Source: Pelagicoccus sp. SDUM812005 (GTDB lineage Bacteria; Verrucomicrobiota; Verrucomicrobiia; Opitutales; Opitutaceae). Taken from it: 64,000 bases of DNA. The stretch lies in NCBI RefSeq assembly GCF_031127875.1, contig NZ_JARXIA010000004.1:62001-126000 (forward strand), in the 5' to 3' direction. Under the pieces are notes generated by a model. The model did not search any database. It saw only the letters and a list, made by a program, of their open reading frames with translations, and was not told the DNA's origin. Below are positions 1 through 64,000 of this stretch, one piece after another. Position 1 is the first letter of the stretch. Each line of letters starts with the position of its first letter. The position numbers and the translations under genes were made by a program.

Positions 1-2
1 TG

Positions 3-119
3 CTAAGTGTCGGGTTCTTGATGTATTGGCTTTCCCAGCGCGACCAAAAGGAGGAGCTGGTCGAGGTGAATGACTCCACTGTCCTGGAGTACGAGCGAGA
101 GAAGAAAGAACACGCGTAG
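3..119 (+). CDS. C-terminal fragment of a probable membrane transporter
   Basis: An open frame enters from the left edge and ends at TAG 117-119, giving 38 residues. They start with a hydrophobic stretch (LSVGFLMYWLSQR) and finish with a charged, Glu/Lys-rich tail. A last membrane helix followed by a short acidic-basic cytoplasmic tail is the usual end of sodium:solute symporters, which are common in such loci (another is at 31186-32898). Only the tail is visible, so the family is an inference. The stop is 47 bp before the start of the next gene on the same strand, which suggests one operon. Confidence 0.5.
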   Translation, partial: LSVGFLMYWLSQRDQKEELVEVNDSTVLEYEREKKEHA

Positions 120-166
120 CGTCGTTAGCCAGAGCTTAACGTTTCACCTTTTACCCCTTTTATCCT

Positions 167-1672
167 ATGAGAACCCTGTTTGCCTTTGCCGTCATCTGTT
201 CCCAGTGCTCGCTCCTTCTTGGGGCGAGCGAGATCGAGAAGCTGGAGCAGTCGTTGTCGCTGCCTGATTATTCCTATGCGGGCTACCATCGTTCGGAGCG
301 TCCCATCCCGCATGTGGAGGGGCCGGTGTTTGACGTGGTAGCCTATGGAGCCGTACCCGACGACGAAAAGTCCGACCGCGCCGCGATCCAGGCTGCGGTG
401 GACGCGGCTCAAGAGGCCGGGGGCGGGGTCGTGCTTTTTCCTCCCGGTCGCTTCGAGCTCAATGCCATCGGGGATGTGGATAGCCTGCGTGTGAGCGGTA
501 GCAAGATCGTGTTCCGTGGCGCTGGGGCGGAGAAGGGCGGCAGCATATTGTCAATGAAGGAGGCGATGCCCCCGCCTCCGCCGATGAAGCTATGGATGAG
601 TCCTTACGCCATCGAGGTCGGCGATCGGAGCGAAGACGAGCGGATCGGCAAGATTCTCGCGAATGCAGAGGCCGGCGAACGTCGCATCCAAGTCGAGAAT
701 GCATCCGCTTTGCGGGTGGGGGATTGGATAGCACTGAGGCTGTTGGAGAACGATCCGGATTTCGTGCGTAGCGAGCTCTCGGGCTTCGACCATCCCGAGA
801 CGCGTTGGACAAGCATCTGGCAAAACGGCGTATCCATTTGGGAGAGACATCAGGTCGAGTCGGTTGCCGGAAATGAGGTGGTTCTGACGAGTCCGATCTT
901 CAAGCCGATCGACAGTCGTTACGATTGGTCGGTAGTGCGGTTGTATCCGCTTTCCGAAATCGGATTCGAGTCCTTGCGCTTTGAGGGCTCCTGGACGGAA
1001 CCCTTCGATCACCACCGGTCCTGGCTGGACGATGGCGGGTATTCCATCCTGAAGCTGAACAATGTGGCTAACTCGTGGATACGCGATTGCGTGTTCGTGA
1101 ACCTGAACCGAGTCTGTGTCATCGTTAACTCCGTGCAGGTGACGGTAGCGGACTGTCGCCTTGAGGGTAACCCCGGTCACAATGCGATCAACTTCCAGAG
1201 AAGTTCGTTTTGCTTTATGACTAGGACGCAGGATCTGGCTTCGCATTGGCACAGTCTGGGGGTGTCGAACGAATCGATCGCGAACGTGTTTCTCGACTGT
1301 TTTTGGAATTCGGATACTTGTTTCGAGTCACACTCGTCCCAACCCCGCTACACTCTATTCGACTCCTGTTTTGGCGGATTCATGAAGGGAAGGGGCGGAG
1401 GCGCGGCCTTCAATTTGCCCACCCACATGGAGGGGCTGCTGCTGTGGAACCATCTCAAGACGAATCCAGGCTTGGAGGACTTCCAGTTCGAGCCTTACGG
1501 AGAGACCTACTGGAGAGTTCTGCAGCCAACGATCGTGGGCATGCATGGAACGCCGATCTCCTTTCGGGAGGGACAAGGAGTCGTGGCGGCGCACGGAGCT
1601 CCGGTGGATGGGGGGGCGTTGTTCGAATACCAGTTGGCCCGAAGGCTCGGGCAGAGCGCCGAGCGTGATTGA
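167..1672 (+). CDS. Secreted right-handed beta-helix protein (pectate-lyase-3/GH28-related)
   Basis: 501 residues with a short signal peptide (about residues 1-20, ending LLGAS). Residues about 58-100 carry the hallmark entry of Pectate_lyase_3-type beta-helices: FDVVAYGAVPDDEKSD, then an AAIQAAVDAA helix and a GGGVVLFPPGRF strand. The rest is repetitive in beta-strand pattern, as expected for a parallel beta-helix. Such proteins are polysaccharide lyases or hydrolases acting outside the cytoplasm; the exact substrate cannot be read from sequence. It is a clear paralogue of the protein at 14109-15767 (both have VDYSYAGY or PDYSYAGY, then DDxGAVPDD or the like) and is followed 34 bp later by a sulfatase, so it probably acts on a sulfated glycan. 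No lyase catalytic residues could be assigned with confidence. Confidence 0.8.
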   Translation: MRTLFAFAVICSQCSLLLGASEIEKLEQSLSLPDYSYAGYHRSERPIPHVEGPVFDVVAYGAVPDDEKSDRAAIQAAVDAAQEAGGGVVLFPPGRFELNAIGDVDSLRVSGSKIVFRGAGAEKGGSILSMKEAMPPPPPMKLWMSPYAIEVGDRSEDERIGKILANAEAGERRIQVENASALRVGDWIALRLLENDPDFVRSELSGFDHPETRWTSIWQNGVSIWERHQVESVAGNEVVLTSPIFKPIDSRYDWSVVRLYPLSEIGFESLRFEGSWTEPFDHHRSWLDDGGYSILKLNNVANSWIRDCVFVNLNRVCVIVNSVQVTVADCRLEGNPGHNAINFQRSSFCFMTRTQDLASHWHSLGVSNESIANVFLDCFWNSDTCFESHSSQPRYTLFDSCFGGFMKGRGGGAAFNLPTHMEGLLLWNHLKTNPGLEDFQFEPYGETYWRVLQPTIVGMHGTPISFREGQGVVAAHGAPVDGGALFEYQLARRLGQSAERD

Positions 1673-1706
1673 AGAGCGAAGTGTATAGAAAGGTAGGATA
1701 CGTGAG

Positions 1707-3197
1707 ATGAATCGACGAGGTTTCATAAGTAGCGCGGGCGCCTTGACTGCATTGGGCGCGGTATCGACATTGCCGCAACCCGTGGTGGCGGATCAGGAAA
1801 AGGGCAAACGTCGACCTAATCTCGTGTACGTCTTTCCGGACCAGATGCGCCGTCATGCGATGGGTTTCATGAAGCAGGATCCGGTTCAGACGCCGAATCT
1901 CGATGCCTTCGCCAAGCGCAGCGTGGTGTTGAGCAACGCCTGCAGCACCTATCCCGTGTGCAGCCCCCATCGCGCGTCTCTGCTAACGGGACAGTATCCG
2001 CAAACGACCGGGTTCTATACGAATTGTCGAGGGGATCGCCCTGACCTTTATTTGAAGCCTGAATCGAGATGTCTGACGGATGTCTTGCACGATAGCGGGT
2101 ACCATGTCGGTTATATCGGAAAGTGGCACCTGGAGCGGGGCGCTCCGGGCATGGGCTATGCGTCGCCCTGGGTATCCAAGGGGCGGAGACATAGCATCGA
2201 CTTTTGGCACAGCTGGTGCGACATGCATAGGAATGAAGCCGGCGAACGGATTCCTTGGGAAACCTCGCATTTCCATTTTGGTTACTGGACGAACGAAGCG
2301 GGGCCGGAGGACAGGCTGTTTCCGGGGCCGATCTGGTCGCCCATTTACGAGACCAACGTGGCGATCGACTACATCAACAACCGCAACGGCGAGCGCGACC
2401 CGAGCAAGCCTTTTGCCTTGTTCGTGTCGTGGAATCCTCCCCATAACCCCTACGACAGCGTGCCGAAAAACTATGTCGACAAGTATGACGGGGCGACGAT
2501 CGAGGAACTGCTGAATCGTCCCAACGTTCGTTTCGAAGGGGCAGGCGCGGATAGCCTCAAATATGCCAAGAGCTATTTCGCATCGGTGACCGGCGTCGAC
2601 GATCAGTTCGGGCGCATTTTGAAGGCGATCGAGAAAGCGGGGATCGAGGAGGAGACGGTGATCGTTTTCACCTCGGATCATGGTGAGATGATGGGGAGCC
2701 ACGGCGAGATGGGGAAACCCTACTTCTGGGAGGAGGCCTATGGCGTGCCTTTCATGATTTCGTGGAAAGGGCAGCTGCAGCCGCGCGAGGAAAAGCTGTT
2801 GCTTGGAACCCCGGACATCATGCCGACCTTGCTCGGCTTGTTGGGCTTGGGCGGCGCGATTCCGGATTCGGTAGAAGGCTCCAATTATGTAGACGCCTTG
2901 TTTGATCGGCCCCAAGCGGCGCGGCCGGAGTTCGCCTGGTACTACAATGCCTGGAACGCCCGTGGTGTCAGAACGGATACGGAGTGCTGCTATTTTTATC
3001 GTGGTCAAGGTAGAGGGAATCAGGACCTGTTCTTCGACCTGAAAAATGACCCTTTCCAGCTGGAAAATCTCTCGGCAAAGAACCTCAATCGCATGCGCGA
3101 ACTGGGAAGGGAAACGAAAGCCTGGTTAGCAGGTCTGGACGATCGTTTCGTAGATCGGAAAACGGGCCTCAGCTATTTCGACAGCATTCCCGGCTGA
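1707..3197 (+). CDS. Secreted sulfatase (S1 type, formylglycine)
   Basis: 496 residues. The N-terminus MNRRGFISSAGALTALGAV resembles a Tat-like export signal (RR pair followed by a hydrophobic stretch). The S1 sulfatase core starts near residue 37 (RPNLVYVFPDQMRRH, metal-binding Asp) and the nucleophile motif is C85-S-P-H-R89, matching C-x-P-x-R, in which Cys is oxidised to formylglycine. A further metal-site segment is FTSDHGEMMGSHG (about residues 322-334). The enzyme would remove sulfate esters from a polysaccharide or its oligosaccharides. No maturase gene (FGE or anSME) is seen in the window. It lies 34 bp after the beta-helix gene on the same strand, probably co-transcribed. Confidence 0.93.
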   Translation: MNRRGFISSAGALTALGAVSTLPQPVVADQEKGKRRPNLVYVFPDQMRRHAMGFMKQDPVQTPNLDAFAKRSVVLSNACSTYPVCSPHRASLLTGQYPQTTGFYTNCRGDRPDLYLKPESRCLTDVLHDSGYHVGYIGKWHLERGAPGMGYASPWVSKGRRHSIDFWHSWCDMHRNEAGERIPWETSHFHFGYWTNEAGPEDRLFPGPIWSPIYETNVAIDYINNRNGERDPSKPFALFVSWNPPHNPYDSVPKNYVDKYDGATIEELLNRPNVRFEGAGADSLKYAKSYFASVTGVDDQFGRILKAIEKAGIEEETVIVFTSDHGEMMGSHGEMGKPYFWEEAYGVPFMISWKGQLQPREEKLLLGTPDIMPTLLGLLGLGGAIPDSVEGSNYVDALFDRPQAARPEFAWYYNAWNARGVRTDTECCYFYRGQGRGNQDLFFDLKNDPFQLENLSAKNLNRMRELGRETKAWLAGLDDRFVDRKTGLSYFDSIPG

Positions 3198-3329
3198 GGA
3201 TTCAGCGTGGCTTAATCCTGTCGAGGGCTGGGCCATCGTGCCGATCGCCGTTGAGCAACGTAACTTTTTTGCGCATCCGGGACAGAGACGAAGCTATGAA
3301 GAGCTCCAAAAGCAATGGGACGATTCGAT

Positions 3330-3881
3330 TCACTTCCTCATGCTTTTGCCGGAAAGTTCTCGCAGGTCTGCTTCGCGTTTTTTGTCCCAGTACCCGCAGT
3401 CGAGTTCCAAGAAAACTGAGGTATAGGGGATCGTGAGATCTGTCTTGAGAAGTAAGACGTTGAAGCGTTCCGATGCTCTATCGAGTTGGGCGATGATTTC
3501 GTCATGTGGCATTGCGTTTACAGGGCGACTGCCCAGTAGCTGCTTCAACTGGGCTCGATATTCCTCTACTCCTGGCGAAGCTGATTCGGTAACCAGGTCG
3601 AGCTCTTCGTCGAGCATCGTTACGGCTTGAATGTGCTCAGCTTGGTCGATCTTTTCTAAAACAAATCGAAGGACCTCGATTTGGCCTTCATGGGTGTGAA
3701 TGGTTTCAATTCCCGCCGCGCTTTGTTTCGGGTAAGCGGAATCAGCAACGACGATCCAGTTTCGGTGACCGAATTCGTGAAGTCGTTCACCGAATTCGCT
3801 TTTCCAGTCAGGGCTTTGGGGTTCGTTGCAACCGGAAAGCGTTAGCAGGCTGAGGATAACAACGGGAATGAATCGTCTCAT
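3330..3881 (-). CDS. Lipoprotein with RbsD/FucU-like mutarotase domain
   Basis: 183 residues. A lipoprotein signal is visible (MRRFIPVVILSLLTLSGC, lipobox LSGC at 15-18). The body starts with ERLHEFGHRNWIVVADSAYPKQ, which resembles the GH-x2-x-I-V-x-A-D-x-x-x-P segment of D-ribose pyranase/L-fucose mutarotase proteins, and it ends with a YTSVFLELDCGYW strand where these proteins have their C-terminal YGN-type strand. RbsD/FucU proteins interconvert anomers of sugars, with the GH histidine as catalytic residue. A membrane-anchored, extracytoplasmic version is unusual. It ends the operon just downstream (4 bp) of the GH116 gene. With a fucosidase nearby, fucose is a possible substrate. The family call is from pattern memory; it could be an uncharacterised lipoprotein. 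Confidence 0.6.
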   Translation of the reverse strand: MRRFIPVVILSLLTLSGCNEPQSPDWKSEFGERLHEFGHRNWIVVADSAYPKQSAAGIETIHTHEGQIEVLRFVLEKIDQAEHIQAVTMLDEELDLVTESASPGVEEYRAQLKQLLGSRPVNAMPHDEIIAQLDRASERFNVLLLKTDLTIPYTSVFLELDCGYWDKKREADLRELSGKSMRK

Positions 3882-3885
3882 TTGT

Positions 3886-6800
3886 TTAAAGTTTGATGGT
3901 TACGTTTAGGGACTGCTCTGCCGAAAAGGAAAGTGTCTTGTCTAGCGCGATGAAAACCCGTTCGCCTTCTTGCGTGTATGAGAAGGGAACACTTTTTTTA
4001 TCGAGGCGGACTGTAACTGATTTCGCTTTCCGATTTTTGGATACATCAAAGGCAAGCGACTGAACCTCTAGTTTGCCGTGAACAATGCTTAGGGTTTCGC
4101 TTTGTTCGGAATCGCCCACGTTTTGCGAGAAACTCCCCCATGCTCCTGCGGTTACGAAAGGGGCTTTGAAATTGGAAGGAGTGACCTTTGGCGAAAATGC
4201 GATGTAGTTTCGGGGACCGTGGTATTCGAACCCGGATACGCCTACAAAGTGACCGTAGCTTGCCATGGAGCGAGAGTAGTGGATTCCCCATTCTACTTCT
4301 GACCAAGGGTTTCTTTTTGAGCCATGGTAGCGGTTGTTATGCATGTACCAAATGTGAGCTAGGGACCGGTATGGCATGTCATGCCACATCATCAAGGAGG
4401 AGAGTGCGTATTCGTAGCCATTTTGTGACTCGTTGTTATATGCGGCAAAACGCGGATCCCCGTGCTCGAGCACTTCCGAGCCTCCGTTTGGCCAGGTACA
4501 TGCGATAAATCCTCCTTCGCCCGGCATGGCGTACCAACGTCCGCTTTCATGAACTTCTCGAAAGGGCCCGACGTCGGTAGTGAAGTTGTATTTCCAGAGT
4601 GAGTCGAGAGCTGCCGTTGCTTTCTTAGGGTCGATGATCTCTCCCATGCCGACATGGTAGGCCCAGCTTTGCCCGAGGAGTTGGCTGTATTCGTTTCCTG
4701 AGAACACACCGGGTGAGTTCGGGTGATCTGGGTCCGGCTCGTGAATGAAATACTCGCCATTGAAGAGTTCGTTTTCGATGTAGTCTCGGCCTCTGTCGGC
4801 AATTTCGCGGCAGAAAGAAGCGTATTCGCGGTCTCCCATTTCGTCGGCCATTTCGGCCATGGCCCGTAGCGAAGCTCCGTAGTAGAGGCTGAGCCAAGTG
4901 ATCTTTCCGTACCACTTTGCGTCGAGTGTGTTGTGTTGCGGCCCAGTTAGGATGCCGTCGTGGTCGGCGTCGTTGAGTTGGGTCAAGCCTTGCATCGCCT
5001 TTTTGAGCCCGCCGTAGTTGGCTATCAGGAAGCTGTTGTCTTTGGACATTTGGTGGGCGAGGTAACTGCGAAAAATAATGCCCGCTTGCCCGTCGACTGC
5101 GAGGCCATGTTTAAACCATCGGTACTTGATCGTTCCGTCTTCCTGGAGGGCGCCGCCTTGGGAGACTGGGAGCAGGTCCGTTTTTTCGCGGAGGTTAATC
5201 TCAAGCTCCGGGAAGAGACGCCCCATTGCCTGTACGTAGCTCCAAACGTGCGTACAGGTGCCTTCCCCTTGGTACCCTCCTTCGAACCCGTAGAAGTGGC
5301 GTCCTTCCAAAAGGTGTGAGGTGCTGCTTGCGAGGATCGATGTGTTTAAGAACGTGCGGTCGAGAAACCAGTAGGGCAGGGTCGAATCGTACCACGTGTC
5401 CCTCCAGAGATTCGTTTTGGTTGAAAGCTCTTCGTAGTTGTCGATTACATACTGTGAAACCTCTCTCGCATCCTTGAATTTTTCCGCGTAGTGACGCGTT
5501 TGTCCAGCTATGTCGAGAACGGCGGTCGTGGGGAAGTGCCAGCTCAGCACGAATGTGATTTCTTTCTCTTGGCCTGGCTCAAGCTGGATAGAGCTCGTGA
5601 GGCTCCCGATGAGTTGAGCGTCGGACGCGAGGTCTACCTTAGCTTCGCTTTGGGGCGAAGATTGAGGCGACTTTGCAGGGAGGGCTGCTTGAGCGTCGCC
5701 TTGTGCTTTGCCTCCAATAACGGTGAGGGCCATGCTGCCGTTGTCTCCGACCCGCGTGCGGTCTTCGCCTCTATCGGTAAATGTTATGTCATCGACTGAG
5801 ATGTAGGTCCCCCAAGTGTTTGAAAGCTTGTCGTAAATCTCTATATGAGCTTCCTTCCCTTGGTAGGCTCTCAAGTCGAGCCAGACGGGTTTTAGCGATG
5901 AGGTGGAGGATCCTCCCGCTGCATCGACGGTTTTGCCATCAACGACGGCCCGGATGCCAACGCTTTGAGGATCGGTGTACCCTCCCGTATTTGCTCGAAT
6001 GTACTTACGTTCAACGAGGAAGGGCTGGGAGACGAGGGATCCTGTTGGTTCGCCTTGTTTTAGCTCAGGGCCTTCTCCATCGTACCGACGGGAGTCTGCA
6101 AGGCGTTCACCGCCTAGATGGCGGATGTAGCTGTCCCAATAATTGTAATACGGCTTGCCCTCGTGCCCAAACGCTCGGCCTGAGCGCGTCCAACCCGCGT
6201 AGCCGTCTTCAAAATCTTCGAAAAGGATGTCGGGGCGAGGCGAATCGTCTTCGACACTTTGCTCGATTTCTGCGTAGCTGACCAGTCGAGTGGCTACTTT
6301 ATCCAAATTTTCGATACGATTTACGAGTTTTCCTGAGATTGGATTCTTGGAGCGTTTACGAGATTCAGTGAGCACTGCGTTTTCAAGCCAGCCAGCCAGT
6401 TCGACCTCGGTTGGATGGGAAGAGCGGTTGTGGATCTTGAAATTGAGTATGGTGGCTGGAAGCATCGACTGATCAAGATTCAGCGGGACAAAGGGCGAGT
6501 AGGCTTGCAGGTCGACATCGACTGGAAGCTCTGGATCGCGGTATCGAACTTCCCCGATTGGGTATTGCCCAAGGAACTCGATGTGTTCGATTCCGTTGCG
6601 ATCAAGGATCCTGCTGACGGTTTTTCCGCCACCTCGTGTTTGAACGCGAAAGCCATGCTCGACCATGCGAGCGCCCTTCTCGTTCGGTTTACTGCGGACG
6701 TAGGGGAACTCATAGGCTTCTTCCCCTTTTAATTGCCCCATCTTAAAGTTGAGATTGAATATGTCCCAGAACCAGAGTTTGCCGTCGCCCCCGAGGTAGA

Positions 6801-7038
6801 GCTGGCCCGCAGCGATCCCGCCTACAGGCATGCCGATGTATTCGAAGTTCTTCGAGTTCTCCTTGGTGTAAATCAGCGGAGCGCCGCGATCGATAAGAGT
6901 TTGGGCGAAGCCCTCTGGGAAGTGTTTGACGGTCTCGGTTTTGTTGCTGTCGAGCTTGAGTCGTTCCATAATGTCGACTTGGGGTTCGGCAACGATTTCC
7001 GATGCGAGCATCAGGGACGCGAAAAGCAGTGATTTCAT
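3886..7038 (-). CDS. Secreted GH116-like glycoside hydrolase
   Basis: 1050 residues with a signal peptide (MKSLLFASLMLASEIVAE). Near the N-terminus it has GMPVGGIAAGQLYLGGDGKL, the conserved opening of the GBA2/GH116 N-terminal beta-sandwich domain. The C-terminal half has the (alpha/alpha)6-barrel features: EGTCTHVWSYVQAMGRLFPELE, where the nucleophile region lies, and DADHDGILTGPQHNTLDAKWYG, where the Asp of NTLD aligns with the GH116 acid/base Asp. Family members are beta-glucosidases, beta-xylosidases or N-acetylglucosaminidases with retaining mechanism. A roughly 170-residue segment around residues 270-440 (WDSYIRHLGG to SVDDITFTDRG) looks like an inserted carbohydrate-binding or jelly-roll domain, which explains the large size. 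It is divergent from the AraC gene (101 bp shared promoter region) and upstream of the RbsD/FucU-like lipoprotein. Confidence 0.82.
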   Translation of the reverse strand: MKSLLFASLMLASEIVAEPQVDIMERLKLDSNKTETVKHFPEGFAQTLIDRGAPLIYTKENSKNFEYIGMPVGGIAAGQLYLGGDGKLWFWDIFNLNFKMGQLKGEEAYEFPYVRSKPNEKGARMVEHGFRVQTRGGGKTVSRILDRNGIEHIEFLGQYPIGEVRYRDPELPVDVDLQAYSPFVPLNLDQSMLPATILNFKIHNRSSHPTEVELAGWLENAVLTESRKRSKNPISGKLVNRIENLDKVATRLVSYAEIEQSVEDDSPRPDILFEDFEDGYAGWTRSGRAFGHEGKPYYNYWDSYIRHLGGERLADSRRYDGEGPELKQGEPTGSLVSQPFLVERKYIRANTGGYTDPQSVGIRAVVDGKTVDAAGGSSTSSLKPVWLDLRAYQGKEAHIEIYDKLSNTWGTYISVDDITFTDRGEDRTRVGDNGSMALTVIGGKAQGDAQAALPAKSPQSSPQSEAKVDLASDAQLIGSLTSSIQLEPGQEKEITFVLSWHFPTTAVLDIAGQTRHYAEKFKDAREVSQYVIDNYEELSTKTNLWRDTWYDSTLPYWFLDRTFLNTSILASSTSHLLEGRHFYGFEGGYQGEGTCTHVWSYVQAMGRLFPELEINLREKTDLLPVSQGGALQEDGTIKYRWFKHGLAVDGQAGIIFRSYLAHQMSKDNSFLIANYGGLKKAMQGLTQLNDADHDGILTGPQHNTLDAKWYGKITWLSLYYGASLRAMAEMADEMGDREYASFCREIADRGRDYIENELFNGEYFIHEPDPDHPNSPGVFSGNEYSQLLGQSWAYHVGMGEIIDPKKATAALDSLWKYNFTTDVGPFREVHESGRWYAMPGEGGFIACTWPNGGSEVLEHGDPRFAAYNNESQNGYEYALSSLMMWHDMPYRSLAHIWYMHNNRYHGSKRNPWSEVEWGIHYSRSMASYGHFVGVSGFEYHGPRNYIAFSPKVTPSNFKAPFVTAGAWGSFSQNVGDSEQSETLSIVHGKLEVQSLAFDVSKNRKAKSVTVRLDKKSVPFSYTQEGERVFIALDKTLSFSAEQSLNVTIKL

Positions 7039-7139
7039 TTTGGATTGTTGAGTGAGGCGTAGGGGAATCCTGCTAGTAAATCACAGATTTGGTGTTTTGT
7101 CTTGTTGGATTATGGAGCGTAGGATAGTGCACAATCTTC

Positions 7140-8012
7140 ATGTTGAAGACACACCATGCGCATCTTGCTCTTTGGGGGCAGGAGCTTGCAATGCCGATGA
7201 TCACCCACATGGGAACCAACAATTATCGCCATGCGGTAAAACTGGAGGAGCATTCGCACGTCGGTTTCGAGCTGGTCTTTGCCTTGAAAGGATCGTTGGC
7301 GTATGAGTTGGCGAGTGGAGAATGCATCGAAATTCGTGGCGGCCAGTTTTCCTTTATGCCCCCCAGCGTTGCTCACAGGGGGAGGGGCGGCTACGAGGCT
7401 CCTTGCCAATTTTGTTGGATGATTTTTAACCCGAGACACAGGCAGGCCATAAAAGGGACTCCGTTTACGCGAGAGGAGCTAGGCGAGATTCAGCGGAGGT
7501 ATTCGTCGTTCGAAACATCAGTGGTCGATTACTCGACTAATACGCGAAATGCGCTGCACCGCTTCCGCATGGCGTTTTATGATCATTTCGCGCCGACCCG
7601 ATCAGCCTTGTCACTTCCCTTGTTACGTTCGCTGGCGTGCGAGCTGATTATAGATTCATCGCGTCATCTGGAGCAATTCAGCGTGTCCAAAAAGTCCGAA
7701 TACGGAAAGGCTGCCGCAGAGTATGTGGAAGCGAGGCTTTTTGAACCGGTTTCAGTCAATGAAATTGCCGCGTACTTGGGGTTTAGTGTCAGCCGTACGC
7801 ATGAGCTTTTTAAGGATTATACGGGGCAATCTCCAATCGATTACCATATGCGCCTCCGAGTCCGGGCGGCGCAGAAACGATTGCTCGCCGAATCGGTTGC
7901 TGTCACGCGGATTGCCCATGAATGCGGATTCAGCAGCAGCCAATATTTTTCCAGAATATTTCGACGGTACGTGGGGTTGAGCCCGAGGGAGTACAGGCGG
8001 CAAGGGGATTGA
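7140..8012 (+). CDS. AraC-family transcriptional regulator
   Basis: 290 residues. The N-terminal half (about 25-160) is a cupin-type sensing domain (EEHSHVGFELVFALKGSLAYEL, then GGQFSFMPPSVAH), suited to binding a sugar. The C-terminal 100 residues form the double helix-turn-helix of AraC proteins: SVNEIAAYLGFSVSRTHELF and IAHECGFSSSQYFSRIFRRY, ending GLSPREYRRQ. The gene is divergent from the GH116 operon and 530 bp upstream of the GH141/GH29/sulfatase run, so it most likely senses a breakdown product and activates these genes. The ATG at 7140 was taken because the cupin begins soon after; an internal Met at residue 18 or 20 is possible. Confidence 0.9.
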   Translation: MLKTHHAHLALWGQELAMPMITHMGTNNYRHAVKLEEHSHVGFELVFALKGSLAYELASGECIEIRGGQFSFMPPSVAHRGRGGYEAPCQFCWMIFNPRHRQAIKGTPFTREELGEIQRRYSSFETSVVDYSTNTRNALHRFRMAFYDHFAPTRSALSLPLLRSLACELIIDSSRHLEQFSVSKKSEYGKAAAEYVEARLFEPVSVNEIAAYLGFSVSRTHELFKDYTGQSPIDYHMRLRVRAAQKRLLAESVAVTRIAHECGFSSSQYFSRIFRRYVGLSPREYRRQGD

Positions 8013-8544
8013 CTTTGTTCTAAAAGACTGTCCAACAAGTCGAATTCTTGTTGGGTTGGACCTTGGTCCAGTCCGCGTCGTGCTGACAAGCGGTTTGCAC
8101 GCTTGACGAGGTCCTGAAACAGTGGATTCCACTTCGCCATGCTTATGGGATATGTTGTGGCGAAATGCTGTCCGCCAATGTTCGATTTGTCCTGAAGGTG
8201 GATCTGCTATTTGACCTACCCAAGGCTGGTTGGGAGTGGATGGGGCATACGTAATCCTGCGGTAGAAGGCTACTTTCAAGCTTTGTCATACTGGCAATTC
8301 CAGCTGGAACAGCTTCCAGTTTTGTGGCGTTGTTCTGGAGCGAGCGGTTTGATTGGGTGGCCATTGTTCGGAGATTTTCGTTGAGCTGGGCTGTTGCTTA
8401 TATCGGTGTTCCAGTTCTGCAAAAATCGGAAGCCGGAAGAATGCAACGAGCTGAATCAGGATATGAAGTACTCATTACAGTTTATGATATGAGAGCACAG
8501 CAGCTATGGCTGTTTTCGGAGCGTCGAAAGAGTCGATTACGCTA
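8013..8544. other. Intergenic region between araC and the GH141 gene
   Basis: About 530 bp with no convincing complete gene. It holds a perfect 8 bp stem, 7 nt loop inverted repeat at 8032-8054 (CCAACAAG/CTTGTTGG) 20 bp after the araC stop, without a T tail, which may be a weak terminator. It also holds a TTCCAGCTGGAA palindrome (8298-8309) that overlaps a second near-palindrome GGAACAGCTTCC (8306-8317); the latter recurs as GGAACAGGTTCC upstream of the TonB receptor at 16034. On the minus strand 8140-8010 reads MAKWNPLFQDLVKRANRLSA and further sensible residues before running into araC antisense; this may be a truncated gene remnant, but I cannot name it. Confidence 0.4.
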
Positions 8545-10761
8545 ATGAAGAAGATATATGTTTCGCAAGATGGGTGTGACGAAAACCGGGGTACTTCTCT
8601 CGCTGAGGCTTTTGCGACTCTGGAAAGAGCAAAGCTCGAGGCTCGAAGATTTCCGGAAGCGGATGTCACCGTCCTCGTTTCTGGTGGTTTGTACCAAGTA
8701 GAAAAAACCTTGCTTTTTTCGCTTAGAGATTCGCGTGAAAAAGGGAGGCTGATATTCAAGTCAATGGAGGGGGAAACCGCAATTATAAGTAGCGGAAAAG
8801 CGGTTGCCGGATGGGAACGTGTAAGGACTTTGCCAGCGGGTATGTCTTCCGATCTGATTGGAAAGCTTTGGATGGCTCCGATACCTGATGGAATAGGTGA
8901 TTTTAAGGTAATGTTTCGTGACGGAAAACGTTTAAGGCGAGCGAGGGGGGCAGGCTTTGATCCATTGCCCTATTCGGGGGATCACGCTTCGGAGTCTTAC
9001 TATGAATGGAGGAAGCAGAATTTTTACTATCCAGAGGGCGTTCTTCGTGAATGGAAGAACTTGCGTGATGTCGAGATAATCGTTCGCCCGCGATTTCACT
9101 GGATGATGAATCTGTTGACTTTGTCGCACGTTGATGAACAGCGAGGTGTAGCAAGAACCCAAGTGAAAGCGACTTATGACATGCAAGCGATTCGCAACGG
9201 GCCTTCAATGTGGATAGAAAACGCACCAGAGTGTTTGACAGATCCAGGTGAGTGGATCGTGGATACGGAGACTCGGACAATATACTATTATCCGGAAGAC
9301 GAAATCGGATTGGAGGGAAGCGTGACTGTCCCTTCGCTTCGCGTTCTGGTGAAAGTAGAAGGTAGCGTCGATCTCGATGGGCCAAGTGACAAGCCGGTGA
9401 AGGGGATCGTCTTCGATGGAATCGAGTTTACGCAAGCGGATCGGGGGATGTGGCGAGAGGGGGATCTGGGAATGCAGCATGATTGGGAGATGCTCGATGC
9501 AGATGATTCTCTCTTGCGTTTTCGTGGTGTTGAGGGCTGCAAGGTTCTCAACTGCAAGTTCTACGAGACTGGCGGGTCTGCTGTGCGCTTTGATCTTCAT
9601 GCAAGGAAAAACCTCGTTCAAGGAAACGAGATTCGCGATATTGGCGGTGCAGGTATTGCTTTTATTGGATACGGTCCTGGAAAGAAGGATCTAAACCAGA
9701 GAAATACTGTTTGCAATAATCACATATTCCGGATCGGTCAGATTATGTGGCACTCGCATGGCGTAATTCTCTGGCAGAGCGGGGATAATAAGGTGTTCAA
9801 TAACCTGATCCATGATGTGCCGCGAAAAGCGGTCTGCATGAGTGGAGTTAGGCTATGGTTCTTCGACAAGGAGGACCGGAGAAGTTCGTGGCGCGAGTGT
9901 GGCCAGACAATCCGCTGGCATGAAATCGATGGCCCCACTCGAACTTGGGCAGATGTGCTGCCGTATTTGCACACGCGGAACAACATCGTGGAAAACAACG
10001 AAGCCTATCATTGTCTCTCGTTGCTCGGAGATGGTGGTGTCATGAACATATCTGGTGCGGGAAGAGGAAATGTCATACGGCGCAACTTTATCCATGATAT
10101 TGAAACCAAGGAGTGGACCGATGGCACGATTCGCACCGACGATTATCAGGAAGGATCGGTGATCGAGGAGAATATCGTGTGGCGTACCGACAACAGCGGA
10201 CTCGTATTGAAAGGGGAGAACGTTGCGCGAAACAACTATTTTATCGATGTGGCAAGACGCGAGAACGCGGCGATTCGTATATGCGAGAACAATAAAAAGG
10301 CAAGGGTATGCAGAAATGTGATTATCAAGGGCGAAACGCTTGCGGATGTACGAGATGAATTTCATAATCAATATGGATGGGCAAACCTGCTCTATGCCCC
10401 GATCGCTCCAGCTGGAACGAAGGATCTTGCATGCCCGACGCTTGAGGCTCTGAAGGATTGCTGTTTGGATTTTAATCTATTCTACAGCTATGCTGAGGGA
10501 GGCATGACTTCTGAGATGGTTGACTATCTGGCAGCTGGGCACGAGTCGAATAGCGAATTCAGTCTTCCCCTGTTTGAACATTGGGAGAAAGGGGACTTTC
10601 GGACAAGAGAAGGGTCGCCTGTTTACAGCTTGGGAATAAGACCGCTAACGATAGAGGAGGTGGGGCTGACGGAAGATTTTCCAGTTTGGTTCCGTGCTTA
10701 TTCTTATTCTAGGCGTTGGCGAGACAATCTAGGTATGCTTCAAGGTTCTTTTGCTGTTTAA
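8545..10761 (+). CDS. Right-handed beta-helix glycosidase, GH141-like
   Basis: 738 residues from the ATG at 8545 (MKKIYVSQDGCDENRGT), chosen because the family's domain starts directly with a YVS-x-D/N-G segment; an upstream in-frame ATG at 8506 gives no signal peptide. The pattern of a G-T-x5-A-x-A-TLERAK segment, GGLYQVEKTLLFS, then a jelly-roll-like piece (FRDGKRLRRARG, WIVDTETRTIYYYPED) inside a beta-helix with repeated NxxxN/IxxN coils (for example VENNEAYHCLSLLGDGG) fits GH141. Known GH141 members include alpha-L-fucosidases and xylanases. No export signal is evident, so cytoplasmic action or a missed start are both possible. It is 26 bp before the GH29 fucosidase gene, consistent with a fucan-related role. 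Confidence 0.72.
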   Translation: MKKIYVSQDGCDENRGTSLAEAFATLERAKLEARRFPEADVTVLVSGGLYQVEKTLLFSLRDSREKGRLIFKSMEGETAIISSGKAVAGWERVRTLPAGMSSDLIGKLWMAPIPDGIGDFKVMFRDGKRLRRARGAGFDPLPYSGDHASESYYEWRKQNFYYPEGVLREWKNLRDVEIIVRPRFHWMMNLLTLSHVDEQRGVARTQVKATYDMQAIRNGPSMWIENAPECLTDPGEWIVDTETRTIYYYPEDEIGLEGSVTVPSLRVLVKVEGSVDLDGPSDKPVKGIVFDGIEFTQADRGMWREGDLGMQHDWEMLDADDSLLRFRGVEGCKVLNCKFYETGGSAVRFDLHARKNLVQGNEIRDIGGAGIAFIGYGPGKKDLNQRNTVCNNHIFRIGQIMWHSHGVILWQSGDNKVFNNLIHDVPRKAVCMSGVRLWFFDKEDRRSSWRECGQTIRWHEIDGPTRTWADVLPYLHTRNNIVENNEAYHCLSLLGDGGVMNISGAGRGNVIRRNFIHDIETKEWTDGTIRTDDYQEGSVIEENIVWRTDNSGLVLKGENVARNNYFIDVARRENAAIRICENNKKARVCRNVIIKGETLADVRDEFHNQYGWANLLYAPIAPAGTKDLACPTLEALKDCCLDFNLFYSYAEGGMTSEMVDYLAAGHESNSEFSLPLFEHWEKGDFRTREGSPVYSLGIRPLTIEEVGLTEDFPVWFRAYSYSRRWRDNLGMLQGSFAV

Positions 10762-10787
10762 TAAAAATAAACGAATAATGTTAAAAT

Positions 10788-12320
10788 ATGTTTGTAGATA
10801 TTCTAAAAAATAGAAAACCCCGTTTTGCGTTTTTCGCCATTGCACTGTCGAGCGCTCAGTTTTTCGATGCTAGTATGGTAGAAGGTGGTGACGAACGCTA
10901 TGAGCCGAATTGGTCCTCGCTTTCCAGGCATAATGATGAGCCGGAATGGCTGTCCGATGCAAAGCTTGGAATCTATTTCCACTGGGGCGTCTATACTGTC
11001 CCCGCCTATGGTAGCGAGTGGTATCCGTTTCACATGTACCGACCAGGCACTAACGACGTAAAGGAATACCATCGAACGAACTACGGGGACCCTTCGGAAT
11101 TCAATTACCATGATTTTGTACCTATGTTCACTGGCGAGCATTTTGATGCGGATGAATGGGCACAGCTCTTCAAGGAAAGTGGCGCTCGGTTTGCGGGGCC
11201 TTGCGCTCAGCATCACGACGGATTTGCGATGTGGAAGAGCTCTGTGAATCCGTGGAATTCGTTCGATAAGGGGCCGAAGAAAGACATTACGGGAGAGTTG
11301 GGAACAGCGTTGCGGAAACGTGGGATGAAGCTTATTACGACCTTTCACCATGCCCGTAATAGGCAACGGCATGATGGGAATGAGGAACTGTGGCACAACT
11401 TCGGCAGTCACTATACCTATCATCCTGATTATGCGACCTCATCGGAGGACCCTGAGTTGGCGAAACTCTATGGGAACCTTGGGGAAGACGAGTTTAACGA
11501 GTATTGGCACGAGCAGCTCGTGGAGGTGATAGATCAATATTCCCCAGATATTATGTGGTTTGACTCTTGGTTGAACTATATTCCGGAGAGCAAGCGTCAG
11601 GAGTTTGTCGCCTATTATTTGAATGAAGCGAAAAAGAAAGGGCAGGACGTTGTTTTGGCTTATAAGCACAATGACCTGCCAGATGAGCTGGGTGTTTTAG
11701 ACATCGAGCAAGGCGGAAAAAAGGATTTGTCGGAATCCGTGTGGATGACTGACGTGACTCTAAGTCTAAAGTCTTGGAGTTACATAGAAGGGCAAAAATA
11801 TAAAACGGCAGACATGGTCGTTCGCAATATGATCGATGTCTGGAGCAAGAACGGAATTGTCTTGCTTAATATCTCTCCCACTGCCCGTGGGGAGATTAAC
11901 GCGGAGCAGAGAGACGTTTTGCGCGAAATTGGAGCGTGGATGAAAAAGCACGCAGAAGCGGTTTATGAAACGCGTCCTTTCGAGTTTATGGGGTTTGGCG
12001 ACGCGGTTGCAGGCGAGGGCAAATATGGAGGGCAGACTGCGACGGTGCGGTATTCTGCGTCCGACGGGAGGTTGCTTCAGTCCAAGGATGGAAAGACGCT
12101 GTATTTGTTCCTTTTAGGGAAACCAGAGGTTGGACGTCAATATGCCTTGAAGAAGCTCGGGCGCCACAGCTTTTATCCTAAGGAAGGTGTTAAGAGAGTA
12201 ACGATTTTAGGCTCCGAGGTGGAAGTGCCTTGGAAACTCGGTTTCAGAGATTTCGAGTTTACGATTCCAGATGCCGAGCTGGATGAGATCGCTACAGTTT
12301 TGAAGTTGGAGCTGAACTAG
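10788..12320 (+). CDS. GH29 alpha-L-fucosidase, secreted
   Basis: 510 residues. A signal peptide is likely at residues about 1-30 (KPRFAFFAIALSSAQFFDA after a charged start). GH29 landmarks are present: GIYFHWGVYTVPAYGSEWYP (61-80), the substrate-binding QHHDGFAMW (141-149), and the catalytic nucleophile in DIMWFDSW (Asp259). Late residues have NGIVLLNISPTARGEI, the usual end of the barrel domain, followed by a C-terminal beta-sandwich. It hydrolyses terminal alpha-L-fucose with retention. Same strand as the GH141 gene (26 bp before) and a sulfatase (38 bp after); the group points to sulfated fucan or a fucosylated sulfated glycan. Confidence 0.95.
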   Translation: MFVDILKNRKPRFAFFAIALSSAQFFDASMVEGGDERYEPNWSSLSRHNDEPEWLSDAKLGIYFHWGVYTVPAYGSEWYPFHMYRPGTNDVKEYHRTNYGDPSEFNYHDFVPMFTGEHFDADEWAQLFKESGARFAGPCAQHHDGFAMWKSSVNPWNSFDKGPKKDITGELGTALRKRGMKLITTFHHARNRQRHDGNEELWHNFGSHYTYHPDYATSSEDPELAKLYGNLGEDEFNEYWHEQLVEVIDQYSPDIMWFDSWLNYIPESKRQEFVAYYLNEAKKKGQDVVLAYKHNDLPDELGVLDIEQGGKKDLSESVWMTDVTLSLKSWSYIEGQKYKTADMVVRNMIDVWSKNGIVLLNISPTARGEINAEQRDVLREIGAWMKKHAEAVYETRPFEFMGFGDAVAGEGKYGGQTATVRYSASDGRLLQSKDGKTLYLFLLGKPEVGRQYALKKLGRHSFYPKEGVKRVTILGSEVEVPWKLGFRDFEFTIPDAELDEIATVLKLELN

Positions 12321-12358
12321 TCCGCTGAGCGTTTTTCGTAGCGTCAATAACTTCAGGA

Positions 12359-14086
12359 ATGTGCAGATTTATGAAAATGAATGTATCCGAAAACTGGGGA
12401 TTAGAAACGAAGGGTTGGCTTCTGACGTTCCTGTTCGTCTTTCTCGTTGATGCTTCGACTATAAATGCAAGCGGGAAACCTAATGTGTTGTTCATTATGT
12501 CGGACGACCATACGTCGCAGGCAGTTGGGGCGTATGGTAGTCGTTTGGCGAAGCTGAACCCCACCCCGACTCTCGATGCGCTCGCGGAGGAAGGTGTCGT
12601 AATGCTGAACGCGTTCTGCCAAAACGCGATTTGCACTCCTAGCCGTGCGTCCATTATGACGGGGCAAAGCAGCGCCACGAACGGTGTTCCTACTTTGTGG
12701 GAGGGCTTGCCGCCCGAGCGTCAGTATCTTGCCTTGGAAATGAAGAAAGCCGGTTATCAAACAGCAGTGATCGGAAAGTGGCACCTCAAGAAGCTCCCAC
12801 TAGCGTTTGACTACTACAAAGTTTTAGATGGTCAGGGGGATTATTTTGATCCCATTTTCTACGAAACCGGGGCGAAGGAGACGCAGTCGCGTTATTACAA
12901 CAAGTGGGGGCGCGAGTGGACTCAGGAATTCGAAGGTGCTGTAATGATGAAGGGGCATTCGAGTGATTGCATCGCTGACTCTGCGCTCGAGTGGTTTCGA
13001 GAGAAAAGGGATCCGAACAAGCCATTCTTTCTCAAGCTTCATTTCAAGGCGCCGCACGACTATTTTGAATACGCTCCACGCTACGAATCCTATCTAGCGG
13101 GTGTGGAAATTCCAGAGCCTGAAAATATGTGGGATCGCAAGAACAACGGGTCCCTGGCGACTCGGGGTGTCGATGATAGCTTGGCGCCCTATATCGGCAC
13201 TTCAGTGGGTGGAAGGAATCTGAGGAGAAACTATGTGAACGACGAAGAAACCCCGTGGGCTGGGAGGATTGACCCAAGTTTAAGCGAGGTAGAGCAGAAG
13301 CGGCAGGCGTATCAATTGTACCTGAAGGCGTACTTGAGATGTGTAAAGGGCGTGGACGACAACCTCGCTCGCGTCTTTGCCTATTTGAAGGAGGAGGGAC
13401 TGCTCGATAACACGGTCGTCGTTTACACCGGCGATCAAGGGTTTTATCTGGGGGAGCACGACTACATTGATAAACGCTGGGCCTACGAGGAATCGATGCG
13501 GATGCCGTTGATTATCCGTTATCCAGATACAGTCAAAAAGGGGGCTCGAATAGATTCGATCGTTGAAAACGTGGATTTCGCGCCAACTCTGCTCGACTTT
13601 GCAGGCGTGGATACCCCCGTATACATGCAAGGGGCTTCCTTCAGGGAAATCTTGGAAACGGGGAGGGAGCCGACAGATTGGAAGCAGGCGGCGTACTACC
13701 ACTATTGGATGCATATGAAACATCACGACAATCCCGCTCACATCGCGATACGGACAAAGCGGTACAAATTGATCTTGTTTTACGGTACGGGATGGCAAGG
13801 GGAGACGGAGCCGACGACTCCTCCAGCCTGGGAACTGTACGACCTTAAGCTCGATCCGAGTGAGGATCGAAACGTGTATGGAAATCCAGAATACAAGGAA
13901 GTTGTCGCCTGCCTAAAAGAGCAGCTCAGGGAGCTCAGAAGTAAGTACGGAGAAAACGATTCCAAGTTTGCGTTTAACAAGGCGATAGAGGCGTTTTGGG
14001 ACTACGATGAGAATGCGAGGTTGCAAGCGATTGAAATCTCGGTTGACTTGCTGAACGCTTATGAAAACGGGAAAGCGGTTCATTGA
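12359..14086 (+). CDS. Secreted sulfatase (S1 type)
   Basis: 575 residues with a hydrophobic export segment at about 19-32 (GWLLTFLFVFLVDA). Core motifs: KPNVLFIMSDDHTSQAVGAYG (metal site), nucleophile C92-T-P-S-R96 followed by ASIMTGQ, GKWHLKK (about 140-147), and VVYTGDQGFYLGEHD for the second metal half-site. Proteins of this architecture (heparan N-sulfatase/choline-sulfatase-like and many marine exo-sulfatases) desulfate sugar residues. The last 23 codons are followed closely by the beta-helix gene at 14109 (23 bp), so it is within the same operon as GH141 and GH29. Confidence 0.94.
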   Translation: MCRFMKMNVSENWGLETKGWLLTFLFVFLVDASTINASGKPNVLFIMSDDHTSQAVGAYGSRLAKLNPTPTLDALAEEGVVMLNAFCQNAICTPSRASIMTGQSSATNGVPTLWEGLPPERQYLALEMKKAGYQTAVIGKWHLKKLPLAFDYYKVLDGQGDYFDPIFYETGAKETQSRYYNKWGREWTQEFEGAVMMKGHSSDCIADSALEWFREKRDPNKPFFLKLHFKAPHDYFEYAPRYESYLAGVEIPEPENMWDRKNNGSLATRGVDDSLAPYIGTSVGGRNLRRNYVNDEETPWAGRIDPSLSEVEQKRQAYQLYLKAYLRCVKGVDDNLARVFAYLKEEGLLDNTVVVYTGDQGFYLGEHDYIDKRWAYEESMRMPLIIRYPDTVKKGARIDSIVENVDFAPTLLDFAGVDTPVYMQGASFREILETGREPTDWKQAAYYHYWMHMKHHDNPAHIAIRTKRYKLILFYGTGWQGETEPTTPPAWELYDLKLDPSEDRNVYGNPEYKEVVACLKEQLRELRSKYGENDSKFAFNKAIEAFWDYDENARLQAIEISVDLLNAYENGKAVH

Positions 14087-14108
14087 TGTGGCTCTCGTTT
14101 CGGACAAA

Positions 14109-15767
14109 ATGAATGAACTACCGATGAAGAATGTCTTCTCTCTGTTAATTGCCTTTTTGATTTCCTCCACCGGCGCGACTGCCAGGAAGGTAGCCCCTAT
14201 TTGGGAGGAACAGTTGGCGGCGGTGGAGAATGGGGAACCAGCTCCATTGGTCGATTATTCGTATGCAGGTTACAGGTATGGGACGACAGCAATCCCGCAA
14301 AGCTTTGATTTGCCGGTATTCAAAGTAGATGACTTCGGGGCTGTGCCTGATGATGGGAAGTCCGACCGAGCTGCCATCGAGGCCGCTATCGCTAAGGCGA
14401 GCCAGGAAAAGGGCGGGATCGTCCTGTTCTCTTCGGGGAGGTACTTGTTGAACGAGAAGCCGGGATCCAATCGAGGAATCCGCATTGGAGAATCGAATAT
14501 TATTCTCAAAGGCCAAGGAGCTGGACCCGGAGGAACCCGACTGTTCATGAGGCACTACTTGCATCCGGAAGATCCTGAAAGGGGATGGACGGTGCCGTTC
14601 ATGTTTACTTTTGCGCCCGGGGATTTCGAAGCAAACAGCAAAGCTGTACTAGATGACAGGGGGGGAGCTAAAGAACGAGTCGTCGGGACTGGCGCGGGTG
14701 GTTCGTTCAGCTTAGAGGTTGAGGACGCTTCGGGTTTTAAAGTGGGGGAAGTCGTGACGCTTGCGGCAGAGTCGAAAGCGCTTGTCCCGGAGATTGTAGG
14801 GGAAAGGAAGCTCCGTACGCTCTGGAGTCGTATCCACCAAAGAGGGGTGGCAGTCTCAGAGAAACTAGAGATTGCCCGCATCGATGGCAACCGACTTACG
14901 TTCAAAGCTCCGTTTCTCAACAACGTGACCGAAAATGTTGAATGGTGGGTTATCCATTATCCGGTTTTGGAGAATTGTGGTTTCGAAGATATTCATTTCG
15001 AAGGGAATTTTCGAGATGAGTTCGTACATCACAAGAACAGGGAGCATAGTACTGGATATAGCGCGGTTAGAATGCTCGCTTGTAAGGACTCCTGGGTGAG
15101 GCGATGCCTGATGACGAACACTGGTTGCGCGGTTTCTTTGACGGGTTCAATCAGTTCGACCGCGATGATGGTCGTGATTGGCGGAAATCGCAGTCACAAT
15201 GGAATGGCGATTACGTTTGGCTCCCGTAATCTTGTAGGGCTGACGAGGGACGTTGCAGGGCAGTTTCATGGTCCGGCGATGTCTCACTTGGCAGTAGGCA
15301 ATGTGTATTGGAGAAACGTTACAAGTAAGCCGTCTGGTCCCGATTTTCATGGGACCTTCGTTAGTCATTCGCTCTATGATCTGAATACGGCCGCATCCCT
15401 AAGTAATCACGGCGCGAATTTCCGCGACTTGCCGAATCATTTAGCTGGCGCGGTTTTTTGGAATTTTCACTACACGGGTGTTGGGGAGGTCGGTAGGAAC
15501 TACTGGGATTTGTTGCCAGATGAGCCAGATCGCAACTATGGTCAAATGGCAGTGATCGATCCGGTGATCGTTGGATTGCATGGTGGAGAAGTCTCCTTCG
15601 TTGAGTCCTCGGTCGGACGCTTGGAACTCAAGGGTGAGAAAGTGTATCCAGAATCATTGTACGAAGCTCAGTTGGAGTTGCGTCTCAAAAGACGTCCACG
15701 GTGGATCGAGGAAGCCCAGGAAGAATGGGTTAACTTTCAGAAAATGCTTGGTCTAGAGTTGAACTAG
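14109..15767 (+). CDS. Secreted right-handed beta-helix protein, paralogue of the 167-1672 gene
   Basis: 552 residues from ATG 14109; an alternative start at 14124 (MKNVFSLLIAFLISSTGATA) gives a very clean signal peptide. A longer frame back to 14061 overlaps the sulfatase and is unlikely. Domain opening VDYSYAGYRYGTTAIP, then FKVDDFGAVPDDGKSD, AAIEAAIAKASQEKGGIV and LFSSGRYLL: Pectate_lyase_3-type beta-helix. Paralogous along its length with the protein at 167-1672 (for example RxLWSRIHQRGVAVSEKLE against RWTSIWQNGVSIWERHQVE). A secreted polysaccharide lyase or hydrolase is likely, with substrate unknown. It is the last gene of the GH141-GH29-sulfatase run. Confidence 0.8.
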   Translation: MNELPMKNVFSLLIAFLISSTGATARKVAPIWEEQLAAVENGEPAPLVDYSYAGYRYGTTAIPQSFDLPVFKVDDFGAVPDDGKSDRAAIEAAIAKASQEKGGIVLFSSGRYLLNEKPGSNRGIRIGESNIILKGQGAGPGGTRLFMRHYLHPEDPERGWTVPFMFTFAPGDFEANSKAVLDDRGGAKERVVGTGAGGSFSLEVEDASGFKVGEVVTLAAESKALVPEIVGERKLRTLWSRIHQRGVAVSEKLEIARIDGNRLTFKAPFLNNVTENVEWWVIHYPVLENCGFEDIHFEGNFRDEFVHHKNREHSTGYSAVRMLACKDSWVRRCLMTNTGCAVSLTGSISSTAMMVVIGGNRSHNGMAITFGSRNLVGLTRDVAGQFHGPAMSHLAVGNVYWRNVTSKPSGPDFHGTFVSHSLYDLNTAASLSNHGANFRDLPNHLAGAVFWNFHYTGVGEVGRNYWDLLPDEPDRNYGQMAVIDPVIVGLHGGEVSFVESSVGRLELKGEKVYPESLYEAQLELRLKRRPRWIEEAQEEWVNFQKMLGLELN

Positions 15768-15926
15768 GTCATTTCCAGTTGTTCTTGTTGCTTTCGGGTA
15801 TTCCGATCGGCTTGGGATTCGAGCAAGAGGGGATGGAACAGGTTCCGGTTCGGCGGTGTGGCGTGTCCAGGGAGATTGGGTGATCCTTCTGGAAGCATTG
15901 ATTATCACCCCATTCAATGGCTACCC

Positions 15927-15958
15927 CAGGTACCCTGCAGTGCAGGGGCCTGTACCTG
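15927..15958. promoter_or_regulatory. Nested palindrome upstream of the first TonB receptor
   Basis: CAGGTAC (15927-15933) pairs with GTACCTG (15952-15958), and inside it CCCTGCA-G-TGCAGGG (15933-15947) is a second perfect inverted repeat. There is no T-run, so an operator or cruciform site is more likely than an intrinsic terminator. It lies about 75 bp before the TonB receptor start, where a regulator would bind. A separate near-palindrome GGAACAGGTTCC is at 15835-15846. Confidence 0.4.
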
Positions 15959-16033
15959 CGCCTGAGTCGCGAGGCTACTTGATTGGCGGATGATAGTCCC
16001 TCTGCAAACAGATGAACAAACTCAAATATCCCT

Positions 16034-19000
16034 ATGAAAAACCAACCCGCGAAAGCGTTTAAGGGTCGGCCGCATTTTATTGCGATGCTGACCTTGGGCA
16101 CATTGACAACTGCCCCGTCGATCTTCTCTCAAGGTGCTCAAGCCAATGGTGGAGAAGAAGATCTTTTTGAAGTGAGCCCGTTTGAGGTGAAGGCGGAAGA
16201 GAATAATGGATACAGAGCAACCAGCACACTTGCTGGCACGCGTATCAAGACAAACCTAAAGGACGTCGGCTCTGCTATCTCCGTTGTTACCACCGAGATG
16301 ATGCGTGATCTTGGTGCCAACAACAGTGAAGAGCTCCTTGTTTACACCCTCGGTACCGAAGTCGGTGGAGCAGTGGGCAACTTCGGCGGAGCTGCAATCG
16401 CTGCTGGTGATGAGAGCGGAAACCGCGACGCGAGAGCGAATCCGGAATCAAACAACCGAGTGCGTGGACTCAGTCGAGCTCAGTCGACTCGAGACTACTT
16501 CCTTACGGCCTTTGGCTTCGATTCCTACAACTCGACGGGAGTGACAGTTAGTCGTGGACCAAACTCGATTCTGTTCGGAATTGGCGAGCCCGGGGGGATC
16601 ATCGAGAACTCGCTCAAGAAGGCTCAGCTGAATGAAGACGAAGGCGAAGTCAGTCTTCGCTTCGGAAAGCGTGATTCGCATCGAGAAACCTTCGATTACA
16701 ACAAGGTCCTTGTTGAGGGCCGTCTCGCTATTCGTTTGATGGGGGTTAACGAGACCGTTAACTTTAAGCAACAGCCGACCTTCGAGGATGACCAGAGATT
16801 TACGGTCGCAGCGACTTGGAAGGCCCTCAAGAACGAGAACGTTTCTTGGCTGAATCCGACCTTGATTCGCGCCAATTATGAAGAAGCCGAGATACGTTCT
16901 ACTCCGCCTAACACGATGCCTCCGGGTGACGCGTTTCATTATTGGTGGCATCCCGAAGCGAGTGTGGCGGCTGATAGCATCATTGGCGAAGACCGGACCG
17001 AATATCGAGAGGATTACGCCCCGCAGTGGGTGATCGACGACATGTTTCGTCAAGACACGACTTCAGGCACTAAGCGCGTGGGTCGTGCGGGCGTTTGGAA
17101 TACCTACGCGTTTGTTTTTCCTGATATTGCAACAGGCTCTGCAGGTGTCGGTACTTCGCAAAATGATGTTCAGGTTATGGATCCTGCCGTTGGCAGCCAT
17201 ACTGTGACGCTCGAAGATGGAACTGAATACAGCACATTCGCATGGGGAGGATTTCGTGGTACAAGTCGCTACGAATTCAACCCATTGTATCCAGGTTTCA
17301 AGGATAAGGTGCTAATGAATTCGGAGATCTTCGATTATAACAATTACTTCTATCCCGGACGTATCCAGTATTCGAATCATGACTTCAAAGCTCAGAATTT
17401 CAGTATCGAACAAAACTTGTTCGATAACAAGTTGGGCTTTCAACTTTCCTTCGATAAGCAGGAAAAGGACTCGGAGCGAAGCTTCTCCTTTGGCCGCTTC
17501 AACTACCACAAAATCTACATTGATACGCAGCTGTACAATTCTAACGGAGAGCGGAACCCTAATGTAGGTCGTCCAATGCTCTCTGGACGCCTTGATGGAA
17601 GGGACTTCAATGAGGATACGCGAGAGTCCACCCGTTTGACGGCATATTACAATCTAGATTTCACAAACAGAGACGGTTGGGCGAAGTGGCTTGGCAACAA
17701 TACCGTAACTGGACTTGTGAACAAGTGGGAGAACGACAGAAGAGGATTCTCGCTAAACCCTGCACCAGATGATTCGCACGATCCAGAGCAGCGCTTTGTC
17801 ACCAACCATGCCAAGTATGGCCACGGTAATGCCGCGTTCGCTTTGATGGCCTACATCGGTGATCCGCTATTCGATGTAACTCGTCCAGAAGACGTGCGCT
17901 TGTATAACGGGTACTTGAATATCGAGAAGCCTCAGGTGGGCCAGCGGTATACGAATTATTACTACGACAAGGTGTCACAGACTTTGAACTACAGCACGAT
18001 CGGAGTTCAGGAAGGGCTTGTAAATCCATCCGGTACCTATCAGGAAATCGATTCTGAAGCGCTTACCTGGCAAGGGAAGTTCTTCGAGGACCATGTCGTT
18101 TTGACTTATGGTTGGCGTGAGGATTCTACGGATACATGGAGAATTCGAAACAACAGTTTCAGGGACCCGGATACATTTTTCTATGACCGAGACGTTTTCT
18201 TAGATGGCTGGGGACAAGAAGATGGTTCGGTGGGGCCGCGTTCCGATGCGGATGTTGTTCTCAGCGAGTCTGGGCAGACCACGACGAAGCAAGCGGTCGT
18301 GCACATGCCAAAGGCTTGGCTGGAATGGTCAAGCGGCGCTATTTCATCAGTCAGCGCGCATTTCGCTCAATCAGAGAACTTTAACCCAGCTTCGGTGCGT
18401 CATGATTTCCGTGGGGATTTGATTGGAAGCCCATCTGGCGAGACCGATGAGTTCGGGTTTTCGTTTGGCCTTTTCGAAGACAAAGCTCATGCGCGTTTCA
18501 CTTGGTACGAGACCTCTAGCCTGAATGCTACGAACACCAACATCAATGGTAGGCTCTGGGAATTCCGTGGGCTGTTGCCGATGGCTCAACGCTGGGTGAG
18601 CGCGAAGAACAACTCCTTCAATGAGGGTGGATTGCAGTTCGAAGATATTGCTTGGTACGGCCCAAATGGAGCGGGTCCAGACAGGGAGGGGGCAGAGTAT
18701 CGTCCCGAACTAATCGGTTCGTTTCAGTCTTTCGATGAGGTAATTGATGCTTTGCTTTCTGCTTGGACGCCCGAGATGGTCGATGACTGGGAAGTGACCC
18801 TTGATGGGGAAGAAGGTTCGCAGTCGATCAGCTACACCCAACCATCTGGCTTGTCCTCGGTTGCGGGAGCGTTCTCGAAAGGTTTCGAAGCCGAAGTCGT
18901 TTTCAACCCGACTCAAAACTGGAGAGTAGCATTCAACGCTTCGAAGACCGAAAGCTCCTTTGGTGGTGGGCTCCAGGTGATCGAGCCGGTGTATAACGAG

Positions 19001-19522
19001 CTGGTTCAGAATCTGAAAAATGAAGGCCTGTGGGAAGTCGCCTCTCGGCCTGGCAGCTCGTCGACAGACGTGGGCACGCAGTACAGCAACGGAGCGGGGC
19101 TCCATCTTGCTGCAGCGAAGGCAAAGGAAGATAACGTCGTGGCAGAGCTCAGGAAGTGGCGGTGGAATCTTGTCACCAACTATCGTTTTTCCGAGGGTCC
19201 CCTGAAGGGTTTTGGGATTGGAGGCGCGATGCGTTGGCTGGATAAGGTGGCCACTGGCTATCCGCTCGTGCGGAATTCGGAGGGTGTTCTCGCTCCGGAC
19301 TTGGCTAATCCATTCTACGGAGACGCCCGTTTGAAAGGAGACGTGTGGTTCAGCTACAAGACGAAAGTCTTCGACATGCCCGTTCGCTTTCAGCTAAATC
19401 TCCAGAATTACCTCGGTGATGACGGGGATATCCCGGTAGCGACTAACCCGGATGGCGAGCTTGCTATCGTCCGGACCGCTGAGGAGAAGAGAGCGTTCTT
19501 CACTACCACCATTTCGTTCTAG
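16034..19522 (+). CDS. TonB-dependent outer-membrane receptor
   Basis: 1162 residues. A signal peptide ends near residue 38 (PSIFSQGAQA). The mature start has a DLFEVSPFEVKAEE segment, a TonB-box-like stretch found in Opitutae receptors, then NGYRATSTLAGTRIKTNLKDVGSAISVVT, the opening of the plug domain, with VSRGPNSILFGIGEPGGI as the plug end. The remainder is a 22-strand-type barrel with aromatic-rich alternating strands and a terminal Phe (FFTTTISF). It would import oligosaccharides using TonB energy. It follows the fucan-type locus and precedes a LacI regulator. A separate SusD-like partner is absent, as is usual outside Bacteroidota. Confidence 0.93.
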   Translation: MKNQPAKAFKGRPHFIAMLTLGTLTTAPSIFSQGAQANGGEEDLFEVSPFEVKAEENNGYRATSTLAGTRIKTNLKDVGSAISVVTTEMMRDLGANNSEELLVYTLGTEVGGAVGNFGGAAIAAGDESGNRDARANPESNNRVRGLSRAQSTRDYFLTAFGFDSYNSTGVTVSRGPNSILFGIGEPGGIIENSLKKAQLNEDEGEVSLRFGKRDSHRETFDYNKVLVEGRLAIRLMGVNETVNFKQQPTFEDDQRFTVAATWKALKNENVSWLNPTLIRANYEEAEIRSTPPNTMPPGDAFHYWWHPEASVAADSIIGEDRTEYREDYAPQWVIDDMFRQDTTSGTKRVGRAGVWNTYAFVFPDIATGSAGVGTSQNDVQVMDPAVGSHTVTLEDGTEYSTFAWGGFRGTSRYEFNPLYPGFKDKVLMNSEIFDYNNYFYPGRIQYSNHDFKAQNFSIEQNLFDNKLGFQLSFDKQEKDSERSFSFGRFNYHKIYIDTQLYNSNGERNPNVGRPMLSGRLDGRDFNEDTRESTRLTAYYNLDFTNRDGWAKWLGNNTVTGLVNKWENDRRGFSLNPAPDDSHDPEQRFVTNHAKYGHGNAAFALMAYIGDPLFDVTRPEDVRLYNGYLNIEKPQVGQRYTNYYYDKVSQTLNYSTIGVQEGLVNPSGTYQEIDSEALTWQGKFFEDHVVLTYGWREDSTDTWRIRNNSFRDPDTFFYDRDVFLDGWGQEDGSVGPRSDADVVLSESGQTTTKQAVVHMPKAWLEWSSGAISSVSAHFAQSENFNPASVRHDFRGDLIGSPSGETDEFGFSFGLFEDKAHARFTWYETSSLNATNTNINGRLWEFRGLLPMAQRWVSAKNNSFNEGGLQFEDIAWYGPNGAGPDREGAEYRPELIGSFQSFDEVIDALLSAWTPEMVDDWEVTLDGEEGSQSISYTQPSGLSSVAGAFSKGFEAEVVFNPTQNWRVAFNASKTESSFGGGLQVIEPVYNELVQNLKNEGLWEVASRPGSSSTDVGTQYSNGAGLHLAAAKAKEDNVVAELRKWRWNLVTNYRFSEGPLKGFGIGGAMRWLDKVATGYPLVRNSEGVLAPDLANPFYGDARLKGDVWFSYKTKVFDMPVRFQLNLQNYLGDDGDIPVATNPDGELAIVRTAEEKRAFFTTTISF

Positions 19523-19611
19523 CGAGCGTTCCCGATTGCCAGCTCTCCTGGTTTCCTAAGCCCGCTTGGAGGTTTTGTGAGCCTGGTGAAACGGTCCCCG
19601 TTCTGATTTGA

Positions 19612-19638
19612 GCCTCACCGGTTACGGTGGGGCTTTTT
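19612..19638 (+). terminator. Intrinsic terminator after the TonB receptor
   Basis: Stem GCCTCACCG (19612-19620), loop GTTA, stem CGGTGGGGC (19625-19633, one G-T pair), then TTTTT. It is about 90 bp after the receptor stop and in the right orientation. Confidence 0.85.
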
Positions 19639-19729
19639 CGGCGTTCGTAGCGGCCATTTGCACACTGTTAGAGAAGTGAGAGCGTTATGGGGAGAGTGGA
19701 GCGTTTTTGCCCGAGCAGCCGAATTGTTG

Positions 19730-19742
19730 GCGAACTGTTCGA
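19730..19742. promoter_or_regulatory. Candidate LacI operator (site 1)
   Basis: GCGAACTGTTCGA, a palindrome about an odd centre, 107 bp upstream of the lacI-type gene at 19849. The same 12-mer core GCGAACTGTTCG recurs at 22320 and, as its A-centred equivalent, at 28945. Autoregulation by a LacI protein is inferred. Confidence 0.55.
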
Positions 19743-19848
19743 CGATATGTGGATTGGGTGCTGCGGTTGTGTTTGCTAGCTTGTTAGGGTGTCGGTTCTT
19801 TCGCCCCAAAGATGCGTTCAGGCCGAATTCTTTACCCCAACAAGCCAT

Positions 19849-20970
19849 ATGGAAAGACGAAGAATCACGATCAGGGATATTTCACGGGAAGTTGGTTTGG
19901 GAATCGCGACCGTTTCACGGGCTTTGAATAACGAAGTGGATGTGAAGGAGGGTACGCGCTTGAAGGTTTTGGAGGTCGCTCATCGGATGGGCTATCAGAA
20001 GGATGCGATGCTAAGTGCTCTTGCCCAGATGCGATGGAAACAGGGGAAGAAGGGGATCGCTCAGACCATTGCTTGGATCGACTGTTGGCCTCAAGGGGAT
20101 GCTTCGGGCACGATTCGAGAGGGGGAATTCTACGAGTCGATCTATAAGGGGGCAGTGAGTCGTGGGGAGGAATTGGGTTATCGAATCGCCTTTTACAAGG
20201 CGAGGAAGGGAAATATGAGTGACGCCCGTTTGTCGCAGATTCTCGAAGCGAGAGGTACCTTAGGAGTAATCTTGCCTCCTTCCCCGCTATGTTCAGATGA
20301 CCTGGGGATGGAGTTTGGGAAGGCCTGCCGGGTTGACCTCGATTGGGACAAGTTTTGCGCAGTACGAATCGGTTACAGCTACAGCGCTCATCCGTTCAAT
20401 GTTGTTGTAAGCTCACAGTTCGAGTGTGCCGAATTGGCAATAAAGTCAATGATCGACCGCGGCTATCGGAGAATTGGATATTTAACGAGTGGGAATCAAG
20501 TCAGGCGATACCGGGGGCGGTTTTTGGGTGCAGTACTGTATTGTGGGGTTCGTTACAAACCTTCGGGTATTTCAATTACCGAGCATGTTGTTGAGGGGGA
20601 TATCTGTGATGCAGATGGGCCAAATGTTCGCGGATGGATAGAGGAGAACAGAATAGAGGGGGTGCTTGGCAATAGTTACGAGGTCATGGATCTGCTTCGA
20701 GAAGAAGGTTATTCAATTCCGGAGGATATCGGCTACGCTCATGTTGGAGGAGGAAATGGCGAACGTGAAGTATCCTTGGTAGATCAAAATGGAAAAGAGA
20801 TTGGCAGAAACTGCGTCGATGTGCTTAATTCGATGATTAAGAACAACGAGAAAGGCGTCCCCGGCATCGTTCGGGAAGTGCAAATCCAACCTAGCTGGGT
20901 TGCTGGTAGATCGTTGCGCGAGGTCGGCGAGGGGGATTCCTCTTTCCCTCTCCGTTGGGGCTCGGCTTGA
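19849..20970 (+). CDS. LacI-family transcriptional regulator
   Basis: 373 residues from the ATG at 19849, chosen because MERRRITIRDISREVGLGIATVSRALNN is the standard LacI helix-turn-helix start; the upstream extension of the frame has no homology. The HTH is followed by a hinge-like KVLEVAHRMGYQKD. The effector domain is of periplasmic-binding-protein type, with ESIYKGAVSRGEELGYRI, GTLGVILPPS and MIDRGYRRIGYLTSG. The family represses or activates sugar-use genes and responds to a sugar ligand. It is close in layout to the minus-strand LacI protein at 21200-22273 (both have an HPFN/KNIN region after GYSY or GYSF), so they are probably paralogues. Candidate operator 107 bp upstream. Confidence 0.92.
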   Translation: MERRRITIRDISREVGLGIATVSRALNNEVDVKEGTRLKVLEVAHRMGYQKDAMLSALAQMRWKQGKKGIAQTIAWIDCWPQGDASGTIREGEFYESIYKGAVSRGEELGYRIAFYKARKGNMSDARLSQILEARGTLGVILPPSPLCSDDLGMEFGKACRVDLDWDKFCAVRIGYSYSAHPFNVVVSSQFECAELAIKSMIDRGYRRIGYLTSGNQVRRYRGRFLGAVLYCGVRYKPSGISITEHVVEGDICDADGPNVRGWIEENRIEGVLGNSYEVMDLLREEGYSIPEDIGYAHVGGGNGEREVSLVDQNGKEIGRNCVDVLNSMIKNNEKGVPGIVREVQIQPSWVAGRSLREVGEGDSSFPLRWGSA

Positions 20971-20974
20971 AAGC

Positions 20975-21007
20975 GTCGAGATTGGGCAGGAGCCGTCCGA
21001 TCTCGAC
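20975..21007. terminator. Hairpin between convergent lacI genes
   Basis: GTCGAGAT (20975-20982) pairs with ATCTCGAC (21000-21007), with further G/C pairing inside. It starts 5 bp after the lacI stop. No T-run follows on the plus strand, so terminator function is probable but not certain. Confidence 0.5.
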
Positions 21008-21199
21008 TATAAAGATTGCACCTGTCTGGAGAGCGAGTTCATCGAGAAGTGGAGATAAAGGTGCTTTACTTGTTCGCAAGTGGTGGAGTCTGCTGTTCAA
21101 ATCAAGATAGCGCTCATCGATGGAACTCATAGCTCGTATGGCTCCTCAATCTCGAGGGTTGCAGGGTGATCAAATCGTGGCGAAATTGGAGACATTCGC

Positions 21200-22273
21200 T
21201 TAGAAGGACTCGATGGTATTGAGCGTCGGTCCGTCGTGCCAATCGCCGTTTATCAGGGTAACTTTTGGTACCCTAGGGAACCCCCTCAAGTTGAGGGCGA
21301 TCTCCTGGGCAAGGAGCTCTACAGCATATCTGCCGGTGTAGTGGGAATTTTGATGCAGTCCGGCCGCATCCTTGAAGCGACTTGCGAGTTTGGGGCAAGA
21401 GAGCTTGGCGTTCTCGACTTTAGCGGAGTCAAGGGATAGACTGGCAAATCCGTAGTCTTTCCCACAGAGGAGACCTTCCTCGTATAGGAACTCGGCCCAG
21501 TCGACCCGTTGGCTGAGAATGGCGGTGGGTTTGTGTTCAAAGAACCAATTCAAAAAAGCCTCTTTAGTATATTTTTGCTCGATCGGAGGTATCTTGTATT
21601 GATCTTTGTACAAATCTATGAACATCAGGTAAGCTGCCTTCCATCTGAACTGTACGCGTTCCTTCATTCCATCCATTACGAACCCGATGCGCCGGTGCCC
21701 TTTTGATGCCATCTTTTCGAGGGAATGCAGGACGGCGCTAAAGTGGTCCAGCGATACGCGATTGATATTTTTTGCATCGAAGCTATAGCCGAAGGTTATG
21801 CTAGCGAACTTATCGAAATCGATGTCGAGTTGATCGTGAATCGTATAGACAGGTGGGACGATGATGCCTTCGATACCCCGGCTTTCGAGGACTGTCGTGA
21901 GGCGCTTGCCGCTAAGTCCCTCGCGCATCATGTTGAAGTATTCGAGATTGTAACCCAACTCTCTCGCTCGTTCCCGCGAGCCCAGTAAGTAGTTGTGGTA
22001 TATGGGGTGCTTCTCCAGCTGCACCTCTTCGGGATATTTGGTGACGAAGGCGAGGGATGCTCCTGGGTTCTCGCTCCGATTTGCCTTCAGGTACCCCATT
22101 ACGTTTGAAATGCGAGGGTCGGGGACGTAACCCATCCGGTCTGCCGTATCCCTGACTCGCTTTCGAGTCGCTTCTGAGATTTTGGGATTGTCCTTGAGGG
22201 CCAAGGATATGGTGCTGAGCGACAGATTGAGCTCTCTTTTGAGATCGCGTAGTGTGGGACGCTTTTCGGGCAT
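21200..22273 (-). CDS. LacI-family transcriptional regulator
   Basis: 357 residues from ATG at 22273 (MPEKRPTLRDLKRELNLSLS), where the LacI HTH begins; the open frame upstream has no HTH similarity. HTH residues about 6-27 (LRDLKRELNLSLSTISLALKDN), recognition segment TRKRVRDTADRMGYVPD, then a PBP-like domain (LLGSRERARELGYNL, GIEGIIVPP, MASKGHRRIGFVMDG). It is divergent from the TonB receptor at 22629 with 355 bp between, containing the palindrome at 22320. It most likely controls that receptor and itself. Confidence 0.92.
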   Translation of the reverse strand: MPEKRPTLRDLKRELNLSLSTISLALKDNPKISEATRKRVRDTADRMGYVPDPRISNVMGYLKANRSENPGASLAFVTKYPEEVQLEKHPIYHNYLLGSRERARELGYNLEYFNMMREGLSGKRLTTVLESRGIEGIIVPPVYTIHDQLDIDFDKFASITFGYSFDAKNINRVSLDHFSAVLHSLEKMASKGHRRIGFVMDGMKERVQFRWKAAYLMFIDLYKDQYKIPPIEQKYTKEAFLNWFFEHKPTAILSQRVDWAEFLYEEGLLCGKDYGFASLSLDSAKVENAKLSCPKLASRFKDAAGLHQNSHYTGRYAVELLAQEIALNLRGFPRVPKVTLINGDWHDGPTLNTIESF

Positions 22274-22319
22274 GGTTGGAGGGCTTGAAGTTTCGCTGAG
22301 CGGCTCGCAAAGCGAACGG

Positions 22320-22332
22320 GCGAACTGTTCGC
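22320..22332. promoter_or_regulatory. Candidate LacI operator (site 2)
   Basis: GCGAACTGTTCGC, a perfect 13 bp palindrome with a single central T, 47 bp upstream of the divergent lacI start and about 300 bp upstream of the TonB receptor. Shares its 12-mer with the site at 19730. The rest of the 22274-22628 gap holds a small ACTAG...CTAG repeat near 22590 but no gene. Confidence 0.6.
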
Positions 22333-22628
22333 TAGTGGTCGTGTTGAGGCAACAAAAAAGCTGAGCGAAGATTCTTTCATATTCAGCAGAGTGCCCGTTC
22401 CAATACCCCAAAAGTAACAGCGCGAGAGATCGAGTATATTGATTTAGGATCCAGCCTACATCCGAGCTGCCCATCCCTGTTGGGATACGGCTTGGAGCCG
22501 CTCTTCGTTTCGATCGATTTTGCCGTCGTATGCTTCAGCTTTCGTGCTGGGTAGTGGTTTGTAGCTCGGCTTTTCGAACAAACCTTACAACTAGTTTTGC
22601 ACTAGATAAAAACTTGTTAAATCAAAAG

Positions 22629-25600
22629 ATGAATATCCCTAAAAACCTAATTCGTACCCCGCTCTTGTGTTTAACGGCGATAACGCCTTTGGCGCTCGTA
22701 TGCGGACAAGAGGACTTATCTTCCGAAGAGGAAGTTTTCGAACTCTCTCCATTCACCGTTGGTTCGAGTGAAAACGATGGCTACCGGGCGACGAACACCC
22801 TGGCCGGAACTCGATTGCGCAGCAGCCTCAAGGATGTTGCGGCGCCCCTCTCTGTTTTCACCAAGGAACTGATGAACGATGTCGGAGCGGACGATCTGCA
22901 GGAGGCTCTCTTGTACTCGGTCAACACCGAAAACGAGGAGGAGTACGCCCCGGATGACGGAGAAGGCTTGAGCATCGGCAGCACCACGCAAACCCGCGTG
23001 CGCGGCATTAGCTCGCCGGCTGCTCAATCCAGAAACTTTTTCAGAACTGAGATCCGAGGAGACGGTTACAATACCGAATCATTCACGATCGCTCGTGGCC
23101 CTAACTCGGTTCTGTTTGGTTTGGGGAGTCCGTCTGGAGTGATGGACCAATCGCTCAAGCGCGCGTCTGTTGGCAAAGCATTCGGCTCCTTCGACTTGAA
23201 GTTCGATTCCAATGACGGCCATCGCGAAACCTTTGATCTCAATCAAACCGTAATCAAGGACACCTTGGCTGTTCGTGTAGCCGCCATGAATCAAGATCGC
23301 AGGACGTATCGAGATCCAGACTACAACAAGGAGAATCGGTTCTATGTGGCGAGTACCTTGAAGTTAGGCGATAAAACGGAAATACGTGCCAACTTTGAGG
23401 ATATGGAAAACGACATTGTGCGGGGTCGTTCAACGCTTACCAATGACTATATTAGCGACCATGCTCGAGCGGGTAGTCCGATATTCAACAATGGAGCCGG
23501 CGACAATGCGGGCCTCTGGAGTTGGGATAATGGCACAACGTGGAGAGAGCCTGATGCAAACGATCCGAATGAAGCTTGGCTTATTGACGATGTCGCGGCC
23601 ACTACCACGAATCGATTGTATATGGCCGGAGGCGCTCTCGGTGGCGAGGCTCTTCAAGGCCTGCGCTGGGTAGGCAGCCGAAAGTCTGTGCTGAGCGATG
23701 GATCAGAATCGAAAACGTTTACCGATTCGTCTATCGTGCCAGCTGATTTCAATGTGCGCGGGCTCGCCTCGTCGACTGACCTTACCGGTGATGTATTCGG
23801 TTTTACGATTCAGCACAAGTTCGCTGAGAACTTTTACCTTGAGGGTGCATACAACAAGGAAAAGACGCATCGTTCTTCGGTAGATCCACTCAGGTCAGGG
23901 GCAGGGATCGAGAGGGATGTGAATGCCTTTATTCCTGGAACGACAAGTGAGAACCCCAATCTCGGACGCTACTTTGTGGAAAGCGCTTTCCTTGGATGGG
24001 ACATACGGAACACCTTCGAGACAAAGCGTTTGACTGCCTCTTACGAACTGGATTTCAGCGAACGCAACAAGTGGCTTGGAAAGCACAACTTGGGTTTGAT
24101 GTATCAGGACGACGAGTTCGACGTCCTGAGAATAAAGACGCGATTGATGAATCAGGGAGACGAGGTGGATGTCCGTCCCGGAAACGACTATTTGGGTGAA
24201 GTTTCGCAGGGACGAAATAACATCGAGGTGCGTTATTACCTGGATATCCCTGGGCTAGGGGGCGACTCCGATGGGCTTGCCTATCCGGGGACTTTTGTGA
24301 TGCCCCCATGGAACTCGATAGTTGGGGGAATCCAAGGCGATGGGAGACCGTCTCGTACGAAACAGGATGTCGAGGGTACCATGTTCGTAACCCAGAGCAG
24401 GTTCTTGAATGACAACTTAGTGGTCACGTTCGGGTATCGTGAAGACGAGGAAGCGACTCGTGTAGTGACCATAACGGACGATGACCGCAACCCGCAGACA
24501 GGCGAATATATCTGGGAAGGCGTTCCCTTTGATGATGACGCCGTTGTGGAGTCTGGCACCACGCGCACCCACGGATTCGTCTACCATACTCCGGTCAAGG
24601 GGCTTAGCGTTTTCGCGAATAAATCTGACACCTTCCAGCCTCAGGGTATTTTGCAGGACTGGTTTGGGAATCCCTTTGGGTCCAGCACCGGCGAAGGCGA
24701 AGACTACGGTATCAGTTTCGAGTTGATGGAAGGAAAGCTCGGTGGGCGGATATCGAAGTACGAGGCAAGCGCCTTGAACAACTCGGAGGTGGATTGGTTT
24801 TTCGAAATAACCAAGTGGCGAGTTGTCAATCACATGGAAGGTTGGATCGAAACTTATCATGAAGACATCTTCCCTCTGTTGGGAATCGATTCTTCCGATG
24901 ATGTGTTTGCCGAACGACCTCCAGTCGGTGACCAAATTCGAGTAGACCGTTCCTACACCTCGAAAGGGTACGAACTTGAGTTGTATGCGCGTCCCGTCGA
25001 AAACCTTGATATTCGTCTCACTGTCGCGCAATCGGAAACCACCAATTCTGACATCAATAGCAAGATGGTGGACTACATCGAATGGCGTAGCCCTGTCTGG
25101 GAAAAATACTATGGGTTACCAGAGCCAAGGGATGTGATGGCTAGTATCAGCGATCAATTGGCAGCTAATCCGGATGCGACTCCAGACCCGCTCCAGTATC
25201 ATTTCTTCGATAGTAATGGAAATCGAGTAGATGTGCTCAATCCGACTGACGATTTCTTGAACACGGATACCATCGGTGCTCAAATGTACCTCAATCCATT
25301 CCGATTCCCGCGCATCGAAGCGCAGAAAGCGGTGAACGGATTGAAATCGAACCGCAGCCGTGAATGGCGTGCAAACTTGATTGCCACTTACCGCATCAAG
25401 GAAGGCGCTTTCAAGGGTACGAAGGTCGGTGGTGCCTACCGCTGGCGGTCTAAAGCGGCGATCGGCTACGGCGGAAAAGAAAACCCCCTCGGCTCGAACT
25501 TTCCGCTTGTGGATGATCTCGATAAACCCTTCTACGGACCTGAGATTAGTGAATATGACTTTTGGGTTGGCTACAGCCGCCCGATCAACCTAGGCGGAAG

Positions 25601-25754
25601 GGACTTGAAATGGAACGTCCAACTCAATGTGCAAAACGCGTTTACTGGCGATGGGGACCTCTACGTTGTTGACGTTGATCTCGAAGGGAACCCGCTCGCT
25701 TATGCACAGAATGCGCCGCGGGTATTCTCTCTAAGCAATAGCATCGAATTCTAA
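22629..25754 (+). CDS. TonB-dependent outer-membrane receptor
   Basis: 1041 residues from ATG at 22629 (MNIPKNLIRTPLLCLTAITP), where a normal signal peptide starts; the frame is open further upstream without sense. Mature start EEEVFELSPFTVGSSENDGY, then RATNTLAGTRLRSSLKDVAA: the same receptor subfamily as the 16034 gene. Plug domain to about residue 190 (IARGPNSVLFGLGSPSGV), then the barrel, ending SLSNSIEF with terminal Phe. It would take up a different oligosaccharide from the first receptor, under the neighbouring LacI protein. Confidence 0.93.
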   Translation: MNIPKNLIRTPLLCLTAITPLALVCGQEDLSSEEEVFELSPFTVGSSENDGYRATNTLAGTRLRSSLKDVAAPLSVFTKELMNDVGADDLQEALLYSVNTENEEEYAPDDGEGLSIGSTTQTRVRGISSPAAQSRNFFRTEIRGDGYNTESFTIARGPNSVLFGLGSPSGVMDQSLKRASVGKAFGSFDLKFDSNDGHRETFDLNQTVIKDTLAVRVAAMNQDRRTYRDPDYNKENRFYVASTLKLGDKTEIRANFEDMENDIVRGRSTLTNDYISDHARAGSPIFNNGAGDNAGLWSWDNGTTWREPDANDPNEAWLIDDVAATTTNRLYMAGGALGGEALQGLRWVGSRKSVLSDGSESKTFTDSSIVPADFNVRGLASSTDLTGDVFGFTIQHKFAENFYLEGAYNKEKTHRSSVDPLRSGAGIERDVNAFIPGTTSENPNLGRYFVESAFLGWDIRNTFETKRLTASYELDFSERNKWLGKHNLGLMYQDDEFDVLRIKTRLMNQGDEVDVRPGNDYLGEVSQGRNNIEVRYYLDIPGLGGDSDGLAYPGTFVMPPWNSIVGGIQGDGRPSRTKQDVEGTMFVTQSRFLNDNLVVTFGYREDEEATRVVTITDDDRNPQTGEYIWEGVPFDDDAVVESGTTRTHGFVYHTPVKGLSVFANKSDTFQPQGILQDWFGNPFGSSTGEGEDYGISFELMEGKLGGRISKYEASALNNSEVDWFFEITKWRVVNHMEGWIETYHEDIFPLLGIDSSDDVFAERPPVGDQIRVDRSYTSKGYELELYARPVENLDIRLTVAQSETTNSDINSKMVDYIEWRSPVWEKYYGLPEPRDVMASISDQLAANPDATPDPLQYHFFDSNGNRVDVLNPTDDFLNTDTIGAQMYLNPFRFPRIEAQKAVNGLKSNRSREWRANLIATYRIKEGAFKGTKVGGAYRWRSKAAIGYGGKENPLGSNFPLVDDLDKPFYGPEISEYDFWVGYSRPINLGGRDLKWNVQLNVQNAFTGDGDLYVVDVDLEGNPLAYAQNAPRVFSLSNSIEF

Positions 25755-25784
25755 AAGTGTTTCGCTAAGGACTTTCCTAAACAT

Positions 25785-25810
25785 AGCTCTCGCCTCGATC
25801 GGCGGGGGCT
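25785..25810 (+). terminator. Hairpin after the second TonB receptor
   Basis: AGCTCTCGCC (25785-25794), loop TCGATC, GGCGGGGGCT (25801-25810): a ten-pair stem including G-T pairs, 30 bp after the stop. The tail ATCATTGTATT is only moderately T-rich. Confidence 0.6.
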
Positions 25811-25829
25811 ATCATTGTATTGTGTGACC

Positions 25830-27563
25830 ATGGCTATTGCGTACCGATTAAGGATTGGGATTTTGCTGTTGCTCGGGTTCGTGCTTGCCGCTTGCGAAAG
25901 AGGCGGTGGGGAAAAGGATCTGGAGCGGCCGAATTTGCGAGCTGGGTTACCGGACTCGTTCTACCGCCAACACGAGCGCCTCTTTGAGGCGCGTGAGAAT
26001 GGTGAAGCGGTCTTGGGCTCCTTAGCCAAGCTCTATCACGCCAATGGTTTTTTGCAGGAGGCCAAGGAATGCTACGAAGCATTGGCCAATATGGAAACTG
26101 CCGCTGCGAAATGGCCATACCTCGCTCACAGGGTTTCCGCCGATTTAGGGGATGCGGAATCGGCGATTTTGTACTTGCAAGAAACGTTGAAGAGGGACGG
26201 GAGCCACGCCCTTGCAGCCCTTCGTTTGGCGGACCTTTGGGTCAAGTCGGGGAAAAGTAACGAAGCAGTCGCACTGTACCAGCAATGTCTCGGACTGTAT
26301 CAGTATCGAGAATACGCATATCTGGGCCTGGCTCGCGTCTCGATGAACGAAAAGAACTATGCCCAAGCTCGCTCGTATTTGGCGAGATCGATCGAAGCGG
26401 ACCCGTCGCTGGCGACGGGGTATCTGTTGCTGGCGAGTGTGAGCGAAGCTTTGGGCGAGCCGGAACTTGCCCGTTTGGCTCGCGAGAATGGAAGGAAACT
26501 TTCCAAGCACCGGGACCCCGTAGATCCATGGGTAGACAGCTTGTACGAGTATTGTTACGACTCCTATTCGCTAAGGGTGGCGGCGGCGGTCTATTTGGAT
26601 ACTCATCGCCCTGAGCTTGCCTTGCCCCGCTTGCAGCGAGCATTGGCGGTGGACGGGTCTGATCCGCATACCTTGCTCGAAATGGGCCAGTGGCACTTGA
26701 AATTTGGCGAAAAGCCTGAGGGCTATGCTTATCTTCGATCGGCTGTCGAAGCAGATGTCGCTTTTGAAGATCCATACTACGTAATTGCATCAGAGCTACA
26801 GTTGGAGGGTGATTATCGTCGCTCCCTTGAAGCAGCGAAGGTGGCGATTGACCTTTTTCCACGTTCAAGTCGATTTTATCGCCTGGCAGGAATCGCTTAC
26901 GGGAAGCTCAAAGCTTACCAGAAAGAAGTAGAGTACCTCCAGAAAGCCGTCGATTTGGCTCCGCACGATTCTCGCGCTCTTATCGCGTTGGGGAATTTCT
27001 ATTGGCGTAATCAAGAAAGGGATACGGCTGCCACCTACTACGAACGTGCGCGTGCCATCTCCCCGGCTGAACTGGATGTTCGTGTGCTCCTGGCGGGATA
27101 CTATTTCGAGGAAGGAAGGCTGAGTGAAATGAAGGCCTGCATCGACGAAGCCGTATTGCTCGCACCGGAGTCGAGCGTGATCACTGAGCTCTTTGCGAAC
27201 TATTCTTTAGAGATGGGGAATCGGGCTTTTCGAAGCTCCGAGTTTGGCAAGGCGGAAGGCTTCTATCTCGATAGCTTGGAAAACGCTCCGGAAGCGATGG
27301 AGGCCAATGTGAACTTGACCATGCTTCAGCTGAAGACACGCCAGCTGGACAAGGCCCGAGCGAGGCTCGAGGGCTTAATAGAGCACAATAAGGAGCTGGA
27401 TTTTGCCTACCCTTTGCTGGCAGCGGTTGCGCTTGAAGCGGGGAAGGTGGACTATGCTCGGGAGCTGATCCGCGTGGGGATGGGCCTTGTGGACTTCCGA
27501 TCGGAAGCCCGAAGCAAGGTGCTCTTCGACACGGTGAACCGTCAGTTGACCGCGATCGACTAG
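25830..27563 (+). CDS. Tetratricopeptide-repeat lipoprotein
   Basis: 577 residues from ATG 25830 (an in-frame ATG 15 bp upstream is less suitable). Lipoprotein signal RIGILLLLGFVLAAC with Cys near residue 22. The rest is helical TPR repeats, for example LYHANGFLQEAKECYEALAN, ALRLADLWVKSGKSNEAVAL and ALGNFYWRNQERDTAATYYE. It would serve as a protein-interaction scaffold on the periplasmic face of a membrane. It is tail-to-tail with the FG-GAP lipoprotein, and the two stop codons share the CTAG at 27560-27563. TPR and FG-GAP lipoprotein pairs are frequent beside polysaccharide loci in this phylum; their role is not established. Confidence 0.88.
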   Translation: MAIAYRLRIGILLLLGFVLAACERGGGEKDLERPNLRAGLPDSFYRQHERLFEARENGEAVLGSLAKLYHANGFLQEAKECYEALANMETAAAKWPYLAHRVSADLGDAESAILYLQETLKRDGSHALAALRLADLWVKSGKSNEAVALYQQCLGLYQYREYAYLGLARVSMNEKNYAQARSYLARSIEADPSLATGYLLLASVSEALGEPELARLARENGRKLSKHRDPVDPWVDSLYEYCYDSYSLRVAAAVYLDTHRPELALPRLQRALAVDGSDPHTLLEMGQWHLKFGEKPEGYAYLRSAVEADVAFEDPYYVIASELQLEGDYRRSLEAAKVAIDLFPRSSRFYRLAGIAYGKLKAYQKEVEYLQKAVDLAPHDSRALIALGNFYWRNQERDTAATYYERARAISPAELDVRVLLAGYYFEEGRLSEMKACIDEAVLLAPESSVITELFANYSLEMGNRAFRSSEFGKAEGFYLDSLENAPEAMEANVNLTMLQLKTRQLDKARARLEGLIEHNKELDFAYPLLAAVALEAGKVDYARELIRVGMGLVDFRSEARSKVLFDTVNRQLTAID

Positions 27564-28852
27564 TCCCGTTTCCAGAGCGTGATGCGGTTCAATTGATCGT
27601 ATGGCGGGTAGGCATGGAAAGAGCCAGTGACGAATTCGACTTGTCCATCGCCATTGATATCGGCGGCTTCCACGACCGCGAGGTGGGTGGGAGCGTAAGC
27701 GATAGGAAGCTCTGTGAAATTTTGCTCCCCGTCGTTGAGGAAGGAGGTGACGGCAACCGAACCTTCGTCGGTCCAGTGGTTGAAGCAACTCACGGCCAAC
27801 ACATCGAGATCACCATCGCCATCGAGGTCGCTCGCGAAAGGGCTGAATGCTCCCGGAAAGGTGCCAATCCGGTGGTATTCAAAAGAGAGTTCTCCTTGGT
27901 TTTCTAGCCACTGGACTCCGTGCCATGGACGCGGTCCTGGGGTTGCATAGTCGAAAGTGTCGCCGTTTGTGTAGAGGATATCGGGGTCTCCGTCTTGATC
28001 GAGATCGACGACCGAGATGCCGCTGCTGCCAAAATCTTCGTTTGTCGAACCGTAGAGGCTGCGCTGTTTGAAGCTGTGCTGGCCGGTGTTTTCAAACAGG
28101 TGGACTTCCTCCCACTCCTGCGATACCAAGGCTGCGATGTCTAGGTCCCCGTCGCCATCGAAGTCGGCCGTAGGAGAGTGGATCGCCCCGGGGAGTTGAA
28201 GGAGAATGTGAGATTTGAACTGAAGGTTTCCGAGGTTCTCCATCCAGCGAATCTCGCCTTGCTCGTACCCAAATTGGGCAAGAACGAGGTCCAGGTCTCC
28301 GTCGTCGTCTAAGTCGGCAGCTTGTGCATCGGTAACTCTGGCAACGCTATCGATTAAGATGTGTTTCTTGAAGCTTCGGTCTTGTAGTTGCTCCAGGAAT
28401 ACGACGGAGCCGATTCGGCTGTTGTTCGGAAAGATCACTCCCATGGAGGCGACGAGTAGATCGGTGTCCCCGTCACCGTCGAAGTCAAGGGCTTCCAGGT
28501 GTGCTGGACCTTTGACCTCGCTCGAGGCAAGCTTCTCGATATAGGCGTCCGGCTCGTATTGGTAGAGTATCCGGACCTCATGCAGCCGCCCTTCGGTGAA
28601 AACGATATCCAAGCGACCGTCCTGGTCGATATCCTCGATATCGATATCGGTGATCCATGGTGGATCGCCGGGCGCGTCGCCGATTTTTAAAGGCGAAAAG
28701 GAGAGCGGCTTTTCTGTCTTTTGGTTTCTATCTAAAGGCTCGGTGCAAGCGCTTAGAAGTATCAGGATTATGGGCACGAACACCTCTCGCTTGCGTGATG
28801 CGTGCGCAAACAACGGAAAGAGGAGATTATTGAACTTGGGGAAGCGTTTCAC
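27560..28852 (-). CDS. FG-GAP/VCBS-repeat lipoprotein (beta-propeller)
   Basis: 430 residues. The lipobox ILLSAC lies near residue 35 (after VFVPIILILLSACTE), which argues for an internal start closer to the signal than the annotated one. The body has at least six repeats of a D-x-D-x-DG-x-x-D calcium-loop type: IDQDGRLDIVF, FDGDGDTDLLV, LDDDGDLDLVL, FDGDGDLDIAA, LDQDGDPDILY, LDGDGDLDVLA and INGDGQVEFVT. These form a seven-bladed integrin-like propeller. It is probably an extracytoplasmic binding protein. A candidate LacI operator lies 93 bp upstream of the start. Confidence 0.88.
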   Translation of the reverse strand: MKRFPKFNNLLFPLFAHASRKREVFVPIILILLSACTEPLDRNQKTEKPLSFSPLKIGDAPGDPPWITDIDIEDIDQDGRLDIVFTEGRLHEVRILYQYEPDAYIEKLASSEVKGPAHLEALDFDGDGDTDLLVASMGVIFPNNSRIGSVVFLEQLQDRSFKKHILIDSVARVTDAQAADLDDDGDLDLVLAQFGYEQGEIRWMENLGNLQFKSHILLQLPGAIHSPTADFDGDGDLDIAALVSQEWEEVHLFENTGQHSFKQRSLYGSTNEDFGSSGISVVDLDQDGDPDILYTNGDTFDYATPGPRPWHGVQWLENQGELSFEYHRIGTFPGAFSPFASDLDGDGDLDVLAVSCFNHWTDEGSVAVTSFLNDGEQNFTELPIAYAPTHLAVVEAADINGDGQVEFVTGSFHAYPPYDQLNRITLWKRD

Positions 28853-28944
28853 GGTTTCTATGTGTGGCTCCGCACGGAAGAGGGAGATTCGACTTAGACA
28901 AATGCGACTAGGGCAGAGTCAAGAATGGAGCGAGGGCTGAGGAA

Positions 28945-28957
28945 GCGAACAGTTCGT
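28945..28957. promoter_or_regulatory. Candidate LacI operator (site 3)
   Basis: GCGAACAGTTCGT, the third copy of the GCGAACWGTTCG palindrome, 93 bp upstream of the FG-GAP gene start and overlapping nothing else that seems functional. Confidence 0.5.
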
Positions 28958-28970
28958 TCGGAGAGTTCGG

Positions 28971-29234
28971 TCATTCGCTCAGTGTCGAAGCCAGCCAGTC
29001 TCTCGCTTGTTTGCGACTGGGCTTGTGCCTCCAGAGGTCGGTGTGAGCGTGGGCGACGTGGCCTCAAGGGATTTTGAACAAGAAATGCGTTGGCACGACG
29101 AGGAAGGGGCGGTCGTCGATGCGACATAGTCGCTGAAGGGCAGAGTTGCGTTTGCCATGAGCGGAACTGGGACTGGCTGGTAGGGTAGTCAGAAGCGCAG
29201 TGCAGGTTGCGAAGAATGAGCAAGTGCTTTTCAT
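28971..29234 (-). pseudogene. Small secreted-protein remnant with an in-frame stop
   Basis: From ATG 29234 the minus strand encodes a good signal peptide (MKSTCSFFATCTALLTTLP) and about 37 more residues to a TGA at 29064-29066. The same frame then continues without interruption for 30 sensible residues (GHVAHAHTDLWRHKPSRKQA and on to WLASTLSE) to a second TGA at 28971-28973. The second part looks like the C-terminal helix of an enzyme. The most economical reading is a deleted and stop-containing remnant of a larger secreted enzyme, but a short 56-residue secreted protein is also possible. Confidence 0.4.
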
Positions 29235-29264
29235 CGGTGAGAGAATTCGGGTTTCTCCTGTCGC

Positions 29265-31133
29265 TTAATTGTAGCAGCGGACCTCGAAGAGCTTTATGTT
29301 GGAGGATCCGTATGTATCTTTAAGATGAATACGGATTGCTGGCGTTCGTATCTTCGAGAATCGAAATCTAACGAGACGAGCTTGATTGTGTTCGACACTT
29401 GCCACTTTCTTCCAATCTCCATTCTGAAAGGCCAAAACCTTGGCGGACTTGAGCAGTTCCTGTGGAATAGCCGGAGCGTAGTTCTCTGTGTCGCGGGGGG
29501 TCTTTAGCATCATAATATTTCGCTGCAGGTTGCTATCGCACTTGAGGTGGACCTCTGAGAGCCCAACGGGCTCGTCCCACTCCAAGTTTAGCGTGGCAGC
29601 GTGGCCGTCGGAAGCCCAATGGTGAACCTCACCATGTTCGTCTCGTGGAACCCCGTCGAGCAGGAGTTTCGGGTCGCCGGAAGAAGTACTGCTCGCGGTA
29701 ATCTGTTTTGCTTGTTGAGCGAGGTCCCCGGGACGTGAAGCCGGTCGATTGGGGATGTAGGCGTCGTCGCGCAGCAGCTGTTCTTGGAGCGTATGGATAT
29801 GTTGGATCGCGAGCTCGCGAGGGGAGATCCCTTTAGCGATGCAGAGGGCCGCAGCGGTGCCGACGGCTTGCCCCATAGTGGCGCAGGTCCCCATGACGCG
29901 GGTCGAAGAGAGTGCGACGTGAGTGACGCTGACATTGCGGCCAGCGAATTGAAGATTGGATACGTTTTTTGAGTAGAGGCTCCGATAGGGGATTTCGTAG
30001 ACCTTGTCGAAGTGGGAGTGCCAAAAGCTCGGGGGATCTTGAAGGTTTTCAATGCCGCCCGGATTGTGTTCGTCGAGGGGCCAGCCGCCGAAGGCGACCG
30101 CATCTTCGAAGTGGCGGTGCTCTAGCAGATCGGATTCGCAGAGAATGTGATCACCGATGAAGCGACGGGATTCGCGCCGACCGGGGACGGAGCCGACCCA
30201 ACCGAGTGCGTAGTTGTCAGCCTCCGGATATTTGCCAGAGTTTTTGACGTAGTCCCAAACTCCATACGCATAGCCCATCAGCTTGTGGCGGATGGTGTCG
30301 AAGTCGCCTACGATGTCGAAGTCGCTACCGACCTCGACCCACCAGAAACCTTCTTGGAAGGGAATAATGCTCCGGTCGTCGTGTCCTTTGTTGGAATATT
30401 TTGCGTCGCCCTCGTAGGGGATCGCGAAAGAGGGGGCTTTGAAGGGCATGGGCTTTCCCTTGTCGTCGGAGGAGAGTAGAATGGTGGCTCCGAGCGTCCA
30501 ACCATCGGCTTTCTCTGGGGCGAACTTTTCGTTGAACTCAGAGCGGGCTTCGCGTCCTGAACGGTATTCAGCCCCAGATGTCGCAGCGAGAAGCCCGTCA
30601 CCGGAGCAGTCGATGAACTGTTTGGCTTCGATGGTGATCTCGGTCTCGGTGGGACCTTGCCAGCAGCGGGCGGAGGCGATGCGATCGCCGTCCATGTTGG
30701 CCTTTATCGCTTGTGTGTCAAAGAGCAGAGTAATGTTTGGCTCGCGTACTACGAAGTCGTAGAGAACGTGGTCCCACACTGTGAAAGATTCCTGCGGGTT
30801 CATGAAGCGATTGTGCAGGAGGATCTCCTCGATGATGCCGGTCTCGCGATCGGCCAGCCCATTGGTGAGTTTGGTGACGCCGTGTACGATAACGCGGATT
30901 TCGCTGGAAGCGTTTCCACCGAGGACGGATCGATCTTGCACGAGTACGACTTTTGCTCCGTTGCGGGCGGCGGAAACGGCGGCGCAAATACCTGCCATGC
31001 CTCCACCGATTACAGCGACGTCTGTCGTGATCCTTTTTCTACGTTGAGGCGTTTGGTTTTCGCCTGTGCCCATTTGCAACCATTGGTCTGGAGAACGATC
31101 CCCAAGATCGATGACGTTAACGTTTTGATTCAT
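29265..31133 (-). CDS. FAD-dependent oxidoreductase (FAD_oxidored family)
   Basis: 622 residues. A dinucleotide-binding fold lies at about 37-66 (TDVAVIGGGMAGICAAVSAA, GGGMAG 43-48, closing VVLVQDRS) and is followed by LGGNASSEIR. The FAD_oxidored features QFIDCSGDGLLAATSGAEYR and LQFAGRNVSVTHVALSSTRV are both present. A C-terminal part (about 480-622) reads as a discoidin/F5-8-like beta-sandwich (LEWDEPVGLSEVHLKCDSNL). Members are frequent in polysaccharide loci of Planctomycetota and Verrucomicrobiota; the substrate is presumably a sugar or sugar acid, not known. No signal peptide, so cytoplasmic. It is 52 bp downstream of the symporter gene on the same strand, suggesting that the imported sugar is oxidised by it. 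Confidence 0.88.
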   Translation of the reverse strand: MNQNVNVIDLGDRSPDQWLQMGTGENQTPQRRKRITTDVAVIGGGMAGICAAVSAARNGAKVVLVQDRSVLGGNASSEIRVIVHGVTKLTNGLADRETGIIEEILLHNRFMNPQESFTVWDHVLYDFVVREPNITLLFDTQAIKANMDGDRIASARCWQGPTETEITIEAKQFIDCSGDGLLAATSGAEYRSGREARSEFNEKFAPEKADGWTLGATILLSSDDKGKPMPFKAPSFAIPYEGDAKYSNKGHDDRSIIPFQEGFWWVEVGSDFDIVGDFDTIRHKLMGYAYGVWDYVKNSGKYPEADNYALGWVGSVPGRRESRRFIGDHILCESDLLEHRHFEDAVAFGGWPLDEHNPGGIENLQDPPSFWHSHFDKVYEIPYRSLYSKNVSNLQFAGRNVSVTHVALSSTRVMGTCATMGQAVGTAAALCIAKGISPRELAIQHIHTLQEQLLRDDAYIPNRPASRPGDLAQQAKQITASSTSSGDPKLLLDGVPRDEHGEVHHWASDGHAATLNLEWDEPVGLSEVHLKCDSNLQRNIMMLKTPRDTENYAPAIPQELLKSAKVLAFQNGDWKKVASVEHNQARLVRFRFSKIRTPAIRIHLKDTYGSSNIKLFEVRCYN

Positions 31134-31185
31134 GTTGAAAAGTGTATTGGATGAAGAGATGCTTGGCGGATCGGCCGTGCCGCCT

Positions 31186-32898
31186 TTAGGCTGTTCGCTT
31201 GCGTATCGAGACGGTGACTACGCCGACGATGGCAAAGAGGATGAGGGAGAAGCCGAGCATGACGGCTCGTTCCTTCGTGTCGAAGATCGAGAGGACGCTC
31301 ATGACGATGCCGATGCCAGCGAGGGTGATGGCTACCATCTTGGCGGGTAGAGTGGATGAATGAACCTCTTCCGCTTCGTGGAAACTGAGTTTCGAGGCCT
31401 CGACTCGTTGCCAGCCGGGGTGCTCGTTTTTCATGATGAGCTCTAATAAGACGAGCACGACTACGGGAACGAGAATACCTGAGCAAAGATCAGCGATCCG
31501 CTGGTGTCCGGGCACCCAATCGGAAAGAAATGAAAGCCAGCCAATATCAGAAAGGAAGCCATTGGCAGAGAAACCGAACTTAACGAGAGCTGCTGCGACG
31601 AACCCAACGAGCGTGGTACTCCAAACGGCTTTGATACCAATTTTCTTCGAGAAGAGTCCCCATATGGTGGGGAGGACAAGCGGCCCGGTCAGCAGGGTGG
31701 TAATGTCTAGGATGAAACTCGTGTATCCATAACGAGGAATGAGTAAAGAACCGCCGATGACTACGAGTCCGAGGATTGCGGTGAGTATACGTCCTACGAA
31801 TACGAGTTGGGTTTCCGAGGCCTCCTGGTTTATGAGTCGATGATAGACTTCCGTCGTAAAGGCCGCCGCGAATACATTGAGTTGCGAGGTGGCGGCGCTG
31901 GCAGTTGCGGACGCCATCGCGGCCACCATGAGCCCCATCATGCCTGCGGGCAGAACCAGTTGGCAGGCGAGTATGTAGGCTTGCTCGGTGTCGGCTTCTG
32001 CGTTGAGGGTGCGAAAGACGAGGGCAGGTAGCATCCAGAAAAGGGGGCTTACCAAGTACATGGCGCCGAAGATGAAGGCTGCCTTTTTTGCGTCCTTGGC
32101 ACTGGGAACGCAGGTGTAGCGCTGTACGAAACTCCATTCCCCGCCGATCTTGAAGAAATGAATGACGATCCAGCCGGTGAGGAACCACCAGGTAAAGTCG
32201 CCTGCAATGGGCGAGGTGAAGCCCTCGGGAACCTTAGAAATAAATGCGTTCCAACCTCCCGCTTCGATGAGGATGAGCGGCACGACGAATGTCACCGAAA
32301 CGACCAGTATCACAAATTGCAATACATCGGTCATGAGCACGGCCCAGAGCCCGCCGGAAAATGTGACGATGATGACGATGAGGCAAAGTGCGATGGAGGT
32401 GAGTGGAACGGAAAGGAGTCCAGTCTCGGCGTCCGCCAGGAGGTGACCCTCAGGCAATGGGATCAAAGCGCAGATGACTTTGGCAAGGGCGTAGATGGCG
32501 CCTCCCACAGCGAAGATGCCAACGGTGCCCTGGAACCACGTGTAGAACTGGACGATGGAGCTGCCGAAGCGTAGCTGCAGGAATTCGGAAGCTGAATTGA
32601 CGCCGAGCTTTCGCCAGTAGCCGGCCAGAAACCAGCCGACCAGTAAAGCGGCGACGCCGTAGCACATGTTGATGACCACGGCGACAAAACCGTAGCGATA
32701 GGCCACGCCTCCCCAGACCACGAAGGTTCCGGCGGAAAACATGGTCATGAAGCCAGACAACCCGGATACCCACCATGGGGATTGTCCGCCGGCGGCGAAC
32801 ATGTCTTTGGAATTCTTGACCTTGCTGGCGAAGACCATGCCGGCTCCTATGACACCGGCGATGTATAGGAAGATCACAATATAGTCGGCTGTTTGCAT
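31186..32898 (-). CDS. Sodium:solute symporter (SSS family)
   Basis: 570 residues, almost entirely membrane helices. Typical SSS features are the N-terminal DYIVIFLYIAGVIGAGMVFA, then KNSKDMFAAGGQSPWWVSGL, SEFLQLRFG, VTFSGGLWAVLMTDVLQF (the SSS signature region) and MASATASAATSQLNVFAAAF. It couples sodium entry to uptake of a sugar, sugar acid or similar solute. It is between the GH16-sulfatase and FAD oxidoreductase genes, all on the minus strand, and would take up the monosaccharides released by those hydrolases. Confidence 0.93.
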   Translation of the reverse strand: MQTADYIVIFLYIAGVIGAGMVFASKVKNSKDMFAAGGQSPWWVSGLSGFMTMFSAGTFVVWGGVAYRYGFVAVVINMCYGVAALLVGWFLAGYWRKLGVNSASEFLQLRFGSSIVQFYTWFQGTVGIFAVGGAIYALAKVICALIPLPEGHLLADAETGLLSVPLTSIALCLIVIIVTFSGGLWAVLMTDVLQFVILVVSVTFVVPLILIEAGGWNAFISKVPEGFTSPIAGDFTWWFLTGWIVIHFFKIGGEWSFVQRYTCVPSAKDAKKAAFIFGAMYLVSPLFWMLPALVFRTLNAEADTEQAYILACQLVLPAGMMGLMVAAMASATASAATSQLNVFAAAFTTEVYHRLINQEASETQLVFVGRILTAILGLVVIGGSLLIPRYGYTSFILDITTLLTGPLVLPTIWGLFSKKIGIKAVWSTTLVGFVAAALVKFGFSANGFLSDIGWLSFLSDWVPGHQRIADLCSGILVPVVVLVLLELIMKNEHPGWQRVEASKLSFHEAEEVHSSTLPAKMVAITLAGIGIVMSVLSIFDTKERAVMLGFSLILFAIVGVVTVSIRKRTA

Positions 32899-32976
32899 GG
32901 GGATTTTGAATGGTAGATCGACTTCTCGGAAGGCGATCGGGACATCTTCGGAGAAGCCGTCCCACCATAAAAATTA

Positions 32977-35900
32977 CTAGTTCGGTTGGTTGCCTCTCCA
33001 GCCGGATTGGAGTTGCGCTAAGAGCTTGGATACAATCCGCGGCTTTTGGGCTGCGATGTTCCGGGTCTCGGACGGGTCTTTCTTGTGGTCGTAGAGTTCC
33101 GTGGCGATGGGAGGGGCTTCGGGACTAGCCGTATCAATCCAGGCGATAAAACGGTAGCGGTCGGTGCGCATGGCGTAGCCCATGAGTCGGTTTTCGAATA
33201 GGTCACGATCCCACTGCTCGCCGAACTGCTGCTTGATGCGTCCTTCGACTTCGGTGATGAGGGGACCGAAAAAGGTTTCGCGCATGGCAGGGCGCAGAGG
33301 AAAGGCTCCCCACTCGCGCAGGGCGGGATTTGGGAATTGGCTGAAAGCGGCTTTCTTCCAATTGCGGTTTGGATTTTGGAGCAGCGGCTTGAGGCTGAAG
33401 CCTTCGAGGTGTTCGGGTTGTTCAATGTCCGCGAGGTCGCAGAGAGTTGGATACATGTCTACGAGCTCGACGAGGGCATCGGTCGACGCTCCTTGGGCTG
33501 CTTCAGACATGTTAGGAGCCCAGACGATAAAGGGAACTCGGGTAGCGATCTCGTAGTTGGTGGCTTTGCCCCAGACTCCCATGTCGCCCAGATGAAAACC
33601 GTGGTCGCTCCAGAGTATGATGATGGTATTGTCACGCACGCCGGATTCGTCGAGGGCTTGGATCATGCGACCGATTTGGGCATCGATGTAGCTTGTGCAA
33701 GCGAGGTAGGCATGCTTGAGGGTGCGAGCGAGTTCGGGATCGAAATCGCCTGCATTGGGGATGCCGTGACGTACTCGTAATTCGAAGGAAGCATGCAGTC
33801 CCATGGCGGCTCCGTTTTGGGGCGCTTCGGTGTGGCTTGCCATGGGGATCGATTCGCGATCGTAGAGGTCCCAGTAGCGTTGCGGGGCGATCCAGTTGAG
33901 GTGAGGCTTGTTCATGCCAAGGGCGAGAAAGAAGGGCTTTCCTTCTCCCGACTTCTGTTCGGCGACCAGATCCTGCAGAGTCGCTATGGCGAGGTCTGTA
34001 TGATACCCGTCAATGTATTCGTTATCCGGAACATCTGCCGCTTCGACTGCTGGCCCCATCGCTAGGCCGAAGCGCGAGACGGGGCCGTATTTCTCGAACA
34101 TTTCCTGCTTGGACTTTGCAGTTATTTCGCGGTTTTCTTCTAGAGCGAAGCCTTTGAGCTCGCTGATCTCCTTGGGCTGAACCTTGTTGTAGGATGGTTG
34201 GCGATTCCAGGTGTCGTCCAGCATGTCGCCGTGATGGTAGATTTTCCCGCAGTAGACAGTTTCGTAGCCGTTATTGCTGAAGTGCTCAGGTAGGGTGAGG
34301 ATGTCCGGATTGAAGTCGCGGATTTTTACATAGTTGTGAGTGATCCCAATGGTGTCGGGCCGGGCTCCGGTGAGGATGCTTGCACGGGATGGACCGCATA
34401 TGGCCTGTTGGCAATAGGCCCGATCGAAGCGCAATCCTTGGGCGGCAAGTGCGTCAATGTTGGGCGTGACCGCTATATCCGAACCGTAGCATCCGAGCTC
34501 CGTACGAAGGTCATCCACAGCGAGGAAAAGAATGTTCGGTTTCGACAGGTTCGACGCAGGTGGTTCCTCTAGGGCGAGTTCCTCTGTTGCTCTCCGGTAG
34601 GTCAAGGTGAGGATGGGGCGTAGGTGAGCGGGGGACTCGTTGGAAGCGAAGCGGGCGTAGGCGTTTTGCCCGTTCTCCGTCTCGGGAGAGATTAGGGCGA
34701 AGTTTAAGGGCGCCCCAGAGTTCAGAGCCTTCTGGGCGTACTCGACGAATCTGTTCGAACTCGGAAATGTTTTTCGGACTGGGGACGTTACAGTGTATCC
34801 GTCGATTTTGGACAGGATTGCAGTTCCGATGTCTCCACCTGGAGTGTCCCATTCGTTTGATCCATCGTTGGTAAGCCAAGAAGCGCCGCTGCCGATTTCT
34901 GGAAGGCGCCAGCCGTCGCCTGTGCCTTCCTTAAAGTGCTTAGGAAGGGGACGTATCTCAATTGAACCAATGTTATCCCCCAAGCCTTCGTCGCTCCAGA
35001 AGCTGAGCTCGACTTTCTCGATAACGCTTCCCTCTGGGATGGGCTCGAGATCGAAGGAGAGAAGGGCGCGGCTGCGTTTCCCCTGCCATTTGCCAATCAT
35101 GAGATGGTTGTCTTGTCCGGCGTTGTGCTGGGGATCGGTTTCGCGGATGTGGGTGTCGGCTCCGGTGTAGCCGTATCGTTTGTGGCTGAGCCTGTGAACG
35201 ACCGGGGCAGCGACGGTTACGTCGAAGGTCGAAGTGTTTGCGACGTCGTCCACGGTAGCGGAGCAGGTGATTTGATACTGGCCTGGCCGCGAGAAGCTCA
35301 CCTTCGTGTCGAGTGATTTAGGGCTCATGAAGGAGACAGATCCGGGACCACTTAGCTTTTCCCACTGGAAGGTGGCTTGTTGGTCGGGATGACTGTAGCT
35401 CGCATTGGCCTTTAGGTGAATTGTCTCCACTGTAGTTGGAATGTAGATACCGTTCAACGGGTTTGGAGAGACCAACTGGACTGTTGCGTGCGGCTTCTTT
35501 TCGAAGAAGCGGAAGTACTGGTACTGGGTTTGAGCGGGGAGTTGAGTGTCGTCGACGCCGGTCGTCTTTTTGCCGAGCTTGCCGGCCAGACAGGTGAGCC
35601 AGACATTCACGTCATTGTGGGCGAAGATCGATGCATCGGTCTCGCTGACGAGTTCTCCATTGAAGAAGTAGCGCAGGACTTCTGGCGTAAATTCTAGCCC
35701 ATAGACGTTGAACTCTGTGAGCGGCTTGTCGGTATGGATTTGCTTGGTCCCGTACTTGCGGTGGTCCCCTGGCAACCAGCGGTGGGCGTCGGTCTGAAAA
35801 TGATAAGGGTCGGACGAATCGTTTTCGGCGGGGTCGAGCTCGATGTGAGTGGTGCCAAGCGGAAGTTCCTCGAGAACGGCGTCGCGCATCATCCAGAAGG

Positions 35901-36321
35901 AGGAGTGCCAACCTTGGCCAGTTGGCACCTTCATCGTGGCCTCGTAGTAACCGTAACGGAACTGTTTGTGGGTAATAATTCCGCCGCCGGTATAGTCGGT
36001 ATCGTTCTCTTCGACCCTCTCCTTCTTTAGATGGATGCGGAAAAGGCCGTCGGACACGGAATTGTTGGCGGGGAGCTGGGTACTCCAGAGCTTCGATCCG
36101 GTGCGATAGTACCACTTGGATTCGTCGATCTCGGTTCCCTCGAACTCGTCGGAGAAAGTGAGTTTGTAGTCGCGTACATCGGTGCCCTCGTAGGGCTGTA
36201 CGTTTGGATCGCTAGCGGGATCGATGCCTTGAGCGGCGAGCGCGGCAATCGTGAGAATTGATAGGGAAGCAAGGGTGAAGACCTTTTTTAGGGTGAAGGG
36301 CGTTGGGTATTTGTTGGGCAT
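32977..36321 (-). CDS. GH16 - PKD-like - DNRLRE-like - sulfatase fusion
   Basis: 1114 residues, one continuous frame. Signal peptide 1-30 (VFTLASLSILTIAALAAQG). Residues about 50-275 form a GH16 domain with the catalytic E161-L-D163-P-A-E166 (ExDxxE) motif inside THIELDPAENDSS. About 282-372 is a PKD/Ig-like module (WEKLSGPGSVSFMSPKSLDT, SRPGQYQITCSATV). About 376-577 is a beta-sandwich resembling DNRLRE domains (DTHIRETDPQHNAGQDNHLM, SRALLSFDLEPIPEGSVIEK, closing RPILTLTYRR). Residues about 593-1114 are a complete S1 sulfatase: KPNILFLAVDDLRTELGCYG, nucleophile C642-G-P-S-R646, VYCGKIYHHGD and IILWSDHGFHLGDMGVWGK. So one secreted protein should cut the backbone and remove sulfate. Agarase, carrageenase or porphyranase-type GH16 are options. 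Confidence 0.9.
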   Translation of the reverse strand: MPNKYPTPFTLKKVFTLASLSILTIAALAAQGIDPASDPNVQPYEGTDVRDYKLTFSDEFEGTEIDESKWYYRTGSKLWSTQLPANNSVSDGLFRIHLKKERVEENDTDYTGGGIITHKQFRYGYYEATMKVPTGQGWHSSFWMMRDAVLEELPLGTTHIELDPAENDSSDPYHFQTDAHRWLPGDHRKYGTKQIHTDKPLTEFNVYGLEFTPEVLRYFFNGELVSETDASIFAHNDVNVWLTCLAGKLGKKTTGVDDTQLPAQTQYQYFRFFEKKPHATVQLVSPNPLNGIYIPTTVETIHLKANASYSHPDQQATFQWEKLSGPGSVSFMSPKSLDTKVSFSRPGQYQITCSATVDDVANTSTFDVTVAAPVVHRLSHKRYGYTGADTHIRETDPQHNAGQDNHLMIGKWQGKRSRALLSFDLEPIPEGSVIEKVELSFWSDEGLGDNIGSIEIRPLPKHFKEGTGDGWRLPEIGSGASWLTNDGSNEWDTPGGDIGTAILSKIDGYTVTSPVRKTFPSSNRFVEYAQKALNSGAPLNFALISPETENGQNAYARFASNESPAHLRPILTLTYRRATEELALEEPPASNLSKPNILFLAVDDLRTELGCYGSDIAVTPNIDALAAQGLRFDRAYCQQAICGPSRASILTGARPDTIGITHNYVKIRDFNPDILTLPEHFSNNGYETVYCGKIYHHGDMLDDTWNRQPSYNKVQPKEISELKGFALEENREITAKSKQEMFEKYGPVSRFGLAMGPAVEAADVPDNEYIDGYHTDLAIATLQDLVAEQKSGEGKPFFLALGMNKPHLNWIAPQRYWDLYDRESIPMASHTEAPQNGAAMGLHASFELRVRHGIPNAGDFDPELARTLKHAYLACTSYIDAQIGRMIQALDESGVRDNTIIILWSDHGFHLGDMGVWGKATNYEIATRVPFIVWAPNMSEAAQGASTDALVELVDMYPTLCDLADIEQPEHLEGFSLKPLLQNPNRNWKKAAFSQFPNPALREWGAFPLRPAMRETFFGPLITEVEGRIKQQFGEQWDRDLFENRLMGYAMRTDRYRFIAWIDTASPEAPPIATELYDHKKDPSETRNIAAQKPRIVSKLLAQLQSGWRGNQPN

Positions 36322-36769
36322 GGTTTTGCGAGATCCTTGTTAAAGTGTGCGGGTGCACGATTCATCGGGGACGTGTGAGGATACCCCCGGTATTGCCGAA
36401 GTGTCGAAAGCGACCCTTCGCTTAGCAGGCGTAGCTGCTGAGAGTGGCTTTGGCGGTTAGCGGGCCGCGCCTGAGGCGCGTGCTTCCTATAGCGGGATGC
36501 CGATGGCCATGCCTTTTAGCTTCACGCTCAGCATCATGATTTGTCGCCCGTTAGAAGGTGACGTGTTCGACGCTGGATGGAGGTGCGCTACAAGGTTTTC
36601 GGATACGCGAGGCATGGGGTTTTGAGGTGACGGGTTGTCTTGCTTAGGCTCACCCTTTACCGGCACAGTATAGCAGTGCTTGCTGGACCAAGGCTATGCA
36701 CTTTTTGATCGCTCTTCTGTCTGAATTGATCCGAGGCCGCCATTCGAACGTTGTTAGGTGAGACTGGCT
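36322..36769. other. Intergenic region between the two GH16 genes
   Basis: About 450 bp without a supported gene. It holds a perfect hairpin CGCGCC-TGA-GGCGCG (36466-36480) and a small AGCGACCCTTCGCT repeat near 36408-36421. The minus strand shows a short stop-interrupted reading (KLKGMAIGIPL) that does not form a gene. Promoter and untranslated leader of the GH16-sulfatase gene must lie here. Confidence 0.4.
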
Positions 36770-37738
36770 CTACTTTTGCCAGACGCGGACGTATTCAATT
36801 TCGAATTCAACGATTCCGTCTTCTTGCTCGCCTTCAGGACTGTTCTTCTCGAGGTCTTCTTTGGTTTCGGGGATGCCGTGCCAGGGGAAGATCTCCATGT
36901 CGAGCCAGAGGTTGATAGGAACAGTGGCCACATAGCCGTCATAGTCCTCAGGCACGTCTCGATTGGCTCTCGCCCATTCAGAGGCTTCTTCAGCCGTGAC
37001 GGAGGTGAAGAGTTTTCCGTCTACGAAATACTTGATGCCGGTTTCGTCCCACTCGATGCCGTAGACGTGGAAATCGTCGGCGACGCGGAATCCGAGATCT
37101 TTACGCTCGGTGTAAGAAGGTTTTCCTTTGAGCTCCTTCCAGTCGCGGATCGACCACCAAAGCTCGCTGTCGAGGTGCTCCTTGTCTTCTCCACGTCCGT
37201 CGCCGTACTGTTCGAAGAAGTCGAATTCGATCCCGAGTCCCATGGACCAGAATGCGCTGGTGACCTGTGCGTCGGCTGCCTTGCTCTTGATTTCCACGTA
37301 TCCGTATTTGAAGGCTTTGCGGGAAATGAAGCAAGCGGTGGTGATGTTTTCGTAAGGTAGTGCGTCTCCGAATACGGGTTTGTGAATCTCGTCGCTAAAA
37401 GGAAAGTCGGGCTCCCATTTCGCTTGGAGTTTCAGCATGCCGTCGTCGAGTCGGTAGTTGCGGCCGGAAAACTGGGAAGGGGCGCGACCTTTCCATACCT
37501 TTTTCTCTGGCTTGTCAGGATGTCGGTAGAACGGTTTTCCGTCTTCGAACTTGCCCACGATATACCAACGATCCTCGTTGATGGTATCAGCTTCGAACTC
37601 GTCGCTGACCTCGGTATTGTAGACCCAGTTGCCTGTGTTCTCCGGATCGGAGAAGGGGAGGGGGAATTCTTCCTCGGCGAATGCGAGTGTTGAGAGAGAG
37701 GACGAGAGCAGGAGTAAGCTAATGTTTTTTATTCGCAC
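36770..37738 (-). CDS. Secreted GH16 family endo-hydrolase
   Basis: 322 residues, a single-domain GH16. Signal peptide MRIKNISLLLLSSSLSTLAFA. N-terminal VSDEFEADTINEDRWYIVG is the conserved first strand region; the catalytic motif is E171-F-D173-F-F-E176 in MGLGIEFDFFEQYGDG, with E171 as nucleophile and E176 as acid/base. Residues VADDFHVYGIEWDETGIKYF and VPINLWLDMEIFPW are the usual later strands. GH16 enzymes cut beta-1,3/1,4-glucans or galactans (laminarin, agar, carrageenan, porphyran); the ExDxxE form is shared with agarase/carrageenase-type and most laminarinase subfamilies, so the substrate stays open. It is followed by the GH16-sulfatase gene on the same strand. Confidence 0.9.
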   Translation of the reverse strand: MRIKNISLLLLSSSLSTLAFAEEEFPLPFSDPENTGNWVYNTEVSDEFEADTINEDRWYIVGKFEDGKPFYRHPDKPEKKVWKGRAPSQFSGRNYRLDDGMLKLQAKWEPDFPFSDEIHKPVFGDALPYENITTACFISRKAFKYGYVEIKSKAADAQVTSAFWSMGLGIEFDFFEQYGDGRGEDKEHLDSELWWSIRDWKELKGKPSYTERKDLGFRVADDFHVYGIEWDETGIKYFVDGKLFTSVTAEEASEWARANRDVPEDYDGYVATVPINLWLDMEIFPWHGIPETKEDLEKNSPEGEQEDGIVEFEIEYVRVWQK

Positions 37739-37745
37739 GGCAGTT

Positions 37746-37810
37746 TGTAGGAGCGACCTTGGTCGCGAATCGTGAGGTCGCAGAATCGTGCCCTCGAGCG
37801 CTCTCCTACA
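37746..37810. repeat. REP-like inverted pair (BIME-like)
   Basis: TGTAGGAG (37746-37753) and CTCCTACA (37803-37810) are exact inverted ends. The left unit continues CGACC-TT-GGTCG, a short palindrome; the right unit read on the minus strand continues AGCGCTCGAGGGC. Two head-to-head units of a GTAGGAG family in a 74 bp gap between two genes match REP/BIME organisation known in many bacteria. A RAYT transposase would mobilise these; none is in the window. Confidence 0.7.
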
Positions 37811-37812
37811 CT

Positions 37813-40191
37813 TTATTTCACTTCCAGAAGCAGCACGCCGTTTGGCGCGAGTTCGAAGGATTTCCCGACTTTTTGGCCGGTAAGCATGTTGGTCGATTTC
37901 AGGCTCTTGCCATCGGAATCTTTCAGGGAGAGTTTCGCAGTGTTTTTTCCCAGATTGAGAATGTTCACCAAGATGGAGCCCTCTGGGCCTTCGGCCACCC
38001 GCCAGGTGCAGCCTTTGTGCTGGGTACCGTTTTCCTCGACAAGGACGAGCTCGGGCAAGCCCTCACTGACCGCGTTCAAGGCGGCTGATTTTATATTCTC
38101 GAGAGAGGCCCCTTTTTCGAGGGCGATGAGCTTTCCTTTCCCGCTTGTCAGTTTCTTGTTTCGCGCTTGTCCGTACTGGTTCTTGGCGAGGCTGGATGGG
38201 CTATCTAGCAGGACTGTGCCTCCTTCGTGTAAGTAATCTTGCAGGGCTTCGAATTCCTCGTCGGTGACGTATTCAGTTTTGTAGACGAGGATCGCGTCCC
38301 ACGCGGAGTGCTCTTGCTTTCTTATTATTTTTTCGGTGGCGAATCCCATGGGGAAGCCTTCGAAGAAGAGGGATTCATAGGCTTTGAATTGTTGGCTCAT
38401 GTGAGAGCTCTTGTTGATCGCCGAAGTTTCCGAGTAAAAGAGGCGGATGGGGCGACGCTGTTTGCGAATGGCCATGATCTCCTCAGAGAAGCTGTTCAGG
38501 TCGTACATCACCTGCGTGACTTCATTGGCGATGTGGGGCTGTTGGTTGACCGATGCTGCATAGGAACCGGCGAGAGCGGGGTCGAAGAAGTTCAACTCTC
38601 CTTCCATGCGGTCTTCAGGGGATCCGTCCGGGTCGCGCGCCCACCACCATGCGAGGTTGGCATCCATGCCTTGGATGGTCGCCAGCCAGTAGACGTTTCT
38701 CACATAGTCAGCTGGCATGTCCAGTTCACGTACCCACGAGGCGGAAAGGAAGTGGTTCTCTGAGTTGAAGTGTATCTTATTTGGGGATACGGACTCGAGG
38801 AAGTCGTAGGTCATGCTGAGCTCTTCCCAGAAGTAGGAGTAGTGTTCCTCCCAAGGCTCTGATCCCTTCGCATTGAGGTTGCGTACCCATTTTGTTTTCG
38901 CGTCGTCTCCGATGATAGATGTCAGTTCGGTCAAGGCTTCCATGTCGATGCCGTGTGAACGGTAATTCTCGGAGAAGAGGTTGGGTTGCAGCTTGATGCT
39001 GGTGTCCGCCTCTGGGTTGCCTTTGCGCAATTCTCCTTGAATGTAAGTGAACCAGTCGGTGCTACGGTCCATATTGTAGCGGCACCAGTCGTACCAGATT
39101 GGCTGTCCGAGTAGTTTGCGTGGAAGAGGGAAGGGATAGGTGACGGAATCAAAATCGGCGAAGGAGGTGTCCCAGTTTTTGTTGAGCGCTTTGATGTCGC
39201 CCTCGTAGTTGCTCTTCAGCCATGCTTTGAAGTTTGCATCGGTGTAGGAAGAGATGGAGTTCATCTCCTTGTAGCGCTGGGTCCAATGGCTTGCAGAGGC
39301 GTACCAGTGGGGTTCGTTAGAAAGGATGTAACCGAGCTGGGTAACTTTTTTCCCGCGGGTGAGCTCGCCGGACTTGCGGGCGATTTTGCCCCAGAGATCT
39401 CGCACGAGGGGATTGTCTATGTCGAACCCCGTGAAGAGGCTACGACCCTTGTTGGCTTCCGGTTCCTGCTTCAGTACCCAATCAGGAAGGCCTCCATTCC
39501 AGAAGAGCAAGAATCCGACGTTGGTGTCGGGAATACCTGTGATCTCGCTAAGTAGATCTTGATCCCATGATCCATCTTCGTTTAGGAGGAAAGAGTTGAT
39601 CGCCCGGTCGTGGTCGACTGGATACAGGTTTTCTCCTCCGTGAAAGATCGCGCCGAGGTGGTCGTTGTAAACCTCGGTGTCGGTGAGAGGTCTGCCAACG
39701 GACTTAGAGAAGTAGTCGTAGAGGAAGATAGGGCGTCCGTTGCTCAGGAGTGTGTCCTCGACAACTTCGATGTTTTCCCAGTCAACTTTGTTGACCGGTC
39801 GGCGGACGATTTTCCCAGACAGGACCCTTTTGAGGGTGTCAATTCCCGTATCCAAGATTTCGATTACTTTCTGACGCTCGAAATCGGGGAGTTCAGCGGC
39901 GAGCTGTTCCTTCTGGCTCCTGAAAGGCTCGTGATAGACTCCGAAGAGGTACTCGTTGGCCTCCGTGTTCTGCTCGTCCCAATGGGCGAACTTGAGGAAT
40001 TCCCGCGAAAACCACAGGACGGTTTCTTCCCGCGTGACGTCGATGGATCGCTCTTGGGCCGAAGCCATCAAGGCTTCCAGCTCTTCGATCTTGCTCTGCG
40101 CTTGGCGTTCCAAGTCGCTTGCGGAGTTCAGCTGAGCAAGGCAGAGGCTTAGGCATAGAATCGTAGATTTAATGATGCTGTCGGGGCGCAT
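37813..40191 (-). CDS. Secreted clan GH-A glycosidase (GH42/GH50-like)
   Basis: 792 residues with signal peptide (residues about 6-23, STILCLSLCLAQLNSAS). Residues 25-125 are a coiled helical lead. The TIM-barrel part has the acid/base motif S-N292-E293-P-H in LGYILSNEPHWYA and a probable nucleophile E478 in KIHFNSENHFL, in the spacing expected for clan GH-A retaining enzymes. The region about 600-660 (AWDAILVYKTEYVTDEEFEA, YLHEGGTVLLDSP) looks like the GATase-like trimerisation domain of GH42, and a C-terminal beta-sandwich follows. It is probably a beta-galactosidase or agarase-type enzyme for galactan breakdown; the family number is not certain. First gene of the minus-strand run that includes both GH16 enzymes. 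Confidence 0.72.
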   Translation of the reverse strand: MRPDSIIKSTILCLSLCLAQLNSASDLERQAQSKIEELEALMASAQERSIDVTREETVLWFSREFLKFAHWDEQNTEANEYLFGVYHEPFRSQKEQLAAELPDFERQKVIEILDTGIDTLKRVLSGKIVRRPVNKVDWENIEVVEDTLLSNGRPIFLYDYFSKSVGRPLTDTEVYNDHLGAIFHGGENLYPVDHDRAINSFLLNEDGSWDQDLLSEITGIPDTNVGFLLFWNGGLPDWVLKQEPEANKGRSLFTGFDIDNPLVRDLWGKIARKSGELTRGKKVTQLGYILSNEPHWYASASHWTQRYKEMNSISSYTDANFKAWLKSNYEGDIKALNKNWDTSFADFDSVTYPFPLPRKLLGQPIWYDWCRYNMDRSTDWFTYIQGELRKGNPEADTSIKLQPNLFSENYRSHGIDMEALTELTSIIGDDAKTKWVRNLNAKGSEPWEEHYSYFWEELSMTYDFLESVSPNKIHFNSENHFLSASWVRELDMPADYVRNVYWLATIQGMDANLAWWWARDPDGSPEDRMEGELNFFDPALAGSYAASVNQQPHIANEVTQVMYDLNSFSEEIMAIRKQRRPIRLFYSETSAINKSSHMSQQFKAYESLFFEGFPMGFATEKIIRKQEHSAWDAILVYKTEYVTDEEFEALQDYLHEGGTVLLDSPSSLAKNQYGQARNKKLTSGKGKLIALEKGASLENIKSAALNAVSEGLPELVLVEENGTQHKGCTWRVAEGPEGSILVNILNLGKNTAKLSLKDSDGKSLKSTNMLTGQKVGKSFELAPNGVLLLEVK

Positions 40192-40778
40192 GGAGTGTTG
40201 GGGAGTTCGTTTTCCTGTTGCAGTCGCGAGTGCGTGACTGGGTAGCCATAGGTTGATGGCGTCCCTACGGAAGTCGGAGTGACGCCAGCAAGCTTAGCAG
40301 TTAGCAATCTGTCTGGATATGCACTTTTTGCTTTTCTGAGTGGCAAAAAAGACAGTGTAGAGGCCAAGTGGGCTCATTCCATCCAGGATGATGGAATAAC
40401 TTGCTTCAGACAACCTATCGCTTTCAGAAGCGAAAGCGGTGAGGCTAAGGGGCGTTCAACCGGAAAGAGTTCCGGGTGGAAGTGTAGGGCCGGATTGCCC
40501 TCCGGTTCCAAGTCTGAGGAGAGCCATTGAGCGTAAGGTAGGTGTGTAGAGGTGGGTGCAGGAACGGGGGTACTCGAATGTTGCCGCTCAAATTGTGATT
40601 GGATCAGTTGAGTTCATTGCAATGTGAAGACCTCGTTGGTTTAGATGGCTTTCGGGCGAGGATCCATTAGGCAGGAACTGTTCAATCGAATAGCTGGGAA
40701 GGATTCTCTGAAAGTAAGGCAGCTAAGGAAACATCAACGCCGCGCCATCTACATCTGACTCTCCATCGGTTAGATTGC
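40192..40778. other. Intergenic region; likely border of the polysaccharide locus and accessory DNA
   Basis: About 590 bp without a supported gene. It has a nested inverted repeat, CTGTC (40309-40313)/GACAG (40351-40355) outside and TTTTTGC (40325-40331)/GCAAAAA (40343-40349) inside, 120 bp upstream of the GH-A gene, and a CCGGAAAGAGTTCCGG-type repeat near 40460. These could be operator or terminator structures. The change from carbohydrate genes to defence-type genes happens across this stretch. Confidence 0.4.
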
Positions 40779-41309
40779 TTACTTGGCCTCTGCCGCGCGG
40801 GCTTTTTCGACAAGGGCTTTAATCCGTTTGCGGTAAGCCCTTTGACGCTGGATCGATTTCTGTCGTTTCGATTCAGCTGACACGCGCGGTCGGCCTTTGC
40901 GGGGTCTGAAGATGTTGTCGGGAACGGTGAACAGGCCGCGTTTCTTGAAGCTGTCAGGGGCGAGTCGCTCCAATTGACTGCGATTCGAGTCTGCATACCA
41001 AGCGGTGGATGCCGTCCTAGTCTTTTCCTGGGACCAAGCAGGCGCGTCGATGTCGGCTGATAGGGCGAGCCATTCGGCGTAGGCGGCAAGGTATGCATCG
41101 GCGACGTCCCCGTGGGCAAACTTGCTGGAAAGGACAGGGGGCGCTTCTTCGATTCTGCCTGATAGCTGCTTTCGGCTTGTAACGAGTCGAGAGACCTCAT
41201 GCTGCCAGTCGCGAAGATTGTACCCGAACTCTTCGAGGTTTTGGGACTGGACGGAAACGTCCTTCAGGGTCGCGGGGCGTCGTAGCTGGTCTGGGGGTGG
41301 CTCACTCAT
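40779..41309 (-). CDS. Partner protein of the nucleotidyltransferase (toxin-antitoxin-like pair)
   Basis: 176 residues; not recognised as a named family. The middle is helical (DVADAYLAAYAEWLALSADI, then a Trp/Phe-containing segment WYADSNRSQLERLAPDSFKKRG), and the last 40 residues are strongly basic (GRPRVSAESKRQKSIQRQRA), suited to nucleic acid binding. Its start overlaps the end of the upstream nucleotidyltransferase gene by 8 bp, so the two are translated together. Pairs of a DUF6036/AbiEii-type nucleotidyltransferase with a small partner are typical of toxin-antitoxin modules; which is the toxin is not shown here, though the nucleotidyltransferase is the expected toxin. Confidence 0.65.
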   Translation of the reverse strand: MSEPPPDQLRRPATLKDVSVQSQNLEEFGYNLRDWQHEVSRLVTSRKQLSGRIEEAPPVLSSKFAHGDVADAYLAAYAEWLALSADIDAPAWSQEKTRTASTAWYADSNRSQLERLAPDSFKKRGLFTVPDNIFRPRKGRPRVSAESKRQKSIQRQRAYRKRIKALVEKARAAEAK

Positions 41310-41850
41310 CGTTCGCCTCCTTGATTAGGGATTCTAGGACTTCTCTTTTTTCTTCTGAGATCACCTCATCGTGGAAGAACTGGTCGATGCGCGCCTGGAT
41401 TTCATCTACGTTTCGTATCCCAATCTTTTTGATGAGGAAAACGAGGTCGTCATGGTCGCCGCGGTATCCAGGAAGGGGGCGACGGCAGGCAATGGCCTTC
41501 ATGGCGAGAAGGTAGTTGGCAGTAGCCACGAAGACCCTGAGTCCTGGAATTTCAATCGAAAGCTTCCGTCTTCCTTTAGTTGGATCGGGCGAAAGGAACT
41601 GGCGCACGTCGTCGTTGAGCCAGTCCTCGTGAAGCTGGAGGTCTTTGGCTATTTTTGCGGCTAGCCGCTTTCCCGCATCGACTGGCTTGATTACGGCGTC
41701 GACGTCTTTGGTTGCAGCGCGAGAGTCGTAGGCCAAGAGCATGGCCGATCCGCCATACAGGCAGATCTCCAATTCGAGACCTTCCTCCAGGGCGGCCCTG
41801 CCGAGGTATGAAAGCGCCTCGCGTAAAGAATCTCTATCCAGCCATTTCAC
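41302..41850 (-). CDS. DUF6036/AbiEii-like nucleotidyltransferase
   Basis: 182 residues, GTG start at 41850 (the nearby ATG at 41845 is in another frame and stops at once). The nucleotidyltransferase fold is recognisable in ICLYGGSAMLLAYDSRAATK followed by DVDAVI: a GGSA motif, then T-x-D-x-D with the metal-binding Asp pair. This matches AbiEii/DUF6036 proteins, which are toxins or immunity-type enzymes transferring nucleotides to tRNA or protein. It is the first gene of a two-gene operon. A perfect 18 bp palindrome begins only 4 bp upstream of the start codon, so transcription probably starts inside or next to it and the mRNA may be nearly leaderless. Confidence 0.75.
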   Translation of the reverse strand: MKWLDRDSLREALSYLGRAALEEGLELEICLYGGSAMLLAYDSRAATKDVDAVIKPVDAGKRLAAKIAKDLQLHEDWLNDDVRQFLSPDPTKGRRKLSIEIPGLRVFVATANYLLAMKAIACRRPLPGYRGDHDDLVFLIKKIGIRNVDEIQARIDQFFHDEVISEEKREVLESLIKEANDE

Positions 41851-41851
41851 C

Positions 41852-41875
41852 TTAAATCATAACGTTATGATTAAA
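41852..41875. promoter_or_regulatory. Palindromic operator of the nucleotidyltransferase pair
   Basis: AATCATAACGTTATGATT at 41855-41872 is a perfect 18 bp palindrome; extending to 41852-41875 it has one mismatched pair in 12. It touches the start region of the minus-strand operon, as expected for a self-regulated toxin-antitoxin operator. Confidence 0.7.
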
Positions 41876-42520
41876 TGGATGAATGTCGAGCGTAGAGGTC
41901 TTGGGCATTCGATGCTTGAAGGGAAGCTGGAGTCGAAAAAGGAGTAGAGCGGGCTCGTCGTGTCCTTTATGCAACATTGGCAGACGTTGCCAGAAAACGA
42001 CTGGGAATTGCTGCATCGGGTTGGTCTGCGAAGGGCTCAAGAGATCGGGTGCGCCTTTTTCCGAGTGCTGGTGCAGTAGCTCGCTGACTGAAGCTCTTCA
42101 TTGTATGGATCCTCTTCAACCCAACTTCGTGGGGCTGGTCGGATCCTGATGGGGCCTTTCTTATGAATGGGCAGGAGAGGTTTCTGTTCAGGCAGTTGCC
42201 TGTGGGATTCGCCGAGTGCGAATCTTTCATAGGATGTGTCGGTTGGATTGTCTGTATCGCGATATAGAATACGTTCCGATCGTTAGGCTGAGCTGTCGCT
42301 AGCTTCCAAGAAGAAAAATAGTATGTGTAACGAATATGTGGTTACGAAAATGGATGCCCCGGAGCGTTCTAGAAAATTAAGACATGAGCACGATCATGAT
42401 TCTCGCCGACAAACGCTGGTTATAATGGGGCGGTGCCTCGGGAATGGAATAGGGGAGGGAGAGCGACGAAGTCTTTCGATGCATTGTTGGAACGTGTAAG
42501 CAAGGGCCTGTCCGAATGCT
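41876..42520. other. Intergenic region
   Basis: 645 bp. Several open frames exist on both strands, but none has a sensible start, signal or family resemblance. No clear repeat or RNA structure was seen. Confidence 0.35.
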
Positions 42521-43009
42521 TTGGCGGCTAGCGGATTGAGATCGGCCGAGATCGTCGGTATCGCTCTGGATATGGCCCGTAGGTCGGCTCTCGATGCTGG
42601 GAACGATCGTTCGACGAACCTCTGGGTCGCTGTCTTCTTTCGTCTAGTCCAGTCGAGCGCAGTCGGGAGACCTGGCTTGGGGCTGATGCTTTCCAAGGCT
42701 GAGTTTGCCGAGGAAGCAGGTCTTCGTTTTTACGAGATAGATGAGCTTGAAGGGCTAGGAAAACTGCTGGCCTTCGAAGCTGATTTGGGAAGAATGTATC
42801 CAATATTTCAAACTTGGCGGGGAAGTCTGCTGCCTGGGGTGCTGGATGTTAACTCGATCTTGGCGAGCGAGGAACTGAGCATGGAAACCCGAGCCCTGTT
42901 TTACCTCTTTCCGCTATTCGCCAGCGCAAACGTGCTCGAAGCCCTGCGGAGTGGTCAGCGCGAGCATGCCATGCATCTCGCCCGCGGCTTCCGTGGTTTT
43001 TTCATATAG
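42521..43009 (+). CDS. Hypothetical protein
   Basis: 162 residues, not recognised. The second half is convincing as protein (MLSKAEFAEEAGLRFYEIDE, then alternating helices with LPGVLDVNSILASEELSM and RALFYLFPLFASANVLEALR), and an internal ATG at 42686 would give a 107-residue protein starting at that sensible segment. The first half is less clearly coding. No signal peptide or membrane helix. Isolated between accessory genes; likely a small cytoplasmic protein of unknown role, or the truncated end of one. Confidence 0.45.
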   Translation: MAASGLRSAEIVGIALDMARRSALDAGNDRSTNLWVAVFFRLVQSSAVGRPGLGLMLSKAEFAEEAGLRFYEIDELEGLGKLLAFEADLGRMYPIFQTWRGSLLPGVLDVNSILASEELSMETRALFYLFPLFASANVLEALRSGQREHAMHLARGFRGFFI

Positions 43010-43039
43010 GCATAGCTTCCGACGCTCCCTTTCTTCGCC

Positions 43040-43582
43040 TCACGCGGCCACGGATCGAGGGAAGCTACGCCTTCCGGCATTGGCCTCCGTAACGCCCGCC
43101 TTGAACAGTTGGAGCGGCACGTAGCAGTGCACGCTGTGGTAGGTCGTTCCGTCCCGCATTCGAGTCTTTTGCGGGGACTCGGCTCGCCAGAAGTGCCAAT
43201 AGTCCCAGTTGGCGTCGTAGCATTTTTTGAAGCTTTGGAAATCTATCATGACCGCTCGACCCGTTGGCTTGAACAGCCAGATGAGGTAGTCGGCCTTCCG
43301 GTTTTGGTAGCCGCGTATTCGCTTCTCGAACACGCTGTAGAGTTCGACGGCAAGATCGTCTGCGCCCCAGAGCCGCGGGTCCTCGTCCCGAACCTTTAAG
43401 TCGGCGAAGTCGTGTCCGCTTTTTCGAAAGATCTCTATGTCGGCGCCTGCACGATCGTTCGCCTTCGAGGTTTCTCGAGAACAAAGGTAGTCTGGGAATA
43501 GCTGGGCGAGGCAGTCGTCCAGCGGAAAATTCTTCGTGTCGGAAATCGAGCGGGAAAGGTCTTCTGAAAAGTGATTCGCCAT
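43040..43582 (-). CDS. Hypothetical protein with PD-(D/E)xK-like features
   Basis: 180 residues. The segment DRAGADIEIFRKSGHDFADLKVRD has a G-A-D-I-E strand followed after about 10 residues by D-L-K, the spacing of nuclease cores of the PD-(D/E)xK fold, and a further strand KADYLIWLFKPTGRAVMIDF fits the remainder of such a fold. This could be a small restriction-like or Holliday-junction-type nuclease of a mobile element. I cannot name a family. It is divergent from the CHC2-like gene 210 bp away. Confidence 0.6.
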   Translation of the reverse strand: MANHFSEDLSRSISDTKNFPLDDCLAQLFPDYLCSRETSKANDRAGADIEIFRKSGHDFADLKVRDEDPRLWGADDLAVELYSVFEKRIRGYQNRKADYLIWLFKPTGRAVMIDFQSFKKCYDANWDYWHFWRAESPQKTRMRDGTTYHSVHCYVPLQLFKAGVTEANAGRRSFPRSVAA

Positions 43583-43727
43583 GCCTCGATAGTGGCCAGT
43601 TTACGGTCTCTTTTCAAACATAAAGTAATTAAAAAGCGGATACTAATTAGTCATTTCTGGGCTGCTGCTAGAAGCATCAGCCCGGTCCCCAAAACACAAA
43701 AGACGGCGAACGCTTCCCGCCGCCTTG

Positions 43728-43754
43728 GACCCTGCATTGCTGCAGGGTCTTTTT
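43728..43754 (+). terminator. Strong intrinsic terminator ahead of the CHC2-like gene
   Basis: GACCCTGCA (43728-43736), loop TTGC, TGCAGGGTC (43741-43749), TTTTT: a perfect nine-pair stem with T-run. It lies between divergent genes and only 38 bp before the start of the plus-strand CHC2-like gene, so it must end either a short transcript starting in 43583-43727 or the leader of that gene. Confidence 0.88.
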
Positions 43755-43791
43755 ATTGGAGGCCAAATCTACACTAACCCAAATAAAAAAA

Positions 43792-44151
43792 ATGAAGAAA
43801 ATCATTAAAAAGAGCAGCATTGAAGCGCTTAAGCAGGTCGTAAGTTTGACGGACCTGATATCCGAAGACACGCAACTGACGCGCGTGGGCGACTACTACG
43901 TCGCCCCGAGCCCGTTCGTTTCAACCCGCCCGATGACTCTTTGCATCAATCCCGACGTCAATCGCTGGCGCTGTAAGGCCACAGGCAAGCACGGAGACGT
44001 GATCGAGTACTTCAAGCTTGCTTACCGTCTTCCGTTCATTGTCGCGGTCGAATGGATCGCGAAGCGTTGTGGCTTCCGGCTCGAATACGAAGGTCCCACT
44101 GGACCGTTTGGAGGCTTTCCCCAAGCGGAACTGCCTCTTGAGGCTGCGTAG
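43792..44151 (+). CDS. Degenerate CHC2 zinc-finger (DnaG primase-type) protein
   Basis: 119 residues from ATG 43792 (MKKIIKKSSI; the frame extends upstream across the terminator, which is not credible). The middle aligns in order with the primase zinc-binding domain: YYVAPSPFVSTRPMTLCINP and NRWRCKATGKHGDVIEYF correspond to the primase segments with CPFH, TPSF-V-P and CFGC-GD-F. Three of the four zinc ligands are replaced (CPFH is SPFV; the CxxC second Cys is missing; only C61 remains). CHC2 proteins occur in plasmids and integrative elements with replication or primase roles. Here a DNA- or RNA-binding role without zinc is likely. Downstream hairpin at 44169. Confidence 0.65.
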   Translation: MKKIIKKSSIEALKQVVSLTDLISEDTQLTRVGDYYVAPSPFVSTRPMTLCINPDVNRWRCKATGKHGDVIEYFKLAYRLPFIVAVEWIAKRCGFRLEYEGPTGPFGGFPQAELPLEAA

Positions 44152-44168
44152 TAGCAAGAAACGAAAAT

Positions 44169-44195
44169 AGCGGCGTCCATACTCTGGGCGCCGCT
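44169..44195 (+). terminator. Hairpin after the CHC2-like gene
   Basis: AGCGGCGTCC (44169-44178), loop ATACTCT, GGGCGCCGCT (44186-44195): ten pairs with one G-T. The tail is TAATCC, so termination may be incomplete and allow read-through into the phosphoesterase gene. Confidence 0.6.
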
Positions 44196-44221
44196 TAATC
44201 CTAAATAGCAAGGAATTTGAA

Positions 44222-44845
44222 ATGAACGTTACAGTGATATCAGACACCCACACGATGGATGACATGCTCGCTCCGCTTTCGGGTGATGTGCTCATCCATG
44301 CGGGGGATTTCTACGATACATCCGAATGTAGAGACAGAAAATTGAAGCGGCTCAATGCTTGGTTCGCCAAACAGGACTTCAAGGCAAAGCTGTTCGTCCC
44401 CGGCGACCACGACGTACCCGTCTTTGCAAGCTGGCGCTCCAAAAAGAATTATTTGAGCGAGGCGACGCTACTCGTGGATTCAGTTTACGAATACGAGGAC
44501 GTGCTCTTTTATGGGGCGCCATGGGTGCCCAATGCTGATGGGGACCCATTCAGCATGGAGGAGGAGCGAATCGACGAGACCTGGAGTAAAATCCCGGTCG
44601 ATACCGACGTTCTGGTTACCCATGTGCCGCCGTATGGTGTACTTGATGACGGTCCCTTTGACCAGGGCCTAGGTTGCCGTGTTCTGCGACGGAGAGTTCG
44701 CGAAGTGAAGCCGCGTTATCACCTTTTTGGCCACGTACATTGGAGCGGTGGTTACAGAAGCCTTGGTGGAACAGAATTTATCAACGCAAGTTACGTGAAC
44801 CAGTTGCGATTCAACCCACCTCGGGTCTTCGAGATTAAAGGCTGA
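44222..44845 (+). CDS. Calcineurin-like metallophosphoesterase
   Basis: 207 residues. All blocks of the metallophosphoesterase fold are present: D8-T-H10 (MNVTVISDTHT), GDVLIHAGDF (D29), G61-D-H-D64 in place of the usual GNH(D/E), VTHVPPYG, and LFGHVHW near residue 170. The fold binds two metals; the GNH Asn normally bridges them, so Asn-to-Asp here is notable but may still bind metal. Likely substrates are phosphodiesters or nucleotides; small MPPED-type proteins of this size are usual. Possibly co-transcribed with the CHC2-like gene by read-through. Confidence 0.88.
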   Translation: MNVTVISDTHTMDDMLAPLSGDVLIHAGDFYDTSECRDRKLKRLNAWFAKQDFKAKLFVPGDHDVPVFASWRSKKNYLSEATLLVDSVYEYEDVLFYGAPWVPNADGDPFSMEEERIDETWSKIPVDTDVLVTHVPPYGVLDDGPFDQGLGCRVLRRRVREVKPRYHLFGHVHWSGGYRSLGGTEFINASYVNQLRFNPPRVFEIKG

Positions 44846-45639
44846 AGGGAACGGTTGGATGCCGCCTCCTTTGAAGCGACGCGAGAGATGGCGCCTTCAG
44901 TTTCATCGCAACCCGAAGCTCCACATAGGGCTTTTCGGTGCCGTAATGTTCGGGTGGACCGAGGCGGCGGGCTTGGGCTAAACAGCGGGGAGCCCAGTCG
45001 TCGCCAAGGGTATCCCAGCCTCGGGGTAACAATAGTGGGTTCCTCCATCTACGCCTAGCACTGTCGCGAAACGAACACCAAACGTGGTGACGTGGTCGAG
45101 TGCTTAAGGCTGGAGCGAGCATTTTTTCGTTTGGTCCGACGTTGAAATCTGCGTTACAAGGATGCTCCGCACGGACTGGAGTGGTTCGCTTTGCGACCGG
45201 TTGAACGAAAAACGTTTCAGTAGGGTTGTATTACGCTTGATGGAGAGAGACCTTGCTCCTTTAATTTCCCGAAAATCTAGTCGCTCAAAATGTTGTAAGT
45301 TTGTGAGTAGATGATGGCAAGTAAGCCAATTCCCCCCACCCCGACTTACGCGAAAAGCCACGTTTTCAGGGCACGATAGAAATCGACTCTTGCAGGGGAG
45401 GGGGAGGCTCTTTCGTTCCGAGCGTTTCAAGGAAAAGATTCACGTGCGCTCGAGCGGCGGTCGTGATGAATCATTTACTTGGTGGCGTGGTCGGTAAGCC
45501 CGACTCGATGCCGCTCGTGGTAGGGAGTGAGCGCGCACGTTCAGGATCGCGACTGGCGAAACGAAATCGTCTTAGACCGTTTCCGTCGCTCGCAGCTACG
45601 GATCCTTTTCCGAGTACCTCTCCTAAGTCCCGCTGCGAA
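44846..45639. other. Intergenic region at the left edge of the defence cassette
   Basis: About 790 bp without a supported gene. Short frames on both strands lack starts or family resemblance. It contains the left copy of the 33 bp direct repeat (45317-45349). The stretch 44850-45050 is GC-rich and could be a decayed gene, but nothing can be named. Confidence 0.4.
45317..45349. repeat. Direct repeat, left copy (flanks the type I RM/CBASS cassette)
   Basis: 33 bp starting GCAAGTAAGCCAATTCCCC and ending CGACTTAC. It matches 59056-59088 at 28 of 33 positions in the same orientation, and within both copies GTAAG (5 bp in) and CTTAC at the end are inverted. The two copies bracket exactly the eleven genes 45640-58838. 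Confidence 0.65.
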
Positions 45640-46356
45640 TCAGTAGCTCCATTCCCGGTGGCTGACGGGGATCCGGTTCAACACTTTGCGGTGCTCTCTC
45701 CACTGCGGGACGAAGAGGTTCATCAGGGACTTGAAGCGCTCGTTGTGGGTTGGCTCGAGCAGGTGAACGATTTCGTGGGCGACGATGTAATCGAGGCATT
45801 CCTTCGGCTTCTTAGCGAGCTCGAGGTTCACGATGATTTTATCGTTCTGCGGGATGCACGAGCCCCACTTCGTTTTCATCTTGCGGACCTGCCAATCGGA
45901 TACCTTAGCGCCGATCACGGTTTCCCATTTGAATATGACGGCGGGCAACGCTTCCAATAGCTGCTGGCGGTACCATTCTTCCATGATTTGCCGACGCTTG
46001 CTCTCGCTCGCTCCGGGACGTGTCGTTAAGACGATTTTACGGTGCTTGAGTTCTACCTTTGGCTTGGCCTCTTCTTCAGCAAGCGAGAGCAGGTAGCGCC
46101 TCCCCCAGAGGTAATGGCTTTCGCGTTCGAGAAACTCTCGTTTGGGCTCCCGTTTCTGGGCAAGCTGTTTGCGCTGCTGCCTTCGGATCCAGGGGAGCTT
46201 GTTCGCCGCAAAGGCACGGATCGTTTCCAGATTCATCTCCTCCGGAGCCGCGATGCGGACTCGTCCTGTTGGCGGGTAGACGGAGAGGTGCACGTTCTTG
46301 ATTCGTTTGCGAACCAAGTCCACCGAAAGGTCTTTCAGCTTCAACTGCTCGACCAT
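45640..46356 (-). CDS. YgjP/SprT-type metallopeptidase (DUF45)
   Basis: 238 residues. The zinc motif H-E-I-V-H lies in LDYIVAHEIVHLLEPTHNER, followed by FKSLM, and preceded by VRKMKTKWGSCIPQNDKIIV, the strong signature of YgjP-like (M48-type) peptidases. Such genes are frequent companions of type I restriction systems; their role there is not settled. Its ATG overlaps the hsdR stop by one base (TGATG), so it is translationally coupled to hsdR and is the last gene of the cassette. Confidence 0.9.
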   Translation of the reverse strand: MVEQLKLKDLSVDLVRKRIKNVHLSVYPPTGRVRIAAPEEMNLETIRAFAANKLPWIRRQQRKQLAQKREPKREFLERESHYLWGRRYLLSLAEEEAKPKVELKHRKIVLTTRPGASESKRRQIMEEWYRQQLLEALPAVIFKWETVIGAKVSDWQVRKMKTKWGSCIPQNDKIIVNLELAKKPKECLDYIVAHEIVHLLEPTHNERFKSLMNLFVPQWREHRKVLNRIPVSHREWSY

Positions 46357-49300
46357 CAGTATTCGCTTTGCTGCTTCAGGATCGGGAAGATCTTTTCGAC
46401 TTCGCCTTCGTCCTGCAGGATCGCGAAGAGGGCGGCTTTGATTGTCCGCTCTTTCGCTTCATGCCCTCGCCAGCCATGCGGACTAACTTGCTTGATCGTC
46501 TTGTCGATGGCTACTGCCAGATCGGCCGTCGGATCGTTCGAGTCCGCTCCTGCGTACCGGCCTGCGGCTTCCGCTGCTGCGTCCGATTGAAGATTGTTGT
46601 AGATCGCTCGTTGCCCGGCGGTTTTGACCGTCGATGGGGTCGAGTCGTCCGCGCCGCGTCCAACATCCTTGGCGAGATCCGCGATGCGGCGCAGGTACTC
46701 TTCGTACTCGATTGCTCGTCGTCTGCGAGCGGCGATGATTTCGTCGAGCAGGGCGGACATGCGCTCGTAGTACGCGGGATCGTTCAGGTGCTCGCGAATG
46801 ATGGTGCTGCGAACGTTGTTCTCTATCGTTTCGGCAACCGACTCCGGATTGTTCCGCATCTCTTTGGGCAAGCTTTCTACCGCTTCGTCGATGCCGGACG
46901 AAACGATGAGATCGACCAGCGGCGTTTCGTCGAAGGAAGAAATTTTCCGGGACTCGTTGGCCTCGATGTAGGTGTCGATCAAATGCCGCATGTCGGCCTC
47001 GTAGGCTTTCAGGTCGATCGTCTCTCCGCTGGCGCGACGGATGATTTCTCGCAGCTTCAGGTAGCGGTCGATCTCGCCCTTGATGCGATCCGCCTCTCCC
47101 TCATTGAAGCCGGCAGCGTCCAGCTCATCCGATACGCTGGCGAAGGCTCGCACGAGGGACGCCACGCTGCGGTAAAGAGCGACCCGTCGCGGCTCTCTTT
47201 CTTCGAGGTCGGAGGCGATCTCCGTATTGCCACAAAAATACTGGATATGCTCCAACTCGCCGCGCGGACTTCTGACCGGCTCGCACAGGGCGGCGAGCGA
47301 TTCCAGGGCGTCTTCAAGCCGTTGGCGTCCGCGCTCCAGTCGATCTTGCAAGAGGATCTCGGAGTTCCCTTCGGTGCACTCGTCCTTGTCGAGTTCGGAG
47401 GTGTAGACTTGGAGGGCTCCCGTCTGCTGGTCGTTGACCAGGTTTTGGAAGAGGTCCTTGTAGTCGACGATGTATCCAAAATCCTTGTCCTCTCCGTCGA
47501 GGCGGTTCGTGCGGCAGATCGCCTGGAAAAGTCCGTGGTCTCGCATCGACTTATCGATGTAAAGGTAGGTGCAGCTTGGCGCGTCGAAGCCGGTCAGCAA
47601 CTTGTCTACCACGATGAGCAGCTTCATGCGTGCGGGCTCCTCCACGAATAATTGCTTGGATCGGTCCTCGTAGGCTTCCGTCTTGGTTTTGCTGCCTTGC
47701 GGCTTCACGTCCTTCAGGAGCTTTTGGTAAAGGTGGTAGATGAACTCCTTTTCCGTTTTCGTGTTCTCTCCGGTATCCTCTTGGTTGATGTCGCTGACCT
47801 GAGGATTGTAGGAGGTGATGACGGCGCACTTCCCCTTGAATGGGGTGTGCTGGAAGCGCTCGAAGTATTTGCACGCTTCGTGGATGCTAGAGGCCACCAG
47901 GATCGCGTTTCCGCGTTGGTTGCTTAGGCGAGGCTTCACGTTGAAGTCGAAGATGATATCGCTCACCACGCGGTCCATGCGGGACCGGGAGCTTAGTACC
48001 TTCTGCTTGGTTCCCCATTGCTCGCGCAGGGCGGCGCGCTGCCAATCGTTCAGGCCGCGCGTTTTCGCGTCGAACCAAGCGTCCACCTTTTCGGGCGACC
48101 CAAGGCGTTGGTCAATGTCTCGAGCCTCGTATACCAGGTCCAGAACCACCTCGTCCTCGACGGCTTCTCCGAAGCGATAAGTGTGTATGTACCGTTCGAA
48201 TACTTCCAGCGTAGTCTGCTTGTCGCGACGGAGCAGGGGAGTCCCGGTAAATCCGATGAAGATCGCTTGCGGGATGAGGGCTTTCATCGTCCGGTGCAGC
48301 TTTCCGCTTTGCGTACGGTGGCACTCGTCCACGAATACGTACAGCTCGCCCACCGCGGCGCTGGGTTGCGACTCCAGTTCCCGAATGAAGCGGTCAAAGT
48401 CGTCCACCCCCTTTTTACCGAACTTGTGGACCAGCGAGCAGAGCAGACGAGGCTTCGCTTGCGAAAGCTGGCTCATCAGGTCGCGGCCACTTCGGGTTCG
48501 GTGAATCTTTTCGCCGGAGCTGGAGAAAACGCCTTCGATCTGCTTGTCGAGTTCGTCGCGGTCGGTGACCACTACGACGCGCGCTTCCGGATTGTTTTCC
48601 AGGATCCACTTGGCGAGCAGCACCATGACGATGCTCTTTCCGCTGCCTTGCGTGTGCCAGATGATGCCGCCTTGCTTCAGGGCGATGCGCTCCTGGGCAG
48701 CTTTGATTCCAAAGTACTGGTGATGCCGCGGGACCTTCTTGATTCCGCCATCGAAGAGCACGAAGTCGTACACGATTTCCAAGAAACGTTTCTTGTCGCA
48801 GAGCTTCAGCAGGTACTTGTCCAGCTTGAGGCGAGCATTGTCCTCCTCGTCTTCCTTCCATTTCAGGTAATACTTCTCCGGCGTCCCGATTGTCCCGTAG
48901 CGCAGCCCCTCCGAGTCGTTGCCCGCCATCACTAGCTGCTGGGTAGCGAAAAAGTCCCCGATAAACTCCGGTTTCTGGTTGTTGATGTTCTGCCGTATCC
49001 CGTCGCCGATCGACTTGCGGCTGTTTTTCAGTTCCAGCACGCCGAGTGCGATCCCGTTTACGTAGAGGACTACATCCGGTCGCTTCTCGTGCTGGCCATG
49101 CACGGTCACTTCCTCGGCGATGCCGAAGTCGTTGGCCTCGGGGGATTCCCAGTTGATAAGCTGAATGCTCTCCGTGTTTTCGCCAGCTTCAGCCTTTACC
49201 GGTACTCCGTAGCGCAGGAGTGAATACACGGCCTTGTTGTTTTCGTAGAGCGTGCGGCTGCGATTGCTCGCTTCGACCTTTAGCGAGTGGATGGCCCGGC

Positions 49301-49475
49301 TGATCTGATCGTTTCGATAGCCCGCCTTGTACAGATAGTCGCCCAGAACTGCCTCCTCGACGTTGCTGTTGCCAGTTCGATCCTGCCAATGGCCGAGGTA
49401 GCGATATTTCAGTTCGTCGACGAACAAGGCGACGACTCGATTCTGGGTAACGCGTTCCGCTTGGCCGATTGTCAT
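46356..49475 (-). CDS. hsdR: Type I restriction enzyme R subunit (HsdR)
   Basis: 1039 residues from ATG 49475 (MTIGQAERVTQNRVVALFVD), the usual HsdR beginning; the frame open upstream to 49616 is not similar. The PD-(D/E)xK nuclease is at D134 and E148-L-K150 (KRPDVVLYVNG, GVLELKNSRKS). SF2 motor motifs: Walker A TQGSGKS (275-281), Walker B DECH (383-386), GFTGTPL, and a second RecA lobe with LIVVDKLLTGFDAPSCTYLY and AICRTNRL. The C-terminal helical part binds HsdM. It translocates DNA and cuts unmodified DNA at a distance. It is separated from hsdS by seven other genes, which is uncommon. Confidence 0.96.
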   Translation of the reverse strand: MTIGQAERVTQNRVVALFVDELKYRYLGHWQDRTGNSNVEEAVLGDYLYKAGYRNDQISRAIHSLKVEASNRSRTLYENNKAVYSLLRYGVPVKAEAGENTESIQLINWESPEANDFGIAEEVTVHGQHEKRPDVVLYVNGIALGVLELKNSRKSIGDGIRQNINNQKPEFIGDFFATQQLVMAGNDSEGLRYGTIGTPEKYYLKWKEDEEDNARLKLDKYLLKLCDKKRFLEIVYDFVLFDGGIKKVPRHHQYFGIKAAQERIALKQGGIIWHTQGSGKSIVMVLLAKWILENNPEARVVVVTDRDELDKQIEGVFSSSGEKIHRTRSGRDLMSQLSQAKPRLLCSLVHKFGKKGVDDFDRFIRELESQPSAAVGELYVFVDECHRTQSGKLHRTMKALIPQAIFIGFTGTPLLRRDKQTTLEVFERYIHTYRFGEAVEDEVVLDLVYEARDIDQRLGSPEKVDAWFDAKTRGLNDWQRAALREQWGTKQKVLSSRSRMDRVVSDIIFDFNVKPRLSNQRGNAILVASSIHEACKYFERFQHTPFKGKCAVITSYNPQVSDINQEDTGENTKTEKEFIYHLYQKLLKDVKPQGSKTKTEAYEDRSKQLFVEEPARMKLLIVVDKLLTGFDAPSCTYLYIDKSMRDHGLFQAICRTNRLDGEDKDFGYIVDYKDLFQNLVNDQQTGALQVYTSELDKDECTEGNSEILLQDRLERGRQRLEDALESLAALCEPVRSPRGELEHIQYFCGNTEIASDLEEREPRRVALYRSVASLVRAFASVSDELDAAGFNEGEADRIKGEIDRYLKLREIIRRASGETIDLKAYEADMRHLIDTYIEANESRKISSFDETPLVDLIVSSGIDEAVESLPKEMRNNPESVAETIENNVRSTIIREHLNDPAYYERMSALLDEIIAARRRRAIEYEEYLRRIADLAKDVGRGADDSTPSTVKTAGQRAIYNNLQSDAAAEAAGRYAGADSNDPTADLAVAIDKTIKQVSPHGWRGHEAKERTIKAALFAILQDEGEVEKIFPILKQQSEY

Positions 49476-49525
49476 GAGGAGAGGGGAGGAGGATTCAAGA
49501 GTTGGAGGGATTGGATACTGCAGTT

Positions 49526-50659
49526 CTAGTCGCGTTGCTTGAAAAGCTTTAGGTAAGGTTCGAAAAGGAAAAGCCGTCCACGCTTGGCCCCGGTCATCTC
49601 CCGCAACAGTCCGCAATCGACGAAGCGCTCTATCAGCTTGTAAGCGGTGGGTTGAGACACTTCAGTCGCTTTGGACACGATCTGTGCATTGACCCAAATA
49701 TTTGTGAATAGGAACTGGAAGAGAGCCAAGCCCGAGGCTGCTTGAGGCTTCCAAGAGGAAATTTCAGCTTCCCAGTGGGTTTTGAACTTCAGGATCTGGC
49801 TGAAGGTCTCCACGCCTCTCGCCGCTGTTTCGCTGAGGCCATCGAGGAAAAAATGAAGCCAGTCATCGATCGCATTTTCGCTTCGCACGCGAGTCAGGCG
49901 CTCGTAGTACTCTTCCCGATTTCGCTCCAGATAGTCCGAGAGATAGAGCACCGGCTTCTTCAAGATGCCTTGGGAAACGAGATAGAGAGGCACCATCAAG
50001 CGCCCGATACGTCCGTTGCCGTCAAGGAACGGGTGAATCGTTTCGAATTGGTAATGCATGATCGCCACCTTCAATAGAGGCGGGAGGTGAAGCTCTCCGT
50101 TGTGGGCAAACAAGTCCAGGTCCCCCATCAACTCAGGCACATTTTCTTGAATCGGAGGAACGAAGCGGGCGTTCCCCGGGTTGGATCCGCCGATCCAATT
50201 TTGGCTACGACGAAATTCGCCCGGTGTCTTGTGCTCGCCTCTTACCCCGGACATCAGAGTCGCGTGGGCTCTCTTCAGCAAACGAGTGGAGAAAGGCAAT
50301 TCAGCTAAGGCTGAAATGGCATCGTCCATGGCGGAGATGTAGTTATTTACTTCGCGCCAGTCGTCTCGCCGCTCTTCGAGAATTTCTTCCTCGGGCAGTA
50401 ACGCCTCCTCCATTTCCGTCTGCGTATCCTCGATGCGGCTAGACTCTGTCGCTTCCTTCGCTACGTGCATGCGAACGAACAGGTCGAGGTTTGGAACGTA
50501 TTCCGAAAACATGTCCAGGCGGCCCAGATTCCGGTCCGCGCGACTCAGCGCTTCGAGAACGCGGGGTTCGTCGATCCGCCACGGCCGATTGATGGGGCTT
50601 GGTTCGAAACTACGAAAGCCGGTCTGCATCAACCATTTGCCTGCTTCAAAATCACGCAT
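49526..50659 (-). CDS. Fic-domain AMP-transferase
   Basis: 377 residues. The catalytic motif HPFLDGNGRIGR starts at H209. An N-terminal inhibitory helix is present (TESSRIED, residues 71-78), the (S/T)xxxE(G/N) motif with E77 as the inhibitory Glu and D instead of G/N in last place: a class II Fic protein. The C-terminal third (about 290-377) is a winged helix (NAQIVSKATEVSQPTAYKLI), typical of Fic/DUF4172-free 'Fic-wHTH' proteins. It would adenylylate a protein target and may sense DNA through its wHTH. It lies 50 bp upstream of hsdR on the same strand, with elaborate AT-rich palindromes upstream. Confidence 0.93.
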   Translation of the reverse strand: MRDFEAGKWLMQTGFRSFEPSPINRPWRIDEPRVLEALSRADRNLGRLDMFSEYVPNLDLFVRMHVAKEATESSRIEDTQTEMEEALLPEEEILEERRDDWREVNNYISAMDDAISALAELPFSTRLLKRAHATLMSGVRGEHKTPGEFRRSQNWIGGSNPGNARFVPPIQENVPELMGDLDLFAHNGELHLPPLLKVAIMHYQFETIHPFLDGNGRIGRLMVPLYLVSQGILKKPVLYLSDYLERNREEYYERLTRVRSENAIDDWLHFFLDGLSETAARGVETFSQILKFKTHWEAEISSWKPQAASGLALFQFLFTNIWVNAQIVSKATEVSQPTAYKLIERFVDCGLLREMTGAKRGRLFLFEPYLKLFKQRD

Positions 50660-50673
50660 TTTTTTCTTCTACC

Positions 50674-50764
50674 GAACTTTTTTTAATTAAGAAAGGGTCT
50701 TATTTAAAAAAATGCCCGTTTTTTTAATTAAGACCTCTCGCTAATTAAATTTCGAAACCTACGG
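50674..50764. promoter_or_regulatory. AT-rich palindromic element A upstream of fic
   Basis: The 15-mer TTTTTTTAATTAAGA occurs at 50678-50692 and 50719-50733, and its inverted form begins at 50697, so 50697-50734 is a 16 bp inverted repeat (15/16 pairs) with the 6 nt loop TGCCCG. CGCTAATTAAATTTC follows at 50739-50753. The element starts 15 bp before the fic start and probably is its operator or promoter. It is repeated at 50993-51058. Confidence 0.6.
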
Positions 50765-50887
50765 GAAGGAACGACCAATCTGACGGTTGAACTGTTTTGG
50801 AGAAGATCTCGACCCCTTCGTTCGGAATGAATCACATTAAGTGGCTGAGATACAAAGGGTAGACTCGAGTGTGGGTGACTCGTTTTG

Positions 50888-50971
50888 TGGGAAAAACGAC
50901 CCCTTTTTCCCATAAAGCAAGGACCGTCCTGGGAGCGTCCAATTGCGGCATGGACCAGCGTCCAATTGCGG
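50888..50971. repeat. Hairpin and 23 bp tandem repeat between the AT-rich elements
   Basis: TGGGAAAAA (50888-50896) and TTTTTCCCA (50904-50912) form a perfect nine-pair stem. Then AGCGTCCAATTGCGG occurs twice, at 50934-50948 and 50957-50971 (23 bp period). The 50660-51059 gap carries no gene. Confidence 0.6.
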
Positions 50972-50992
50972 ATTCGGGCCAGGCATTGTCCC

Positions 50993-51058
50993 GCTTATTT
51001 AAATTTTGAGCCTATTTTTTAAATAAGGCCTGCCGCTAATTAAATTTCCGAAACTACG
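50993..51058. repeat. AT-rich palindromic element B after the DUF6155 gene
   Basis: CTTATTTAAA (50994-51003) and TTTAAATAAG (51018-51027) are perfect inverted arms; CGCTAATTAAATTTC follows at 51034-51048 exactly as in element A (50739-50753), then CGAAAC-TACG in both. The two elements are about 296 bp apart in the same orientation. Confidence 0.65.
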
Positions 51059-51059
51059 A

Positions 51060-51632
51060 TTATTCGTTACCGAAATCACTAGCCAACTGCGAGACTACGT
51101 CGGAAACGTAGTCGTGGAAGCCCCAGCCGATTCCGTCGGTTTCTCGTTCGACTGTGGCCAATCGCTTGCTGAACTTGCGGTAAAGCGGCACTCCTTCTTC
51201 GCGAAGCAGGTCGGCTAGTTCGTCTAGGGCCGACTCGATGCTGGAGTAAAACCGTTCGTCGATATCGCCGTATTCGTTGGTGAACGCCACGCCGTTCTCC
51301 ACGTAGGTCATTAGAAGCTCGGCGGTGCCGGGAAGATCGCCGGTCGCTCGGCGGTATTGGCGGATGGCCTTGCGAGCCTCGCCCAGCTTCAGCTTGGCCT
51401 CGCCGCGCTTGGGATAGAAGGGTTCGATGGCCTTTTGCCGATAGGATTCGAATGCGGCTTCGCCGCCGCACGAAGCCAAGCAACGGACGTGGAGAAAGTC
51501 CTTGTTCGAGGCGCTCGTTTGGTAGAGATCTTTGACTAGATCGAGAAGGGCCGTCTTCTCCAGTTGGGAAAGCTGTTTGCGGACGGCGCTCCAGCTCGGT
51601 TTGTTCGCTGAGGTTTTCGTGTTGCTCGGCAT
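51060..51632 (-). CDS. DUF6155-like protein
   Basis: 190 residues from ATG 51632 (MPSNTKTSANKPSWSAVRKQ); the upstream open frame overlaps the previous gene and has no sense. The segment VRKQLSQLEKTALLDLVKDL followed by a helical repeat of charged residues and a KRGEAKLKLGEARKAIRQYR stretch resembles DUF6155 proteins found beside defence and mobile genes. Function is unknown. All-helical, cytoplasmic, no catalytic motif visible. It starts 8 bp after the preceding gene, in the same operon. Confidence 0.7.
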   Translation of the reverse strand: MPSNTKTSANKPSWSAVRKQLSQLEKTALLDLVKDLYQTSASNKDFLHVRCLASCGGEAAFESYRQKAIEPFYPKRGEAKLKLGEARKAIRQYRRATGDLPGTAELLMTYVENGVAFTNEYGDIDERFYSSIESALDELADLLREEGVPLYRKFSKRLATVERETDGIGWGFHDYVSDVVSQLASDFGNE

Positions 51633-51640
51633 GGCGACGG

Positions 51641-51970
51641 TCAGGATCGTTTGCTCGCTTTGAAGGCGCTGCGGTCGCCTAGGTGGAACGCGAAATTGCC
51701 GAGCAAGTGCTCTCCCTCGAGCTTGACGCTCCCGCGACCGCAAACCGGAGTACCCTCGTCGCCGCCTTCGAAGCTGAAATGGAGTATCTCCTGCGGGCTC
51801 CAGGCATCCGGCTCGCAGTCGATTTCCGTCTCCACGCAGCCAAAGCGGAAGCGTCCCATTCCATCGGGATGGATCTCGATCTTAGCTGTCTCCACCATGT
51901 GAAGAAAGTCAGCATCCCATTCGCTGGTTTCGTCGATGGTCCAGTTTCCGACAAATTTCTTGGGTATCAT
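51641..51970 (-). CDS. Small hypothetical protein, beta-rich
   Basis: 109 residues (MIPKKFVGNWTIDETSEWDA). The pattern FVGNWTI...IEIHPDGMGRFRFG...HFSFEGGDEGTPVCGRGSVK...GNFAFHLGD resembles a small lipocalin- or calycin-like beta-barrel with GNW near the start. No named family. Same strand and spacing as the operon around it. Function unknown. Confidence 0.65.
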   Translation of the reverse strand: MIPKKFVGNWTIDETSEWDADFLHMVETAKIEIHPDGMGRFRFGCVETEIDCEPDAWSPQEILHFSFEGGDEGTPVCGRGSVKLEGEHLLGNFAFHLGDRSAFKASKRS

Positions 51971-52011
51971 AGCAGTAGTGGAATTCTCCGGGGGCTTTGG
52001 TTGAAAGATTT

Positions 52012-52042
52012 TTTAACCACAGATTTCACAGAGGACACAGAT
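52012..52042. repeat. 'AACCACAGATT' dispersed repeat fragment
   Basis: TTTAACCACAGATTTCACAG followed by AGGACACAGATT lies between two cassette genes. A similar ACCACAGATTxCACAGAT sequence is known as a widely dispersed intergenic repeat in Verrucomicrobiota, Planctomycetota and other genomes. This is an inference from memory. Confidence 0.55.
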
Positions 52043-52056
52043 TGAGAGAATGGAGA

Positions 52057-52611
52057 TTAGAGTTTAGCCTGTTTTCGGTACGGAAGCGGAATCAGATTTT
52101 TGGGGAGATAGAGCGGATGCTCCGGCATGCCGTCTTTCGTGAGTCTGAGGTACGATACAGAAGGATGATCGGCCAGAAGAGATTCAACCTCCTTGCTGCG
52201 ACGGCGAAGACGTTTCGGAGGCAGGCCGTAGGCCAGAACCACGGTCTCCGCCTGGTTTGCCATCTCCAAAATTGCTTCATCATTGGCGGGGCCAACGGGA
52301 TCATCGACTTTCAACAGCTCCTTCTTGTCCGTTGCTCGATACGCGTGCACGTTACCTACCAACTGACCTCCATAGCCCCAGTCGCGACTGAACGTACCTG
52401 TCCTCTTGAGAGTTGGATCGCTATAGTCCAAGCAAGCAACGCTCGGGTTCATCAATATCCAAAGCACAATCGGTTTGCCTGCGTCCCAGACCTCTCGGAG
52501 TTGATAGCGGTAGCACTGGCAATCGGAAAACACCGCCGTCACCTTCGAATCCGAAGGCCAAGGCGGGCGAGATTTACCACCTGGATCATGCACTGAATCT
52601 GCCACCTGCAT
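52057..52611 (-). CDS. DUF1643 domain protein
   Basis: 184 residues. The DUF1643 features are clear: TAVFSDCQCYRYQLREVWDA, then IVLWILMNPSVACLDYSDPT, LKRTGTFSRDWGYGG, VGNVHAYRATDKKEL and VVLAYGLPPKRL. The fold is thought to resemble nucleotide- or base-processing enzymes, with no proven activity; such proteins occur often in phages and defence islands. It begins 8 bp after the previous gene, in the operon with the CBASS-type genes. Confidence 0.88.
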   Translation of the reverse strand: MQVADSVHDPGGKSRPPWPSDSKVTAVFSDCQCYRYQLREVWDAGKPIVLWILMNPSVACLDYSDPTLKRTGTFSRDWGYGGQLVGNVHAYRATDKKELLKVDDPVGPANDEAILEMANQAETVVLAYGLPPKRLRRRSKEVESLLADHPSVSYLRLTKDGMPEHPLYLPKNLIPLPYRKQAKL

Positions 52612-52619
52612 TCGAATTC

Positions 52620-53513
52620 TTAAGATTGCGATATCTGATTTGGTCCTGTTGGCATTCCGGGCTTACCTCGCATTTCGGGATCGTGCTCCCAGAGTTTCTC
52701 GATAACACTCCAGCCAAGTTTTGTGGCATGGAGACCATAGCTGTCGATGCTTCGAGCACTTTCAGAAGTGTAGTGCGTCCAAAATAGCCGCCGCTCGAGG
52801 AGTTCACGAAGTGCCTGATGAAACGCTACTCGTCCGCCTTCTCCCATAAACTCGTTGTAAGTTCCTATAACCTTTTCTCTGTAGATCGAAGGTTGAGAGT
52901 CGCCTTGTATCCAATTTTTCCACAGCCTTCCATAGAAATTCAACAGTAGGATGGCTTCAGGTGTGAGCTGGCTAGAGACCAACCTTATGTAGCGGTCAGC
53001 CTCTTCTTCGAAACACTTCGCAGCAGTCACCAGAGCAGTTGCAGCCTTCTCCACGAGATTGTCTTCATTGTACCTATTCACATTGGTAACCTTGAGGTCA
53101 AAATGGAGAGAAGCCGTATCGTCTTGAGTGAAGAGAATTACACGTTTGTTTGGCTTCAGTGCCAGGGCGATTCCGGTCTCAATTACAACGCCAAAGTTGC
53201 AACCCGTAAGGTCTCCTACGAAAAAGTGGCAGTTGAGGATATCGGCAGCGATTTGGTCCGTAATAGTGATTGCTCCACCGGGTCCTCCGTCTACTCGCTT
53301 GAGAGGTGCAAATCGCCTGCCATTGCCATCATCAGGTAGCAAATCGTTGGCTCGATCGTGTACCTTCTCCAGCAGTAGCGACCTTATCCTGGATTCGGGA
53401 TAACCACCTCGGTTGCTGAAAGGCATCGCAACGAAGGTTGTGTACGTGTCCGAAGAAAATTGCTCGGCGAAAGCGTCATCTCTTTGAAGCTGGTAGATTT
53501 GATCAACATTCAT
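52620..53513 (-). CDS. TIR/nucleoside-deoxyribosyltransferase-like protein with C-terminal winged helix
   Basis: 297 residues. The first 150 residues have the order of a TIR-like or nucleoside 2-deoxyribosyltransferase fold: TTFVAMPFSNRGGYPESRIR, then ITDQIAADILNCHFFVGDLT, and GVVIETGIALALKPNKRVIL, with the Glu of V-I-E-T in the catalytic position of both superfamilies. Proteins of this group are NAD- or nucleotide-cleaving effectors in defence. Residues about 190-297 are helical and contain a wHTH-like piece (FHQALRELLERRLFWTHYTS). It follows the SLATT gene (76 bp) and may be a second effector of the CD-NTase module. It could also be an uncharacterised nucleotide-binding protein. Confidence 0.62.
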   Translation of the reverse strand: MNVDQIYQLQRDDAFAEQFSSDTYTTFVAMPFSNRGGYPESRIRSLLLEKVHDRANDLLPDDGNGRRFAPLKRVDGGPGGAITITDQIAADILNCHFFVGDLTGCNFGVVIETGIALALKPNKRVILFTQDDTASLHFDLKVTNVNRYNEDNLVEKAATALVTAAKCFEEEADRYIRLVSSQLTPEAILLLNFYGRLWKNWIQGDSQPSIYREKVIGTYNEFMGEGGRVAFHQALRELLERRLFWTHYTSESARSIDSYGLHATKLGWSVIEKLWEHDPEMRGKPGMPTGPNQISQS

Positions 53514-53589
53514 GTGCTTTGGACTTGTGCCTTATGGGAGCATCGAATTCGGGCAGGACAGTTCGATAGATCTAGGCTTAGAAGAGGTT

Positions 53590-54183
53590 CTATTTGTCTT
53601 CACCCCTTTTGAGTTCTCGCGGTAGAAAAGCATCCACTTCGTCGTCTGAGAATGTAAGGTCTTCCAATTTCTGAAGCGCCTCCTGGGCTTTCTTGTAGGC
53701 TTCGTAATTCGTACTAGGAGCTCCAGAGTACAAAGAATGGAGTTCGTTCAAGAGGTCGTCTCTGCGTTCGAGATAGGAATCAATTTTATTTCCGTCCATC
53801 CGGATGTCGGTCAAAAGAGACAAATACCTCTCTCTAATTAACCAAAGGTCTGCTGCGGCCTGCCGATGCTTCTGAGCAAGCTCTCCAAGGTCGAAATCCT
53901 TCGTATAGGAATTGAGAACAAGCAGCGTAGTTGAAACAAGGGTACCAACAATCGCAGCCCAATTCCCTGAACCAAGCAGAGTTGAAATAAATCCGCCGGT
54001 TGCAAGCGCGGACAAGATGAGCTGAGACAGCTTGATTTTGCCTAGGCGAGAAAGCAATAGGTCTGCGCACTTCTCGTGAGTCTTGTGCGAATACACGACC
54101 CGACCAAAGCACTCGCGAATCTGACCTTCGAGAGTCGTTAGCTGATCCGGAGTTCGGGCTTTATTCTGGGAATTTAGTTCCAT
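53590..54183 (-). CDS. SLATT-domain 2TM effector
   Basis: 197 residues. Two membrane helices near residues 52-70 and 75-95 (LSQLILSALATGGFISTLLG and NWAAIVGTLVSTTLLVLNSY), flanked by amphipathic helices, with a long helical C-terminus (KHRQAAADLWLIRERYLSLL). This is the layout of SLATT domains, the SMODS- and SLOG-associated two-TM effectors predicted to make membrane pores when activated by a cyclic oligonucleotide. It lies 100 bp downstream of the CD-NTase gene on the same strand, matching the standard CBASS cyclase-effector pair. Confidence 0.85.
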   Translation of the reverse strand: MELNSQNKARTPDQLTTLEGQIRECFGRVVYSHKTHEKCADLLLSRLGKIKLSQLILSALATGGFISTLLGSGNWAAIVGTLVSTTLLVLNSYTKDFDLGELAQKHRQAAADLWLIRERYLSLLTDIRMDGNKIDSYLERRDDLLNELHSLYSGAPSTNYEAYKKAQEALQKLEDLTFSDDEVDAFLPRELKRGEDK

Positions 54184-54283
54184 AAATTTTCCTCCAATCC
54201 TGCTTTGCCGACCATTCTCTTTTGGGGCTAGATGTTTCGTGTTCGATTGCTGACTCCGCTATATTGAAACACTGAGTCGCTTT

Positions 54284-55042
54284 TTACTGAAAGTTGCCTT
54301 TTTTGTACACATATTGACCACTGCCTGGTGCCTTCCAATAGGACTTCTCCTTATCCTGATTCGCTAGATAGCGAAAAAAGTCACGCGACATGTAGTCATA
54401 GTACAAATACGATTTGTCTCGATACTCCCAATTTTCGATAAACTGGTAAGCCAGCGTATCGATGAGGAGACCTCCCATGGGAATATCCCACTCTCTTTTC
54501 CAAGCTCTTGCCATTCGGCAAAGCCATATAAGATTTCCATTGCAGACTGAGTTGCGATCCCGAATGGCCTTGATCTCTGGCCTAGGGTTTGTGGTCTTCC
54601 AAGTTCCACCTCGGTTGCTATCAGGAAAAGTGTAGCTGTCGGATTTGTTGTAGAAAACAGGCAATACTTCGAACGTTATGCCGTCAGTGAAGCTTACGAC
54701 GACGACTTGCCCATCGCCATCAATACTAGAGGAAGAGTATGTCTTCTGCATCGAGTTTCGGACTGATTGCAGGAGAGCAGACTGTCCATTTCCTGTGTAA
54801 GCGTCGTACTGAAAGTAGAGTTCGGCTGGTAACTCGAAGACCATATCCAAATCGCTAAACCCAGTGATTGCTGTGTTTCGTCCATACGAACCCACATACA
54901 AGCTGTGAGACGTCTCCGAGGTCGTGTTCCAGAAATCAGCATTCAGTCGCCGAGTGATTGCTTTGTATCGATTCGCGATAGTACCTCCGTCCTTAACTCG
55001 GAGGTTATCGCAAAAGGAGCTGAACCACTCGCCTAGCCCCAT
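54284..55042 (-). CDS. CD-NTase (SMODS-type cyclic-oligonucleotide synthase)
   Basis: 252 residues. The nucleotidyltransferase motif GSYGRNTAITGFSDLDMVFE gives G51-S52 and D64-x-D66; the third acidic residue is E125 in ITFEVLPVF. Then PDSNRGGTWKTTNPRPEIKA, and a helical C-terminal half. These are the CD-NTase/SMODS features: in CBASS it makes a cyclic di- or trinucleotide after phage infection. Without Cap2/Cap3 or HORMA/TRIP13 genes nearby this would be a type I CBASS. Its ATG at 55042 lies 10 bp inside the end of hsdS, so its translation should depend on that of hsdS, an unusual coupling. Confidence 0.87.
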   Translation of the reverse strand: MGLGEWFSSFCDNLRVKDGGTIANRYKAITRRLNADFWNTTSETSHSLYVGSYGRNTAITGFSDLDMVFELPAELYFQYDAYTGNGQSALLQSVRNSMQKTYSSSSIDGDGQVVVVSFTDGITFEVLPVFYNKSDSYTFPDSNRGGTWKTTNPRPEIKAIRDRNSVCNGNLIWLCRMARAWKREWDIPMGGLLIDTLAYQFIENWEYRDKSYLYYDYMSRDFFRYLANQDKEKSYWKAPGSGQYVYKKGNFQ

Positions 55043-56286
55043 ACCAGTCGGGTTTTGCCGGTTAGGAGTTCTTGCATCATGCCTTGCTTGAGTTGGCGGG
55101 CTTTGGAGAGCTTGGCTTCGAGGGCGGCGATTTCCTCGTCCATGTCGCTGAGCGTTTCGGCGATGGCGGTTTGCTCATCTACTGTCGGAGGAACAAGAAG
55201 CTCCATCGACGCATATTCATTTCCGTTGATTCCGGGTTGACCGCTCCTCATCGAATTTACCCGAACCCAATCCCAGTACTGTTCAGTTTGGGTGAAAAAG
55301 AGCAGAAACTTAGACGAAAGCTTCTTAGGATCCACCTTAGCTCGAATTAGGAATCCAGCAAAGACCACGACACCGTCTTCAGGTTTGTAGAGGTATGTCT
55401 TTCCAACGCTAGCTCCCGTTCTCGCAAAGACGATCTCATCTGAACCCAATACATAATCGAGGGCTAGAGGGTGAGACACGCCGACTCTACCGTTCTCGAT
55501 GAATCTTCCATCGTCGTCGATGTCCGTAATTCTTAGATACACCGGAATGTCTCGCTCCAAAGGAACGCCTGCTGCGTTGATTCCATAGTCAGGATTCGCA
55601 AGCAGACATTTGCGAAGCTGTACCTCTTTCCACTCCCCGGTGAAGCCGGGGAGACGTTTTTGGCCGGTGAGGAGTTGCTGCATGGCGCCTTGTTTGATTT
55701 GGCGTTTTTTGGCGATGAGGTGCTCCAGGGATTCAATGAGGGCATCCGCATCGCTTAAGGCCTCGGCGATGGCTTCTTGTTCGGCTTTGGTGGGCGGGAG
55801 CGGAATCGCGAAGCTCTTAACGGTCGCTATCGAAAACTCCAACCTTGTTGTTCCAACGGTTGCACTAGCAATCCGCGACTGAGTTGATGCACTCTCGAGC
55901 TGTTGAGCTACGTATTGCGGAGAGTTCGTCGAATCGATGCGCAATCGTGCTAGCTCACGGCTGATGTTGCCATTGAAACCTTCAGGAACCACACCGACTC
56001 GACCAATCGTACCTTTGATCGATATCAGAACATCTCCTGCGCTAACTCGGCTTCTTTGGTAGGGCTTTTCGAGAAAAGGCTCAGTTTTATGAAGATTCGC
56101 GCAACCGATCTCTTTCACATACTTGATGGCTACGATCGGTACACCTCCGTCTACATTTCTGCCAACTTGAACAACGCCGTAGCAGATCGGAGAGTCGCTC
56201 TTCACCAATTCCACCAAAGGCTTGAAAGACCAATCTTCCGGAATCTCTCCAACCTCCGTTTGCTTGTATCCATTTTTCACTGCCAT
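55033..56286 (-). CDS. hsdS: Type I restriction-modification specificity subunit (HsdS)
   Basis: 417 residues from ATG 56286 (MAVKNGYKQTEVGEIPEDWS), the usual HsdS opening; the longer frame is antisense-like within hsdM. Two target-recognition domains are separated by conserved coiled regions: LPPTKAEQEAIAEALSDADA with ALIESLEHLIAKKRQIKQGA and MQQLLTGQKRLPGF, then the second VPPTVDEQTAIAETLSDMDE with KLSKARQLKQGMMQELLTGK. It determines the bipartite DNA target. It overlaps hsdM by 10 bp and the CD-NTase gene by 10 bp, so the three are tightly coupled. Confidence 0.94.
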   Translation of the reverse strand: MAVKNGYKQTEVGEIPEDWSFKPLVELVKSDSPICYGVVQVGRNVDGGVPIVAIKYVKEIGCANLHKTEPFLEKPYQRSRVSAGDVLISIKGTIGRVGVVPEGFNGNISRELARLRIDSTNSPQYVAQQLESASTQSRIASATVGTTRLEFSIATVKSFAIPLPPTKAEQEAIAEALSDADALIESLEHLIAKKRQIKQGAMQQLLTGQKRLPGFTGEWKEVQLRKCLLANPDYGINAAGVPLERDIPVYLRITDIDDDGRFIENGRVGVSHPLALDYVLGSDEIVFARTGASVGKTYLYKPEDGVVVFAGFLIRAKVDPKKLSSKFLLFFTQTEQYWDWVRVNSMRSGQPGINGNEYASMELLVPPTVDEQTAIAETLSDMDEEIAALEAKLSKARQLKQGMMQELLTGKTRLVWG

Positions 56287-58838
56287 GCGAAGCCCATCCT
56301 TTCTAGGTGCTGGCTGACTTTGGACTCTAGGTTGGTGACGCGGGTGGTGAGTTCGGGCAACGGTTGGGCGTAGCGTTCGGCGAGGTCTTTGACGCGTTGG
56401 GTGAGGCTTTGGCTGATACGGTCGGTTTCGCCGTGGATGGCGGTCGCGAGCGCGGCGAGCCACTTGTCGTCGACGACGAGCGTTTTGATGTCGTCGGGGG
56501 TGAGCTTGGGGTAGTGGGCGAGGGCGAGAGCATCAAGTTCGGACTCGGCTTGCTTGATTTGCTTTTTGAGGGCGGTTTCTTCTTCGGAGGATTCGAGATA
56601 GGCGAGTAAGGCGTTGGCTTCGTCGGTGGGGGTGTCGGAGCCGTAGGTGGCGGGGGACTCGGCGGCTGCTAGTAGATCGGGTTGTTGCGGCGGCCTCGGC
56701 GATGCCGCCCTACCTTTTATGCCTAACTCTTTGAGTCGGGCGGTGACAGCGGCTTTGTTGACCTTGTCCATTTCCGAGAAGGCTCCGTCGTCGCCGCTGT
56801 GCTCTTCTTCGAGTTCGGCGAGGCGGGCGGTGGCGGCTTCGAGCTGGGACTGGAGGGCGTCGAGCTCGGCTTGCTCGGCGGCGAAATAGCGGGCGACGAT
56901 GAGGGGCTTGGGCACCAGCTCGCAGGTCCAGCCTTTGTCTACGGTTTGGCCCTTCTTTTTGCCTTTTGTAATTTCCTCGAGGATACGCTCGGGCTTGGCA
57001 ATCCAGCCGTCTTGCGTGATGAGGTAGCAATCGTCTTGCATGGTCTCTTCCCAGAAGTCCATGAGGTGCTGGTACACGTCGTAGCGATCGATGAGTGGCG
57101 ACTCGGCGTAGTGCTCGAGCAGGTCTTCCGAGAGCTCGTGGATGAGCGCCTTGGGATGAAAGCCGGGATCGAGCTGCTTGAGCTGAGCGGAAGCTTTCGT
57201 TCGCCAGGCGTCGAAGTGTTTTTCGAGGGAGGCGATGAAGGATGCGAATTCCTTGTGGGATTGGATGGTGGGTTTGATTTGGTCGGGAGCGACGGTGAGG
57301 TCGGAGTAGGCGCGTTGCGGCTGTCTCGGCGAGACAGCCCTACCTTTGAAAAGTGAGCTTTTCAGGCTGGGGCAGACTTGCCAGTAGCGGTCGAGGGCGT
57401 CGATGTCGCGTTGGGGGATGCCGCCGCGGAGGTGGGCCTCGATGTCCTGGATGTCCTCCTTGGCTTGGCTGTCGATGTAGCGCGGGAGGTTGAGGTTGAA
57501 GTCGTTTTTCTCGATCTCCTCGAAAGGGACCTCGCGGGCGTAGCCCGGCAGCGCGATCCGTTTCTTGAATACGTCCACGATCTTGTGGATATCCATGCTG
57601 CGGAGGCGGTTTTTGTTGCCGTCCTTCATGAAGCCGGAGGAGGCGTCGATCATGAAGATGGGACGGCGCTCCTGGGCCTGCTCCTTGTCGAGCACGATGA
57701 TGCAGGCGGGAATGCCGGTGCCGTAGAAGAGGTTGGCCGGGAGTCCGATGATGCCGGCGAGGATGCCACGCTTGACCAGCTCCTTGCGAATCGCGGCTTC
57801 GGCATTGCCGCGGAAGAGCACGCCGTGCGGGAGGATGCAAGCGCCCTTGGCGGTGGACTTCATGGAGCGCACGATGTGCAGGAGGTAGGCGTAGTCGCCC
57901 TGCTTGGCGGGCGGGACGCCGAAGCCGTCGAAGCGATGGAAGTTGCGCGAGGCTTGGTCGACGCTGTCGCTGTCGGCCGGCACGCCGATCTCGTCGGGAT
58001 GGAGGCCGCTGGTCCAGCGCTTGTCGCTGAAGGGAGGATTGGCGACCACGAAGTCGAAGGTCTGCAGGGCGTCGCCCTGGAGGAACTTGGGATTGGCGAG
58101 GGTATTGCCCGGACGCACGGTGGCGGTTGGCCGGTCGTGCAGGATCATGTTCATGCGGGCCAGCTGGGCGGTGGTGGAATCCTTTTCCTGTCCGTAGATG
58201 GTTATGTCGGAATCCGCCTCGCCCGCGACCTTGAGCAGCAAGGAGCCCGAGCCGCAAGTCGGGTCATAGACCGTGGTGGCGTTGGTCGTCTGGGCTTCGT
58301 GGATACCGAGGATGGCGGCCATGACACGGCTGACTTCGGCGGGGGTGTAGAACTGGCCCTTGGACTTGCCGCTCTCGGTAGCGAAGTGCCGCATGAGGTA
58401 CTCGTAGGCGTCGCCCAGGATGTCGTCGCCTTCGGCCCGGTTCTTGGAGAAATCGAGCTCCTTCTTCTGAAAGATGGAGATGAGGTTGGTGAGGCGGTCG
58501 ACGATCTCCTTGCCCGAGCCCAGCTTGTTGGCGTCGTTGAAGTCCGGGAAGTCCGCTTGGGAAAGCTGCTCGTTGGCGGCGGCCAGGGGGGCGATGATGC
58601 GCTTGTTGATCTGGTCGCCGATGTCGGTCTTGCCCTTGAGCTTGACCATGTCGGCGAAGCTGGAGCCGTCCGGGATGACGATGGGAGCGTACGGCTGTCC
58701 GGCGTACTTGTCGGAGATGTATTTCAGGAAGAGCAGCACCAGCACGTAGTCCTTGTACTGGGAGGCGTCCATGCCGCCGCGCAGCTCGTCGCAGCTCTGC
58801 CAAAGGGAGGAGTAAAGTTCGGATTTCTTAAGGGCCAT
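56277..58838 (-). CDS. hsdM: Type I restriction-modification methyltransferase subunit (HsdM)
   Basis: 853 residues, longer than typical HsdM (about 500-550). N-terminal helical part, then the N6-adenine methyltransferase motifs DPTCGSGSLLLKV (192-204, SAM site) and N267-P-P-F270. GQFYTPAEVSRVM (161-173) is the HsdM-specific lead. After the core comes a long C-terminal region with coiled-coil character (AELDALQSQLEAATARLAEL, LKKQIKQAESELDALALAHY). Two palindromic DNA repeats of one family are carried in frame at K498-Q508 (GRAVSPRQPQ) and K708-Q718 (GRAASPRPPQ), in regions outside the catalytic core. First gene of the cassette; the right direct repeat is 218 bp upstream of its start. Confidence 0.95.
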   Translation of the reverse strand: MALKKSELYSSLWQSCDELRGGMDASQYKDYVLVLLFLKYISDKYAGQPYAPIVIPDGSSFADMVKLKGKTDIGDQINKRIIAPLAAANEQLSQADFPDFNDANKLGSGKEIVDRLTNLISIFQKKELDFSKNRAEGDDILGDAYEYLMRHFATESGKSKGQFYTPAEVSRVMAAILGIHEAQTTNATTVYDPTCGSGSLLLKVAGEADSDITIYGQEKDSTTAQLARMNMILHDRPTATVRPGNTLANPKFLQGDALQTFDFVVANPPFSDKRWTSGLHPDEIGVPADSDSVDQASRNFHRFDGFGVPPAKQGDYAYLLHIVRSMKSTAKGACILPHGVLFRGNAEAAIRKELVKRGILAGIIGLPANLFYGTGIPACIIVLDKEQAQERRPIFMIDASSGFMKDGNKNRLRSMDIHKIVDVFKKRIALPGYAREVPFEEIEKNDFNLNLPRYIDSQAKEDIQDIEAHLRGGIPQRDIDALDRYWQVCPSLKSSLFKGRAVSPRQPQRAYSDLTVAPDQIKPTIQSHKEFASFIASLEKHFDAWRTKASAQLKQLDPGFHPKALIHELSEDLLEHYAESPLIDRYDVYQHLMDFWEETMQDDCYLITQDGWIAKPERILEEITKGKKKGQTVDKGWTCELVPKPLIVARYFAAEQAELDALQSQLEAATARLAELEEEHSGDDGAFSEMDKVNKAAVTARLKELGIKGRAASPRPPQQPDLLAAAESPATYGSDTPTDEANALLAYLESSEEETALKKQIKQAESELDALALAHYPKLTPDDIKTLVVDDKWLAALATAIHGETDRISQSLTQRVKDLAERYAQPLPELTTRVTNLESKVSQHLERMGFAWQ
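56683..56717 (-). repeat. In-frame palindromic element in hsdM (copy 2)
   Basis: On the minus strand: GGTAGGG-CGGCA-TCGCCGA-GGCCG-CCGCAAC. The stem pairs CGGC with GCCG. The flanks and the TCGCCGA loop are identical to copy 1 but the stem is different and still pairs. It encodes GRAASPRPPQ. Confidence 0.75.
57313..57347 (-). repeat. In-frame palindromic element in hsdM (copy 1)
   Basis: On the minus strand: GGTAGGG-CTGTC-TCGCCGA-GACAG-CCGCAAC. The stem CTGTC/GACAG is perfect; the palindrome GGCTGTCTC/GAGACAGCC spans 57319-57339. It encodes GRAVSPRQPQ in the same frame as copy 2. Confidence 0.78.
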
Positions 58839-59182
58839 GTAAGGAGGGAAAGTGATGGGTGAGCGCCGCGGAAAGGGAAGCGGAAAAAAGCAGTCTCGCG
58901 CCGGCGAGGGCGGCGCGTGGCAGCGTCAGCGAAAGTACGGAGCTAACGAAGGGCTGGGCAACGGGAAAAGTTGGGCTTTTGAATCGGGTACCTGGGGGGG
59001 CGAGATACGGCCGCGGGGGGGACGGAAAATTGTGTAATTTTTTAGGTAGGGGATAGCAAGTAAGGCAAATCCCCCCAGATCGACTTACACTATATTGGAA
59101 GGGGGCGTCGGTTGGGATCAGGATACACTGTGGTGGATGTTGTCGGTGTGTTTGCACTTGGGATTGTAGATGGAAAATGCAA
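58839..59182. other. Intergenic region upstream of hsdM
   Basis: About 345 bp with the hsdM promoter side, the right direct repeat (59056-59088) and GC-rich sequence. Frames here are open on both strands but show no gene. Confidence 0.4.
59056..59088. repeat. Direct repeat, right copy
   Basis: 33 bp starting GCAAGTAAGGCAAATCCCC and ending CGACTTAC; 28 of 33 positions are identical to 45317-45349, and the seven bases before it (GGGGATA against GATGATG) also partly agree. GTAAG and CTTAC inside are inverted as in the left copy. Confidence 0.65.
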
Positions 59183-59211
59183 AGCGCCGCTCCGTAATAC
59201 GGAGCGGCGCT
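59183..59211 (-). terminator. Long perfect hairpin after the relaxase-like gene
   Basis: AGCGCCGCTCCGTA (59183-59196) pairs fully with TACGGAGCGGCGCT (59198-59211), 28 bp downstream of the gene's stop, and on the minus strand is followed by TTGCATTTT. Terminator for the operon 61169-59239 is the best reading. Confidence 0.8.
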
Positions 59212-59238
59212 GAGTTTTGTGAATAGTGACAAGCCTTG

Positions 59239-60621
59239 CTAGAGTCCGAACGGTGTGGAGTCGTCGTTGTCCTTAGGCTTCTTAGGATCGGAATGGCCCT
59301 GCTGATTGTTGTCCTCGGAACGCTTCCGTTTTTTAGCTTTCTTCTTTGCCTTAGATAACGGCGGAAGTGGCGAAGGTTGAGGATCCAACCCAGCAGCTGG
59401 AGGCGACTTGTCGGCATCGTTGGATTTGTCATCGTTTGATCCCGAATCCTCTACTTCGGTCGGCGGTGGCGGAGTGGGGCGAGGCGCTTTATTTATTTCG
59501 CCGAAGCCCGCTGCTTTTATTTTCTTGGCAAGCTCCTTGTAGTACTCGTTGACCTTGTCCGCGCTTGGCTTGAGCACCCGCTGCATCACTTGGAATTTCA
59601 TCTGGAAAGACTCTTCCAGTTCCGCCTCGGTGAGCGCTCTTTTCACGTTTTCGTGCAGGGGCATGACCGTGCGGTGTAAGACTCCAAGGAGTTTCAGAAC
59701 GCTTTGGGCGTCTAGCACATTTTGAACGAGGGCTTCTGCGAACTTCTGCAAGGTGTACTTGGCAGCGTAACTTTCGCGAGCGTCCTGAATCACGCGGGCG
59801 AGGTCCTTGTCCCTTGAGAGCTCCTTCAGAAATTTCTCGGTGCTTCGGTCGACGTAGCAACTCAATACATAGTCAGGCGGTGGACGTCCGCTCGAAGCGC
59901 TCTTCTTGGCGAGCGAGGCCTCGGCTTCGGCGATGACAACCGAGTCGGTGATATGGCCGGTCCCAATAAGTCTTAGTGTACCGATGAGTCCCTCGCCTGC
60001 GCGAGGGGATTTTTGGTTGCCGGGGGTAGGTGGACCGATCTTTTTTCCATTGTCATCAATTTCTGTGGTTGCGAGGTGAGTGTGTATTGATCCAGCTTCG
60101 GTGTGTAGAATGGAGGCTAGGGCCATTGACCTCCAGTCGCACTCGCCCCAGCGACTGGGCAAGGACAGCACGAGTTTTTCGGTGAACGGCCCGAGGTCGT
60201 AGCCGTACTTGTCGAGGGCTTTCAGCACATAGTCGTGCTCGCCGGAAAACGTGACGGTCTCCTTTCGCAAGGGATGAGGGACATCATGCCAACGGGTGCG
60301 GCGGCCTTTGCCCTTGCCGCGGGACTCGGTCGCTTGGCGCTTCCGACGTTTCGCGGCCTTCGCTTCCATGTCGGGCACGAACTCGCCTTTTTTGTAGGCG
60401 GTGCCGTCGCGTCGCCAGGCCTTGCCGACACCTAGGGAGCGGTACTGGTAGCCGTCGATCTCGACGTATGCCTTAGTTACGACGAAGGTGAGCTCGGTTT
60501 CGGCCTCGGTGCGGGAGAGAACCTGATCCTTTCGAGAGCGATCTGACTTAGGATCGAGGTGTTCCTTGGACCCCTTGCTGTTCATTGAGCCGTTACTGGA
60601 TCGTTTCTTTGGCGAGCTCAT
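59239..60621 (-). CDS. Putative relaxase-like (Mob) protein with basic, disordered tail
   Basis: 460 residues, not matched to a known family by name. Residues about 145-190 read VLSLPSRWGECDWRSMALAS then ILHTEAGSIHTHLATTEID: a beta-strand, a helix, and H173-x-E-x4-H180-x-H182, the same spacing as the HxDExxPHxH three-histidine motif of MobV/MobQ-type relaxases. The first 120 residues are charged, and the C-terminal 90 residues are Pro/Lys/Asp-rich and probably disordered (SKAKKKAKKRKRSED). A tyrosine was not assignable. It overlaps by 4 bp (ATGA) the upstream gene at 60618, and is near an integrase. The relaxase idea is an inference; it might be another metal-dependent nuclease. Confidence 0.5.
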   Translation of the reverse strand: MSSPKKRSSNGSMNSKGSKEHLDPKSDRSRKDQVLSRTEAETELTFVVTKAYVEIDGYQYRSLGVGKAWRRDGTAYKKGEFVPDMEAKAAKRRKRQATESRGKGKGRRTRWHDVPHPLRKETVTFSGEHDYVLKALDKYGYDLGPFTEKLVLSLPSRWGECDWRSMALASILHTEAGSIHTHLATTEIDDNGKKIGPPTPGNQKSPRAGEGLIGTLRLIGTGHITDSVVIAEAEASLAKKSASSGRPPPDYVLSCYVDRSTEKFLKELSRDKDLARVIQDARESYAAKYTLQKFAEALVQNVLDAQSVLKLLGVLHRTVMPLHENVKRALTEAELEESFQMKFQVMQRVLKPSADKVNEYYKELAKKIKAAGFGEINKAPRPTPPPPTEVEDSGSNDDKSNDADKSPPAAGLDPQPSPLPPLSKAKKKAKKRKRSEDNNQQGHSDPKKPKDNDDSTPFGL

Positions 60622-61169
60622 TGTGCGTTTTCTCCGTCGACGGTGAAGGGCTTGGCGATGCCGGTCTTAACGACTTCGGCGATCACGGCCATCGCATGCT
60701 TTCGCAGGTCGGCCTTACCGGCCTTGTCTGCGTACGCCCTCGCTGCTTTGCGACGGGTTTCCTTTTTGGCTAGGAAGGTCAAAATCTCAACTACGAGGTA
60801 GGTCATGATGCGCTCGCTGGTACTTGCCTCATAGCGCTTGAGGTATCCCTTCAGCTCCGCAGGGCTAAAGAAGCTAGTCGATCCTGCTTGAGGCTTGATG
60901 GAGACGGGCTCTTCGAACGTTTCGCCCTTACCAATAGCCTGCTCTGCTTTATTCAGTGCCTTTCGTGCGGCGGAGATGGCAGACTCGATGAGTCCTGGCA
61001 TGGCGGCGATTACCTGTTCGCGTACCTCTTCAATAAGTTCGCTGGGGAAGTCTCGCGTTGTGGTTAGATCTCCGCTCAGCAAGCGCGAGATAGTTGTGGT
61101 TGGGAGGTAGTAACAGGCGACAGCGTCGTCGGCACCCTCGAGGTTCATTTGTGTGGATTTTTTTTCCAT
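60618..61169 (-). CDS. Small helical protein with possible histone-fold C-terminus
   Basis: 183 residues, no family recognised. The N-terminal 75 residues are helical (FPSELIEEVREQVIAAMPGL). Residues 100-170 read FFSPAELKGYLKRYEASTSE then MTYLVVEILTFLAKKETRRK and KAGKADLRKHAMAVIAEVV. The order short helix - long helix with L/V heptad - KA/GK loop - short helix ending H-x3-A-x-x-I resembles the alpha1-alpha2-L2-alpha3 of H2A-type histone folds (for example YLxxVLEYLxxEILELAG, then IPRHLQLAIRND). It is basic in this part, as a DNA-binding protein would be. Similarity is judged by eye and needs a profile search. Forms an operon with the relaxase-like gene. Confidence 0.5.
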   Translation of the reverse strand: MEKKSTQMNLEGADDAVACYYLPTTTISRLLSGDLTTTRDFPSELIEEVREQVIAAMPGLIESAISAARKALNKAEQAIGKGETFEEPVSIKPQAGSTSFFSPAELKGYLKRYEASTSERIMTYLVVEILTFLAKKETRRKAARAYADKAGKADLRKHAMAVIAEVVKTGIAKPFTVDGENAQ

Positions 61170-61263
61170 TTCGAGGGCGGTTATGGGCCGTTAGATCGCT
61201 CGCGAAAGTGATCCGACGAAGTTTTTTGAAATTTCTTCGACTGTTTTGTTTGGGCACCTCGCC

Positions 61264-61345
61264 TATAATAGTGCTGCGCGATAGGGGCCTCCTGACTTCC
61301 CGAGTGCCAATAATTTGAGATTCTGACTCAGGTGGGGCCTATCGC
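61264..61345 (+). ncRNA. Possible structured leader RNA or small RNA
   Basis: TATAAT at 61264-61269 is an exact -10 box (the -35 side is weak). Seven to nine bp later GCGATAGG (61278-61285) pairs with CCTATCGC (61338-61345), closing a 60 nt region with internal GGCC pairs. It would be the start of a 290 nt leader for the RHH gene or a separate small RNA. No known RNA family is recognised. Confidence 0.35.
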
Positions 61346-61380
61346 CAGCAAAGGTTGCCGAGGTTCACGATCCCTTCCAA

Positions 61381-61464
61381 CAAGGTTTCCTCTGGGTCAA
61401 AAACCTTCCAGATCTTCAACCCTGGGGGATCCTGACAAGGTTTCCCCGAGACCAAAAACCTTCC
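61381..61464. repeat. Iteron-like direct repeats
   Basis: Two 29 bp copies with 55 bp period, beginning CAAGGTTTCC and ending CAAAAACCTTCC; the variable five positions are in the middle. Confidence 0.75.
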
Positions 61465-61567
61465 CCGGCATGATCCCTTTGGAAACCTCGCCAAAGGTTT
61501 AATAATTAAACCTGCCCAATTTGAGGGTTCGGTTTAATTTTTAAACTTTCCTGCCGTAACCTTAAGG

Positions 61568-62107
61568 GTGCGCAAAGTTACGTTAGCGGCAAAGGTGCCC
61601 ACAAACCTATCTGCAGGCTTAGACGAAATGGTGGCGCGGCACGGTGTGGGTAAGAGCTTGATCCTCCGACAAACGTTAGGCGCTTTGCTTGAGAGCGTTC
61701 CGGCGGGCCGTGTTTGTCGACTCGACACTACTGATCTGACGGGACCGGATTTGATCTCGGTCCAGCTTGATGAGAACTTCGTCGGGCGGCTGGTCGAGCG
61801 TTTTCCGTCGAAAGTGCCGGGGGAGATCCTCAAGTTTGCGGCCTGTTTGGCGGGCGAGGTTTTTGGTAGCGAAGAGCAGCTATGCCTGCCGTTGGGCCTA
61901 AGTCTGCTTTGGCCCAAGTCAGGGGAGTTCGTGGGGGTGCGCAACTTTGCCGCTGTCGTGCCAGGCGTTGGTCTGGCGTCGCTTGTCGGCAGCGAGGTTT
62001 TTGTGCGAGGCAAACCTTCGGGGCGCTCCTGGCGCAGCAGAAAACCGCCCCTATTCGACATGGAAGGCAAGGCCGTTAAGGGGTATTTGCGGCCAGGCAA
62101 CAGATAA
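61568..62107 (+). CDS. Ribbon-helix-helix protein
   Basis: 179 residues with GTG start at 61568 (MRKVTLAAKVPTNLSAGLDE). Residues 3-42 have the ribbon-helix-helix pattern: strand KVTLAAKVP, helix LSAGLDEMVARHG, helix GKSLILRQTLGALLESV. The rest (45-179) is a separate domain of unknown kind. RHH proteins near relaxases act as accessory factors or autoregulators. The iteron-like array immediately upstream is the obvious binding site. It is on the plus strand, convergent with the Xis-like gene at 62130. Confidence 0.7.
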   Translation: MRKVTLAAKVPTNLSAGLDEMVARHGVGKSLILRQTLGALLESVPAGRVCRLDTTDLTGPDLISVQLDENFVGRLVERFPSKVPGEILKFAACLAGEVFGSEEQLCLPLGLSLLWPKSGEFVGVRNFAAVVPGVGLASLVGSEVFVRGKPSGRSWRSRKPPLFDMEGKAVKGYLRPGNR

Positions 62108-62129
62108 TGCCGCCCCCGGTTGATGCAGT

Positions 62130-62597
62130 CTAGGATTGGTCGGAGCTTTGGAGTGCCGCAAGGATTGAAGCGAGCATCAGCACTTCTGGTTTCGATTTTC
62201 GAACACCGTTTTGCAGGGCCGCTTGCAGGTTGCGGGGCAGCTCGCGGTATACGCCGTCGGCGAGCAGCTTGAGCTGCTCGGCAATGCCGAGTGCAAGTTT
62301 GGTTTGCTCACCCAAATCGGACGTACTCGGAACCGGCACGCTGGTTGAGGGCAGCTCGACGTAGAAGCCAAGGAGTTGCTGTTTCGAAAGGCCCAGTTTG
62401 TTGGCCTCCTCCATGCTCGGTTCTTTTTGCAGCAGCCTTGAGACCTCCGCGAGCTGGCGGAGCGTGTACTCGACCGTGGTTCTGTTGTGCGTTTGTGGAG
62501 CGAGGTGAGGGCGGGCCACGTCGATTGAGATAAGCGTCGGCCGTGAGGTTTTAAGCAGCCTTGCGGCTGCTGATCGTGTAAGGCGTGATGTTCCCAT
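62130..62597 (-). CDS. Excisionase/MerR-like HTH protein
   Basis: 155 residues from ATG 62597 (MGTSRLTRSAAARLLKTSRP), chosen because the HTH begins there; the upstream frame is basic nonsense. S-AAARLLKTSRPTLISIDV with a wing TRPHL/NRTT and TLRQLAEVSRLL is the pattern of excisionase and MerR-type DNA-binding helices. The C-terminal part is helical (EEANKLGLSKQQLLGFYVEL, NLQAALQNGVRKSKPEVLML). Position: divergent from the integrase, 112 bp apart, as recombination directionality factors often are. Function inferred from that. Confidence 0.55.
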   Translation of the reverse strand: MGTSRLTRSAAARLLKTSRPTLISIDVARPHLAPQTHNRTTVEYTLRQLAEVSRLLQKEPSMEEANKLGLSKQQLLGFYVELPSTSVPVPSTSDLGEQTKLALGIAEQLKLLADGVYRELPRNLQAALQNGVRKSKPEVLMLASILAALQSSDQS

Positions 62598-62709
62598 CCT
62601 CCTTCTATGAGTGTTAACAGGGCGAATCCAAATCAGGCGACGAAAGCCAGGGTAGACGCTCTCGAAAACTTTTTTTTGCTTTGGCTTCCTTAAATAAAAT
62701 AGGGGTAGC

Positions 62710-63939
62710 ATGGCATTAGATCATGCAGATAGGAACGACCCTCAGGGTCAATTGACAGTAACCGTCGACGGTCGGAGCTACAGACTCGTCCATCGCATCC
62801 ACTATAGGGGAGGCAAAGGGAAACGGAGCAAGAACCTTTACCTGCGAATGTCCGTGGGGGGCAAGCAGCGTTGGATCAATCTCAAAACCAGCGATCCCGA
62901 CTTGGCCGTCTTAGCGGCGCGAAAAAAGCTTCTAGTTGGCCCGTCGCTCAAAGTCGAGGATGTCGATTTTTCGCCGGCTACCGTCGCGCAGTACTTGGCT
63001 GCCTTCAAGGCGCTCGGAACTTTGCCGCCGAAGACCTACCGAGACTACCGGAACAGGGTTCTGCGTGTCGTCGCGTGGATCAAGGGTATCGAAGTTCCAA
63101 TCGCGACGAGAGGTCCTCGACGTATAGCTTTTGAGCGAGAGGTGGGAGCCGTAAGGCTATTGATGATCAAGGAGCGGGATCTGATGGCCTGGCGAGAGCG
63201 CCAGGTGGAACTTTGCCGTCGCGACGCGAAGGATCGGCTGAGCCCACGAACAGCAAACGGCTCGATCGCCGCCTGGTGGGCTGTTTTTCGGAAGTCATCG
63301 CTTTGGCCACTGTTTGGCCTGACAAGCTTTCCAGGGCTCGGGATGAAAAAGCTCTCTGCGAAGAAAGTAATTTTCCGTACTTTGGTCCCTCTGCAAGGCT
63401 TGATTGATAAAGCTAAACAAGAGCTCAGGGAGCAGGATCCCGATTGCTACGACCTGTTCCTGCTCGCTACTGCCCTGGGGCTCCGGCTCAAGGAAGCGGA
63501 CATGTTGTTGTGGTCCGCTTTTAATTTCGACCGCAAGATTCTCGATCTCAAGGCGAGCGTCTTGTACGGATACAAGAGCTACCAGTCTGAGGGGGAGGTG
63601 AAAATCTATAGCGACAAGGTTCTGGATCATTTCCGTTCGCGCTTTGAAAATCGAGCCGGCGACTTCGTCTTGAAGTCCGAGCGCCCGGCCGGGGAGGACA
63701 AAGACACTACCTACTATCGCTGCGAACCGACGAGTGATCGCCTGAAGGCATGGCTTCGCTCCCATGGTGTTGTATGCGATAAGCCGATACACTACTTGAG
63801 GGGGACGGGTGGGAACCAAGTCCGCATCGATAACGACATATTCGCGGCGCAGTGCTTCCTGCGGCATGCCAGCGTCCAAACGACCATTGAGTTCTATTCT
63901 GAGGTAGACACGAGCTACAGCACGACTCTGGAATTCTAG
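62710..63939 (+). CDS. Tyrosine recombinase/integrase (divergent)
   Basis: 409 residues, ATG 62710 with AGGGG 8 bp upstream. The core catalytic set can be followed: R259 in ALGLRLKEADML, H361-x-x-R364 in IHYLRGTGG, H386 in FLRHASVQTT, and the nucleophile Y396 in IEFYSEVD. The N-terminal part (about 85-215) would be the SAM-like core-binding domain. It differs from phage integrases in lacking some flanking consensus, and fits integrases of integrative elements. It ends 60 bp before the window's edge, so the element's attachment site is probably just beyond. Neighbours on the left are accessory genes. Confidence 0.88.
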   Translation: MALDHADRNDPQGQLTVTVDGRSYRLVHRIHYRGGKGKRSKNLYLRMSVGGKQRWINLKTSDPDLAVLAARKKLLVGPSLKVEDVDFSPATVAQYLAAFKALGTLPPKTYRDYRNRVLRVVAWIKGIEVPIATRGPRRIAFEREVGAVRLLMIKERDLMAWRERQVELCRRDAKDRLSPRTANGSIAAWWAVFRKSSLWPLFGLTSFPGLGMKKLSAKKVIFRTLVPLQGLIDKAKQELREQDPDCYDLFLLATALGLRLKEADMLLWSAFNFDRKILDLKASVLYGYKSYQSEGEVKIYSDKVLDHFRSRFENRAGDFVLKSERPAGEDKDTTYYRCEPTSDRLKAWLRSHGVVCDKPIHYLRGTGGNQVRIDNDIFAAQCFLRHASVQTTIEFYSEVDTSYSTTLEF

Positions 63940-64000
63940 GATCTTCCGGGAAGCCGAACTAACGTAAACCCCAGCCATGCCATCGCGTGCAAGGCTGGTG

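What the first reader, a model, noticed from the sequence alone, without database searches (positions are those of the whole stretch)
56683..57347. Two palindromic elements inserted in frame in hsdM, with compensatory stem changes
Both copies have identical flanks (GGTAGGG...CCGCAAC) and loop TCGCCGA but different 5 bp stems that still pair (CTGTC/GACAG against CGGC/GCCG). Both are read in the same frame, giving GRAVSPRQPQ and GRAASPRPPQ, in the non-catalytic C-terminal part. This resembles the protein-coding palindromic elements known from Rickettsia (RPE), which to my knowledge are not described for HsdM of this phylum.
Basis: partly seen in the sequence, partly recalled or inferred. Interest (0 to 1): 0.72.

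Follow-up and report, generated by a model that had tools for sequence, protein, structure and literature searches.

The report
Mobile hairpin repeats translated inside HsdM
Two copies of a small mobile DNA hairpin found across this bacterium's genome sit in frame inside a DNA-methylating enzyme and add short extra loops to it; the kind of repeat is known, but its repeated arrival in the same two loops of this enzyme is a useful new example.

Summary
Two GGTAGGG-hairpin-CCGCAAC elements lie at 57314-57344 and 56684-56714 (minus strand) inside one open hsdM. Both are read in the GRA frame; neither peptide occurs in 77 aligned homologues from other genomes. They are GTAG-tagged REPs (REP/RAYT type) rather than Rickettsia RPEs: at least 95 places in the genome, 62 of REP type, often paired, and a RAYT gene with the same repeats on both sides. 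Intragenic GTAG REPs, most numerous in the verrucomicrobium Opitutus terrae and present in its uvrA genes, were described in 2013, so the kind is known.

Comparison adds detail. A same-genus HsdM (95% identical) lacks the site-1 insert; another carries a different palindrome at site 2. The same genome has in-frame copies in uvrA, an HrpA-like helicase and a U32 peptidase. In 93 HsdMs the site-1 loop has 6-8 residues except in four, and those four hold a palindromic insert: three GTAG REPs and one unrelated repeat in Sideroxydans. A tree forces at least three changes of this trait. Site 2 also holds several kinds of palindrome. AlphaFold2 puts both sites in loops outside the methylase domain. 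Best reading: selfish repeats that survive where an in-frame loop extension is tolerated.

The parts
57314..57344 (-). GTAG-REP copy 1 (site 1): GTAG tag, 9-bp stem GGCTGTCTC/GAGACAGCC, loop GCC; encodes GRAVSPRQPQ (HsdM residues 499-508)
   Evidence: 48.7 bits, E 3.6e-10; the copy was among the 12 used to build the model
56675..56714 (-). GTAG-REP copy 2 (site 2) with tail to GATC; stem GGCGGC-A-TC/GA-G-GCCGCC; encodes GRAASPRPPQQPD (from residue 709)
   Evidence: 49.9 bits, E 1.9e-10; also in the model; tail shared with uvrA copies
56277..58838 (-). hsdM, type I restriction-modification methylase subunit (853 aa), intact ORF carrying both elements
   Evidence: Pfam N6_Mtase + HsdM_N; NCBIfam TIGR00497 hsdM above cut-off; PADLOC MTase_I
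55033..56286 (-). hsdS, specificity subunit, just downstream of hsdM (start at the ATG of MAVKNGYK inferred by me; the listed ORF starts further up)
   Evidence: Pfam Methylase_S; PADLOC Specificity_I
46356..49616 (-). hsdR, type I restriction subunit; all three subunit genes are present
   Evidence: REase_I, 1438 bits

Best explanation
The two elements are members of a GTAG-tagged REP family (hairpin mini-elements presumed to be copied by a RAYT/TnpA-REP tyrosine transposase). They landed in hsdM and were kept because they are read in an open frame and fall in two flexible loops, so HsdM gained about 7 residues at site 1 and a longer stretch at site 2 without losing its frame. They are tolerated selfish insertions, not a designed protein feature; the same loops are reached repeatedly by GTAG REPs and by unrelated palindromic repeats in other bacteria. 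Shown: family identity, copy number, RAYT between REPs, in-frame reading, one same-genus orthologue without insert 1, different palindromes at one site, loop position in a predicted model. Inferred: that the RAYT mobilised these copies, that HsdM still works, and that the inserts are near neutral.
For: A covariance model of the element (built from 12 copies, both hsdM copies among them) finds 95 places in the own genome at E<=1; only 150 of 8695 first-look candidates were scored, so this is a lower bound. 33 of 95 lie inside a longer MITE-like element; 62 are REP type, 36 of these within 150 bp of another and 27 within 150 bp of one in opposite orientation. A strict pattern gives 60 copies, reversed-pattern control 0. 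The model also hits 34 of 56 related genomes besides the own one. The RAYT at L152:3530-4024(-) passes the cut-off for REP-associated tyrosine transposase (85 vs 80 bits) and has REP copies on both sides (C25:3376-3537 and 4025-4128). HsdM of G007 (95% aa identity) lacks insert 1, net 21 nt, in frame; G005 keeps an identical insert 1 and has a different palindrome at site 2. Site-1 loop: 89 of 93 HsdMs have 6-8 residues, 4 have 13-15 and these 4 contain a palindromic insert (elements), whereas hairpins of 9 bp or more occur about once per 4.1 kb in these genes. A tree of 92 rows, built without the loops, needs 4 changes of this trait, at least 3 forced by well-supported branches. The Sideroxydans site-1 palindrome has 67 forward and 66 reverse matches at <=3 mismatches in its own genome (many are one place read on both strands), control 0; the Lysobacteraceae site-2 palindrome is CGTC-tagged with 28 matches at <=2 mismatches, control 0. 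AlphaFold2 (mean pLDDT 83) puts insert 1 in the turn between strands 497-500 and 511-514 and gives residues 712-733 of site 2 pLDDT under 50.
Against: RAYT activity, transposition and HsdM activity were not tested. Around site 1 G007 is also diverged (67.5% identity to G000 in columns 1500-1600, 86.9% in 1400-1500; other windows 86.0-98.9%), so the filled/empty difference may be an allele swap rather than a simple insertion. The site-2 loop has 34 residues against 8 in 67 of 92 HsdMs; the element explains about 13 of the extra ones, the rest is unexplained. Site 2 is a variable linker in general: of 14 loops of 21 or more residues, 8 hold palindromes and 6 do not as far as I can judge by eye from folds (L083, L061, L205, L105, L112, L076). 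A plain count of hairpins of 9 bp or more along the gene shows only a weak excess: 5 at site 1 (one of them, L066, not an insert) against 2, 0, 3, 0, 0 in five synonymous shuffles, and 5 at site 2 against 2, 1, 2, 4, 2. Changes on the tree may be gains or losses; the label is as scattered as in shuffles.
Confidence: 0.88

Rival explanations
1. They are relatives of the Rickettsia palindromic elements (RPE), a separate in-frame palindrome family.
For: Same outward behaviour: palindromes read in frame inside genes, several per genome; PMC3733652 compares the two.
Against: The GTAG tag, the RAYT with the same repeats on both sides and the genome-wide family fit the REP/RAYT kind. The paper places the R. 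conorii intragenic repeats (RPE-4, RPE-6) with CGTC, not GTAG. RPE sequences themselves were not aligned.
Confidence: 0.03
2. The segments are ordinary HsdM protein sequence that happens to form hairpins.
For: Chance hairpins of 9 bp or more occur about once per 4.1 kb in HsdM genes (55 in 225,276 bases).
Against: None of 77 aligned homologues has the peptides; a 95% identical orthologue lacks insert 1; the DNA belongs to a repeat with at least 95 places in the genome.
Confidence: 0.01
3. The inserts are functional in HsdM, for example by tuning assembly or mRNA structure and so the level of restriction, and are kept by selection.
For: Repeated occupation of the same two loops, in-frame maintenance, different stems at one site; insert 1 is identical in G000 and G005, whose genes are 93.1% identical.
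Against: A near-identical orthologue has no insert 1; inserts of unrelated sequence occur at the same sites; both lie in loops of low model confidence. No change in 31 bases has a chance of about 0.11 at 6.9% divergence (my arithmetic).
Confidence: 0.08

Closest known systems
GTAG-tagged REPs and REPtrons (PMC3733652, sections 15-16 and passages read; RAYT/TnpA-REP work PMC8266576, passages read)
   Same: GTAG next to a short palindrome, 20-40 bp, multicopy, dimers, paired stem changes among copies, RAYT gene with the repeats beside it; intragenic copies, in O. terrae among others in uvrA, DNA ligase and RNA helicases; different REPs at about the same place of recB in two Xanthomonas species
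   Different: Host gene is hsdM; the main text of the paper mentions neither hsdM nor restriction. Added here: a same-genus orthologue without the insert, and arrival at the same loops in other phyla
Rickettsia palindromic elements (RPE)
   Same: Palindromes inserted in frame in genes that probably still work (as cited in PMC3733652)
   Different: RPE-4/RPE-6 belong with CGTC repeats in PMC3733652; RPE consensus not aligned here
CGTC-tagged repeats (PMC3733652)
   Same: One sits in frame at HsdM site 2 of a Lysobacteraceae genome (L100; 28 genomic matches)
   Different: Other tag, not associated with transposase genes; not the family in the window

Membership tests
GTAG REP (REP/RAYT) | GTAG tetranucleotide at one end next to a palindrome | tested here: met
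   G-GTAG-GGC... in both copies
GTAG REP (REP/RAYT) | 20-40 bp hairpin with alternative complementary stem bases among copies | tested here: met
   (5 of 9 pairs change on both sides over 12 chosen copies; 33 of 500 shuffles reach this, 0 of 500 reach the covariation score)
GTAG REP (REP/RAYT) | High copy number in the genome, often dimers | tested here: met
   95 places; 62 REP type, 36 within 150 bp of another, 27 of opposite orientation
GTAG REP (REP/RAYT) | RAYT gene with the repeats beside it | tested here: met
   L152:3530-4024(-), NF047646 85 bits vs cut-off 80, REP copies on both sides
GTAG REP (REP/RAYT) | Mainly extragenic | tested here: met
   8 of 95 places lie in ORFs that pass my codon filter, one of them (C35) judged spurious; the filter can miss genes. 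The hsdM copies are exceptions
GTAG REP (REP/RAYT) | Single-strand cleavage or mobilisation by its RAYT | not testable with these tools
   cleavage shown in vitro for other REPtrons (PMC8266576, passages)
Rickettsia RPE | Sequence kinship with an RPE family | not tested
   No RPE sequence was fetched; the GTAG/RAYT evidence places the element elsewhere
Rickettsia RPE | In-frame insertion in a gene | tested here: met
   (function of the gene not tested)

The most novel reading that the evidence does not exclude
Two loops of HsdM, and matching linkers of UvrA, are standing landing pads: palindromic repeats of unrelated families enter, leave and replace each other there more often than in other genes, either because the transposases prefer these DNA-processing genes or because hosts gain from flexible, fast-changing loops in restriction and repair proteins.
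Probability: 0.15. Interest if true: 0.65.

Novelty: new member of a known kind. Interest (0 to 1): 0.42.

Why it matters
It extends intragenic REPs to a restriction-modification enzyme and offers same-genus orthologues with the loop filled and empty, and sites where related species carry different palindromes with the frame kept. That makes the question whether REP-coded peptides are neutral directly testable with natural alleles of one enzyme. It also warns that gain and loss of REPs can create fast-changing indels in conserved proteins.

Tried and rejected
Rfam gave no match in the window at the gathering threshold. A scan for hairpins of 9 bp or more over 95 HsdM genes was too noisy to show the two sites by itself; loop length was the clearer measure. 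I first took LLAAAESPATY after hsdM copy 2 for part of the element because uvrA has LLAAEAPTPY after its copy C; same-genus UvrA proteins without the element keep a similar stretch (G002, G005, G001), so I dropped that, and this part of the long site-2 loop stays unexplained. A degenerate inverted partner downstream of copy 2 was considered, but the fold does not support it (z +0.7). GGTAGGG at 56057 on the plus strand lies in what I read by eye as ordinary hsdS sequence. One search read some loci in the wrong orientation; one search corrected it. G010 has a contig of 5,957,605 bases, which I recall as the size of the O. terrae PB90-1 chromosome; this would make the family Opitutaceae (Verrucomicrobiota). 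No call names the organism. Against that link, the G010 uvrA locus L286 has no hit of my model at E<=0.01, although the paper reports REPs in both O. terrae uvrA genes; they may belong to its other GTAG families, and the second G010 uvrA-like locus (L296) was not searched. RAYT cleavage rules (CT dinucleotide, PMC8266576) were compared by eye with the junctions and did not fit consistently.

Counts and drops: 80 HsdM loci fetched; 77 aligned, 3 dropped for want of an aligned stretch of 700 residues in one frame. 95 rows = window + 77 + 17 of 19 family loci (own copy and a second locus of one contig left out); 2 lack site 1 and 3 lack site 2. The tree has 92 rows, 3 being too short. The structure used 41 sequences. 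In relatives I examined 63 model hits in 40 loci around top-scoring places listed; 5 lie in ORFs that pass my codon filter. The filter uses codon usage of the window's long ORFs. Whether the elements in the helicase, peptidase and epimerase-like genes are absent from homologues was not tested. Copy number of the G005 site-2 palindrome, the L067 hairpin, the L102 palindrome and the L209 hairpin was not tested. PMC3733652 figures and supplements were not seen.

Full report
What is there. hsdM (56277-58838, minus strand, 853 aa) contains two copies of a GGTAGGG-hairpin-CCGCAAC element at 57314-57344 and 56684-56714 (none in 100 shuffles). Both are read in the same frame. The stems are 9 perfect pairs (copy 1) and 8 pairs with one A.G mismatch (copy 2), closing a GCC loop. 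hsdS and hsdR lie in the same island, so all three subunit genes of a type I system are present.

What it is. A strict pattern occurs 60 times in the genome, with 0 matches to the reversed control. A covariance model built from 12 chosen copies, both hsdM copies among them, finds 95 places at E<=1 (150 of 8695 candidates scored, so a lower bound). 33 of these lie inside a longer element with inverted ends; 62 are REP type, 36 of them within 150 bp of another and 27 within 150 bp of one in opposite orientation. The same model hits 34 of 56 related genomes besides the own one. A RAYT gene (NCBIfam REP-associated tyrosine transposase, 85 bits against a cut-off of 80) stands between REP copies. 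These features fit the GTAG-tagged REPs of PMC3733652 (sections 15-16 and passages read). That paper reports intragenic GTAG REPs, most numerous in Opitutus terrae among the genomes it examined, with uvrA, DNA ligase and RNA helicase genes among the targets there.

Other genes in the same genome. Of 95 places, 8 fall in ORFs that pass a codon filter: hsdM (2), a long uvrA (2), an HrpA-like helicase with DUF3418, a U32 peptidase, an epimerase-like gene (named by eye only) and one that I judge spurious. Pfam supports the UvrA, helicase and U32 assignments (the name HrpA is recalled). The uvrA ORF holds two further related copies, seen by eye: one with another stem, one with a broken tag. The frame is GRA in hsdM and uvrA, KVG/EVG in the helicase and the peptidase, antisense in the epimerase-like gene; the remaining sense frame meets the TAG stop of the tag itself.

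Filled and empty sites. HsdM matches at E<=1e-100 in 18 of 252 genomes of the family, the own one included. Two same-genus orthologues are informative. G005 (96% aa) has copy 1 unchanged and, at site 2, another palindrome with a GTGG start; its gene is 12 nt longer and still in frame. G007 (95%) has copy 2 with one change and an empty site 1 (LFKANRANY against LFKGRAVSPRQPQRAY). G007 is also diverged around site 1, so an allele exchange is possible. In uvrA the same holds: at one linker (site C) G000 and G003 have elements with different stems in the same frame, while G002, G005 and G001 have none and G006 has other extra residues. The G003 element there equals hsdM copy 2 over the 34 bases printed.

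Same loops elsewhere. Over 93 HsdMs the site-1 loop has 6-8 residues in 89. The four exceptions hold palindromes: G000, G005, G093 (GTAG REP found by the model, E 4.5e-6) and a Sideroxydans genome whose palindrome has 67 forward and 66 reverse matches in that genome, many being one place read twice. A tree of 92 rows built without the loops needs four changes of this trait, three of them forced by well-supported branches; gains and losses are not told apart. At site 2, 78 of 92 have 8-15 residues and 14 have 21 or more. Of these, 8 hold palindromes (G000, G005, G007, G093, G015, G023, the CGTC repeat of a Lysobacteraceae genome with 28 matches, and a Methylobacter hairpin of untested copy number) and 6 do not, judged by eye. 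A plain hairpin count along the gene shows only a weak excess at the two sites. A Kuenenia HsdM has a 66-nt palindromic insert at a third place. The structure model puts site 1 in a turn between two short strands and site 2 in a stretch of very low confidence between two helices, both outside the methylase domain at 138-462. Solved relatives are HsdM proteins; by sequence their matches end by residue 472, so the loop positions rest on the prediction.

How it most likely works. REP hairpins spread (mobilisation by the RAYT is inferred from the family; cleavage by other RAYTs is in PMC8266576, passages). Insertions in genes that break the frame or the fold are presumably lost. Those that keep the frame and fall in loops that bear 7 or more extra residues remain, and can later be exchanged for another palindrome. 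I found nothing that requires a function of the added peptides, and did not test for one.

Known and new. The kind is known; the main text of the 2013 paper mentions neither hsdM nor restriction, and no held paper combines hsdM with 'palindromic element' (other wordings were not tried with hsdM). New here, as far as these searches go, are the HsdM case, the same-genus filled and empty alleles, and occupation of the same loops by unrelated palindromes.

Noticed in passing
window 46356-55042 (-): Defence island inside the type I locus: hsdR, SoFic, a CBASS cyclase (54284-55042) and a 2TM effector (53590-54183), next to two ORFs without a PADLOC match (52057-53513).
   Followed up: partly
own genome, e.g. 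L009 and L027: 33 of 95 places enclose the GTAG hairpin in a longer MITE-like element, roughly 95 nt by eye (ends TTTTTCGTTTGATCATT ... AAACGAAAAA); a REP-like hairpin inside a second mobile element.
   Followed up: partly
L102 (Kuenenia HsdM) after the position of window residue 578: A 66-nt palindromic in-frame insert (22 aa; -77.5 kcal/mol with flanks) in HsdM.
   Followed up: no
L209 (G023 HsdM), site 2: A long in-frame hairpin (-68.7 kcal/mol with flanks) of another kind.
   Followed up: no
L192 about 2783-2890: The HrpA-like helicase also carries a 33-bp tandem repeat coding ALRSSSSEGGT three times, then a partial copy.
   Followed up: no
L272 (G003 uvrA region): A further in-frame GTAG REP towards the end of the G003 ORF (GRARRPGEPQQADH); the matching end of the G000 ORF was not read.
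   Followed up: no
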